This document shows, piece after piece, positions 1 to 64,000 of a DNA stretch of 64,000 nucleotides; the stretch's first letter is position 1; each line of letters starts with the position of its first letter. The notes beneath the pieces are model-generated. The model did no database searches. It saw nothing but the letters and a program-made list of their open reading frames with translations, and had not been told where the DNA came from. Location: NCBI GenBank assembly GCA_903813345.2, contig CAIIXF020000009.1:37503759-37567758 (forward strand). Direction: 5' to 3'. Both the position numbers and the translations under genes were made by a program. The stretch is from Owenia fusiformis. Taxonomy: Eukaryota; Annelida; Polychaeta; Sabellida; Oweniidae.

Positions 1-426
1 TTTTTGGCTAAAAGGTCACCCAGAAGTTCTGAAAAACATTTGGATATGACAGATACAGGCAAACCAAATCATGAGGAGATGGGGATAAAAGATTGATAGT
101 TTTTAAGTTAATTTTGGAGTTTTACTTCTATGTGAATATAAAACGATGTGCAAATTATGCCAAGACACTGTCGTATCATACTCGAGTCTCTTGCCAATTC
201 TTGGCTAGAAGTAATTCCATCTGGAACACCATGAACTATTGTAAAATATTTAGCCGCCGTTCAATAAATTTAAGCAATACTCTAAAAACCGTCCTATTAA
301 TATTTCAAGAATTGAAATGGTAACAGCTTGTCTTGTTGATGAGATAATGAACGTTTTCATTTAAAATAGACGTCGTCCCATTCTCCATTTTGAAAGCATG
401 CCTTATTTCCGCTATAGCGAAAAGAC

Positions 427-574
427 AAGATGGCCGCAAAATGGTTTAAAAAAAAAAAAGATGGCCGCGCTTGTTATAAAATATTTTGTTCAGTTTTATT
501 TTAATTTTTGTGAGTAAATATCCTGTGAAGTAGACGAATGTATGAACTAGGACTGCATGTTAAGATCAATGAAG
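427..574 (+). promoter_or_regulatory. Possible promoter with paired YY1-like motifs and a 5' non-coding exon
   Basis: The 11-mer AAGATGGCCGC occurs twice, at 427-437 and 458-468. It resembles the YY1-type element often found just downstream of metazoan transcription starts. About 100 bases further on, GAAG|GTGAGT (exon end 574) is a good splice donor, so a non-coding first exon on the + strand is plausible. The stretch 470-574 contains short ATGs closed quickly by stops, so it is not coding. Which gene it would serve is unknown; the carrier gene starting at 5150 is one candidate. This is inference from motifs only. Confidence 0.25.
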
Positions 575-660
575 GTGAGTTTATTATGTTTACATAAATA
601 AAAATAAGACGGCTGGGCAATTTAAAGGGAAATTCAAAACAAAATAGAGTGTCTTATTTA

Positions 661-697
661 TATTCTATGGCCTGGCACACTCAGTGGCCATAGAATA
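661..697. repeat. Short perfect hairpin
   Basis: TATTCTATGGCC at 661-672 is followed at 686-697 by its exact reverse complement, leaving a 13-base loop. It lies immediately before the TA-flanked inverted-repeat element at 704. It may be the end of another small element or a preferred insertion site. No function is claimed. Confidence 0.5.
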
Positions 698-703
698 TGG
701 TTA

Positions 704-1094
704 GAGTCCATTTCACTGCTTCATTTCGTCAGTAGAACGGCAAAAATAAGAAATTGGGAGACCATTGTGCAATAATATATGGAAAAGTATATTCATAATG
801 TACATGAATGACATTTGTATATTTCAGATTTTTTAGTTTTTTGTGCAATAAGCCTGTGCCGTCTTGTAATTTGAAGAATTTCAGCCATGTTAATCTTATT
901 GAAAATAACATGGCAGAGAAGCATCCAAATATAAGAGGCCACACACTTCATAAGCTAAACTAGAAGCAATCCAAGATATACAAATGTCATTCATGTACAA
1001 TAGGAATATATTTTTCTATATATTATTGCAAAATGATATTTTGATTTCTTATTTTTTAGCTTTTACTGACGAAGTTAAACAGTGAAATGGACTC
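704..1094. mobile_element. Fold-back MITE with TA target duplication
   Basis: About 140 bases at the left (704-845) recur in inverted, diverged form at the right (about 965-1094). The outer ends GAGTCCATTTCACTG and its reverse complement are both flanked by TA (702-703 and 1095-1096). TA duplication and AT-rich inverted arms fit a non-autonomous Tc1/mariner-type element. There is no transposase. The small open frame on the - strand across 729-944 is just the arm sequence and is not a gene. Confidence 0.6.
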
Positions 1095-1528
1095 TAGTCG
1101 TATCAACTTATCAAGGCGGTTTGTTTATTTTTTGTTTCTTTTCATGTGTGGTCCGAAGGGGGTTCCGAAAGTTCTGATTTCGTGAGACAAAAATCCAATT
1201 CCGAACTGATTCAGGCACAGCCCTTTGAAAACATGGCTGAGTGACAAGTCATGTGACATCAACTAGTAACTAGACATGTGATCAGACGTGTGACTGGCAA
1301 AATGTACAATCTAAATTTCAAAGAATTCTAAGATCCATATCGGTATGTTGTTGCCTTCATTGCCATGTTTGGCTGAGTTCCACAATGCAACCTTGTCCGA
1401 TAGATGACATAGAACATACTGTTAGTAGATACATGGTTACATCACATCATTTCGTTATTTTATCCATATGATTGAACTGCTTCCCAGAAAAGTTGGGCGA
1501 GTCCCACTACGGTAGACTATATCCTATT

Positions 1529-1551
1529 TAGTCTGAATTATATTCAGACTA
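1529..1551. repeat. Short hairpin
   Basis: TAGTCTGAAT at 1529-1538 and its reverse complement at 1542-1551 form a tight 10-bp stem. It resembles the hairpin at 1832-1858 in base composition and belongs to the repeat-rich flank of the fold-back element at 1890. Confidence 0.4.
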
Positions 1552-1831
1552 TAAGGCACCTATGTTAAAGTTTGGTAATTTTAAATATTTGTTTACATAG
1601 GAAGTGCTATTCAAAATGGCCGATTGGGTAAAATTAATTTGCACATTTGTTACTTCAACTAGCTTTATTTCCACTTGACAATATGCTGTGTTACTTTTTA
1701 TTACATTTAATTGCACCTTACTACTTAATTGAGATTTTGTAATGTTTATTTTACTGAAGAAATGGTTCCTCTAATTGATAATTTTGTGCAAAAAATTTCA
1801 CTGCAATTTCCACAGGAAAGTAGTACATCAT

Positions 1832-1858
1832 AACAGACTGACTTCTAGTCAGTCTGTT
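1832..1858. repeat. 12-bp perfect hairpin
   Basis: AACAGACTGACT at 1832-1843 is followed after three bases by AGTCAGTCTGTT at 1847-1858. A related arrangement (CAGACT ... CAGTCTGTTG) occurs near 36165-36200, so this is probably the end of a dispersed element rather than a chance palindrome. Confidence 0.45.
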
Positions 1859-1889
1859 GGATACATACTACCCACTACGGGTACCCTTA

Positions 1890-2883
1890 CAGTTGGGGAC
1901 AAAAATAAATAAATGACAGGTCGATTTTCGATCACCATTTCCTAATTATGGTGGTCTGAAAGCCCATAATTTCCAATATTGTCTAGATACATATCCCTTA
2001 AGGTCTCATGGAAGTTAACAGGAAGTGACAAAACAAAAAATGACAAAGCCATGCTGGATTTTGAAAATTTTTTGAACCAAGATAACAGAGTTCTGTTTGG
2101 ACCTCCAGTCAGTTTAACTAGTTCCACATATCATTTACATGACCAGGAACACAGTTGAAATGGTCAGAATGACCATAAACATGATAGAATAACCTTTTCA
2201 GCCCTCTGAAAATGTGACTAAAAAATAGCTAAGAGTAGGTGCTCAGGAAAGGTCACTGAACAGAATATTTTGACTTTTTCAGAAAATGTGCCCAATATAT
2301 TGCTCTAAATGATACAATTCAAAAAAATTTGATATCATTCTTAGAAAAAGAAAAAATTGAAAAAAACTGAATTGAAAATCGATCTATTTTCCTTTTTACT
2401 ACAGCCATTATTGTTTCAGACGATTTTTTTAAATTTCAAAGATTGTGTCATTTAGAGCAATATATTGGACACATATTCTGAAAAAATCAAAAGATTCTGT
2501 TCATTGACCTTTCCTGAGCACCTACTTTTAGCTATTTTTCAGTCACATTTTCAGAGGGCTAAAAAGGTTATTTTATCATGTTTATGGTCATTCTGACCAT
2601 TTCAATTGTGTTCCCGGTCATGTAAATGATATTTGGAACTAGTTAAACTGACTGGAGGTCCAAACAGAACTCTGTTATCTTGGTTCAAAAAATTTTCAAA
2701 ATCCAGCATGGCTTTGTCATTTTTTGTTTTGACATTTCCTGTTAACTTCCATGAGACCTTAAAATTTGTATATTTTACATTTTGTATAATCTCATCCACT
2801 GATTTATGTAAATTCTCTTATTTTTAACATGGGAAATCCTCACTTCAGCAAATCCACCTGTCATTTATTTATGTCCCCAACTG
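1890..2883. mobile_element. 1-kb fold-back Tc1/mariner-type element
   Basis: The element begins with CAGTTGGGGACA at 1890 and ends with the reverse complement at 2883. TA lies on both sides (1888-1889 and 2884-2885), the usual Tc1/mariner target. The arms (roughly 1890-2345 and 2420-2883) are near-identical over long stretches and meet around a short AT-rich centre. The opposite-strand open frames at 1942-2127 and 2633-2827 begin with the same residues because they are the two arms; they are not genes. Segments near 1925-2000 and 2770-2850 do not match, so one arm has diverged or recombined. No transposase is present. Confidence 0.75.
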
Positions 2884-3099
2884 TAGTGAACTTATTTTGT
2901 TATGCAGATCAGTGCTCATACATTCTCATAATCAATTGATTTTGAACAAGTATTTAAAATTTCATTTTAGCTTCACCTTAGTTTTGACAGTAAAAATATA
3001 TAGGCTTAAGACTAGAGAAAGGAAAAATCATAAAATGAATGAAGTTTTTTGAACGTCACCATATTGATGTCATTTTATCACTAAAATATAGAGTTATAC

Positions 3100-3244
3100 C
3101 TTCATCTGTAATGTCATCTACGAAGTCCTCTTCATCACTGAAGTCGATGTCACTATCGATCCCGTTTTCTTGCATTGCTCGGTCGCTAGATTCACTTTTA
3201 GTGTGACCTCTCCCGCCACCAGCTTCTGTCCAGTTGTCGTCCAT
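3100..3244 (-). CDS. Probable first coding exon of an unidentified gene
   Basis: On the - strand an ATG at 3244-3242, in good start context (CAAGATGG), opens a 48-residue segment starting MDDNWTEAGG. It is rich in Asp and Glu, with a run like DIDFSDEEDF. It ends at a splice donor, GAAG|GTATAAC, so coding ends at 3100 in phase 1. Its base composition is much less AT-rich than the surroundings, as for the other real exons here. I do not recognise the protein; an acidic, Ser-containing N-terminus is typical of many nuclear or adaptor proteins. No downstream exon was found in 1-3099, so the rest lies beyond the window or is too short to see. The carrier gene starts 1.9 kb away on the other strand, a divergent arrangement. 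Confidence 0.45.
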
Positions 3245-5149
3245 CTTGAAAACGAAGAGGGAACATGTGGCATGACGAAAAATCACAATAAATAAATCAA
3301 TATTATTTAGTATATAGTATGGCAGACATGTTATATTTTATTGATAAATTACATGGTTATACATTGTTTCTAGTAGAGATAACTAGTAGAGAAATTAAGG
3401 AAAATATCAAAACAAATGAGTAAAATCTCGGTAAAATGTAAACAATAATTTTTCTAAAACTTTTTGGACATCGCGTGGTAGAAAAAATATTTGAGGAGTG
3501 AATAATTCAGAAAATTTGATTGGGTATTTATTCAAGGACGTTTGTAGAGGTGAGATAAAGATGTCGTTTTTCTTTTTACAACACATATTTGTCGAATAGA
3601 TGCATTCATACAATGATCCTTCTTGTGATTATTATAATAAATTGTAATTTAAGGGCTATGTCAAATGGTTATCCATGTTTAGATATGATTGATGATGAAA
3701 TGTAGCAGAAATAATTGTTCAAATAATCATTTTGATTTTTCAAGATGTAAAAACTAAAGTGAAAGTGAAACCAAAACTTGGCAAAAGTACCAGTCAGTCC
3801 AAGACAAGACAATCTCAGGTTTTGGTCTTGCAAACCTTCCATAGAACCTTACGTTATATTTGAAGAGCAAAATTACTGAAATGAGATAACATGTAGTTTC
3901 TTCTATATGCTCGTTGTACTTGGAAATAATACCCAAAGTTGATGGTGGACATTTTGAAATAATAGCTTAGCTAATTCAAACAATTAAGATCTATAGCCGC
4001 AACTTTGAGAGAACGTTTAGGCTGGTGTTTAGAATACTATTGGGATGAAAAATATGTACATAGCTAGCGCTGATCTTTTTCGTCTTTTGAAATATTATGT
4101 GTGGTTCTATTGTATAGGCACAAGACCAAAATGTAAAGATGGTCTCGATACTAGATTAAGTCTGAGGAGGATTGGATCCTTGGGTTGGGTCCTATTCCCA
4201 GGGTTCCAACTCAATATTTTAAACTCCAAGCAATTTGAATTTATTCAGTGCTGATTTCTCAAGCAAAGAGCACATTGTACATGTAAATGAACTGCAAGGA
4301 GAATGCCAGGGAGAATGGCCGATGATATTCTAGCAATATGGATGACACCAAAGAGGATTGGCTCCTGGGGTTCCAGCTCGATATTCTGCCATATTTGGAG
4401 TAATGTCATGATTTCAATATTCAAGATTAAACAGCTGCCATTTTTCACTTCAGAAATTGAATCGCCAGTTTTGGTCTTCCTTCCGAACAAAAAATTTCAA
4501 TGCACACACCTCGCAGTTTATTTGTGTGTTCTTTGTCATAGGAATCAGTACTGAACAACTTGTTTGAAGATTACAAATATTGAGTTGGAACCCAGTGGGA
4601 TCCAATCCTCCTTGGACAAAAATCTAGTTGTTGTCTGATAGTAGTAACCTGGATACAAAATCATAATCATTGATCCAAAAGATTTGAACTTCTATCTTGA
4701 AATCTTCTTGATGAAATTTTTTGTATGGAAATAAGACCAAAACTCACGATCCAAATTTTGAAGTAATCTTTTTTTGTAATCACGCCATGATTCCATATAT
4801 GGTAGAATATGGAGTTAGAGCCCTGGGAGCCAATTCTCCTTGTAGTCAGTCATGATTCTAGCTTCTATTTACAAATGCATGTTTCTGTCATCACTACTGT
4901 AGTTGATTGTTTTAATCATTTGCTTGTATGATCACATGAAAATGAAAGCCACTTCTTCAAATGTTTTCAGAAATTGGTTGACCATCATTGAGATACTAAG
5001 CTAGCCTATATAGGCTTACCCAAGATGATGCATACATATAAGCTTAGTACATATAACCTATGGCTCTGATGCATCTAAGTACAACTTAAAAGGGGACCTG
5101 TATATCTAAAGTTGCACCAGATTTAAACACAAGGCAATGAACAGTGATA
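3245..5149. other. Region between divergent genes, with imperfect inverted repeats
   Basis: No gene is supported in this stretch. From about 4090 to 4850 a motif resembling AGGATTGGATCC followed by GGGTTCCAACTC recurs twice forward (near 4165-4215 and 4350-4390) and twice inverted (near 4575-4620 and 4795-4845). This looks like a degraded fold-back element. The carrier's 5' UTR acceptor probably lies shortly before 5138, where an in-frame stop precedes the start codon. Confidence 0.35.
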
Positions 5150-8100
5150 ATGGTTGGTTACCATCCCACAAAGTATGAGTTGACCAAAAGAGATCATGCA
5201 ATTTCTGGTGCCGTCAGTGGGGTCATCACACGTGCCATGTGTCAGCCACTAGATGTCATTAAAATACGATTTCAGGTAAATAACCAGTGTGATATCATGA
5301 AAAAATTATTAGTTTGACCAATTTAGACATATCTGTATTATGAATCTAAATTAACAACTCTAATTAATATAAGATATTGTAGACTTTTTTGATATTTCTT
5401 TTTTGTTATCACATTTATTCCTTCTCATTTTTTACTGCCTCTTTAATTAGACAGATTCAAACTTTTTTAATTAGCGCAATGGTAAACCTGCATTTACAAT
5501 GGTGCATTTACCATCCTTCTTCTTTAATTGGAAAAATATTTCAATTGAAAAATAATTTTTAAAAAAGCAGAATAACAGATTATTTTTTATGAGTTCCTCA
5601 AGTGAACTATACCATACTTCTAATAAACACACATCAACAAAGTGTTTTCATTGTTAACCAAAGATTTGAAAAGTGAATCTTAATAATGTCTGGTTTATCA
5701 TATAAAGTCCTTATTAAATACCCAAGTATTTTATCTACCTTGTCAAAGTTTGATCTAATATGTGCATATGTAGACTCTTAGAGCTAAGAGCATGTACAAT
5801 TATTTCTTATTAGTGATATGAGCACTGAATGCTCTTGTACACCAAGGGGTATCTAGCACTATAATATTAATTTCAAAGATATAAAAAATGTTTGGGGAAT
5901 TGATCTCATTCATAATGCATTTTATTAAATGTTACAGTTACAGATTGATCCAATTAAACCGTCACATAGTTCAAAATACCATGGAATAAGACAGGCCATA
6001 AGTTGTATTGTAAAAGAAGAAGGTGTCTTAGCTCTGTGGAAGGGGCACACTCCTGCTCAGTGCCTCTCTGTAGTATATGGCTGTGTTCAGGTGTGTAACT
6101 ACTTTGATGCACGATGCAAACTGTTTGGATCAGTGTAAGTTTTCTTTTCATCATTATACAAAAGAAAGCAAGAAATTGGACCTAAACATAAAGAAGGCAA
6201 TTTTGAAATGATTTTGCTTCATGATTTTGATCGGAAATATTGGTTGAAAATCAAGATGACTTGCACTGTGAACAAACAATTGCATCTAAAATATGATCTG
6301 GATAGAAAGTGCCATGGTCAGTTTTCATTTTATAACTTCAAAGGCAAACTAATCTGTTTGTTTGATGGAACAATACATCACTAAATTATGTAACAATAAA
6401 GTAAAAAATGGCTTCTGAAATTTTTAATGAAAACTGACCATACACCAAAACTTTCTATCGAGGGGGTATTCTGTAATAAAACTCAAATATGCTTCTTTTT
6501 TAGTTACAAACAGAACCCATATCTAAAGCACCGAAATCAAAATATTACAGTATCAGACAATCATTCAGGTCTATAATACGGGAAGAGGGGTATCAAGCTT
6601 TGTGGAAAGGCCATTTAACGGCACAGTTGTTCACAGTTGTATATGGCCCTGCTACGGTAAGCTAGTAGGATAAGATGGGAATATGGGAGGGTAGGGCTAC
6701 TACCACTGTGAATGGAAGCCCTGGGAAAGATTCACCATATGGCACAGTGCTCTCCTTAGGTTTTTCTCATCAGCTTGCTTATTTCTTATTTTATCTGTTT
6801 TGTTTTTATGCATTAACATGTACAGTAAAACCTGTCTAAATGGAATACCTTTGGTACTTCTAAAAAGTGTTCCACTTGGGAGGTGGTTCATATGTAGCAT
6901 TGTCATTTGGTCTCAAATAGTGCTCTATTAACAGAAGTGTTCCACCTTTAGAGGGGTTCCACTTTACAAGTTTCATTGTACATTTACATAACTGGACATT
7001 GGAAAAGTGGGGTCTGTCTTGCCTCATTGTCAACCTTGACCCAGGTTAATAACTCTTGAAGTGGAACAACACCAAAGTGGAACATTTTTTTATGTTAAAG
7101 GCTGTGTTGTTAAGTCGGATACTTACCACATTGGTTCTCTTATGCTTTTTCCAGATTCATGTCATCGTAACACTAGCAACACTTACAATTGAACTAAATA
7201 TCATAATAATAATAATTATGTAAGTTCTATCATTTATTTATATTCTAACAATTGCGTATAATACACATTTATTTAAAAAAATTACCCCCAGTAATAGACT
7301 GTGAGCCATTCTGTAGAAGTGCTCTAGAAATGCAACCTTCCTTACATGAAAGGTTACACATTCCAACCTATTTCAAACCATCTGTATGATTATACTAGAC
7401 ACTTTCTGGGTAGTTGGACTTTCTACAGGGGTGGCAGACGGTCCTCAGACCAATTAATACCCCTACCCCCAAAAAACCATGGGGGTACTTTAATACCACC
7501 CAATAAAAAGAATACTAATGCATGTCAGATATTCATTGTTTTATATTGGGTAGGGCATGTTATGGTTAATAAGTGCCAGAAATTTCCAATCTCTAACTTA
7601 TATGGTTACCATAGTAACAGTATTTATATCTCGAAATATTCTCAATTTGACCCACTCCCAAATGTGTCCCTTTGTTCTCAAAGTGAAATATTTCAAAATC
7701 TGTTTGGATTTTATGGCTGCTACTTTGTCAAAATTTGTAATATTATGTCTGTATTAACACTAAAACACTTAAAAGTTGATATAATGATCCTATAAATCAA
7801 TAATATTTATCAAATATAGTCACACATAGCTGCTTTCAGGGAAAAGTGGGCGTGGCACTTTTTGGTACTTGTGCGCTTGTTGCAGCATTAAATGAAAAAT
7901 GCAGATTACATCAACAATAATTGACATTTAATTAGCATCTACTAATGTTGTGTAACATTGTAATATGTTCATTATCATTATTAGACACTTTAAATATTTT
8001 ATATAAGTGTTATCCTGACCCTTCCCTATCATAGGTCATCAATGGTCAAATGAACTTTTACTTTAAGTCTTATAGGGTCCTCGGTCTTTTAAGCCTGTCA

Positions 8101-11100
8101 AGAGTCAAGTCTTACTTATTCATTGACTTGTTCCTAGAATATGAATGGATAAGTTCAAGTCATCTAGAGCTATTCAAGTCATCTATGCTTGTTCAACAAT
8201 GTTCAATATTTAGAACCATTTTACCATGTTTACTGCAATTGAAAAGTAATGAACAGTTCAATCCTTTTGGTATGATATTTGATGCTAGTGTGAATTGCAT
8301 AACATTTATGATTAAACTTAAATGAACTTATTTAACTCTGGCTATTAACCCTTCCCTAATATCCTTCACATAACCTCTAAATCATCTTCATATCCATGGC
8401 CTAAATTGGGAAGGAGGGAGGGGTTACAAATAGTGACGAGGATAATTTGAATCAAAGCAAGAAGACGTAATACTCAAAACTAGAAAGATTGGAGACCATT
8501 TATACCCTTCCTAATATTTTGCCTTATACATAACACTAAAATATATTTTGTCAGACACTTGCTGATTCTTTTATCAATACCTCAACATCAGGCAATGCAT
8601 GATCTATCCAATGGATTAAAGATTATACTTGATTCTAATATGGCAAAATTAATTTTTCGTATGAATTGCATAGAGCATCATTTTGCAGTTATAATAAAAT
8701 GCATCCATTCATTCATTGGCTCATAGTTAACAAAAAAGCTATTGTCTGGAAGGTACAGTATAATTTCTATTAGTATTTAGCAAAATAATTGCAAGATAAA
8801 CAATTTACACATGTTTCTGATATGCTGTATTTTCAATGATTCCTTCAATAGTGGTTCGGTATATGTTTTTGAAATACTTCATATAATTCCTAAACAAATC
8901 TGTTTAGTGTATGAAATCAAAGTAGATACATTTGTCCCATACTTGGATATGTTTCAGATACATATAGCAGGTTTATAAATACTTATATTTTCATCAGCGG
9001 GCAGGTATAGCTAATGTCCCTGCCTGAGAGGGCAGATATATTACACCTGCCCACTAAGTCATAATCATCATTTGTGTATGATTAGCAATGAGGGAAGTAG
9101 CATACTTAATACATATGTTAATAATCAATGATTCGAGAATATGTGGATGAATACTTAAAAAAACAGTAGAATCCTCCTAAGGCCAAGAAAACAAAATTAG
9201 TCATGAATACATTCATTTGGTTGTATTCTTTCTAACTCTGGCCAATTGAACAATGTGAACCAGATAAGAAAGATTGATATGGGATAAACAGATAATCATA
9301 TAGTCAGTTCATGCTATTAGGATTATCCCTTGGCGAATATAATGTATCTTCCCTCAGGACCTAAGGCCTTTGGCCAATAGAAAATATCTTCCCTCGGGAC
9401 CTACGACCCTCGACCAGATATATTATATTGGCCTCGGGATAATTCCAATACCCTGAACCTCATAGAGGATAATCTCTATTCGTCTTCATCAATTATTATT
9501 ATACATATAAATCGGGATATAAATATAACCTATAGTAAGAAATTACATTCTCTAACCAGTAATATTTAATTTTAAAATTGGTAAATGATGATTATGTCAC
9601 AATAGAATTGATGACCATGATTTATTTGAGAATAAAACAGACAAAACAAAGGCTAACAAAAATCTTTAAAAATTTGGGTAAAACATAAATATTTTAAAAT
9701 TGCTTGTTTTTCATCATTATTACTTCGATCTCCAAACCCCAAAAATTGAGTGTTACAAATTGTTTCAAGATAAAGTATGCCTAATTTCATGAGCAAACTA
9801 GTAATCTTGTTGGATATTTTTCCTCGACAATGCCTTATCTAATTCATCTATATACAAACTACTAGATTCCAAATGCTATTTTATTTTTATGGGTGTTCAT
9901 GAAATGGGTGTTCATGAAAGTAACACTAAACATCAATTTTGTCATAAACTGAACAATGCAGCTAATTGATTCTCCCATCTAAGCAACAGAGCCTGTTTTA
10001 ATATATTGTAATTTCAAAATTGCCCCTAATGAAGTTCTTCAATCAAATCTAAAATGGACACAACTGGTAATATATTTATACCATATGAGTAGAATGTTTG
10101 TTTCTTTCAAATTCATGCTTTCGTTAGAAACATGGATATCACTAATTCATAGTTTTGATCCATATTTAAAATGGTGTGCATTATATATGAGGTTTAATTA
10201 ATGGGAAGTTTTTAATACAGGGAAATACAATATATCTGAGGGAAATACAATATACCTCCCCGAGCAGGGGTTGAGGGTAGAATATTGTATTTCCCAAGGG
10301 TTATACCTTGTACCCAAAATTATTTATCATATACTAATATACGAAAATATGAGAAATTGCACAGAATGAAATTCCTGCAGGGGATTTCTGAGCAGGTGAT
10401 AAACCTGGTGATACATAGAGATTATCCTATATGAGGTTCAGGATATTGGAACTATCCCGATTCAAATATAATATATCTGCCCAAGGGCGATTATGACGGA
10501 GTGGGCAGATATACCATCGCTACTACGCTCACAACAGAACGTAAAGCTATATCTGCCCGCTGATGAAAATATAAGTTCACCTAACCTAAGGCATCAATTA
10601 TATTCATGCATTTTATTTACCTATAACACTAAGTATAGGATAAATAACTTTTACTGACAAATTATATAAGTGCATGATTACATTAGTCACAACTACTCAC
10701 TAAAAGGTAACTTATTGCATGAAGAAATGTAATTCTTCATGAAGATTTCAAATATGATATCACTTATTTGACTGAATTTTGAATTTTTAATGATGTAAAG
10801 CAAGCTTATTTCTACTTGCATCTAAGTCTATTTCATTGTATAAGTCAACAATTAATAAGGCAAATACATATCACTGGCTTCCCTGATTCATTTAGATTCC
10901 TTGCACTTTTAAAATCATCAATAATTCATATAGGGTTGAACTATCGAATAATGAAAACGTTGCAAATGATGTGATAGAAGTTTTTATACTATTTAGCTTG
11001 GAAATATTGCTGATATAGTTTTAATGTGATTTTAGGAGATTAAATGTTCTACTGAGGAACTTTGATTATAATGTACAATTTACTAGGATCTTTAACTTTC

Positions 11101-14100
11101 TGAAAAAGGTCGTGCTAAATTCTCATTGAGACGATGTTAAAAATCTTAATGTTGACTTCCTAAATGTTGAATTCTTTTGATTGTCATGAATTTAAGGTTC
11201 ACACAAAATCTGAAGATCATCTAGTTTCAAACACAATCTGAATCTCATTAAGTTTGATGCGAAAGCAGTTTTACTTTAATCCAAAATAACAAATATGGTA
11301 AATCAATATGTGTCTATGGTAGATGCTAGCGTGTAGTCCAACCAGCACAAGTGCTGCCATCTACCTATCCATTCATCAGTTTAGCACCTAATAAGGTCAG
11401 TACTCATGGTAAAGCTTTTGTACCTTGTCTATGGTAAAAATAAATCAAACAGAAATGTTAACTTGACACGATTGGTAATGCCCACCTTGAAGGGTGTAAG
11501 GATAAAGGGAAGGGTCAGGATAACACTTATATAAAATATTTAAAGTGTCTAATAATGATAATGAACATATTACAATGTTACACAACATAAGTAGATGCTA
11601 ATTAAATGTCAACTGTTGTTAGTATAATATGTATTTTTCATTTAATGCTGCAACAAGTACACACGTACCAAAAAGTGCCACACCCACTTTTCCCTAAAAG
11701 CAGCTATGTGTGACTATATTTGATAAATATTATTGATTGATAGGATCATTATGAACACTTTTCAGTGTTTAAATGTTAAAATATACATATTGATACAATT
11801 TTTGACAAAGTAGCAGCCATAAAATCCAAACAGATTTGCAAATATTTCACTTTGAGAACAAAGGGACACATTTGGGAGGGGGTCAAATTGAGAATATTTC
11901 GAGATATAAATACTGTTTCTATGGTAACCATATAAGGTAGAGATTGGAAATTTCTGGCACTAACTAACCATAACATGCCCTACCCAATACAAAATAATGA
12001 ATATCTGACATGCATTAGTATTCTTTTTATTGGGTGGTATTAAAGTACCCCCATGGTTTTTTGGGGGTAGGGGTATAAATTGGTCTGAGGGCCGTCTGCC
12101 ACCCCTATAGAAAGTCCAACTACCCAGAAAGTGTCTAGTATTATCATACAGATGGTTTGAAATAGGTTGGAATGTGTAACCTTTCATGTAAGGAAGGAGT
12201 TACAATTATCAGAGTGGGCCGTAGTCTATAATGTTTATTAGATAATTAAGTTAATTATTCCACTGAACAAACTTTTTGGGTGTTTATAATTGAAGTAATA
12301 TTTATCCCATCAAACAAAGGGGTCCATATAAACTGCAACCAGACTCCTATTGTTACTACAAATAATTAGCTACATGATAACAATTTGTACTCAAGAGCCA
12401 GAGTTACTGGTTGTAGTTTGCACACTTCGCAAACAAAGTCCAAGGGATACAAAGAATGTCCACCATTTCTCAATATTATGTTGTTCCAGTCAATACTCAA
12501 ATACTGATACAATTAGTGACTTAAGTCTCCAACTGTTTTGTGGATGGTGTTTGGCATTCAGGGTTCAGCATTTGGTGTTTGTTGTTCAGTGGTCAAGACC
12601 GTCTACTTGCTTAGATGTTTGGGATTCACTATGCCCTGACACCGTGTCTTGTATTAACACAGTGCTGAAATGATTTAATTGTTATCAATTTGTTTTTGTT
12701 CTATATTTTAAAATTGCATAGTTTATGTTCCAACAATGTGCATGGTGGAGTAGCTCCTGTGAGATTACTGATAGATTTAGAGCCTGGAAAACATAATTTA
12801 TAAGAATAGGGTTAGCTTGAGAAAATAATAAATTGACTGCACTTTTGTAATTGAACCAAGTGGTAAAAATTTGTGATATGTTAATGCCTTGTTTAACTGC
12901 TTTTAACTACATGCTTACTGTTTCTTTCAGTTTGTATCTTTTGAGATTCTGACAAAACAAGCGTGGAACTATCTTCCCGAACATTACTCTACAGACTATC
13001 GCCCAATTACTCACTTTGTGTGTGGAGGAATATCAGGATGTGTCGCTAGTGTGGCATGTCAGCCATTTGATGTGACTCGAACACGACTTGTTGCTCAGGG
13101 TGAACCCAAGGTAACATTTACTAGGATAGGAAAATTGTACCTATATATTATGAATCAATTAAGACAGGTGTGGACAGCAAACACAAATTCACAGGATAAA
13201 TATGATATCCTATGATGGCTACCATTTTAATTCACTCATGGATATCGCCCATCTCCAATCATGGATAAGAATGGTATTTTTCAAAAATCATGGGATATCC
13301 TCTCTGTATCTATGTTTCCCCTTATTCAATGATTTATGAATATTTTTTAAGATTTACAATGGCATTCTTCATGCATGGAAATGTATGCTGGCTGAGGGAC
13401 CACTAACATTTTATAAGGGCCTGGTTCCAACTCTAGTCCAAGTGGCACCCTATTCAGGGTTACAGTTTGGTGTTTATTCCCTTTTCAAGAACATTTGGAA
13501 CATGACTCTGCCAGATGGGGAGCACCATTCTAAATATGCAGGTATTTTAGAAAAGAAACAATTTAAAACAAATTTCTAGTTACAAACTTGATGTAAATAT
13601 GTATTGTAGGGTTTGAAATGTATAGCTTGAATAAAGTAGTCCGATTGCCAGCTTTTATGAGAAAGGAATATAATTTTAAGAGGTCTTCTAATTACTAATG
13701 AAGTTTGAAATTTTGACAATTTTATCAAGATCTGCAAAATTTGATTTTGAAAATGCCAATTTTGATCAAGTAGAAATGTCTGATTTCATTTATTTCCCAC
13801 ACTCATGTGACATTCATATATGTGTGTATGTATGTGTAAAGGCTGTTGGATTAAATTCCAGGTATGCTTGAAAGTTTAATTTGTGGCTTTGGTGCAGGAG
13901 TCGTCGCAAAAGGTGTCATCTATCCATTCGACCTAATCAAAAAAAGACTTCAAGTTCAAGGTTTCGAAGAAGCTCGAAAAACATTTGGAAAAGTGAGACA
14001 TTATACTGGATTATCGAACTGCACTAAGTGCATCATACGAGATGAGGGACTGAAAGGCCTATATAAGGGCCTCAGCCCAAGTTTGATCAAAGCTGCAGCA

Positions 14101-14169
14101 GTGACAGGTTTGGCTTTCTTTGCATATGAACAATGTTGCAGTTTTATTGTTATGGTCAAGTCCAGTTGA
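5150..14169 (+). CDS. SLC25A19: Mitochondrial thiamine pyrophosphate carrier (SLC25A19 family)
   Basis: Inner-membrane carrier importing thiamine pyrophosphate into mitochondria. Coding exons: 5150-5275, 5938-6090, 12931-13110, 13352-13541, 13862-14169, all with GT-AG junctions and a continuous frame, giving 318 residues (the human protein is 320). The start MVGY matches the family, and an in-frame TGA lies at 5138-5140. Three tandem carrier repeats are visible. Their PX[DE]XX[KR]X[KR] signatures are at residues 33-40 (PLDVIKIR), 138-145 (PFDVTRTR) and 238-245 (PFDLIKKR). The EEG...LWKGH and EG...FYKG motifs follow the first two. The segment AQGEPK after the second signature and LQVQGFEEAR after the third are SLC25A19-like. 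A polyadenylation signal AATAAA lies at 14312. Intron 2 holds the alternative exon at 6504-6656 and the large inverted-repeat structure at 7294-12229. Confidence 0.93.
6301..6459 (+). repeat. Intronic inverted repeat between exons 2a and 2b
   Basis: In the 413-bp intron separating the two exon-2 copies, GATAGAAAGT (6301-6310) is complementary to 6450-6459, and TGGTCAGTTTTCATT (6315-6329) is complementary to 6426-6440. That gives 25 perfect pairs with one small internal loop and a terminal loop of about 96 bases. It could fold in the pre-mRNA and influence exon choice, or it could be the remains of a small inverted-repeat transposon. Confidence 0.6.
6504..6656 (+). CDS. SLC25A19: Alternative second coding exon (2b) of the SLC25A19 gene
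   Basis: This segment starts after a TTTTTTAG acceptor and ends at a GTAAGC donor. It is 153 bp, exactly the length of exon 2 (5938-6090), and has the same phase 0-0 boundaries. Its 51 codons are open. They align end to end with exon 2 at about 26 identical residues, sharing LQ..P at the start, SKY, IRQ, EEG, ALWKGH, AQ and VVYG. It covers the matrix loop after the first signature and most of transmembrane helix 2. It differs at LTAQLFTVVYGPAT versus TPAQCLSVVYGCVQ. Splicing in both copies would keep frame but add an extra carrier segment, so mutually exclusive use is the likely arrangement. A decayed relic is less likely given intact frame, length and splice sites. No transcript evidence is available. 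Confidence 0.8.
6823..6960 (+). mobile_element. Fragment of a pogo-like MITE
   Basis: CAGTAAAACCTGTCTAAAT preceded by TA (6821-6822) matches the left end of the complete element at 51621-52102 and of the fragments near 56283 and 56580. The following bases carry the same type of GTTCCAC and GGAACA blocks. No clear right terminal repeat was found; the boundary given is approximate. Confidence 0.5.
7294..12229. mobile_element. Large nested inverted-repeat (fold-back) structure in SLC25A19 intron
   Basis: A block at 7294-8027 recurs in inverted orientation at 11506-12229 with high similarity. Each copy contains an open frame starting MKGYTFQPISNHL, which appears on the + strand at 7346 and on the - strand at 12187. 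Between the arms is a second inverted pair: the segment around 8980-9060 plus 9400-9500 matches 10415-10578 in reverse complement, including the motif CATCAGCGGGCAG. No transposase is recognisable inside. The structure resembles a foldback-type transposon with a nested insertion, or a segment made by inverted duplication. Terminal bases and target duplication could not be fixed with confidence. Confidence 0.65.
8979..10578. repeat. Inner inverted-repeat element
   Basis: TTTTCATCAGCGGGCAG near 8990-9006 is repeated inverted at about 10554-10570. Further matching blocks follow: GCCCACT.AGTCATAATC, then GGATA.TTCCAATA.CCTGAACCTCATA. The left arm carries an extra segment of roughly 300 bases (about 9085-9395) absent from the right arm. 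The element is AT-rich with frequent CAGATATATT motifs and no coding region. Confidence 0.55.
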
Positions 14170-17100
14170 TGATGGCCTCTGCATGCTATAGTTAAGGATA
14201 TAACATAATATGAATACGTAGACTGCTGATGTGATGCGACTACCTCTGCAAGCTGATTCATAATTTATGACATTTTGGGACCAAAATTGATTATGTTTGG
14301 GGAGGGGGTAGAATAAAGAAGTCTAATATGTTTTGTTAGGATCAGCATGCACTAATGATTAAAATGAACCAACCAGAATTAATCAGTACATGTTGATTAT
14401 ATTGAGAGGAAGGAGGGTTAGTCTGGACTGAGGATGTAAAACTTTATATTTAAACTCGTCCCTTAAGCTCCATAAACATCAGAAACTTGAAAATGCACAA
14501 TGAACTTATTACCAGGGTAAAGTTTATCACTAATTGTTCACTGCACAATGTTTTATGAATTTTACGATGAACCAGATGAGTTTCAACAAGTTTGAGATCT
14601 AACTTGACAAGATTTTAAACCATAGATCTGGGGCCAAACTTATCTGGGTTTTTGTCTAATAATAATGCATTGTGGGATAAATCTTTGAATTTATCCCTAC
14701 ATTTGTAAATTCAACCTCTCAGGAAACTGAATCCCCCCATTGTGGGATCCACAGCCTTTACTATCCTTTTGGAATAGTTCAGACTGTGGGATACTGACTG
14801 GAATAAATGTTTCCTTAAACCCTAAAATGTACGGACCAATTAAATTATTTACAGAGTTCTATTGACCATGAGTATCATGGGAAGGCATTACCTGCAGTTA
14901 CATGATTACATAAGCAGACAAAGCCTAATGAGTGTGACCAAACACTATTCCCTCACAAATAATCCAAGTGTTGACATTTGCATGATAATTATTGTTTAAA
15001 ATTCTAAATTGGAAAACAATAAGAAAAAGAAGTATGTCAACATTATCATAGTTATTAATTTTCAATATAAAAACAAGAACCATCAAGATAAATAAAAGTT
15101 TTCCACATAATGAATTCATTGAATTAAAGTTTACAAAGGGGAAAACAGGCCGGTGCATTCTTAGGCACTAATTTATTCCTCCATATACACTGATTTACTT
15201 GGAGAATGCACTGGCTAGGAACATGTTCTGCCTCATGATATATCAGAGTCTCTCAAAAGCGTTAGGTAAAGAGGGACTCTGATAAATCAGAATGGAATCC
15301 CCCAAATCTGCCTGAGCACTCTGCTTGTTGCAGGGATCCTTTGATTGGTCGATCCAATTGCGTTTTTTTAAAAAATAGCTAACAAAAATGGGACTATTGT
15401 AACACAAGTGTGATGTTACAAAAGACGAATTAATAGTCACGATTCAATACCAATTAATTAAATTAAATATATATGCATTTTTGAATTTGTATATGTCACT
15501 TTTTGTAATCAGCATTTGGCATCAACAGCTACACCATCGAGGTGGTTTTATTTTGCATTATTTTAATCGTTACTCGTTAGCTGTCTCAAAATATCTGGAA
15601 AGACCTAAATTAATCTCTCAAGTGGTCACTTATAGAAATGAAAAAATGGGAACAGCAATTTGACCATGAGCTTTCTCTTGAAAGCCCATGATTTTACCAA
15701 TGCTGCCAATAAAATCTTTCGAAAAAGTATCTTTCGAGGTGTATTTTTACAGAAATAATAGCACAAAAACAAACCATATCAGACTCAGGATTACCCTGCA
15801 TGCAGAGTTGAATTATAAAATACAACAGACGAAGCTCTCTTTTAAGTAGTGAAATCAAACAAATGAAAAGGGTAACTCAGGATTGAACATTTGTGACTTC
15901 TTGATTGCAGTCAATGCGCTAAGGCTCTGGGCCAGTTATATGTGCAGTTTTTGTTTTGTTATAATATATGTATTTCTGAAGTATGTAACGAAACCAATAA
16001 AGCTCCCATCCTTGAGTTTTCACATGCTGAACTATAACTTATTGAACATTATTTTAACGGTACTTTGAATTTTGAATATTGGAACCATTGTCATTCATCC
16101 TCTGGATATAAAGTTTATTTAAATTGGTGATATTTTCAATCGCCCAAGCCAAATCAAAACACTTGCCAAATTAAACACAAATACAATTAAAAGATAATAA
16201 TGAGAGTTTGTTAAAGTTGTAGTTTAATGATAATGTGATAATATTACATGTAAATTATATTATGGTCCAAAGTCTAAAGACAAGTCACTCTCCATATGTG
16301 CAGCTATGAGACACCAATATGAAGATAACAGGTGTATAAATGACTTAAGTGTTACATTATATGTGAATAAATTATGAATTAAAGTGACGCATGAAATGTG
16401 GAGAAATGAGTTACAGTACATGTAACTATAAAAATATTCAAGAAAACTTTGTTCATATAGGTATTATGCCTACCCCTTTGTCTGGTGATAACTCAAATAC
16501 CTGTCAATACTTTAACCTAATGTTTGTCAAGCAAATTAATGATTTCAATTTCACTCCAAACTGATGGTTTTGCACTTTGGATTACATTTACAATTTTGAG
16601 GAAATCACTCTTAAAACGTTTAAGTTCATGGTTTCAGAACTTTAGATACACCAGGCAAAAACTTTTGGAAACTATTTAACATGCAAAATTCCTCAAACTA
16701 ATATTTGGAGATTCAGGTCCATTGTAATATGGAAAAATGATAAACCTTGAAAAATAAACCTGAGTTACTTGAATAATATTATACCTCACTAATTCCAATG
16801 CAAGTCATTCAGAGGAATCATTCAAATATAATATTGAGTGATAATATAGTAAGTATTATGTGTGATGAAATTGTGCCAACAGTCATTGTGCAAAAAATGC
16901 ACAGTATGTAAATCTGGTGTTCATTGAACAGTGAATGTTGCTGTTTTGGAAAATTTGTATTATTCTGAAAGACTGCTTGTTAATAACTTCTCTAAGAAAG
17001 AAGTTTTCATTGCATATAGGTTGTTCTTTCACTAAAACATAATTTTCTGTAGTTGGCATAATTTTTAGAGTAATTATTACTATGTACATGGGTACATATT

Positions 17101-20089
17101 GAAATGTAACTTTTCTCTTTTTATTCTAATAATAGGATGAATTGTTTTTTGTATTAATGAATATTTGTTGTTGAAGAATGACTAAAATAAAATAAAATAG
17201 GATTTACAATATGAAGCTATATGATTGTTGAATTATTTTATGAATTATACCGGTATGTGTAATAAAGTTAATTTTACCGAGAAACATATTTAATACTGGT
17301 CATTTTAAAAGTCTTAAATTTTCAAAGATAGCAAAGATCACCCTCAAATAGTTGCAATGAATGTTAAACTTCTGAATTTGGGTATTATTGTGCCTCGTCC
17401 TGTAGTTAAAATTAAATTAAAACTTTATTGATGAATAGATGTCAGTACAATCAAGACAATAGTGAAGTTGTCCATATTGTGCTGACACCTATACAACTTG
17501 TAAGAAGTTTTTTTGATGTGTGATAAAAAGCTACTGCAAAGGTGCATTCCAGATATATAGCTGTGTAAGTGCATATCAATAATAGATATTAATATTGATT
17601 GAAAAGTAAAAATTACAATACTGAGCATAATAGAAATATTTTTAAAAACATTTTGCATGTTTGTTTCACGCAGTTCAAAATGTACATTTCTCTTTACTAG
17701 TAAGGAACCGAAAATTCTGAGCTCATAGATTCTAAACATCCAGAAATGTTGGTCTAACCTTTCATACATCAGTGGAATCCAGAGATAAGTATTTTTTGCT
17801 TTCCCATTCAGTTCTGGTCCATTTAGCCTACAAACAGCCCTATTGGTGGATGCCTATATGTTACACTTTAGGTGCTGTTGCTAACGACAACCGGGTGTCT
17901 CATAAATTATCTTTGAGACATTTCAGCCTCTTAGTATCTATAGAGAAAACACATTATTGCTTTTAAAGTATATCGCAGGCTTTCCCATTTGTGTTGAGAG
18001 CTATAAGTCATAGGATGAAACATGCTAAGTTCATAAAATGTATTTTGAAAATGAACCTCACCTGTCAAAAATATTTTATAGATCAACATGTTTTCAGCAA
18101 AAGCAACACATAAAAATACAAAAGAGAAGAATATGAAGTTAGGTCCCTTGTAAATTGTTTTCGATTTTCAGTTTTGTTATCATTTTTTGTTATCAAGCTC
18201 CAGATATATTGTTTGATTTTATTATTTAACAGTTCTCCCATGTACAAAATGATTCGCATATTTTATGAAATATTTCAAAAGAAAGAATTCAATTAATCTC
18301 CAACAACTGTTTTGAAAGGTTTTACTTTGACTTGATACAAACCAGACCTGTTTAGAAGTGTGAAACAACTGTTATGTTAAAGATAGAATCAGTTCAGTAA
18401 ATTGTGGCTTAGATAGGATGACAAATTAGTTACAATGCTGTGACAACTCTACCATAAAGCCGTACAATATTGCAGTATTTTTGTACACTAAATGAAATTA
18501 GAAAAATATGTTTTGTGATATTGCATGCCATGACGTGGTGTATCACTGAACCCTGTTCTAATTAAAAACTATGAAATCAATCTAGCTCCTTGTCCTATTC
18601 TCAATCAAATGGTCCTTGTATGACAGATTATGTACCATTTAGAGATGCTTTAATGTCCATCATGTTTGGCACCTTTATTATATACTTTTGATAAAGGTAG
18701 CCTGTTTTATTGGGAATATTTTATGCTTGGGTACTTTCCAAGTGACTACTTTTATTAAGAAAATGATCTATGAATAACTAAAAAGAAAAGAACTCTTAAT
18801 TATAAGAACGTAACATCCCATCTGCAAATTCCACAGTTAAGGTAGTTCCACACCAAAAAGTTGAAATAAAAAATGAAAAATTGCCATAATCTTTAATATT
18901 TTGATTTGGTCCAATGCTTTCTTGTTTTAAAAATGTACAATTTACAATTTCATAATTATAATCATGAAAATGCTCACCATGCGAATCTACCTTAACTCAT
19001 TTCTTTGAGAAAATAATAATTGAAACATCATCGAAAGTGTGTTTATGCTTGTTGGGAGGTACTTAAAATAATTGTTTGTTTGATAAAAATAATTCGTAGT
19101 AGAATAACAAACGTTTGAGGCAAATGTAAGTAAGCAATCACCCCACCTATACACCCAATCAAGATAACGATAAATCAAGAATGTGTTGAAATAGAAACTT
19201 GGCAAAGTAATTAAAAGTAAGAGGTACAAGGGAGACTGGGATAAGCCAGCTATTAAGATTACTATGTGATAAAAATCGAGACAGGAAAATCAAATGGTCT
19301 CGTTGTTTTGTTGTTGCGATAATTGAGATTACAGATGGGATAGGGGTTCGGTATAGAAGTTCTGCTTTATAAGTTAACAGTTCTTTGTTCTTGTTAAAAA
19401 TATGTAACATTTTTAAAATGCCATAGCAGAAAAAATGAATGAGAAATGGATTTTGGGGCATTGTTGCTTAAGAAAGCAAATTCATAAATATTCATGAATG
19501 CAAGTTGAATGAAACAGATTGGTACTAAGGGAAATAGCACGACACAAAATGTTTCTGGATTTCCTATTACAAACTGTGTTTAAGAGACTGCAGTATACAG
19601 TAATGTGGGTGGGGGTTAAGACTGTTAAGTAAGTTAATCTAAAGTAGAGTTTTTCTCTCATGCGTATATTATAAATGGCTCACCTCGCGAACCTAAATAC
19701 TATACATGACAAATTTTCTGAATTCTAAAACACCAGCACTTTAATCTCAGCAAAATTTATTCCCAATAATTTTCTTTCTTGAAGATCATAATTAAAAATG
19801 TAAAAAATGTTCGTAATTCTTACTGGTTTATCACTTAAACCATTAAAAATGAAAACTAATCTTCAAACCCCCATAAAAGCTAATGAACACAAAAACCAGA
19901 AAAGGCTGAAGATTATAAACATTCTGCAAATCATTCATTCATTCAAGTAAAGGTATCTTTGAAGAGGTGTTATTTTTCTGCTTCATTAACTAGTTCATTA
20001 TGTCTCACACATTATTGAGTGCACAGATGGGAAGTACATAAATCTCTTCAGAAATAGACTGTATATGACCACACAGGTATGTAAAGGGT
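14170..20089. other. Intergenic DNA, no gene recognised
   Basis: After the carrier's AATAAA at 14312 there is no coding signal; open frames are short and lack recognisable domains. A repeat fragment at about 15785-15868 (ACCCTGCATGCAGAGT, then GACGAAGCTCTCTTTTAAG) recurs inverted at 40096-40462. A second fragment near 15670-15705 shares GAAAGCCCATGATTT with 60198-60212. From about 16000 to 20089 I see only AT-rich unique-looking sequence. Confidence 0.4.
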
Positions 20090-20540
20090 TTCTAAGAAGT
20101 ATGTACAGGGTGGTTCAAAAATATTACAGATTGTTCAAGAAGCAAGAAGTATGTTCAGGGTGTCTCAAAAGTAAATTCTAGTTTGACTTGGAAATAAGTA
20201 TAGAATGTCCAGAAGTACAGGATATCAAAGAAGTAAGGAAGTGGTATTTCAGAATGATGTATATGTACAGAGTGTCCAAGAAGTACATACAGAGTATTTC
20301 AAGAATATTACAGGTTGTTCAGGAAGTAAGAAGTATGTTCAGGGTGTCTCAAAAGTATTTCTAGTGTGTCTTGGAAGTAAGCCCTGGATGCCTAGAAGTA
20401 TATAGGAGTTGTCTCAGAATTATGTATAAAGTGGTCAAGAAGTATTGTAAATTAGATGTTTGGTGTTTCAGATGCTTATACATGAATGCATGATCTTGTA
20501 TAAAGGGTAGAAAATTTGTTACAGGGTGTTCAAAACGTGA
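20090..20540. repeat. Degenerate tandem repeat
   Basis: An imperfect unit of about 30 bases built around AGAAGTATGTTCAGGGTGTC is repeated many times. A larger block of about 184 bp is doubled: ATATTACAG at 20121 and at 20305 is followed by the same succession of units. The open frame at 20205-20405 results from the repeat and is not a gene. Confidence 0.65.
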
Positions 20541-20739
20541 TTTCAATCAAAAACTTTTTCTTGAATCACTGTCAAAGGCTATCACTTTAGTAGATCCTCT
20601 CTCTGCCAGATCACCACTTTGAGCTAAACCCATTAATGACTTGAAATATAAGTCATGCCATGATTAATCTGTTTTATGAAGCAAGATTGTAGAAAAGGTC
20701 AGAAATCAAAATGTCAATTGTATAAGCAAGTTTCAAAAT

Positions 20740-20832
20740 TATTGCTTTCTATGGCATTACCATAATACCATTATTCCATGGTACTATAGATACATATATT
20801 ACCATTGTTCAATGGTGTTATATACGAGGGTT
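20740..20832 (+). repeat. Dispersed ACCATTG repeat, copy 1
   Basis: A roughly 80-base segment with ACCATAATACCATT, GGTACTATAGATACATAT and ACCATTGTTCAATGGTGTTA matches, in reverse complement, the segment near 36510-36590. Each copy contains small CCATTG/CAATGG palindromes. It is probably a short non-autonomous element. The following bases ACGAGGGTTGATCATAAAG resemble a mariner terminus, but no partner end was found. Confidence 0.5.
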
Positions 20833-20967
20833 GATCATAAAGTTCTCATAATATCTCTCTAATTTCTTTATTTTTCAAAGAATTAAATAATAGAAAAATG
20901 CAAAAAAAAAATGCAATAGAAAAATGCCTTCGTGAATGGAAAACTGCAGACACTGTACTCTATTTTG

Positions 20968-21089
20968 TTTTGTGACAAAGAATTTCATCCTGCTTGCAGC
21001 GAGAAGACGGACCGGTTCGGGGCAATCTGCTTGCAACGAGAAGACGGACCGGTTCGGGGCAATAGCTGATGAAATTCTTTGTCACAAAG
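20968..21089. repeat. GC-rich tandem pair inside a perfect inverted repeat
   Basis: TTTGTGACAAAGAATTTCATC (ending 20989) is exactly complementary to 21068-21088. Between the arms a 37-bp unit containing GAAGACGGACCGGTTCGGGG occurs twice (20991-21027 and 21028-21064) with one difference. This patch is strikingly GC-rich compared with its surroundings. It could be a small element or a hairpin-forming regulatory sequence. Confidence 0.65.
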
Positions 21090-24000
21090 TTTGGCATTTT
21101 TTATAAAATCAAACGCGCGTCATTGAAACTCACAAGATGTAAATAGCATGTCATTTACATCATACCTTGATGGGGAAAAATAGATCTTATATGTTTGAAG
21201 TACTAAATAAAAGTTATCGTGAAAATGAGACAGTCGTTCTCGAGAGAAAAGAGCATAAATGCGCATTTAGAGAGTTTTGGTCCGTTTAAAAATCTGTAAA
21301 AAATTGGGGTACTTAATAGCATCGGGAGGCATCATATATTTCAAATTAGACACGAGGAAGTCAATATTGAGCAAGTTATGGCTGTTTTAAATTGAAATAA
21401 AACCGTTAACCCGTGCCGGTCCAGCTTTTGACCCGTACCGGTCAATTTTCGTTAGCTGCGTATACCAAGGGTGATGTATGTGATTCTGTTTATAAATAAA
21501 TTGATAATTATTTTAATTACAAAAATAAGTCCCTCTGTGATGAGCAGATGGTTCACAATTAAGACAATGAATACAACAATAAAATCAATTGTCTTAACCT
21601 AATCATAGACGTGGTTGTTTGAGCCAGTTTCATATTTCAAATAATGAATAACTCTAGGGGTAGTTTTTAAAGGTCAGTGTGATTTGTGTCCTTTAAACAA
21701 TAGGTCAAATATCTAAATGGGATCAGCTTAATTTGAAAATGCATGTTATTAGTTGTATATTTATAAAGAAAATTTAGAGTAATATTGCATAAACATATAA
21801 AGAAGTACTGTTCTGAGTTTGAACCAAATTATGTTGTGGTTTTGCAGTTGTATCCATGGGAACCCTTTGATATGAATATGTGTGTCAAACATCAGAAGAT
21901 TATTTAGCCTGGATCTAAAAAAGTTCAATTTAGTTTAATTGAACAAATATCTAAATTGATAATTTTCTGTAATTTTTGGTGAGGAAATTGTCTCAAGAAC
22001 CCCATGCCTTTTCGAGCTCCACCCATGAACTTCATTGTTCAGATTAATCTATTTAATTACGTTCAAGCCAGCTAGTAGATCATTACAGATCATCTTTATT
22101 TCATTCTGCCGGTACCAGTGTACCAGTGTCCCTCTTTATATCATGCTTGCAAGAGCAACTATTCTCTTCAAGAGGAGGCAGATACCACATTGATATTATA
22201 TAGTTTCTGGCTTGGTTTTATGTTACATCTCTGGAGAGTCTCATCTAATGACCCATATGTCTCCATCTCTCTACTGTCCCCAGGGTACCTGTAGGCAAAC
22301 GCCATAGGACATTATACCTTGACTTTAATATCACAATATTTCTGATCGAATGAGAAATAGATAGAAAAGCAAGGAATTAATAATGAAATATGTTATCGGT
22401 AATACTCTTGTATAAAAAAATTGAAGCAACTACTTTCAATATTCAGATCACTAATTTTACATAATTTGGTTAGTATGAACTTTTGGCAAGGATCGGGTGA
22501 AAATATTCATATATGTTGAGTGAATTAACTTTCAACTCCATTTAAGTATTTTTACCACAACTCTCCAGGGTCTTATACATTGTCAACACTTTGTGTTTTT
22601 CTTTGATTTTCAGATATGATGAGTGATTTTATGTTTTTCTGGATTCAGATCTGAATAATGATTTCTGCATTCATGAATTTGTAACTATGAAATGGTTATT
22701 AGGTATGGTAATGGAACCTCAGTTTATCTATTGTTTCTGTTAGAGTCATATCTACTTAGTCTTAGGTATCAGATCTGATTTTATTATAGCATATCACAAA
22801 CTTTTTAAACTTTGGAAGAGGGGAGGGGTTCCAGTGGGGATTGAGAGTTGAATGCTTAATTCTCATAAGAACAATGACCAAATATGGAGATTCTTTGTTT
22901 TTTGTTCTTAGAAGTCTCCCATTTGAGGCCCTGGAAGAGACATGTATGTTACCTTATATGGGTTTTTTTATTTAGAATATTTCATGTTTTAAAACCAGAT
23001 AATTTACAATTTCTTGTATTAATTCTTAATTTAAAATGTAAAAATAAGTTTTCTACTTGTTGAACTTAAAATCGTTATTATTCATATCATTCATCTAATT
23101 TTGAAAATAATTGTCAATTTAAAATCTCCACATGTATAGATTCTCCACTAAATTGCCTCTCTGTATAATATACTTAAACTGTCATATTTCATCAGAACTT
23201 TGATGAAATGCACGACCCCCCTTCTTGGAGTTTTAATCAATCCAATCTCATAAACTATATTTCATTACTGTTATAATGAGGTTTGGCTCATTAAAAACTC
23301 ATTAAAGTATGGTATGGATGCCATGTGTGGAAAGATGTTTGTATCTTCCCAAAACATAATACTTTTTTCAATATAGATATTTTCCTTTTTTTGCTTAGTA
23401 TTCTTTAACCTTTAGTATTTAGGTAATGCAAATGCACACCTTTCAATTAATTTAAGATATTGGATAAATATACCGTTTACTTATATTTTTTAAGGGAAAT
23501 GACAGTCCGAATAAAAAACTTGATCCCTTGCTTTGACTAAGTAGGGTTTGAAGTGTATTGATACACCACCCATAAGGTGAAACAAATATCATTTTTGACA
23601 TATACATTACTCAAATTAAATGATCTCTGGGAAACAAACCATATCAGTTATAAGAAAAGACTGCAGAATGGTATATGCCTCTTTAGGATGCATGACCTCT
23701 TAGAATATGTATTTTAGCTGTTGATGGTTTTATTGGTTTATATGGTTTTAGGGGATTTAATTTTTTTGTGCCGTTCTAGTATTGCATTTTGTGCTTATTT
23801 ATGTTTATCATTCCTCTTGATCCACTTGCATGTGATGTAAGATTTGATTGTCCAAGTTTATGAGCCATACACTCATTCTACTCCGCCTTCCTTAAAAGGT
23901 AGGTCAATAATTAAGAATCAGACTAATTTCCCTAACCTTTAACATGATTCAGTTCCAAGTTTTCCAACTAGGCCTTCCTTAATGTATCTTTTTTCTGCAT

Positions 24001-24519
24001 TCATCCTCTCTCATTACAAAAACACTAATTAATAAAAGATAAATGCTTTATAAAGTGTTCAACAAGGCAACATTAATGTGATATTGTCAACTTGATTAAT
24101 CAATAGTTTGGAATCATATTAACTGATTGGTCATCTGCCTGCTTGCTTTCTCACTCTTGCCTCAAGTATGCCAATTTACAATTGCATCTTTCTCTCTGTC
24201 CCACTATTTCCAGGGTCCATGACATCACAGAAATAGCAGTGACAGTCTCTTCACTCAATCATTTTATCTTACTTAATTTATGCTATATTACTTCGGCTAT
24301 TTTTGTAGGTATCGTAGGTTTAGGATACATCTCTTATGAATAGGTGATCTTAAATGCAGAGTATATCTAGAGAGGGAAATATGTGTATTTCCCCTAGTTC
24401 TTATTACCCAGTACATAACCCTTATGTGTGGCATTGACAAGTTATTGAATTTTTTTTAGAAATGGTAGATGTTCAATTTGAAATTTTAGATGTTTGAACT
24501 GATGATCATGAGTTGATAC
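21090..24519. other. Intergenic DNA, no gene recognised
   Basis: No coding or RNA gene was recognised. At 21410-21450 the motif CCCGTGCCGGTC / CCCGTACCGGTC occurs twice, echoing the ACCGGTTCGG core of the adjacent hairpin. The rest is AT-rich and featureless by eye. Confidence 0.3.
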
Positions 24520-24523
24520 AGAG

Positions 24524-25213
24524 TGTTGGACATTTTCAGGAACACACTGTAAACTTATATTTTGATTAAATATTTGCTGCATGGAACTTATCATTTGGTT
24601 GACAGTTTTGAATGGTCAAGGAACAACTTGTTTTATCTATATGGGTTTAAAAGTTCAGTATGTCATGTTATGAGATTTATGGGTTTCTTCCAAAAAGTTG
24701 AAACTAAGGCATCAAAAAGATGTTGACAGATTAATAGTTTTCCTCACTCAGTGTTCTTGCATGACATTTTATTGACCCAGTAACAGACTGAGGTAGGGCT
24801 CAGTGAGACTGGACTCATTTCTGTTATCTTTTTAATCGGTTTTCTCACTCTGGACTTTTACTGACCTTGTGTCAGTTATTCCAAATTTATTGTTTTACTC
24901 ACTGTGTCCCTGAGTTGACCTTACTGAGAGTCTCAAATACTTTTGTAATGAAGATGATTAATTGTTTTTGTATTTTATTGCTTTCCTCACTTGGTCTCAC
25001 TTGGTCCAAGTATAAAAAGAACTTGTATAGATTTGTAGACACCTTTTCGGCTTGGCTTTAGATTGTGAAGATGTATTGTAATTTGTAACTGTTTGGACTA
25101 AACTTCGAAATTATTAAATAAAGTATGAGTATTAAGGAATCGACTTGTTTGTCATTCTTTACAAAATTAGATAAACTTTTAATAATGGATTGGACCGACC
25201 CAGGGGTCCAACA
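24524..25213 (+). repeat. 5' LTR
   Basis: 690 bp with TG...CA ends inside a short inverted terminal repeat (TGTTGGAC / GTCCAACA). A TATAAA box at 25011-25016 and an AATAAA signal at 25117-25122 are spaced as expected for an LTR promoter and polyadenylation site, implying U3 up to roughly 25040. The open frame at 24867-25061 is fortuitous and is duplicated in the other LTR. Confidence 0.88.
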
Positions 25214-27437
25214 CTGGTGGCAGCCTGGTGGAATTTTATATAACATTTCGTAAGGATTTCTGGAGACTTATAATTACGGACTTTAACATGCTTTTGATTG
25301 AAAAACGCTACCGAATTCAGTGAATGTATTATTTAGGATTGGAACTGATCACATTGATCTATTGATTCATTAACAGATGGAATTGGAATATTTAGATCTG
25401 GAAATATGATATAAAGAAACTAAGATTGAAAATTATTTTGAGTTGTTTTGATTGAGGTAAACAAATGGACTTACTGACCATTGCTTCTGTTGCTGTTTAT
25501 CAGCAAGCCAGCTGATGAACTTCCAGTGACCATTATTTTGTTTTGTAAAATTTGAACTTGGAAAATTTTGAGAGAAAAGCAGGAAAAAGTATGGCTGCTT
25601 TGGAAGTGTTCTAAGAGATTGTTGCACATGATTAGGATGCTATTATTTTGAGTCAATGCTGAACAATTTTATCAGAACGGAAAACGAGTTGTCAGGCTCA
25701 TGTATTTGATGCTGGATTTGATTGGACAGACGCGGACATTTCTCAAAATTAAAGGATGTATTCTTGTGAACAAGATAGACTTTTGGATAAAGTACTCGTT
25801 TTATGTGTTTACATATCTGAAGATGTCAACTCGGGATATGAATTGCTTCGATATCCAGCTTCACATAGTTGTATAGACTCAGAGACGAGACATTGCATAA
25901 CCATATAGTCGATTTATGTGTGATGTCGAGTAAGGAACAATCACTGTGGTATCAGAGATGTTAAGTGTCTCTGCTTATTATGACTTTTGTTTTGAGGACC
26001 TTGCATCATGGAGATAGCAATTTGATATCTGGGATATAGAAGTTGCTTCGTGAAGACCGATAACAATGAGAGGGCACATTCCTCATTGTACAGGGATTTT
26101 GAGTTTTATTGTGCTACATCGGGTAGAGACATGCAAGCTGGTGGTTCTTGACAAGTCGTTACACTTGTAGAATTCGTATATCAGCCCATATCTTGTAGAA
26201 AGGCATATAGACGAGTATGCCTATACCTGACTTTTGTTGGTGACTTCAGCCAAGGTGAATGTTTAGCGTATTGCGGTACCCAAGTTCCAATCACGCAGAT
26301 GTGATTGATGATTGATTTCCGGAAATATTGTGTTTTAACTCAGATAAGAGGGCCCAGAGACTATCTGAGTGTTAGGATGAACTGTATATCTACTGATGGT
26401 GATAAGTGTTATACAGAGATGATATTGAGGGACAATTAGTGTGACAGTGTTTAGTGTATCCTTGTTGTTGGCAAGGGCTGTTTTCATATAAGGTTCTAAG
26501 GCTTTAGAATGCAGACTCTCAAAAGGTGTGTTTCGTGCACATGTGACACATCTTGATGCAGAGTAGCCAAACAAAGACACAACTAATAACCTCAGCATCA
26601 GGTATGTGAAGACTTAATGCAGGGAGAACAAGGATTATGTCTGTGATACTGATGCGATCACTTGTTTTGAAAAGACAAACTGTGGTTGATTTATTAACAT
26701 GTGTAGCTGTCATCTCTCCCTATGATGCAAGATTCTGAATGGCCATTTTGGAGTACGGGTATAACGTGCAGTGATTCGTATTTTGGGAGAGTAACCTAGC
26801 CGTTGGGTGAAGGGCCCCTTTGAGAACACTGAATTATCACGATACTGTGTAAGGATCTTGCAAGTGACATTGATCGATTAAAGTGCACATGAAAATGTTT
26901 TGGAGAAGCAGAGAAACACTATAATTGATGTTTTGACAATTTTGGTTGTAGTTTTATTTAAGGAAATATTTTGGACATTTATTTCTAATGATTTTGCAAC
27001 CTTGTGCAATGAAAATTTACTGTTTCCTTATTTGATTGTGTGCCCTTAGATTTTATATAGACAATTTTATATTGTGTTTAAATGACCTTAAGTTGGCACA
27101 GTGAGAACATTAGAAGACAGTGCTCTGGTAAATTGGTAATACTTGTTAAAGATAAGGATTTTATCCTAATTGACCCACCATTGTACAGGTGGAAGAATTG
27201 AGACCTTCAGTGAATGTTGTTAAATGGTGATTTGACATTTAAAGTGGTAATAGCCTAAACTTTTATTGTAGATTGATTTAATTATGCAGATGTAATTTTA
27301 CTGAAGTTGTATCATTTGATTTGAAATTGATTATAGGTTTTATTTTATTCTTTATGTGTGACAGTTTTTAGCAATAATTGTAAGGTTTTGTTGATTGTAA
27401 AATTTCCAGGAGTAAATTTGAACTGGGGAGGGTGGTG

Positions 27438-28127
27438 TGTTGGACATTTTCAGGAACACACTGTAAACTTATATTTTGATTAAATATTTGCTGCATGGAA
27501 CTTATCATTTGGTTGACAGTTTTGAATGGTCAAGGAACAACTTGTTTTATCTATATGGGTTTAAAAGTTCAGTATGTCATGTTATGAGATTTATGGGTTT
27601 CTTCCAAAAAGTTGAAACTAAGGCATCAAAAAGATGTTGACAGATTAATAGTTTTCCTCACTCAGTGTTCTTGCATGACATTTTATTGACCCAGTAACAG
27701 ACTGAGGTAGGGCTCAGTGAGACTGGACTCATTTCTGTTATCTTTTTAATCGGTTTTCTCACTCTGGACTTTTACTGACCTTGTGTCAGTTATTCCAAAT
27801 TTATTGTTTTACTCACTGTGTCCCTGAGTTGACCTTACTGAGAGTCTCAAATACTTTTGTAATGAAGATGATTAATTGTTTTTGTATTTTATTGCTTTCC
27901 TCACTTGGTCTCACTTGGTCCAAGTATAAAAAGAACTTGTATAGATTTGTAGACACCTTTTCGGCTTGGCTTTAGATTGTGAAGATGTATTGTAATTTGT
28001 AACTGTTTGGACTAAACTTCGAAATTATTAAATAAAGTATGAGTATTAAGGAATCGACTTGTTTGTCATTCTTTACAAAATTAGATAAACTTTTAATAAT
28101 GGATTGGACCGACCCAGGGGTCCAACA
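27438..28127 (+). repeat. 3' LTR
   Basis: Copy of the 5' LTR with no difference seen by eye. It contains the matching TATAAA (27925-27930) and AATAAA (28031-28036). It is followed by the second AGAG of the target duplication. Confidence 0.88.
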
Positions 28128-28131
28128 AGAG

Positions 28132-30996
28132 GTAATCTTGTAATTCTCATAAATTAGTCTTAAAATAACTTCTTCAAAAGATATATGAAATGCAATATTA
28201 TATATTAACAGAAGGTAAAAATGAATATACAGGTATGCCATGACAGTACGGTGCACAGAGCTTGAAAATCATATATTTGCCCATGCATAGAGGGGTTAGA
28301 TTTCTTGAGGCCTGACTGGGGATAAAGATGGCAACATTCTCTCTCAAAATTGTTCCACTTCCTAAACATGAAAATATCTGCCATAGAAATGTATGGAGCC
28401 AACTAAATGTTTCCAGCATATACACAGGGACTCTAACATCTAACAGACATGTAACCATTCTGATCTAAAATTGACAGGTCCCTAAGGAATGAAGCTGCAA
28501 TCTGAGTCACTCTCTTCATTATAACACCCATCTCTAGGGACCTTTCATTTTGCCACTAATGGAAGATTAGATACATTATGCGATAAAAAGATTTTCATTA
28601 AGCATAGCGGAATTGGTAATTTAGGTTTACAAGGTGAGATAAAGATAAGATGTTTGTAAGGTTAAAGACAAAGTAATACCCTTGACAAATTGATAATGTT
28701 TCAATTTTTTGTCTTTTATCATGATGCCAAAAAAGTTTGGTTCTTGATAAATAATAAATAAATAAAAATTATAATAATATATAATAGATTTGAAGTGGCT
28801 GGTAAGCACAATTAGCAACAGAAAAACACATAGCAAACAAGGCCCAATAAACAATAATTATATTAAAAATTATATAATGCAGAAATATATTCTAAATAAA
28901 TATAAACTAGCAGGCAGTCTCATGAATAACCCCATAAAATGTAGCATGATAACTTTGACCCAAATGATACAAGGAAACAAATGAAAATAAGGAAAATATA
29001 TATTTCTGAGGTTATGCGTGAGACTGTAGATGCAGAAAAATACTTATATTTTGTTATAATTGGCAAAGTTAATATGTGGAAGAATCCTAGTGTAATGTTC
29101 TTGAGTCATGACAACCTTTCAACCTAGTGTCATTTTTACTGGTTTCCCTTATTCATCAAATCTAACATAGTTCCTTTAATGATATAAGATCAGGTCCTTT
29201 CCTTTTGTATTATATAAAGGCACTTCTATGGGTTAGGTAGTTTCTGATCTTGGATACTAGTAGCTGTTCCATAAATCATTTATTCAGGCATTTGAGGACA
29301 AAAGTAGTTCATCTTTTATTACTGACAGAGTCTGGTTGATTTGGGAAGCCATAGTGAGGAGTCTTAATGGAGTAGGCCAAACTTGAAATAATATGCACAT
29401 GTATAATCCAATAACAATATTTGGGCTCATTTTGAAAACATTTGGGTATGGGTATCTTTCGCAGAAAAATACTAAAGGTTCAATGGTCACAATCAGAGAG
29501 TGAGTGAAGAATATGACAGTGATATAATAATAGTAAATATTTGACAAAATGATGATGTAATTGTGAGCATTTTCCAGTATTTTATATATCAATCTTTAGT
29601 GTTCTTTTGTGTTCCTGTAAAAACTACCCTATACTGAATTGCCTAATTGCCACGCAAACAAAATTCTATCTATTTACCACCATGAACTGTATTGTTAAAT
29701 GAATGTAGAAGAGGTAGTCATCACTGGAGTGAATCAAAGTTAACTAGCAGTAATCTTCACAGAAAAGTAATGAGATAATTGAAAAACTGATTCAGTGAGA
29801 TTAAAAAAATAGATTGTATAGAAATACATGCGCTTCCGGGATTCAGGATTCCTCTATCATGTTGCATTGAAATTATATCTGCAGGCGTATTAAGGCACCT
29901 GCTTTGCAATACATCATTAGGCAAGGAAATTGTTTTGAAAATCTCTGTCTTATTTTTTACTTAATGTTGTATCGGAAACAAGTGAATTAATTGATTTTGA
30001 TTATCTTTTGTATATCGTTGTTTAATTATTTTTTAATAATTTATCTATAAGGAACAAACAGTATATGAAATTCTGGCAATACATGAGTGTAGAGCTCATT
30101 AACTGCGACATTATCTTAATTATAACACTGCATTTGGAGCCACTTTTGACAGTTACATAACAATAAAAAAAAAAGTTTTTACAAACTTGCATGCAGAAAT
30201 GTACATCAGAAATGTTGAAAACACTTTAGCAGAGTCGGCTGCAATCTATATTTTTGAAAGAAATTTAATCGTGATGATAATCCATTTTAGTGCCCATGGG
30301 CTATATTGAAGTAAAGCCAAATTTAATTTCAATGACATCTCCTGTAATATAATTGGAAATTGCACTTTGTTGAAACTTTGAAAATAACATAACATATTGA
30401 ACATCTGTTTACCTGTAAAAATGGATATATTGAAATATTTTGAAACCCAAAAAGGTGAAATAAGGACTGATCACCACGAAGAGAAAAAATCCTGGGGAGA
30501 CCAATGATTCGTATTCTCAGATACCTTCCTTCCATGCATCAAAGCATCCTGGATGGCATTATTCAAATTAGCTTCAAATTACTCCTTGATAATTTTACTA
30601 CAAAGCTGTTGTTTTGTATGCATTGCAATTACAACTATTTTTTCAGTTTGTACAATCGCATGCTCTGTCACATTGATGTAAACTGAAATTTATGGCCAAT
30701 GCTGTTTTATGGAGACTAAAATGTATGAAAAACCACATTATTGGCAAAAAAGTTGCACTGGGATCAAATGATTGGTTTGATTTATGTCACTAAGTAAGAA
30801 GATTTTCTTGCTAAACCTTGTGCTGTTTGCTGATAATTGAAATTATGGTGTCTTGGGAATTTCCAATTTTATGTTTATCTCAGATTGTAAATTCCAGAAC
30901 ATCTTTGGAACAATGTTGGTGTAAAATACTTTCTCTTTTGAAATTGTCTATTAGCTAGATAAACTTCCATTATTTTTGTTAGCTTTTAGAGCTATT
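28132..30996. other. Intergenic DNA, no gene recognised
   Basis: AT-rich sequence with only short open frames lacking recognisable domains. No repeats with clear boundaries were found between the LTR element and the fold-back element starting at 30997. Confidence 0.3.
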
Positions 30997-33636
30997 CACT
31001 AGGGCAGAGCATTTGTACTGAAAGGAGCATTTTCAGTACAAATATGTACTGAAAAATGTACTGAATTTTTAAGTACATTTTTCAGTATATATTTATACTG
31101 AAAAATATACTGAATTTTAAGTGTGATTTTAAGTGCAAATATGTACTTAAAAATATACTGAAATTTAAGTGTGATTTTAAGTGCAAATATGTACTGAAAA
31201 ATATACTGAAATTTAAGGGCATATTTAAGTGTAAATTTATACTGAAAAATATACTTAAATTTTGAATTACGACATTTTCCTGACTTTGACATCTATACCA
31301 TGGATTTTGCTATACCCGAACAAATGAGGTTCTATGTTCATGTTATATATTTTAATTTTGATATCAATTAATTAATTTGCTCAAGCAATATGAGTGAAAA
31401 TCTCATGAAAAACTTATTTTTAAGACTGAGAAAATGTGTACCTTTAATGTTTTTGAATTTTAGAACTTAATAAGGTAGAATGTATCTAGAAACCTCAAAA
31501 GGTATGGAATACACATGTTATGTACGATCAGTTTTAAATAAAGGGTTTATCCCTCAGGAAATATGGGTATCCAAAACCTCCCAGTACATAACCCTTCAAT
31601 ATGCATTATATTTGATAGGTTTGATTGGGCTAAAAAGAAATTTATTGATGGAGAAAATGCAATCAGATATTATTACAGGATGCGTCTTAAATAATTAAAT
31701 CCAAAAACATAACTTATTTAAAGGAAAACACTTGATTACAGTAAACCTAGCCTCTCCAGTTTGATTAGAGTCTGCTTTAAAGTTCCCGTCTAAAGTTTGA
31801 AAATATTTTTTTATCATTCATTTACTATTTGTCAGGACTTAAAAAGTGATTTTAGAGATTTTTGAACAAAAAAAAATTTTTGAAAAAAAAGTTGTGAGCA
31901 TTTCATTTCTCAAATATTCAAATTTCCCGCCATTTTTTTCAAAAAAGTTGAAATTTCTTAATCATCAAATATTTCTTAATGCATTTCAAAAAAGATTATC
32001 TTTTTAACACCAATGCAAAGGTTGGACAAAGGACACACTATTTCAATAATAAAATGCCATATTTAATAGGCCACTTCAATGTTTTAGCATATAAAAAATA
32101 TTTTGAAACATTAGTGATGTCACTAAGGTACCAAAGTCAATCTTTTCTAAATATGTTAGACTTTCATAAAAAACCAATGTTGATTGTCTAACCAGGTTAA
32201 AAGGAACAATAAATTATGTTTTAGATATCATTGTACCATTGGTTTCTATGAGAACTAAAATTTTGAAATGCATTTTTCTCAGAACCATTTTCATGCACTG
32301 ATAAGTTCATTTCTCGCTTATTTATGAACCGATTTTCTTAATTTTTTCGGCAAAAAACACGGGAGGATAAATGCTATACATTGGTATGAATTGTGGCTAA
32401 TAAGAAGATATGAGTGACCTTTGAAAGTTGGTTTTAAATAAATTCACAAATTTTGGAACAAAAAGTCTATCAAAAACCACTTTTTGAAATTTAAAAAAAA
32501 GTTTCACATATCACACTTTGATAACATTGGGTAAGACTACAATATAAGCCAAAGTGGTTTAAACTTTATATGGGGCCTTTAAAGGATGTGTCTAAAGAAA
32601 CTTTATTTATCCATTAACAAAACAAAATATTTTGACAAGGCAAAACAAACATGTTTAAAGTCTGTTGTAAAGGAAGCATCCAAAATAATTTCATAATGTA
32701 ATAGCATTCCTGGGTTCAGGGGTCCAAGCGAACCCCCCCCCCCCCGGCCAAAAATTCTTTTAAAATCATGTACTTTTTCACCATTCTAAGAACCTTTTGA
32801 GTGATTTAGGCCGTTTTTAATAAATCCATAAACATAACTTCTAAAAAGGAAATCACTTGATTACAGTAAACCTAGCCTAGTTTGATTAGAGTCTGCTTTA
32901 AAGGATGTGTCTAAAGAAACTTTATTAATCCACTAACAAAACAAAATATTTTGACAAGGCAAAACAAACCTGATTACAGAGAGACTCTTTTAAGTTTGGT
33001 TAAAGGCTGCTGTAAAGGAAGCATCCAAAATAGTTTCATAACGTAATAGCATTCCTGTTGGGGGGGGGGGGGTTTCAGGGGTCCAAGCGAACCCCCCCCC
33101 CCCCCGGCCAAAAATTCTTTTAAAATCATGCACCTTTTCACCATTCTAAGAACTTTTTGAGTGATTTAGAGTTTATAAAGTATGCCTTACATTTACGTTT
33201 TCTCTTATTTCCATTATTGGGCACAAATATTTCTCATTGCATATATTTATACTTAAAATTATCCTTAAATTTCAGTATATTTTTCAGTACATTTTTATAC
33301 TGACTTTTGCACTTAAATTTCAGTACATTTTTCAGTATATATTTGTACTTAAATTTATCCTTAAATTTTCAGTGCATTTTCCAGTATATTTTTGCACTTA
33401 AATTTGTCCTTAAAATTCAGTACATTTTTCAGTACATATTTATACTTAAATTTGTACTTAGAATTCAGTATATTTTTCAGTACATGAATTTGTACTGAAA
33501 AATATACTGAAAAAAGTTCAGTGCATTTTTCAGTATAAAAATATACTTAAATTTGTACTGAAACAAAACTAGTACATTTTTCAGTATATATTTGTACTGA
33601 AAACGCTCCTTTCAGTACAAATGCTCTGCCCTAGTG
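30997..33636. mobile_element. 2.64-kb fold-back element with subrepeated arms
   Basis: The ends CACTAGGGCAGAGCATTTG (30997) and its reverse complement (ending 33636) are perfect over at least 30 bases and are flanked by ATT on each side (30994-30996 and 33637-33639). The arms, about 31015-31265 and 33235-33610, are made of subrepeats (48 bp where measured, in the left arm) alternating CAGTA.ATTTTTCAGTA and CTTAAATT, in opposite orientation. The repetitive open frames at 30999-31292 (-) and 33307-33498 (+) are these subrepeats. The interior is non-coding and contains a local duplication (32577-33169). Subrepeated arms are a hallmark of foldback transposons; the superfamily is uncertain. Confidence 0.78.
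32577..33169 (+). repeat. Local direct duplication with poly-C tract
   Basis: The segment 32577-32809 is repeated at 32896-33169 with moderate divergence, including GGGGTCCAAGCGAACCCCC and a run of 13-14 C. The second copy has an added run of G before it. The linking segment (about 32821-32895, GATTACAGTAAACCTAGCC) also matches 31698-31785, so the interior of the fold-back element grew by stepwise duplication. Confidence 0.65.
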
Positions 33637-33639
33637 ATT

Positions 33640-34740
33640 ATCAGAAAGAAGGCCTAGGTCTCCTTCAGAGTTGAGACTTTGGGTTTAAATCCTATTAAAG
33701 AAACACATAATGTGATCCAAATCAACATGGGAAATAGGAGACAAAGATTAATGAATTTTATTGCTCTCTCCTCTAGGAGATAATGGGAGACACTGAAATG
33801 ACGCCATAAACTAATACCATGCCTCACAAAATATATCATGATTCTTTACATTAAAACTTTATAGTGTAGGAGCGTGAATTTCCAAACAACTACCAACCAC
33901 CACACTAATTATTTTAATCAAAAATAAACTAATTCAAAATAACCAATTGATCTACATATACCAACAATGTAATAAATCAAACTGTGACAGTGCCCCCTCC
34001 TTAGAGATATTCTGTCTCCAGTGTCACACCTTATAACAATACAATTAATAATTAGGGACAACTGATGCCTAATAGCAAGCAGTCATACCCCCTTGGGTCT
34101 TCTGTCTTTTAGTTTTGATGATCTAATTTTTTGCACTTTAAAGAATCAAATTTTACAATTTAAGTTATGGAATACAAATGACAAAATTATTCCAATGTAC
34201 ATTGAAGTGATAAATCATGACCAGTACTCGAGTGGACATATTCACCATTGGAAACGAGTATTTCAAGTGATCATAGAGTTTATCCCACAAGTACAAAAAT
34301 ATTATCATCATCATTCTTTTTTCATCTGGCGTCATAACCATGTTCAGTTTTGTTTGAAGTTTACATAGTAGATTTTAAAACAGTTTTAATTAGCATGTTT
34401 GTAATTATGAATTAACCGTCAGTGGGTGTTAAATACCTACATACCCCTCATCTATCATTATCAATGACAAGCTCCACCCTGCCCAAATACTATAATATTC
34501 ATTTTTAAAAATGTTTAAATTCATACATGAACAGTATTTTAAGTGTGTGTATATATATTTATTAGATTTGAATGAAAGATTTGTTAATCGCCTCTCATCT
34601 CATTAACAATGACTATTACAGCATAATATGCAAAATGGTATGAAAAATGTTTCTGTATTTATTATAAGGGAATTTGTAATTATTAACTGAATAATTATTT
34701 TTCAGTTCCAACATATGATTAGTCTGATCTATAAAGTGTG
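33640..34740. other. Intergenic DNA, no gene recognised
   Basis: No coding exon is supported. The open frame at 34093-34368 has no recognisable domain and no splice or codon evidence in its favour. Confidence 0.3.
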
Positions 34741-34754
34741 AAACTTCTGTGCAA

Positions 34755-35092
34755 TAACAAAGGAAGAATGATCTTATTCTGGTCTTATTACAAAGTAAGA
34801 ATGATCTTATTCTGGTCTTATTACAAAGGAATAATGATCTTATTCTGGTCTTATTACAAAGGAATAATGATCTTATTCTGGTCTTATTACAAAGGAAGAA
34901 TGATCTTATTCTGGTTTTATAACAAAGGTAGAATGATCTTATTCTGGTCTTATAACAAAGGAAGAATGATCTTATTCTGGTCTTATAACAAAGGAATAAT
35001 GATCTTATTCTGGTCTTATTACAAAGGAATAATGATCTTATTCTGGTCTTATTACAAAGGAAGAATGATCTTATTCTGGTTTTATAACAATG
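34755..35092. repeat. 33-bp minisatellite, about 10-11 copies
   Basis: A 33-base unit (core AATGATCTTATTCTGGTCTT followed by AT.ACAAAGGA) is repeated head to tail with few differences, mainly GGAAGAATG versus GGAATAATG and TTAC versus TAAC. Since 33 is a multiple of three, both strands read open and show an 11-residue repeat. These frames are products of the array and not genes. Confidence 0.85.
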
Positions 35093-35099
35093 GCAAAAT

Positions 35100-37300
35100 A
35101 TTATTACACTGTTACGGATCTTTATATCTATCCATCTGATCATCATCTCTAAACTTCAGATGGAAGGAAACTGGACACAATTCATCATATTTTATGTTTG
35201 TGATTTTAAGTGTGAATGTCTTGTATCAAGACTGTGAATGAGGGCAGAAACAGAAATGGTACTTGTCTTAAAATGCTTCCTTGCCAATGACTGTGACTAC
35301 CAATGACTATCACAGTAACTATGGATACCAAAACACTGGGTACCAAAACTCTCCCTTTTGATTGACAGTACATATTAATAAAAAAGATTGTGGTTATGTG
35401 CTTGCCTTTTCTATTAAATGGGTTTGCGTAAGAGGTCTCATAAATTCATCCTTTAGGTATTTCACTTCTTTTAAGCTGCAGTTTTTACTTGATGTAAAGG
35501 ATGCACTTATTGTCATTTTCCTGAAATCACAACTAAAGTACTTCGTTGAAGTCGTTCAGGTCAATCAGATCAGACACCAGTTGAGAGCGAACTTTAACAG
35601 CACTTTAACTAGGAGACTTGACCAATCTATCGCAATGACTAATTCTTCTATTTCCTTTTTGTTACTTCTGATTGGTGTATCGCGTGCTTGGAAAAATTGC
35701 TTTATAATTAAATAATGTTAAATGTTTGAGTAAGCGTCATCTTAAGGGACTAAGCGGAATCAGAACCAAGAGAAGATAATCGGGACAATTAGTGACAATC
35801 CATACATTTAAACAGTCTAGCGCACAGAAACAATAAAACAAGCCATTCAATAAATTTATATTGAATATACATCAGTTTTGATTTTTGTTCAGTATCTTAC
35901 CTTTTTGATAATTTTAGATAATTTGTCAAATTTCTGTCCTGTGTGTGACTTTTCCACCCTTGGAGACAATATGAGTATACTAATATGACTAACCATTTGA
36001 AGGGGGTATGTCTAAGGTCAAGGCTAATCAATAGGTTATTGTACTACTGTTAAGACTATCGTTGTTTGAGCCATGCAACAACATTAACTCTTTGAAATCA
36101 ATCTTCAAATCCATGTGATCATCGTAATTTTCATTTAAATTGTCTTAAAATTGGTAAAATATAAAACAGACTAAGTACTCAGAGGCAACTCAGTCTGTTG
36201 AATCATATTATATTCGCTATGATCTATTCTTAAAGAAAGAAAAAAGATGCAATTAAAAGATCTGGTTTACTCGAGAGTGATGACACATTTTCATGCTTAA
36301 TAAAATTAACCAAAAAAATCTGGTTGTCATGAGAAATTATATGAGACACTCATGACAGAATTCTGGTGACTGATGACATTTTTAACCACAAAGCATAAAT
36401 TGTTCTTTGCATGCCTGGGATCAGTAATACAGATTCATACTGATTAGCACACAAAATAGCAATATATCTATAAAGTGGATACAAAAATGATAATACTGTA
36501 TTGGTAATATATATAACACCATTGAACAATGGTAATATATGTATCTATAGTACCATAGAACAATGGTATTATGGTAATGGCATGAAATAATGGTAATACC
36601 TATGAAACCATTAAATATTGGAAATAGCAATATAACTCTCATCCGAGTAATCTATTATAACAATAGAGAAGAAGGTAAAACAGACATTTGACAATAGCAC
36701 TGAGGATCAGCTGGAAATAAAAACATCATGTCTTCATTTCAAGATGGTAGCACACATTTGGTATCATACCAGATACAATATCTCATCTTTTCAAAAGATC
36801 AGACATGATGATGTATTTTCATAACAATTAGATATATGATGATAATCATATACCAGAAAGCAATATTGTCTCTTACATTCAAAACACAATTGAAAATGGT
36901 AATACTTACACAAAACATAATAAAACATTCTTAAGTGATTCTAAAATGAAGAGATAAATCAAAACAAGGAAGTAATCCATAACGCTTATATTGCACTTCT
37001 ATTCTATTAAGAATAACAATATATAATCATGTTTCTGATTCTCTTGGGATCTTGAAGAATTAGGAGATATCAGTTTTGGTAATAAAAACAATCCCCCACC
37101 ATTTATGATAACTGTCATATTTAATAAAGAGGTTGATAAATGTACGAATTAATATTAATCGATGCTGTAAAGCATCAGTTTGATAGACTGCGATTTCTCT
37201 AAAGTTTATTGTGCATCTGTTTTTTTCTGTGAAGTACAATAAATGTAAAGATGCGATTTTCCTCCATACTGAATGGAGGCCTCAGGTATAAACTGAGTGT
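35100..37300. other. Intergenic DNA with dispersed repeat fragments
   Basis: No gene is supported. CAGACT...CAGTCTGTTG near 36165-36200 resembles the hairpin at 1832-1858. The ACCATTG-type repeat at about 36505-36600 is an inverted copy of 20740-20832. The 117-residue open frame at 35362-35715 has no recognisable family. Confidence 0.35.
36505..36600 (-). repeat. Dispersed ACCATTG repeat, copy 2 (inverted)
   Basis: The reverse complement contains ACCATAATACCATTG, GGTACTATAGATACATAT and ACCATTGTTCAATGGTG in the same order as 20750-20825. Similarity is high over about 75 bases. Confidence 0.5.
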
Positions 37301-37309
37301 AAACCAGTT

Positions 37310-38365
37310 TTTCAGTTTGTGTGTTTGGATCTGATTTTTCTGAAGTACATTGTGTGCTTGTTTTGAATTCTCTGAAGTACATTGTATGTTTTGTTCAAAT
37401 TTCTTAGAAGTAGTTTGTGTGTTTGCTCTGATTTCTCTAAAGTACAGTGTTTGTTTGGATCTGATTTCTCTGAAGTATATTGTGTGTTTGGATCTCATTT
37501 CTCTGAAGTACAGTGTGTGAAAGGATTTTTCTGAAGTACTTTGTGTGTTTGCTCTGATTTCTCTGAAGTATATTGTTTGTTTGTATCTGATTTCTCTGAA
37601 GTATATTGTATGCTTGGATTTGATTTCTCTGAAATACATTGTGTGTTTGGATCTGGTTTCTCTGAAGTATTTTGATTTCTCTGAAATACATTGTGTGTTT
37701 GGATCTGGTTTCTCTGAAGTATTTCAATTTCTCTGAAGTACATTGTATGTTTGCTCTGATTTCTCTGAAGTACATTGTGTATTTGGATCTGATTTTTCTG
37801 AATTATATTGTATGCTTGGATTTAATTTCTCTGAAATACATTATGTGTTTGGATCTGGTTTCTCTGAAGTATTTCAATTTCTCTAAAGTACATTGTATGT
37901 TTACTCTGATATCTCTGAAGTACATTATGTATTTGGATATCATTTCTTTGAAGTACATTGTGTGTTTAGATCTGATTTCTCTGAAGTACACTATGTGTTT
38001 GTTTTGATTTTTCTGAAGTAAATTGTGTTTTTACTTGATTTCTTTGAAGTACATTGTGTGTTTAGATCTGATTTCTCTGAAGTACACTGTGTGTTTGTTT
38101 TGATTTTTCTGAAGTAAATTGTGTTTTTACTTGATTTCTCTAAAGTACACTGTGTGTTTAGATCTAGATGAATGATGATCATTTAGATGAAGTATATTAT
38201 GTATTTGGATCTGATTTCTCTGAAGTATATTGTGTGTTTGCTCTGATTTCTCTGAAGTATATTATGTATTTGGATATCATTTCTTTGAAGTACATTGTGT
38301 GTTTAGATCTCATTTCTCTGAAGTATATTTTGTGTTTAGATCTCATTTCTCTGAAGTACATAAAG
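37310..38365. repeat. 1-kb minisatellite with units near 33 bp
   Basis: The unit is about 33 bases (core TTTCTCTGAAGTACATTGTG then TGTTTGGATCTGA). It is repeated roughly thirty times with substitutions, short deletions and one interruption near 38160-38200 (GATGAATGATGATCATTTAG). Several overlapping open frames on both strands come only from the period being a multiple of three. Higher-order blocks are visible: the stretch 37925-38030 is nearly repeated at 38040-38130. Confidence 0.85.
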
Positions 38366-38379
38366 ATCTTGGAAAATGA

Positions 38380-39925
38380 ACACAGGGTTACCTCAAGTTT
38401 CTGTATGAGTTAAAATGTTTGTGAATAAAACAATATTATCTTAGATAAATGTCTTCTGAATTATAACCAATATTATGCCATATTTGTTGCATTAATTCGA
38501 AAATCTCATTTTGAATTCACCTTTGACTTGGCATGTCAGAATGTGTTAGACGTAATGACTTAAAATGCAACAAGACTGGTAGACAAGGGGCACACGAGCC
38601 ACTGTTGTGACTTGACTCACAATTCAGTGATTACCTCTGGGACAAGTACTACCAATGAAGAACCTTTAACAAATAGTACACATGGTGTGTTAATTGTGGA
38701 TCATATATTTTTACATAAAATTCATTTGAATTTTTTTTTGTGGGGGGATGAGGAGTTATGGAGATTGGGTACAGTGGTTGGCTCAGTTATATGATTTTGA
38801 CAAATGTATGTGTTAGTAGAGGAAGTATTTGCAAGGAGGGGACTCGTGCAATGGTTAATTGTATTGTTATCTATGTAAATGCAATAAATGAATAAAAAGT
38901 TGAGCCAAGAGGGATCAGTTATTAGGTTGTGTGTCACCCTGGGTATTTGGTATTTGCAGTTCAGTCAAGTCAATCATCTATAGTGTCATCCTTTGGTCAG
39001 TTTGATTGTGTGGTCTCCAAGTGTATGTGAATGTGTGGCTAGAAATTCTTTTATATAGTCCCTTCATTTGGGAATTCATCATTATTTACAATTTTTGAAA
39101 AATAGCCCCTTCTCCATGAAGAAATCATTGTGAGTGAAATGTATAGGAGATACCCCCCTCCTTGGGGTATATGTAAAATTATAAGATATTGAACAGACCC
39201 CTAGCATGTATTTGACCTTCCATTAGATTATCAGATAGATGATTAATTGCAAAGAGATTCCCAAACCTAGGTAGACTCATCACTTAATCATATTAACAAA
39301 TAATTTGCTGTAAAACAACGGTCATTCTGATGTATTCTATTTGACGGCAAGTCCCACTGGAATGTCCAACCATTACTTAGTGATCCTTTACCCTAAATGG
39401 CAACCCTCAAGTGCCATCGGTGTATATTCTGTAGCTCTAGAGTTAATGCTATCAACCATGTGATTTGACTCTTTGAAAAGGATGAGTGACTTTTTATCCA
39501 AGCAAATACATTCATATATTCATTTATTTGAATGTAAAGTGGTTAAATATAACATAATAATTGATCCATATTTTACACAAGCCATTTTTGCACAGAACAT
39601 CATCAATTTGTTAATTTCTAATTTGGATTGTCCAGATTATTTTAATCTTCTATTTAGTTTTTGTCCATGAGTCACACGACTGAAGCCTGCATGTCTGATG
39701 CATTTAGTCAAAAAATAATAAAGTTACAAGCAACATGTTCGAGGAATAATAACTGACCAATTATCGCCCATTAATGTCATGAATTTTACATTATGGTTCG
39801 AATATTGGGCAATTATGAACTTTCCGGCGATATCATAATTTCTTTATTTGTCGTCGGGAAAAATGAAAATTGAATTAAATCGACAAGATTGTTGATTAAT
39901 TGCTACTTGAGTTACTGAGATCAAC
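38380..39925. other. Intergenic DNA, no gene recognised
   Basis: Nothing coding or repetitive with firm boundaries was recognised here. Confidence 0.3.
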
Positions 39926-40094
39926 CTCCGGGATCAACATTGACTGTCTCAAATAGAATTATGAGAAATTGTCAATCATTTTTATTTGTAAAAATATATA
40001 CATTTAGTACATCTATTCCCTGTAAAGAAAAATGTCTACATATAATTGTCCATCCTCCGATCACAGGGCTTCAAAATCCAGAATATCTTTACCC

Positions 40095-40470
40095 TTTGCA
40101 TTCGTTTGACTTCACTTCTTAAAAGAGAGCTTCGTCTTCACTCTTTCAAACTAAAATAAACCTGTGAACTCACCGCGCCAATCAGTGTTCGTCGGCCAAA
40201 TTTGACCGACGTTCTTTATATGGTCATTCCTTCTGACGTCATCGTTGAGCCCGGAATTGACCAATGACATGCGTATATTTAATTAGAACGCATTTGGCGT
40301 ATGTTTCTTCAAGTTCGCTGATTGGTGGAAGGTCAGCGCGTAGGTCAAAAGTGATTTACCCAAACTGTCAACGGTACCCGTCGTGGGGGCGGGGCTACTA
40401 AACTGTAATATGGTCTCTACTAGGCAGAGTGTAGTTTAACTAGACTCTGCATGCAGGGTAGAATATCTTC
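40095..40470. promoter_or_regulatory. CRE/CCAAT-containing patch, possibly within a transposon
   Basis: This stretch is less AT-rich than its flanks. It holds a perfect cAMP-response-type palindrome TGACGTCA (40234-40241) and several CCAAT boxes in both orientations (near 40178, 40259, 40320). That would fit a promoter, but no coding exon was found nearby. Its two edges (40096-40135 and 40437-40462) recur inverted at 15785-15868, which suggests transposon origin. Confidence 0.35.
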
Positions 40471-40480
40471 TTTCTTTTTA

Positions 40481-40639
40481 CCCCCTGCTATAACCAAGTT
40501 GGACGCGCCCGATTAAACTGAATCATGTGATCTTATTATGCGCCGATGATGTATACATGATTTCTGTCGCAGTGTTGCGACAGCCAATCAAATTGCGAGT
40601 TCTTAATCGGGGAAATGCTAACTGCTTATAGCAGGGGGG
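40481..40639. mobile_element. 159-bp MITE
   Basis: CCCCCTGCTATAA at 40481-40493 and its reverse complement at 40627-40639 bound a 159-base segment with no coding capacity. It contains a small inner palindrome, TGTCGCAGTGTTGCGACA, near 40565. No certain target duplication was seen. Confidence 0.5.
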
Positions 40640-43600
40640 AAGAAGGAGGTACGGATTCTGGACACCTGCTTAGGAGGATGATAATTGTCCATCCAACTTT
40701 TTTAAAAATCTTATTTTTTGTACCTTTAATATTTTTAGAATAACATGAATTGTTGGAATGATTTAATCAAAGCATTTGCTGTATTTCCTCTTGCCTATTA
40801 CTAATATTTTTTTAGCAAGACCAGTTTGTCTGATCTCTCATGACAAGTTGAATTCATGTGAAAGATTCTAAAGTAACCATCAACCATGCAGTGTTATGAT
40901 ACTTTTTCCATTTACCTCTGGTAAAGTTCAATATAGCTCTATACTAAAGTTTGTTTGTTTGTTTGTTTGTTTGTTGATTGTTTGCTTGCTTACATTATAT
41001 CAATCTGTTAATTCAGTTTAAGTTTTTTTATGAATAAGTATGTTGCTACACCTTTTTCGTGTGGTGTACTAGAATTGGATACGGTTCTTCTAAACTTTAA
41101 TTCAGAAATGATTTGCTCTCAAATTACATTATGGATGTACTATTTTCACAATATATATTATGTTTTGATATTATACCTATACATTAACTTTATGCACATG
41201 TAGTTGTTTCTTGTATCTTCGTGATTTTCAAATGTTTCCTGATCACAATAACTCTCCTTGGCAGGTGCTGCCACCTATAATATATAAATCATAGCTTATC
41301 ATGAAGTTACTTTTTAAATTATTGATGATGGAGGAACCCAGCCTCATAAGAAGAAAAATCCTTCTTTTGATTTCTTTGTTAGATTTATTCCATACACTTA
41401 CCTTTTCTATCTGTTAATAAAGCTAATAAATACAGATAGTCATTAATTTGAAAAATATGATAAACAAATATTGTTAATAAACATGTAAACAGTGTAACCA
41501 TGTATGAGTATTGATATTATCTTTAAACTCAGCTCATTTATGACATTTGTGTATTCTTTTTGATGGAAAGATCAAAGGAAAGATTCACACCAGTTTTAGC
41601 TGAAGGTGTGAAAAAGATCGTGTTTAACATACAGGGCAATTGTTGAAGCTCATATCACCCATGACACATCAATACAGGGGGGCATAGAGATGATAAACTC
41701 GGCCCTATTTTAAATTTTGACATTGATAAATGGTAACAGACTTGGTACAGCCCCTATTGATGAGGGCTGTTAGCTCAATCATTCTTCCTCCCTTTCCGTT
41801 AACATTTGCATCGATAAAGTTGATTGGCTTAGCAGGTCAACCGATAGACGTGTGTATCATTGTTATATGGATTTTGTTTATAAGTCAAAATCGAAAGTTT
41901 TTGTTCATTAAGTTGATCTTGTTATCAGTGGTCAAAATATACCACATAGATTTAGATTAAGATCTTATCTCAATTCATCTGAACTTGTTCAGAAACTCAG
42001 ATCTTGTACTTTATTTTTATTTACAGTTCAGATTTAGAATTAATACATTGTAAATGATGCATTCAAAATTATACTCAATATGAAAAATCAACTGCATACT
42101 TCAGAACTTGCTCAAATGATAATTTGTTTGTCTTTTGCCATAACTTGGATTTTCATCTATTGTTATTTGAAGGACCCTTACATTGTTTCTCAAGTAGCTA
42201 CCTGCAATTGGTTAAGAGTACTTTAAAGCTTTTCATACTGTAACAGTTTAGACAATAATTCATAAATGAGTCTTAAAGGCTTATTACGACAAATTGAACA
42301 TAAGATCCCAAATGTCAAACTTTATTAATTCAGCATATTCAATCAACTGTTAATTTTGTTGATATTTTTGTTTAAAACATAAGACCGCAACATTTTTGGT
42401 ATAGATCTATGTCTGATTACTTGATAGCACTTTGTAGTTTCTGTTTCAATAGTGGCAAAAACGTTGGACTTGAAGCATATACAGAAGGCACACAGTTCAA
42501 TTGGTAATTGATACAGTTTGGATCCCCAAAAATGAAATAAAGTAAAAATAAAATAGAGCTTATTGGGGTTGTTTTTGTCTATGATTTCTATATGTTAATT
42601 AAACATTTTAAAAATCCTTTAGAGACGAATACAAATAGCCGCAAGGAAGTGTAAATTCTATGGAGTTTTGAGATGTAAAGTTTTTATGCCTTGATTTTAA
42701 TGTCATTATACATGCATGGGCCATTCTTTTGGGAACCATTCTTCAAAAGATTGTTTGATATTTAGAATAATGGTTTGAAAGGTGTTCCAAATGCATGAAA
42801 TCTTGATGTATATATCTAAATGAACAATTTCCCTATAACTAAAACTAACCACTAGCTTACTAAAACTGTCTGCTTATTTAGGATGAAAAATTGAAGAAAC
42901 ATGTACTTTAATTTTTCATTAGGAAACCATGAGATGAAAACCATAATACGCAAAATGTTTGTAAATAATAACATCACTATTTATTTACCTCAATAAATTG
43001 TAATCTTCGATTTTATAAACCAAGAAATATACATGCTCTATTTAGTGGCAATGTTAAAAAATCTGTGCTAATCAGTCATATTATATACCTTTGATTGAGT
43101 CCAATTAAAGTAATATAGTAACACATGCCTGTTTTCGAAATGAATAGTTTGTCTCAAGTGGCTCTGATTTACATAAAATATGCCAATAAGGGAGAGAAAA
43201 TGCTGAAATGTTGAATACTTGATCTTTTTCGTCTCCAGGTCATAGAAAATGTGATAGATTATCCGGGTATTAAGAGCATTTAGCTGAACATTTACAATAG
43301 TTAGGTAAGATTGACTTAATCCAATTGGTCTCAAGTACTACTTACAACATTTTACATCATGTTAAACTGTTCTGATTAAATTAAGTGTGATTCTTTTCAC
43401 TTTGGAACCAAGTTCTAACAAAAATCAGAACACTGATCTTATATTCTTAAATAAATAACACGAGACCCCTGTGTCTCTATTATTTCCCAATTTTTCATTG
43501 AACTTCTTACAATATCTTCTCGTTTGTTTTAATTATATATATTAGTGAACTGAGGTGTGAGCTATGACAGTAAGGTATAGACATAGTGTCTTCAAACCCC

Positions 43601-45606
43601 AGGGATAATTTTCCATGTAGGTTAACCAGTGTGAAAATTGAGACCAAAATCACCCCTTGTCAAGTTGTCAGAAAATTGAAATTTTAGATTTTGATTTTAA
43701 AGTTAAAGTAAGCCTGAAAAAGAAAATATAACTGAGAATGTCCAAATAAGTAATGTATCATCTGTTAGAAAAATTCTGCATAATTAGCCTTAAAAGTATG
43801 TTGCAGTTTGCAATTAACATTTTTTTGAATCAAAATCAACCTCAAAATCTTGTTCAATTGTTGAAACCCCTATTGTTTATGGTAATTAGGAGTGTATTAT
43901 TACATAAGGATCGTTATGTATTGATAATGACCCTTAAACAGTAGGACTCATAACAGTGGGTTACGCTTTGTTTTGGTTTTCAAAAACTGGAAAACTGTCG
44001 TGCACAGTGCAGAACACTGTTTTCTGCAGATATAACAAAGATATTATTTAACATTGGAATCAATAGGGATCAAAAGCCAGGTGTTTTGGTGCATCTCATT
44101 GACTCATATAGGTAAAGGCACTAAGTGTATATCCTTAAAATTTTGTACGATATTTTCCTGCATGAGCTGGTGTAAAATACCATTGCAGTACATGTGGTCT
44201 GTTAAAGTATGAGAGGCAAATTAAGAAGGAAATCAAAGTGCAAGTTCATATATTTATAAATTGGCCAAAATAAGTCTGCATGCTAAAGATTAAATGGTAT
44301 GGTAAATAATATTGGACCTCATTTGTTTCTTTAAATTGTTTGATTAAACCATGTTAAAGTAATAATCACAAGTCAAAATGTGTCCCATTATCTCCTGATG
44401 GAGATCCCTGTCAGCCAATTAAATCACACTTTTATTTCCACATTTTTAAAAATATTTCAAATTAACATAATTGAGTTGATCCCAAATGATACAATTTTTT
44501 ATACATACAGTAGTTCTATTTCAGTGTTTATTTTTTGTGTCATAACTTCTATGTTTTTCAAAACGATTGAGTGCAATCAAGAACTACCCCCCCCCTACCT
44601 GGGTACCCCTACATGGCTGTGTTTATAGCAAGCTGAGAAGTACAGCATGACAACATGTCACAGTGAATGAAATCAGCTCATTAAGTGGTCATCTCTATTT
44701 TGATTTAGAAATACTACATTTAGATTTATAGGTGCTCAGTACAATATCCTGTTTTTTGTCAACACCAGAACTTTTTTATGGATGGTGTTTGGCATTCAGT
44801 GGTTGGTGTTCGGCATTTGGCATCTGTAAGAAATGGCATGTGGTGACATTTTGCATGTTAATGAATATCCAATTGTTGAAAATATTGAAAATCATGAAAA
44901 ATTGGGATATTTATCCAGTTTTGATCATTTCAGTCACAGATTTTGAGAATGTGATACTTTGGAATAAATGAACATGAATGGTGAATGGTCTTCAATTTAT
45001 TAAGTGAAAGGAATTTTTAAATTGAAAATTACATTTTTGTGTGAGGGATTATGTCAACCAATTATATTTTAGGACAACATAGAAATATTGAGACGGTCCC
45101 TAAAGTTGATCCTAGTGATGCATCCTAAAAAGTTAATATGTTTTCTCTTATCTCATTTAGACTTTGAAGTGGCTTATAAAAATGTAGCTGAACAAATTAG
45201 ATGTGTTTTATGTCCTAGTTTGGAGATCACGTTACCTTTCATGGTTTTAAGACAATTATTTTTGTAAAATTGAATCTTTAGAGATGGCCAATAAAGTAAA
45301 CATATAAATTCAGAAAATAAAACAGTTCTATTATTGTTAGACTTCATTTAAATACAATAAAACTTGTGATTATTTTTAATGCCAGAACTAGAAAAACAAG
45401 ATGCAATATTTTAGTTGGAAATGATGATTGTTTGATTATTCTTTTATTTGATTATTCATTTTTCTTGTTCCTGACTTTTGTTCATTCATTTTTTATAATA
45501 TTTGATTCAGTGTTTTGGGTTGTTTGTTTGTTTGTTTGTTTGTTGAATTGATATTCTCACTTATGGTAAGAGTATCAATCAGGAGTATATGCCACATCAA
45601 ACGAAT
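40640..45606. other. Intergenic DNA, no gene recognised
   Basis: Contains a (TTTG)n microsatellite near 40952-40974 and a C-run near 44587. A segment near 44770-44825 (GGATGGTGTTTGGCATTCAG) is shared with about 12540-12560. Otherwise it is AT-rich with no supported exon. Confidence 0.3.
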
Positions 45607-45922
45607 CTATGGCGGATCCGGGGGGGGGGGCCCATGGGGCCAGGGCCCCCCCCCCTAAGTTGGGCCCAGAAAAAACAAAAATTGGGCCCAAAAATTTTTG
45701 GGCCAAAAAAGGCCTTCAGGCACCAAAAAGTCGGCCTTTTTGGTCATTACTAGGCCTTCTAAGGCCTTATTTTTTAATTTCAGGCCAAATTTTGAAGAAA
45801 ATGGGCCTCAAATTTTCAAAATTTGGGCCCACTTTTCGGTTTTAGGGGCCCAAAAAGCGGAAGTTTTTTCTATGACCGACTATTTGGGCCCCCCCCCTTG
45901 TTGGTTCCTGGATCCGCCACTG
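45607..45922. mobile_element. GGGCCC-rich non-autonomous element
   Basis: Ends TGGCGGATCC (left) and GGATCCGCCACTG (right) are inverted, and the interior is a striking series of GGGCCC blocks with runs of G and C. CGAAT stands directly outside both ends (45602-45606 and 45923-45927), a likely target duplication or part of one. The terminal sequence is like widespread animal elements ending CAGTGGCGGATC, often assigned to hAT. The two overlapping open frames starting MADPGGGAHG and MGQKRPSGTK are fortuitous. Confidence 0.6.
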
Positions 45923-45927
45923 CGAAT

Positions 45928-48172
45928 CACTAACTCTGGAATAATAAAACAACAATATTTTCAGGCTGAAATCAGTTAAAGTAATTGCAACAGTAATTAG
46001 TCAGTTTTCCCAAATTCTCTATGTATGCGGCTTGCAGAAACCTGAGTTGATTTTGAAAGACAAGGAAAGTGTGTGAAACTGTCTAAAACGCATCTGCTCA
46101 ATTACAAAATTTGAAAACAAACGTCAAAATTAGGCAGCGAGTTTACATGTTTCCATTCAGAAGACACAAGAGAAAATTCTCCAAGCTAAATGTTTTAAGA
46201 GATAATCTCAGAAAATGATTTTCTCTGTGAATATTTGTAAAAATTGTTGTTTACAAGTACAGTTGTTGACTATTAGTCTAATAAATGGTTCTTTTCTGAC
46301 AAATTGTAAGACTATTCTGGTGTATGTTGCTTTGATTTACTATAGCTATGAACTGGTTCTATATACTGTTTTTAAATAGCATATTAGGACGTGAGTTTGA
46401 AAATGTAAAATTTCATATGAAATAACATGATTTTGGAGAGATAAAATAATTGGGTAAGTGGTCAACACCTAGTCCTAAATTGTCAGTCCTAAATCGTCCA
46501 GTCAGATGTGCTTTACACTAGGGAAAACTATTTCATGTTTTGATAACATAATAAAAGAAATGCTCATCTCAAAAGCAATGTTATAACAATTTGGAATTAT
46601 TATTAGATATATAAGATTAAGAACTTTATACTTTAAAAACCACTATTTTTATATTTTACTAAGTCAAATGGGTGAAGTTACAGATTAGTCTTAAAGGGTC
46701 TTGATTTCATTAAATGCTTAAAGACAGTATTTTGTTCAAGCAAGACCCTTTAAAATGGCATATCTGTTTGCTGTTAAATCTTTATTTTTAAACTCAACAG
46801 CATTGAGAATATTTATGGCATTTTAATTCGTGAAGTACTTCAATGTTCCAATTTCACATAACATTGACAGAGAAAAATGAAATTGTAATATTTCAATAGT
46901 AACTTTAACTCCTTATAATTAAGATACCATTATGAGCTAGTTACAGGTTTTCCTCAACAATCAACTTACTCTGTAGGTGCCAACTTAATTAAAAAGTGCC
47001 TTTTGCCAGTGCCGACTTATTTTAGTGAAAATGATCAAAATAGACCTAAATTATTAGATTTCTTTTAACTCTCTTATTCATGATAGTTATAACTTTAAAT
47101 TGCACAATTATGTGAAAAAGTGGCATGGCTACGCATGGAGACTGAAATGAGGTACAATAACATTTCGCGGTTTCCATGGTAACGGGGTTAATTAAATACA
47201 TTTAAAAATACTGATTTTTACACTATTTGTAGTATCTTTCTCAAAGTAAACATTTATAGTATTTCTTATATCTTAAGCTAATGTCAATGAATAAAGTTTC
47301 CCTCTTGGCGCTATCTAGAGATTAAAAAGCCATACATCAGAGGTTTTCCTTATTTAATAGCATAAGGTTTCAAAAATATCATATAAAGGCCTATAAATAA
47401 ATGACAGTGACATCATAAAAGCATTTCTGAAAAATCTTGAATAAAACATTTTTTGACAATTTTTCTTAATACTAACAAAGGTACTGCTGTACTGTTTTAA
47501 CTTTTTGTATACTTTTAGATATTGAACAACATGATAGATAATTTTAATAAATATTCTATATTTTTTAATAAATAGGAACATAACGTATATATAGTATATT
47601 TATATAAAAATAGAGACCTTGAAAGTACCGCTCTTGAAGTCAATTGGCAAAATTGTATACCGATTTAAATTCCCTTAAACTTGAATATTCATCAGTTTTA
47701 GTGGTTCACTTTTCACATTACCCTTATGTATGTGATAGTAATACAAATTAAAACATGTACAGTGAAAGAAAATATTATCTGCCCAACACAAGAAAAGATA
47801 TTTCACTTTTTGTGGTTTTACAACATGGGGTCTATGGGGAATCTCCCCGACCAAGAAGTCACATTTTCAAAGAAAATTAAACTTTCAAAGTTGATAAACT
47901 CTTTTCAAAACCACATTTCTAGGTGTGATTTTACATGTAGATTCCAAATATGATATCAGTTTGACTGCATTGTGAATTTTTAATTTCTACTCGCATTTAG
48001 ACTATTACTCACATGTGAGTAGGTCATGTGAGTAGGTAGTTACCAGTTTCGCCACCAGGTGGCTGATTCGGGGAAATAACATACATGTAGCACGGTATTA
48101 CTTGTCACTAGCTACATGCACAATATGGTACTACATTGAAAGCTCATAATTTAAACAATGCATATATGGCAC
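45928..48172. other. Downstream flank of the piggyBac-derived gene, no gene recognised
   Basis: TTAAAGGGTCTTG at 46691-46703 is exactly complementary to 46741-46753, a 13-bp hairpin. ATTAAA on the - strand at 47984-47979 could serve as the polyadenylation signal for the gene ending at 48173. No second piggyBac terminus was identified. Confidence 0.35.
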
Positions 48173-51100
48173 TCATTCTTCCTCCCTTGGAGCTGGCATT
48201 GCTGGGGTGTAATTCACCAATGTGTGATAGCGCCTGAAGCATGGAGTAATGCAAAGTCCAACTCTGCAGTCAGGGCACCAATAGCGGCTTCTTGTGCCTG
48301 CGTAGGGCTTGTTGTGCAGAGGACGCTTTGCGCACACAGCACATATCTTTCTCTTGCCATCTGAAGCACAGTATACCAATACAAATGATTTATAATGACA
48401 TATAACATCAGGCCCATTTCATGGAGGAATTATTATATTATATATTTGTTTAAATACTGACTACATTATGAATTATTCCAGCTGATCAGGTTCTATGATA
48501 CACTCTGTAAACTACAAATCAATGCATCTTCTATTTATTCAATTATTTAATATTTTTCATTATTCATACAATTCAGTCAATATAACTGAAACTTTATTTA
48601 GCAACTTAGTGTGAACTTGTTGAATACTTACCAGGGATAAGATCAGGGAAGCACCTTGAGACCAACCTAGGGTTCCTTGCCTCAACATACACAGACCTTG
48701 GCCTCCCTATCACTGCTTCTTTTTGGTAGTCCCCCACCAGGTCATGAAGGAGGGCATTGTGGAAGGATCTATGGTCCAACCGACCACCAACTGTCTTGTA
48801 GGCAATGTAGGAGTTAACTTAAAGTACAATGAACAAAATGCGTGAAAATATGCAATGGATGTCATGCAAATAAATTTGTCTGTAGTAAGCAGCACTTTTT
48901 TTAAATTTTTAATAGTAAGAGTAGCAGTGTAAAATTAACTATACAATGTTTGCTATTTGTAACGGTGTAAGACCATGATATGAAAAATATGCTTTTCTTA
49001 TTTTTCTTATTAAAAATCGATGATGGGACTTGAATTTGATGATAGTCTTTATAAAATTTGCATGACTTTATTGAATGTACTCATTTTATCCTTTTTACTG
49101 ATTTTACTAATGTTACTAACTTCATATAAACCAGACATTGCTTCATTTTTTTACATAATAAGAAAGAAACATTTACTTCCTTTACCCTGGCCTAAAAGTC
49201 AATGTGTGATAGTGAAACATTGCTGAATGTGAGACTAATTACAATATTAATACAATACCTGTTACTTTCAACAAACAGTTGATGAGCAGTTTCTTCCACA
49301 ACTTAACCGATCTTATATGTGGGTTGAAAGGGGCCAGCATTTGATCACTCCTGTCAACACCTCCCATGGAATGATTATATTGGTGTACCATTTCTGGTTT
49401 CTGAACTTCCCTACCCCTCGCATTCGTTGTCTGGATCATCCTGCAAAATTGAAAGGGTGATCTGTTCTTTATAATCAATAATATAAAATAAAGATCTACC
49501 ATAGCATTTATTGTCATTTTTGAAAATATAATGAAGCACTTATGTTATGCTGGCCTGTAAATGAACTTTTAGTTAGTGCACTTAATGCTACTCAAGCTGG
49601 TCTTATCAGCTAGTGAGTGACGTCACTGCTAGGATTTCCCACCATATGGCCTAATGCTTACACAGAAACTCTTTGGTATCTAAAATGTGTGATCATCTTA
49701 AAAATAGTATTACAGCTTGTAATACATACTGAGTTGGGTCTTGAAATTAACACTTTGTGAAAGTACTACCCCTTCCTCTAATGTGTCCAGGGTTTCTCTT
49801 AATTTGAGTGAAAGTTTATCACATTAAAGCACCTTGATGACAGGCTGGTTAGTTAATAAATATATTCTCTCTGAACATTCTGGCAACTTGAACATTAAAT
49901 CTCTCAAAATTGCAGGAAGGGATCAACTTGATTCAAAATTGTTCATTTAGAGAATTGTCTTGCCTATGCAGGATTGAAAGAATTGTTTTGATCCCTTCCT
50001 GCAAACGCCCCCCAGACATATTTTACTAAGACTACCCCCAAAACTGGGAAACCCTAATCCTAGTTACATCTCACAAGCAAGTGGCTGTCTTTTAATAGCA
50101 ACCAAATGCCAGCAATGTTAAAAAGGTCAAGTTACACATTAGCGCTTTAGTGGTAGTCAGCTATGCAGGCTTTGTTTACATTCTGCAGCAGCTGATAGCA
50201 GGTCACCGGCTTTTCCTAAACTAAAAGATCACTGCTTAACATAAGTGGAAGTAAGAATCATTATTTTCTAGGATTTTTAACATTTCTTAAATGTGTATAA
50301 TATTTATTTTAGTGCATGATTGTAATACATGATGTAATTGCACCCTTTATTAGGTGTTCAAATGTTAAAAAGGTAATCATTAACCTAACAAAACATTAAA
50401 AATTCAGTTTTAGGTGGTAAAATACTTTTATACTTATTTATGTTACACATTTTCTCGATTAGAAACATTCAAAAGCAGATTTTGGCCTGTATAGCTTTTA
50501 GCTCTTACAACATGGAGAAAGGTTGTTAGTGTTATCTAGAAACTGAGAAACATGGGGGTTTAAGTTCAGGAAACCCCAAGTTAATTATACCAAGTCATAA
50601 ACCCACTATCCAATTACATAAATGACATTCTCTATATGAAGAAGTAAACTTAATGAATTAAATTGCAAAAACATTTTAAATACCTGGATGAATAAAGGGA
50701 TGACAGCATGGAAACTTGCTTTGTTGATCCATATTTCAAGAGGACTGTGTGGTCTTTGGAGAAGGTTGTGACTTCATCCTGCCCAACACGAAGAGTCCTG
50801 AAGCCTGCAGGGAGACCTCTCCTACCAGCGTTTATCATGCATGTCACATGCGTGTTTTCCCTCAGCATGTCATCAACCAAAGCAACAGAGCCAAATGCTT
50901 TGTCCAATGTTATGTGATGACCCTTGTTGAGATAAGGTGTGGCCAGCTCATTTACTAGGTCATAGCCAAAACCATGCTCTCCATAGTTTCCAAGACCAAG
51001 GTTTCTTCTTCCTAAGAGAAAATTTGAGACATAACCATTTATTTATTTTGACAGTAATAAAATGCTTCATAACATAACATAACATTTGCAACATAAATTA

Positions 51101-53527
51101 TCACACTCAGAGAAAAATGAGAAACACTTCATATTCATGACCTAAACTTAGATTAATTAGAAAGTGACATAATTTCACTAGACAATTTTAAACTGCCAAA
51201 AAATGAAAAATGAGTTCCATGAAAATGAGAAATGAAATATTCCCTCATTTTGAGCAGTAGTGTAATTAGGATCGACATTTATAACATATTATAGATATCT
51301 ATTGATAGGTACCTGTGTACATTTTCATGGCTGTGCTAAAAGCAGTAGCACTGTCAGCAACACTGTGTAGTTTTGCTCCAAAGCGTGCCCTCTTTGTTGG
51401 GATGTACTGCACTGATGCATCATGTCCTTTGTGGCCTAAGAATCAGAAAGAGCTAAATAAAAGAAGGTTAGCCAATTCAAACATTGAGTAATGGTTTCAT
51501 GTGGTAATTTCAAAAATATTGGCCCATATATTCAAAAAGAGGGAATTTCGGGAAATCCAATATGAAAGCCAAAATTTGCATGTAAACAAAGTTTTATTAT
51601 CAATATTGTAATTCAGTATACAGTAAAACCTGTCTAATTTAAACACCATTGGGGCCGGCTAAGTGTCCAGATTAGGAGGTTATTCTGGATTTTGAAGAAA
51701 TGTTAGTACATTCTAAATAAAATTACTAGTTCTTTTTACCATGTAGCTTTATGCCATTCAAATGATTCGAAAATTCAATTCAAATGAATTTAGTCATGCT
51801 AGAAACCCCCATTATGTTTGAGACCATTCAAGGTTTTTTCAAAAGTTTTGATATGACAAATCAGTGTGAACTTTCAAATATTTGATCAATTGTATGAAAC
51901 GTGTGATATGTATGAAAAATGTTCTATTTATTATAAGACAGGTTAATTTATATATGATTGTTCACTTTTCAAATTGGGAGGTGTTCATATTTCTAGGTTT
52001 TTCAATAATGGGAGTCAATGGGAGAACAAATGGGACTGATTAAAGTTTTCACCTTGAGAGGTGTATGGATAAGCCATGCGTTTGGATATGCAGGTTTTAC
52101 TGTACACAATTTTTTTCTACCTGTTTAAACCTGAACTTTGTATATTTTTTTAAAAGTTTAAGTTAAAGTTTATTCCAATCTTAACATGTCACATGCAATC
52201 AAATACAAAAAAAAATCAAATACAATGTGATAGATAATGATAGATTTGAGTTCATATACTTACCAACTAAAGATTCATCTATGCAGATGTCTCTTCCCAT
52301 CTGCCAACCCTCAGCAGATCTCTCATTTATGAGGTCAATCACTGGCTTTACCTTGAAGGAAGGATCAAATCCTAGCTGCCCCCTTGGAACTTGCAGTTGG
52401 TTATTGTTACAGTGCAGGAACCTGTAGATCAACTGCCACCTGTAGAGACATTTATGTGTAACTGTACATTATCATATAACTGGTAATGGTATCAGCTGGT
52501 ATCAAGTGTACATTATATATTTCAATATTGTTATATACATGTATATACTGCACAAAGCTATTTTGGGAGTTGATTATCTGTAGTATTTCATAAATCATAT
52601 ACTAAAAAACTTAAAATTGGGTTAAATAAGTAATATTAATATGTATTGTTGTTTCTAGGTTTTGAGGTTTAAGTTTTTTTCAATTTTCATGTAATTTATT
52701 ATTTCTTTCAAGTACCTGTTTCTTGACATGGTTTCACCGAAAGCTGGTGTATGCTGAAGCCTTGTCTCCATGCTGGTATTCCAGTATGAAGGCAGTGTGC
52801 CTTTCTGCACTACCCCCATGTTTAGAAGAAGGCCAATAAAGGCCTTCATCTCACAGTGTGTCGTATCCACCCACTCCCTTGCTCGCGAATGTTCTGCTAA
52901 GTCTTCGGAGAGGCATTGAGCGGCATACCTGGAATGAATGATAATATTCAGAGTCAATGTGTACTCAGTCTACTGTATTTACTGTTTAGGCTGTATACAT
53001 GTACCTGTACTGTACATGTAATATAGGTCTAATATATGTATAAAGTTACAAATTACAGTAGTAGGCAAGCCACCATTGGATTAAATGTACAATACAGTAT
53101 GGATATTTTGTATAGCACATGTAGATATCTAGCATAAAACAAACCTCATAAATATTGACTTCTAAGTATCTATGTATACTAGCCTAGTACTTGAGAGCAT
53201 ATGAACATACCTGTTTGTTTCATCAACCAAAATGTCAAACAGGTCAACCCTGACCTGACCAGGCTGGGTTCTAGTCGAGTAGAACATAAACCACTCTAAA
53301 GGTCTAGCTGTCGCCTCTGGGGAACCTGCAGTGGGCCCCTGCCTCAACCCAAACCTAACATTTGTTAGATCCACCTCTTCGGGACCACATTGGGTCCACT
53401 CCCCGTCACCCTGGACACCCCCTACTGCCCCTTGTACTACATCATCGTCCTCATCATCAGTACTTAGTGGTGAAAAATCGTTTTCAGACAAGTTGTCAAA
53501 CCAATCAAGTTCGACATTGGCAGCCAT
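48173..53527 (-). CDS. PiggyBac transposase-derived protein, eight coding exons
   Basis: Exons on the - strand: 53527-53211, 52928-52716, 52439-52264, 51435-51313, 51011-50684, 49440-49259, 48817-48632, 48360-48173. All junctions are GT-AG and the frame is continuous: 1713 bases, 570 residues, the usual piggyBac length. The acidic N-terminus (residues 19-30) is followed by the conserved ETNRYA at 103-108. The DDE_Tnp_1_7-type catalytic domain shows IDESL with D231, YIPTKRARFGAKL at 246-258, TLDKAFGS with D313, and YNHSMGGVDRSDQM with D415 and D418. The three Asp of the transposase triad are thus kept. The C-terminus has a zinc-binding cysteine-rich domain (C515, C518, C537, C540, C545, C549, H554). 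DKAFGS replaces the more usual DNFYTS. Intact coding over seven introns favours a domesticated host gene, or a recently active intron-bearing transposon. An alternative start lies five codons upstream at 53542. Confidence 0.9.
49911..50003. repeat. 16-bp perfect inverted repeat in piggyBac-gene intron
   Basis: TGCAGGAAGGGATCAA at 49911-49926 and its exact complement at 49988-50003 bound a 93-base segment in the intron between exons 5 and 6. It may be a tiny MITE or an RNA hairpin. Confidence 0.5.
51621..52102. mobile_element. Pogo-like MITE in piggyBac-gene intron
   Basis: CAGTAAAACCTGTCTAA at the left and CAGGTTTTACTG at the right are terminal inverted repeats, with TA outside each (51619-51620 and 52103-52104). 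Pogo/Tigger-type elements share the CAGTAAAACC terminus. At 482 bp it has no transposase. It sits between exons 3 and 4 of the piggyBac-derived gene without harming the splice sites. Confidence 0.75.
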
Positions 53528-54254
53528 ATTGGTTACTATCAACTATTACCAAAAGTAGGTCATGAATGACCACGAATTATTCCTAAGTAAATCATAAATT
53601 ACCGAAAATACATGCAGTATTCATATATAATTTACTTTTTACTACCTACAAGATATCAAGACTAATCAAATTTCACATTAGTTCAAGTAAAACAATCCTA
53701 ATTTATATGTTAAAAATTCAAAAACAATGAAAAAAAGTGAAGCAACAAATTTTGTGACCTGTCATTTTGTTTTTCTTTGTAGGAATAAAAATTGCACTTT
53801 ACTCTACCTCGACACGATATTCCCCTCTAACGAATACAGAAAAGGCAAAAAAACTGTATTTCTGATTTTTCTAACAAGATTCTATTGTATTTATAACATG
53901 AGCTTGGATAAAATCGAAATGGCATGAAATCAAAAATGATTAGTCCCATTGTTATGATCATGTGACGGTCATGTGATACTCTAAATTTTCGAAAGATTTG
54001 ATTCAGGTAATTTTTCTCTGCTTTTATGCATGATTTCTCCTTTCCCTGGGTCAACTATACACTGTAAACAAGTTCTACGCAACTAATTTGCCTATATGTA
54101 TTTATCTGTGTGGTTGATTGGTTGATAAAACAAATAAATAAACATAAATAATCAAAGGTCTGCACTTCAAGAAATTCTCACGTTGAAACGACATAAATGT
54201 CGTAATGGCACGAAGACGGGAAACGACATATATGTCGTAACGGCACCAAAGAGG
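53528..54254. other. Upstream region of the piggyBac-derived gene
   Basis: About 730 bases between the start codon and the terminal-like sequence ending at the TTAA of 54255. The promoter was not identified. The open frame at 53727-53927 shows no known domain. Confidence 0.3.
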
Positions 54255-54258
54255 TTAA
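54185..54258 (-). mobile_element. Possible piggyBac terminus with twin palindromes beside TTAA
   Basis: Read on the - strand, TTAA (54258-54255) is followed by CCTCTTTGGTGCCG, like the CCYTTTG starts of many piggyBac ends. Next come two 16-base palindromic blocks, ACGACATATATGTCGT and ACGACATAAATGTCGT, each adjoining a GTGCC motif. Subterminal repeats of this kind are plausible transposase-binding sites. It lies about 0.73 kb upstream of the transposase-like start codon. A matching far end was not found beyond 48173, so the gene may be a transposon that lost one end. Confidence 0.45.
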
Positions 54259-57044
54259 AGCAATTTTTCATATAAAATATAATAATTATGCCGTATATGA
54301 AAGGATGGGGTATTATGAAGCTGTATCATGTGTAGAGGGATGATACTATGATAAATACGTTCCAGTGGTATGTTGATTATTTTAATATATACCCCTGCTC
54401 ATTTTTTAAAACTTGCTATCTTATCGAGAATCTTTCTGATTGTTAATGTCCTTGATTAATCAATTAATTTTTCAATTATCTCAATAAATTAATGACAACA
54501 TATTTAAAAGTGTTTATTTATTTATTTTCAGATTAAATGCAGTATACATGTAGCCAATTGGGTAATATTAACTGCATTTTCTATGTTCTTTTTTTCACAT
54601 GTACTTCTTTTATTCATTTTCAAAAACTAAACAATCTGAAAAAGATATTACTTAATCAGAGATTTATATTGGTTTGTTTCCCAAATGTTGCCTTTTGTGC
54701 ATTCTCTGCGTATTTCATATTGAAGTTGAGGCTGATCAGTTCTCAAAGGGAGGCTGACTCCCCAAGTAATCTGTCACAAAATGAAAATGTGATAGAACAC
54801 CATAATACTCAATACATATTCTATACCTATAATTTCAAGTGCAATTATGCTCTGTCTATGTCCTCATTATTTGAAACTTGACTAATAAATCTGACACATG
54901 CAGAGACAGGTTCGAAACTGTAAAAATCCAAGAGACCCAATTTCTAACATTTGTTCCATCTGGGCTATAATTTAAACTTCATAGGAAAGGGGTGTTATAG
55001 TTGCTCCTTTAGACATATGCCTAATGACTACCTTGGGCCTGACCAGGCCATTTGACCCATATGTGCATGAACCATGGCACGTCTGGCAATTACTCTGCCG
55101 AAAAATACATTGAGATCGATCATTAAGTTGCATACACATACCATATTCCTAATGCATACCATTTTGATAATTTTTGTTGTTGTAAGGTACGTTTTTTTTA
55201 GCATGAATAATTTCATTTTAAATTGATTTAAACTGTTACCAGTACTTGGTTAACCCAAGCCTATTATACAGTAGATCATTATACCTAACATATTGTCTCA
55301 TTACTGGAATATGGTCAGTTTTGTTCCCTTTGGCCCATAATTATGGGTGCTGGGTAGTAAATTATGGGCCAGTGTCGCCAAGATATCATTAAGCATCAGG
55401 TAACAGGATCTCCAGACTTTAGTCTATTATTATTCTATTACATTTTTCTGGGGTAGAGGTTCCTTTGACATTCTTTGTATTGATGATCATAGTTGGAGGC
55501 TATATAACATACCATAATTCAAGTCCTATCCTTTGTACGATTCAAAACTGAAATAAGTTGGTAAAATTACATTTTGGTAGTACTACTTTTAAAAGATTAC
55601 TTATAATGACTTATTTTGAGTGCATAAACAGCAAAAAAATGTTCCTTGATCATAATATACATTACTTAATGGCACTTAACTTTAGAAAAATGACTATAAT
55701 TTAAATACAAAATTGGAAAAACCAAAAGCAGTTTTGAACAATATACTGTTCTTTTCCCGATGACTAAATGTGGTCACTGCGGTTTTAATGGTTTATAAAT
55801 AATGACTAATTTTTCATAATTTTAACCTGGGAAAGGAATATAAGACCCTTGAAAATATTAAATGAGTTTTATAAGGTAGTCAAGCAGGTGCTGCCTCTAG
55901 TGGTGATTTGTTGAACTATAAATAGCAACATATTATTTCTCTTCAGCTTCTGCATGAGTTATGAATTGAGCATCCTTTGTTCAGCCCTTTCTATTCTTCT
56001 CACTCTAAGAATACATTGTGGTCCATTATTTCATATGGCTTCACAACATGAATGAATCAAGAATCATTTCATATGAAATATCTTGAAGATTATAATTAAA
56101 TTGATTATAAATGTGAATTCTGCACTTGACCCTCAGAGTTTTGTTCTTGTTCAATACAGTTTGGTTTATATTGAATCTCTGCTCCACCCCCTCTTCACTA
56201 TATAATTCATAAACTCAGTATACATATATAATAAGAGAAAATGTAGGGAAGAAAATAAAGGGGCTTGATGCAAGATTTTATACAGTGAAACCTGTCAAGT
56301 GGAACATCTCTAGAAGTGGAGCACCTCTGTTAGTAGAACAATTTTCAGAGTCCCTGACTTAATGTTATGCATTATGCAATTTTAGAAGATCAGATAATAA
56401 TAGGTTGTCATAAGTAAAGTATACAGTATCTTAACTGTCTCAAGTATAATGCAATTTTAGAAGATCCCTCCGATGAACCAATTCTGTAATTGGACATATT
56501 CATGTGACTGTTGCATAATAAGTAATATAAGTATAAGCTTACAGGAAAACAACCACTTTATATCACATACATATGAATACAGTAAAACCTATCTAATTAG
56601 AACACCTTTGTTACCTCTAGAAAGGGTCCCACTTTGGAGGTGTTCTACTTATAGAGGTTCTGTTAATATGCAGTACAGTATATATTACTTATGCCAACTT
56701 ATGTATTTGTTAATATTGATAATTGGAAGTCATGATGTCATAGCAATATAAACAATGTATTTTACCCCCTGACATGTTTACTGTATATTGTGAACTAACT
56801 ATCTCACACAATATAATATTACTTGAAATTGATCTTAGGTATATTGACGAAGTATCTTGAGAACATGAAGCACAAAGCTTTCTAAAGCACTCAAGTCATT
56901 TTTCTTTTTTTTCAATGCATATAATTCATATAGGCCTCAGACCAAGTGATAAATGGCATTGTATGAAATAAAGATTTTTCACAAACTCAGGGAACTGTAA
57001 CAAATTAGATGGTGTATGTTGCCTTGTGTTCTGGTTTGTTCAAG

Positions 57045-57150
57045 GAAATATGTGGTACCAATTGTTTCAGAAAATATATGGTACCAATTGTTTCAGAAAA
57101 TATATGGTACCAATTGTTTCAGAAAATATATGGTACCAATTGTTTCAGAA
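57045..57150. repeat. 26-bp tandem repeat, four copies
   Basis: The unit AATATATGGTACCAATTGTTTCAGAA (shown across 57071-57120) repeats with a period of 26 and almost no variation; the first copy has ATGTGG for ATATGG. It makes a repetitive open frame at 57009-57242 that is not a gene. Confidence 0.8.
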
Positions 57151-59399
57151 TATATTTAGGTTCAAAATTAAAAGTAAAATCGCCAAATTATGATATTTAT
57201 TCTGAATATTATACATGTATACTAAAATCTAGTAAATCCTGATAAATTCTGTCTGAGCTAGGCTACTATGCATCTCAAATTCATGATTGGAATTTAGAAA
57301 TAAGAAATGAATAATGAAGTCAATTTTATTTGGTTAAAGGCAGAGTAAAATGAATATCCTTATTACAACATTTTAGAAAACTGTACACGTGAAAAGAAAA
57401 TCTTTCAAATCTTTCTGTATTTCACATTATTTTGATACAAGACATTGTAACATAACTGGCTCAATAAATTAAATAATTGGAGACCAGAAACAAAGCATTT
57501 TCCAGTTTCCCTGGCAAATTTATTATGTGAAAAATAATTATAGCCAAAAGCCCTGGTTTGAAATATCACATTTGATGAGTTTGGAGGAAGATGTTGAATT
57601 AGCTTTAGTTTCTCACCTGCCTATTGTGATATCACCTGTACTAATTGCAATTCTTCACATCATGGTGCTCTTATCACAACTAAGGTGTAATATTAATGTT
57701 ATTTCACAAACGGCATTACGTTTGTTCTTTTCGCCTTTGAAAACTTTGTTGAAGGAACCTATGTATTTAGCAGGTGAACGTGTAGCTGATTTCACCCTAA
57801 TATGACTTTAACAAATGTTCAACGTTTGCGATTGCATCTTAATGACATAGGAAGCTCATGAAAAAATCCATTTCATAATGGCTTTTAGTATTGCCATGGT
57901 TACGATTTCAAGGAATCACTCATTTCAATAAAATATAAATCAATCAAACTCATGAGTACAGAATCAGGTGTGAGGGAAGAAGATGAGGAAATTGAAAAAT
58001 TAAAATGGGTGTAAGGATAAATAGTTCTTTTATACCCCCTCCCCCTTGATTAACATACACACCTTTACAGAGGGGAGGGCAGAGACGTTACTTAATGTAA
58101 AACTGAAAACTTGTAAATCAAGTTCTACAAGACAATGGCTAATGTACCATTTGCCAATCAATTTTGTTGCATTAAATCTATGGTCCTATTTATCTCTCCC
58201 TCAGGATATCCAAAATCTTCCATTACAAAACATCTATATATTTCCCCATCTCTGTGTTAGAATATTATTGAATTATTCACCTGAATAATGAATGATAATT
58301 TTGATTTTAGAACCAAATAATTAACTTGTATGTCAAATATTATCTGAAACATATTATTTTGCATCCAGAAATTATGTGTTTTCATTTAAAACATTAAGCA
58401 GGTAGACTTAGAACTAGGCTAGGAAAGAGAATGATGAAACAAGTAAAAAACTAATGAGATCAGATCACTTTCAATAAGTCTGCAGGTTGCATTAAAATAA
58501 TAGAAAATGGAACAAATACATTTGACCTCATTAATTCTTCAAAGGGGATTTAAAGCCAACTCTAATTAGAACTTTATTTGTTTAAAGGTGGAAAATGAAG
58601 TTAAATGGTAGATTTGTAATGAAGGAGAGAGGTTAAGTGGAATAATGGATACCTGGGGGGTTAAAGGAATTGCCAGATGTGAGTCCACTTGGATTAAGCC
58701 AAAACTGTCACTGATACCTTTTTTAGTATATTAACCTTTACATACATTTGTTTACAGAATTGCTCATTTTTGCATTGACTTGAGCTTTGAAAAAGAGTTA
58801 AAATCTCAAAGATGTGTTTTACAATTACCTAATACTGTTACTGTAGTCAATATTTTGTTCATAAAGAATACAATTTTATGGAATTTTTAGTTAAACTCTT
58901 TCTTTACAACTGTGATATCCATTAATTTAGTAGCTCAGTGCTTTACCTGCATGTATTCAGATTTTATTTTTGTGGTATTCATTGTTGGATTTTAGCAGAT
59001 GTAAATGTTTTGGATAATTATAACCGAAACTTTCACATGAAGTGATTCACAGAGGTTCATCATTTCACTTGGATGACTCTTTATTCTAGTAACGCAGGGG
59101 TCAAAATTATTAGTCTTATATGCACCCTTGCAGAAATAACATCCACATAAAATTCATCTATAATGATAGCATGTGTTCTATACATATTTTCAGTAATATT
59201 TTATCAGAATATGTCTGAATATATTAAACCTCCCTCATATTGAATCTCTACCCCCCCCCCATATTACAGAAATCAGAAAATACAATAAGTAGTTCAATTA
59301 ATTCTATTGTATTCAGAAACATCTTATTATTTTATCGTACATCATTTTAGCTGTTTTCTTCAGGAGGAGAGACGATATTGTCAATGCCGTGTGAGGTGT

Positions 59400-59438
59400 A
59401 CCCAGAATTCAACAATTATTTAGTGTTGAATTCTGGGT
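59400..59438. repeat. 15-bp perfect hairpin
   Basis: ACCCAGAATTCAACA at 59400-59414 and its exact complement at 59424-59438 are separated by nine bases. It could be a hairpin-forming RNA or a small insertion footprint; neighbouring sequence gives no clue. Confidence 0.5.
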
Positions 59439-60179
59439 CGGAATCCTCTTTCCAGATACAAATGAGTTCAAATTAGAACCAAGGCAATTTATATGATTTA
59501 TACCACACTGAAATATTGAATCAGAAGAAATGTATGTTTAATCCATCTCACTCCTGCAATTTCTTGTTGGAATATTACTCCCATAAATTTTGTCTTCATG
59601 ATTGAAATATGGTGTTCATTTACTTCGAAGATAATCTATTGAGATTGGAAAAAACTTTATGCGCATTCCCAACTCTCACATTTGAAAAATTGAAGCCACT
59701 TGATGATGGTGCTATATTCATGAATTTCATTAAGTATGTCCAAAGCAGGCTGAAAATACCCAGAATTTTTTAATCAATTTTTTGAAAACGTTAAATCTGA
59801 TTGGTCAATACAGATCACATGTTTAGCCTAATGAGTATTCATATGATACCTCCTTTGATGAGTTTGGCCAAATGTTTTAATGAAGTGTCATAGTTTTGGT
59901 AATGATGGAGTACATTAAACTGAATATGTCAGATGAACCTTATCTTTCCTTCACTTCAGCAACTCTTATTCCTAAACATATATTTTATACATTAATGAGC
60001 AGAGAATGTTAGAAAAATTTAATTGAAACTCTCCCATTAATTGCAAATCTGAACTGTTAAGTATGACGAAGTCTGAACATCTGGGGGTCATGTCATAAAA
60101 ATTGATTTATTCTATAGGGACTGTGTCACAAAATAATGCAAATAAATGACTGTATATCAAAATAGCAATTCTATTTAGG

Positions 60180-60208
60180 CATGGGCTTTCTCTAGTTGAA
60201 AGCCCATG
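60180..60208. repeat. 11-bp perfect hairpin of a dispersed family
   Basis: CATGGGCTTTC at 60180-60190 and its complement at 60198-60208 surround a seven-base loop. A relative lies at about 15667-15692, where GAAAGCCCATGATTT is shared, so this is likely an element terminus. Confidence 0.45.
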
Positions 60209-61218
60209 ATTTAGCTTACCAATTATAGGCTTGGAATTTTGAAACATTATTTTTTAAACTTGAACTTGTATTAGCTTTGCTAGAATCATAATATTTATTA
60301 TTTTCTAAACAAAAGTGTAAAAACAGAATTGTTTCAATAGCAGATATTAATCATCTTATACATTGTTTGAAAGTTGTAATGTTTGAAAGTTATTTTTACA
60401 TCATTACTGTCTGTTAATCCTAACAGGATGCATAATCTTATAAACTGTGAATCATTTATGAACGAGCAGTGTCAACATTAACAGAAATAAAGTTTTAAAA
60501 AATACAATGTAGCCCCTTTCTCTCTCACACTACCTGTGCCAGGGAGAAAATAAAATGGGATAAGTTAGTAGTTTCACACAATCCCAAAAATATAGTATCT
60601 CAAAAGTTATCCTATCAAATATAGTCTCAAATACAAAGTTTTCCATGATTTATGTATTGAACTTTAACATGGATTCATGTATATTTCATATAAACTTTCA
60701 CCTCTATGAAATTGATGATGTCATTATCAGGGTATAAATCAAATATGAAGATCAAACTGCCAAAATAATGTAGGGGTCTAGATAAATGTTAGTTATTGAT
60801 AAAGTAGGTGTTTTTTGCTCCAAAAATATAAATATTTTGAACATTTTTTAGAGCACCAAGTCATAAACATATAACATCACTTTCCTGTAATCAGAACACT
60901 CTACTAATTTCCTATCCAATAGTAGTTTACTTTTTGTTTATTTTCAGGTCAATCAAAGTAGCAATTCTTCAAATACTTAATTCTTAATCTCTGATGTGGC
61001 AGGGTGAATTTGAGGTTTTGAAATAACATTGAGTCAGATTGCATGTATCCCCAAACCAACTAAAACAGAGCATTGTAAATGTTTATTTTTCCTAATTTGT
61101 CCAATTTCTCAAATTCTTCCTGTAGGATGGAGTTCCTATGGCTAATTACAAGTATTTAGAAGAATGTATAAATACCATGCGAAATACTACCTTAGATACA
61201 GATCCATGATAAACAATA

Positions 61219-61299
61219 ATGAAAACTGAGAAATTAGTTGAATTACTGACATCATATTACATAGCCACAAATGATGTCTGCCAGACTTGTGATGTAAAG
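61219..61299 (+). CDS. Weak candidate first coding exon
   Basis: An ATG at 61219 opens 27 codons (beginning MKTEKLVELL) ending at AAG|GTAAGTAAG, a near-consensus splice donor, in phase 0. Two stops (TGA TAA at 61207-61212) precede it in frame. I do not recognise the peptide and found no continuing exon up to 64000. An 81-base open frame with a donor can occur by chance. Confidence 0.2.
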
Positions 61300-64000
61300 G
61301 TAAGTAAGAACCCATCTTCCTCCAGAACATAAATCTTGTTTGGATCATATTCTTATTTGTAGGTATTAGACTTCAATCCATTGTCCAATTATGTTCTGTA
61401 TTCCTTTCAATCTTTTATCTTCAGCTGTTCATTAAGTAAATTTTCAGATGGCCTTAAAGACAATATTTTTGGACATATATATATTTATCCCAAATTTCTT
61501 TTTCAATTTTCGATCTGGACTGAATAAAAAATTCATTCAGCTGAAGTAAAATGGGAACAATATGCAACTTGTAAACATTGCAAGTAGACAGGAAATACAA
61601 ATTGAGATGGCGGAATCAAGGTTGACGCCTCATGCTGAGTTGGTTTCAAACAAAAAAATCTTAAGTAAAGTATAATCAAAAGAAACATATTTCTGCTGAT
61701 AAAGACAGAAAAATTAGTTTTACCAAGGTAAGCCATTGAAGCAAGGGGTTGTATATTATATCAAACAATAGTTTCACCTATGAAAGAAGCTATGTTTTTA
61801 ATAATGTTCCATCATTGTATACAAAAATACCAAAGGCAACTGGAGAACAAAAACAGAGAAAACAATACTTGATAATAAAAACCATGATGTACTTTTGCCA
61901 TTGCCCTTTGTGCTTAGTGCATAATGTTAAACATAATATGCATAAGGGACTGAGATTCACCTAATAGCCCATATCTGTGGGCTAGACTATTTCTGATTAA
62001 AGTCTGAAATTGAAAAGGTGAAACCAGGAGGGATCGTCTGAATGTGGAATATAATCTGAGATTAGGATCGGACATCTAGAATGGCTAGAGACAACTGATA
62101 TTCAGGAATGTTTAGACATATGTTAATCTTTGCTGTTCATTAACTTATATGAATTGCTTCAGTGAAAGTTATCTGGCATTATACAATTACAGTAATGGCC
62201 TGGTAAAGCTAATTAAAAGATACATACCTGAGTTGATGGGCATTTTAACCTAAAACTATTATATTGAATCCATGGCAATTCCTGAAATAATTGTGGAATA
62301 GAATACACCCCTCTGTATTGGGAATTCAAAGCATGTAGGGGAATATTCCTTGATGACCATTGAAGACTTAGCAAGGGATAGTTCAGAAACACAAGGGGCA
62401 ATATTTGAGGAAAGACACCCAATCCCTCAATAACCGTATCAAGACTTAACACCGTCATTCAAAAACGGATCTAAATAAACACATTGTTTGCTGCACACGT
62501 TGAACAGTTTTAAGTCTCAGTTTCCCTTTTTACTTTTGCAATAATTTCAAAATGTTTATAAACACAAAAACAATTTGCTACAGTTCCAAGAGGAACATTA
62601 GAAAAACCATGATACAAAAATAATCAAACATTAGTTTGTGTGTATAACCAGGATATGAAGACTGTACATGGTTTTTATATACCCTGTACTTCATAAGTGA
62701 ATTATTATGAGCTTGTTGAAGTCAAATACCAGAATAACAAACATTTTTAAACTGTGGTTTGTGGATTGAGACTTAGTGAAAGAGAGAGGGTTAGAATATC
62801 AGAAGATTCTGAGATAGAGATTCCTATTTATTTACATCTTGCACACTGGGGAACAATTACCTAGATCTTTTACTTCAACTTCAAAACGATTGCTGATTTT
62901 TTTAAGGTTACAATGTACTGCTTGTAGTTTCCAAGTTAAGAAAATAAATATGAGTTTCTTCCCACACTGTTGTGGCTGAGTATTATGTCAGCTTCATTGA
63001 GAACAACTGTTGGAGTAATTCATTCATCATTTCTCTTATCATTTATACTCCATCTCACTTGTTAAAATCTACCCCAACCCCCTCCCTGGATCCCTCACCA
63101 GTTAACTCCCACTACACACCACCCTCAAGAATTCATGTGAGCTTCTCCATTGAGTTAACCCTGGTTTGGGTACTTATCCGACTCAGATTTGAACCTTCCT
63201 CCTGATTGCAACTAAAGTGTAACGTTGCCACCTTTTCATTACAAGATGCAGATTTTGGGGAAACCTTAGCTGTGTCTCCAGCTATGAATGTAGACTTCTA
63301 ACTCTTTAGCTTCAAGATTAATCGCAGTTTGAAATTAACACTGGTATGTTCGAAATTTGTATCATTTTGCGTCTCACCCTCCGGGACATTGGCTCTAGTA
63401 TACTGCATAGCAGGAAATGTAAAAATGTTGATGTATTTCTCTCACACCCACTGAGTTAAGTAGCCTAACTGCAGACATTTTGTATGATTTGTCTGCTTGC
63501 AAAATCATAACACATCAACAAGTTTTATGACTTTGGAATAAATCTTATTATATGACCTATAAACATGTTCTAGCTGATATCAGAAATGAATCTTATGTTG
63601 GAGACAAATAACTAAAGATTTCTCTCATATAGCACATGCGGCAAAATGCAGAAACACCAGAAGTCATAATTAGTCTTACTTTAACTTGAGGAGGAGCTTT
63701 CATTGAAGCAGTTCATAATCTGGGAGTTCAGGCTCTTTTTGAGTCACATGCATGAAGATCCCAGTCATCAAATATGGTTTAGAACTCCATATGGAGTCCA
63801 TCGTTGAGAAAGGCCAAAATGTACAAAACACACAATGTTGATAATCTAAATGAATCAACTTTACTTATCAACAAGTCAAGTATAATATATTACCTAAGGA
63901 CCAAAACAATAATTATTTAAGGGAAGAAATGTCTTCTAGGGTTACGCTTAGTAGAAACAATGGCTTGAATTACCAATTATGTTGCATAAAGGATCATAAC
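61300..64000. other. Right edge, no gene recognised
   Basis: AT-rich sequence with short open frames only. No exon belonging with the 61219 candidate could be assembled, and no bounded repeats were seen. Confidence 0.3.

Follow-up and report, generated by a model that had tools for sequence, protein, structure and literature searches.

The SLC25A19-like gene and its two versions of exon 2

The window, by which we mean the whole 64,000-nucleotide stretch of Owenia fusiformis DNA analysed here, has a G+C content of 32.5% and carries on its + strand a gene for an SLC25A19-like carrier (5150-14169; 318 codons). The gene model is complete from start codon through TGA, and an in-frame stop lies four codons upstream of the ATG at 5150. 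The second exon is present in two versions, here named 2a and 2b:

5150-5275, + strand: exon 1, with the start codon, helix 1 and, at its end, the motif PLDVIKIRFQ; ends in phase 0
5938-6090, + strand: exon 2a, 51 codons, phase 0-0
6091-6503, + strand: intron between 2a and 2b, 413 nt
6504-6656, + strand: exon 2b, 51 codons, phase 0-0, a diverged alternative version
12931-13110, + strand: exon 3, whose first residues FVSFE form the remainder of helix 2, followed by the helix 3 region
13352-13541, + strand: exon 4
13862-14169, + strand: exon 5, with the TGA stop

The first-pass annotation had placed 2a and 2b at these coordinates as open, 153-nt exons of phase 0-0 between AG and GT, and the sequence bears this out exactly. 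The acceptors read gttacag/TTA (2a) and cttttttag/TTA (2b), the donors CAG/gtgtgt (2a) and ACG/gtaagc (2b), and splicing as 1-2a-3 or as 1-2b-3 yields 318 residues in either case.

In line with the first-pass annotation, alignment with the human protein supports an SLC25A19-like identity. The identity counts against the human sequence are approximate. With 2a, 161 of 318 aligned columns are identical (50.6%; residues 1-310 of 318), and with 2b 155 of 318; within the exon itself the counts are 28/51 for 2a and 22/51 for 2b, so that 2a is the closer of the two. Membership in the SLC25 family is indicated by a match of Pfam PF00153 to the first-repeat piece with either exon, together with three Px[DE]xx[KR] motifs in the spliced protein (PLDVIK, PFDVTR, and PFDLIK). 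The 13 PDB sequences matched by the carrier are all other carriers, none of them named SLC25A19, and scans of viral and prokaryotic contig collections gave no relative. The product is predicted to be a mitochondrial thiamine pyrophosphate carrier of the animal, SLC25A19-like type.

Other elements in the window

Transposase pieces, which we take to be piggyBac-type, lie on the - strand at 48176-52969, where three open stretches match DDE_Tnp_1_7 (49242-49544, 50653-51042, and 52658-52969) and positions 48176-48418 encode a zf-Tnp_2 zinc finger; no family could be assigned to another open stretch, 53165-53542. Two identical direct repeats of 691 bp (24523-25213 and 27437-28127; ends TGTTGGAC...GTCCAACA), possibly flanked by a 4-bp AGAG target duplication, enclose about 2.2 kb without an open frame of 100 aa, and the pair looks like a young LTR element. 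Imperfect palindromes at 1998-2762 (about 765 bp, 89% identical to its own reverse complement) and 702-1096 (about 395 bp, 76%) are probably fold-back elements. Tandem arrays with 33-bp based units occupy 34757-35090 and 37317-38361, and the latter also shows higher-order periodicity, for instance at 65, 98, and about 200 bp.

Similarity and age of the two exons

Exons 2a and 2b align without gaps and share exactly 26 of 51 residues, in agreement with the earlier estimate of about 26, and the motifs EEG...ALWKGH stand in both, as had also been claimed. At the nucleotide level 90 of 153 bases are identical, and the differences at codon positions 1, 2, and 3 number 18, 14, and 31 (51 sites each). 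All 51-residue stretches in the six frames of the window were scored against 2a (BLOSUM62, ungapped). Exon 2b scored 134, the next stretch, inside exon 5 of the same gene, scored 36, and the best of the remainder 17, which excludes chance similarity of 2a and 2b. The six-frame scan and a tblastn search with the human protein revealed no third copy of exon 2 in the window.

The introns beside the two exons are dissimilar, with 22 of 60 bases matching upstream and 18 of 60 downstream. Flanks without visible similarity give no hint of a recent duplication and fit an old one.

The same searches (tblastn, six-frame scan) showed that none of exons 1, 3, 4, and 5 has a second copy in the window. This bears on the idea that 2b is part of a separate transcript, started perhaps at an internal promoter, or of a gene that was duplicated in part. 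Nothing was found in favour of such an arrangement: no further copy of the other exons lies within the window, and the 2b frame lacks a methionine codon and is closed by a stop immediately upstream of the exon. We regard it as very unlikely.

Probable selection on exon 2b

The comparison of synonymous and non-synonymous substitution called for in the first-pass annotation (NG86) gave pN 0.30 and pS 0.80, and by this measure together with the simulations below both exons look constrained; silent sites between them are saturated at this pS. The bootstrapped pN/pS ranged from 0.23 to 0.58 and stayed below 1 in all 2,000 resamples, and third codon positions were overrepresented among the differences (Fisher p 0.0008).

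As a low ratio alone could stem from constraint on 2a only, the neutral evolution of 2b was simulated with 20,000 runs per distance d. A copy was counted as surviving when its frame was still open, it kept AG/GT and 26 or more identities, and it had no indel, the indel rate being assumed at 0.05 per substitution. If all changes are placed on 2b, the implied distance is 0.35 from second positions and 0.62 from all sites. At d = 0.35, 6 of 20,000 neutral copies survived, and at 0.4, 0.5, and 0.6 the count was 0 of 20,000 each. Without the indel rule the survivors numbered 112, 35, 4, and 0 at d = 0.35, 0.4, 0.5, and 0.6, respectively; at smaller distances, with the rule kept, they numbered 25/20,000 (d = 0.3) and 256/20,000 (d = 0.2). 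Since neutral simulations almost never give such a copy at the implied distances, 2b has very probably been retained as an exon by selection.

These results weigh directly on the possibility that 2b is a fossil, no longer spliced and decaying without a stop by chance. The larger distance of 2b from the human sequence (22 identities versus 28 of 51) and the weak branch motif near it, described below, would suit a fossil, and skipping of an exon is invisible in DNA. However, an open, spliceable copy with 26/51 identities almost never appeared in the neutral simulations at the implied divergence, and 2b has retained its splice dinucleotides and carrier motifs, which makes a fossil highly unlikely. 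Exon 2b departs alone from the human sequence at nine positions and 2a at three (binomial p 0.15), and constraint on 2b may thus have been relaxed. From these comparisons we infer that 2a represents the ancestral type, with 2b perhaps the faster-evolving of the two.

Predicted effect of the exchange on the carrier

The 51 exchanged residues lie between the motif PLDVIKIRFQ of exon 1 and FVSFE of exon 3. With assumed helix borders, identity between 2a and 2b is 5/12 in the loop, 6/14 in the h12 matrix helix, 9/11 in the EEG...ALWKGH linker, and 6/14 at the start of helix 2.

In alignment with the yeast ADP/ATP carrier, residue 85 of the 2a form stands opposite the arginine numbered R79 in 1okc and R88 in 6gci. 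With either exon, residue 85 also aligns with the helix 4 arginine in uncoupling proteins. For the 2b form the aligner opens a one-residue gap immediately ahead of this position, and the ADP/ATP carrier match would then move to residue 86; residue 85 is preferred because 2a and 2b align ungapped. In most alignments the exons differ at the residue placed at contact point I, with L85 in 2a versus F85 in 2b, and under the alternative aligner choice the pair becomes S86 (2a) versus T86 (2b). Residue 85 is Leu in both 2a and the human sequence, and Phe in 2b. Exon 2b also departs from 2a and from that human sequence in P81T, S86T, and Q93T. Positions 86 and 93 are presumably cavity-facing.

R88 belongs to contact point I, which has been proposed to distinguish between substrates within one class; contact points also act as hinges during transport (PMC7611774, PMC12410006). 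It is plausible that the two predicted carriers differ in kinetics or substrate preference. A stronger reading is that the swap exchanges the half of helix 2 that contacts substrate and retunes contact point I, so that the isoforms carry two cargoes: one might take thiamine pyrophosphate, for example, and the other thiamine monophosphate or a nucleotide. A regulated splice switch would then select the isoform according to tissue or diet. We hold this to be doubtful and offer it tentatively.

Splice sites and probable mutually exclusive use

Exons 2a and 2b have the sequence features of a mutually exclusive exon cluster, being adjacent, homologous, equal in length, of the same phase, and provided with compatible splice sites. 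Exon 2b itself looks spliceable, perhaps with reliance on help. The pairing of its donor with U1 has an energy of -8.2 kcal/mol, and those of all five donors in the gene span -6.5 to -9.3. Six of the nine consensus positions match in this donor (ACG/GTAAGC), the lowest value in the gene, tied with exon 3. The 2b acceptor has 12 pyrimidines in 17 positions and that of 2a has 10, the five acceptors of the gene ranging from 9 to 13. Four YTNAY motifs lie near the 2a acceptor, at -14 to -35, and no full YTNAY branch motif occurs within 60 nt of the 2b acceptor, the nearest being at -67.

Neither frame nor splice-site type is seen to enforce exclusivity at this locus. The reading frame does not impose it, as the joint product is open over 369 aa and the skipped product over 267 aa; both stay in frame, so a frame shift would not clear joint or skipped transcripts. 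Incompatibility of U2 and U12 sites is likewise not seen. The donors are GTAAAT, GTGTGT, and GTAAGC, and no U12 donor or branch pattern was found in the stretches scanned, which were intron 1, the 2a-2b intron, and the initial 680 nt of the intron between 2b and exon 3. A criterion for steric hindrance in human exons is a distance of less than 50 nt from donor to branch point, as given in PMC5740500. With 413 nt between 2a and 2b, a branch point at the customary place would be much more than 50 nt away from the 2a donor, as estimated from intron length, and simple steric crowding is an unlikely cause of exclusivity.

This situation leaves room for 2b as a real but minor cassette exon that is not strictly exclusive, with a joint 2a+2b product of 369 residues that is non-functional or regulatory. 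The 153-nt exons hold frame in all combinations, neither frame nor a U12 site obstructs the joining of 2a to 2b across 413 nt, and an acceptor without a strong branch motif nearby would suit a weakly used exon. The fold of the protein argues against it. When only the first-repeat piece is scored, Pfam Mito_carr gives 72.8 bits with 2a, 69.1 with 2b, and 28.0 with neither, and with both exons it matches two stretches in succession (95.2 bits in total). Because only the single-exon forms give a full first repeat, the carrier fold appears to demand exactly one exon 2; the joint product, with two h12/helix-2 segments, would be unsuited to a six-helix carrier. We therefore rate a minor cassette exon as unlikely.

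Our preferred reading, to which we assign a probability of about 0.7, is that 2a and 2b are an old duplicated pair, both functional, of which each mRNA takes one, giving two carriers of 318 residues. We infer the use of 2b in mRNA and the exclusivity of the two exons from sequence features. As proposed, exon 2 would have been tandemly duplicated long ago in the SLC25A19-like gene, giving two functional homologous exons, and the pre-mRNA would be spliced as 1-2a-3 or 1-2b-3. The resulting isoforms would differ only in the h12 region and the matrix side of helix 2, to and beyond contact point I. As neither frame nor U2/U12 type bars the joining of 2a to 2b, and the intron measures 413 nt, a splicing regulator or an RNA structure would have to make the choice.

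Candidate control elements in the introns

Two elements between 2a and 2b are candidates for such control:

6298-6462, + strand: intron hairpin, inverted repeats in the 2a-2b intron
6348-6353, + strand: QKI-type ACUAAY hexamer, single, between 2a and 2b

The RNA of the 2a-2b intron folds more stably than shuffled sequences (z -4.99, 0/100 as good; z -5.68 with 30 shuffles). The inner arms of the hairpin (6314-6329/6426-6441) match over 16 nt at 100% and the outer arms (6298-6310/6450-6462) over 13 nt at 92%, with mean pairing probabilities in a wider context of 0.98 and 0.91, respectively. Since 2 of 103 control stretches of the window fold as unusually, structure of this strength is uncommon here without being unique, and the hairpin could be an ordinary fold-back repeat; a search of the window for other copies, as a sign of a mobile element, found nothing beyond 13-nt matches. 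Within 80 nt of the 2b acceptor there are two YTNAY motifs, with the A at -77 and -67, and the branch-type motif at -67 (CTGAC, window 6434-6438) is part of the 3' side of the hairpin stem and paired there.

We also considered, and rejected, the idea that folding compacts the intron enough to block joining sterically, the graph distance from 2a donor to 2b acceptor (median 45 over 300 sampled structures) being unremarkable, with 20 of 60 shuffled introns folding equally short or shorter. Nor was the hairpin recognised as a known RNA: the whole window gave no Rfam match at the gathering score, and two minus-strand matches to miRNA families below that score, with E-values of 0.17 and 0.5, we took as chance.

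One ACUAAY hexamer between the exons compares with 0.43 expected by chance, a weak excess. YGCTTY occurs twice (0.22 expected) and TCTT twice (1.98 expected), and the remaining regulator patterns tried between the exons gave zero matches. These motif counts are too few to weigh, and the hexamer as a putative QKI control site is no more than a lead.

Further downstream, two 692-bp inverted copies that are 94% alike (7336-8027 and 11506-12197) both lie in the 6.3-kb intron between 2b and exon 3, which they could shorten by pairing in the pre-mRNA.

Comparison with known systems

The mitochondrial phosphate carrier gene SLC25A3 has homologous exons 3A and 3B that are used singly, isoform A in heart and muscle and isoform B in all tissues at a lower level (PMC7226361, PMC5740500). 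This is, as proposed for 2a/2b, an alternative homologous exon pair in a mitochondrial carrier, but it concerns another gene and another substrate. We take cavity position 14 of SLC25A3 to lie in helix 1. With Gly72 read in this way, and with exon 2 here following PLDVIKIRFQ, the exchanged segment appears to be different: helix 1 in SLC25A3 as against h12 and the start of helix 2 in the present gene, a distinction drawn from the published position. Gly72, at cavity position 14, is encoded by exon 3A (PMC7226361). The mutually exclusive exons 3a and 3b of Slc25a3 are regulated by QKI and have ACUAAY between them (PMC10202634). The motif thus stands between the exons in both genes, here as a single copy near chance expectation.

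Closer to the gene studied here are human SLC25A19 and Drosophila Tpc1 and Tpc2, which belong to the same carrier family. A table in PMC7504413, a review of Drosophila carriers, lists three mRNAs and one polypeptide for human SLC25A19 and two mRNAs and one polypeptide for Drosophila Tpc1, and the review text uses 'mutually exclusive' 0 times. A 2026 study of SLC25 exons reports that many intron positions are conserved inside each subfamily and makes the case that new specificities could have arisen when carriers recombined segments with one another; its examples of alternatively spliced carriers include the phosphate carrier, and its main text has 'mutually exclusive' 0 times (PMC13385207). 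The first-pass annotation knew of no exon swap at this place in SLC25A19, and the literature searched, with matches examined in part, yielded no report of one.

The human base rate calls for caution on the exclusivity of 2a and 2b: of 6,541 candidate mutually exclusive exons, 855 received high-confidence validation, and among 158 pairs annotated as exclusive 29 turned out not to be so (PMC5740500).

Significance for the carrier family

Exons 2a and 2b appear to form a real and old pair of alternative exons, very probably maintained by selection and probably used one at a time. Carriers with mutually exclusive exons are already known from SLC25A3, and a pair in an SLC25A19-like gene would be an addition to them. 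If the proposal is true, the gene would provide a natural isoform pair, identical in the rest of the protein, as a ready-made test of discrimination at contact point I. Splicing would then supply carrier diversity where Drosophila has two genes, Tpc1 and Tpc2 (PMC7504413).
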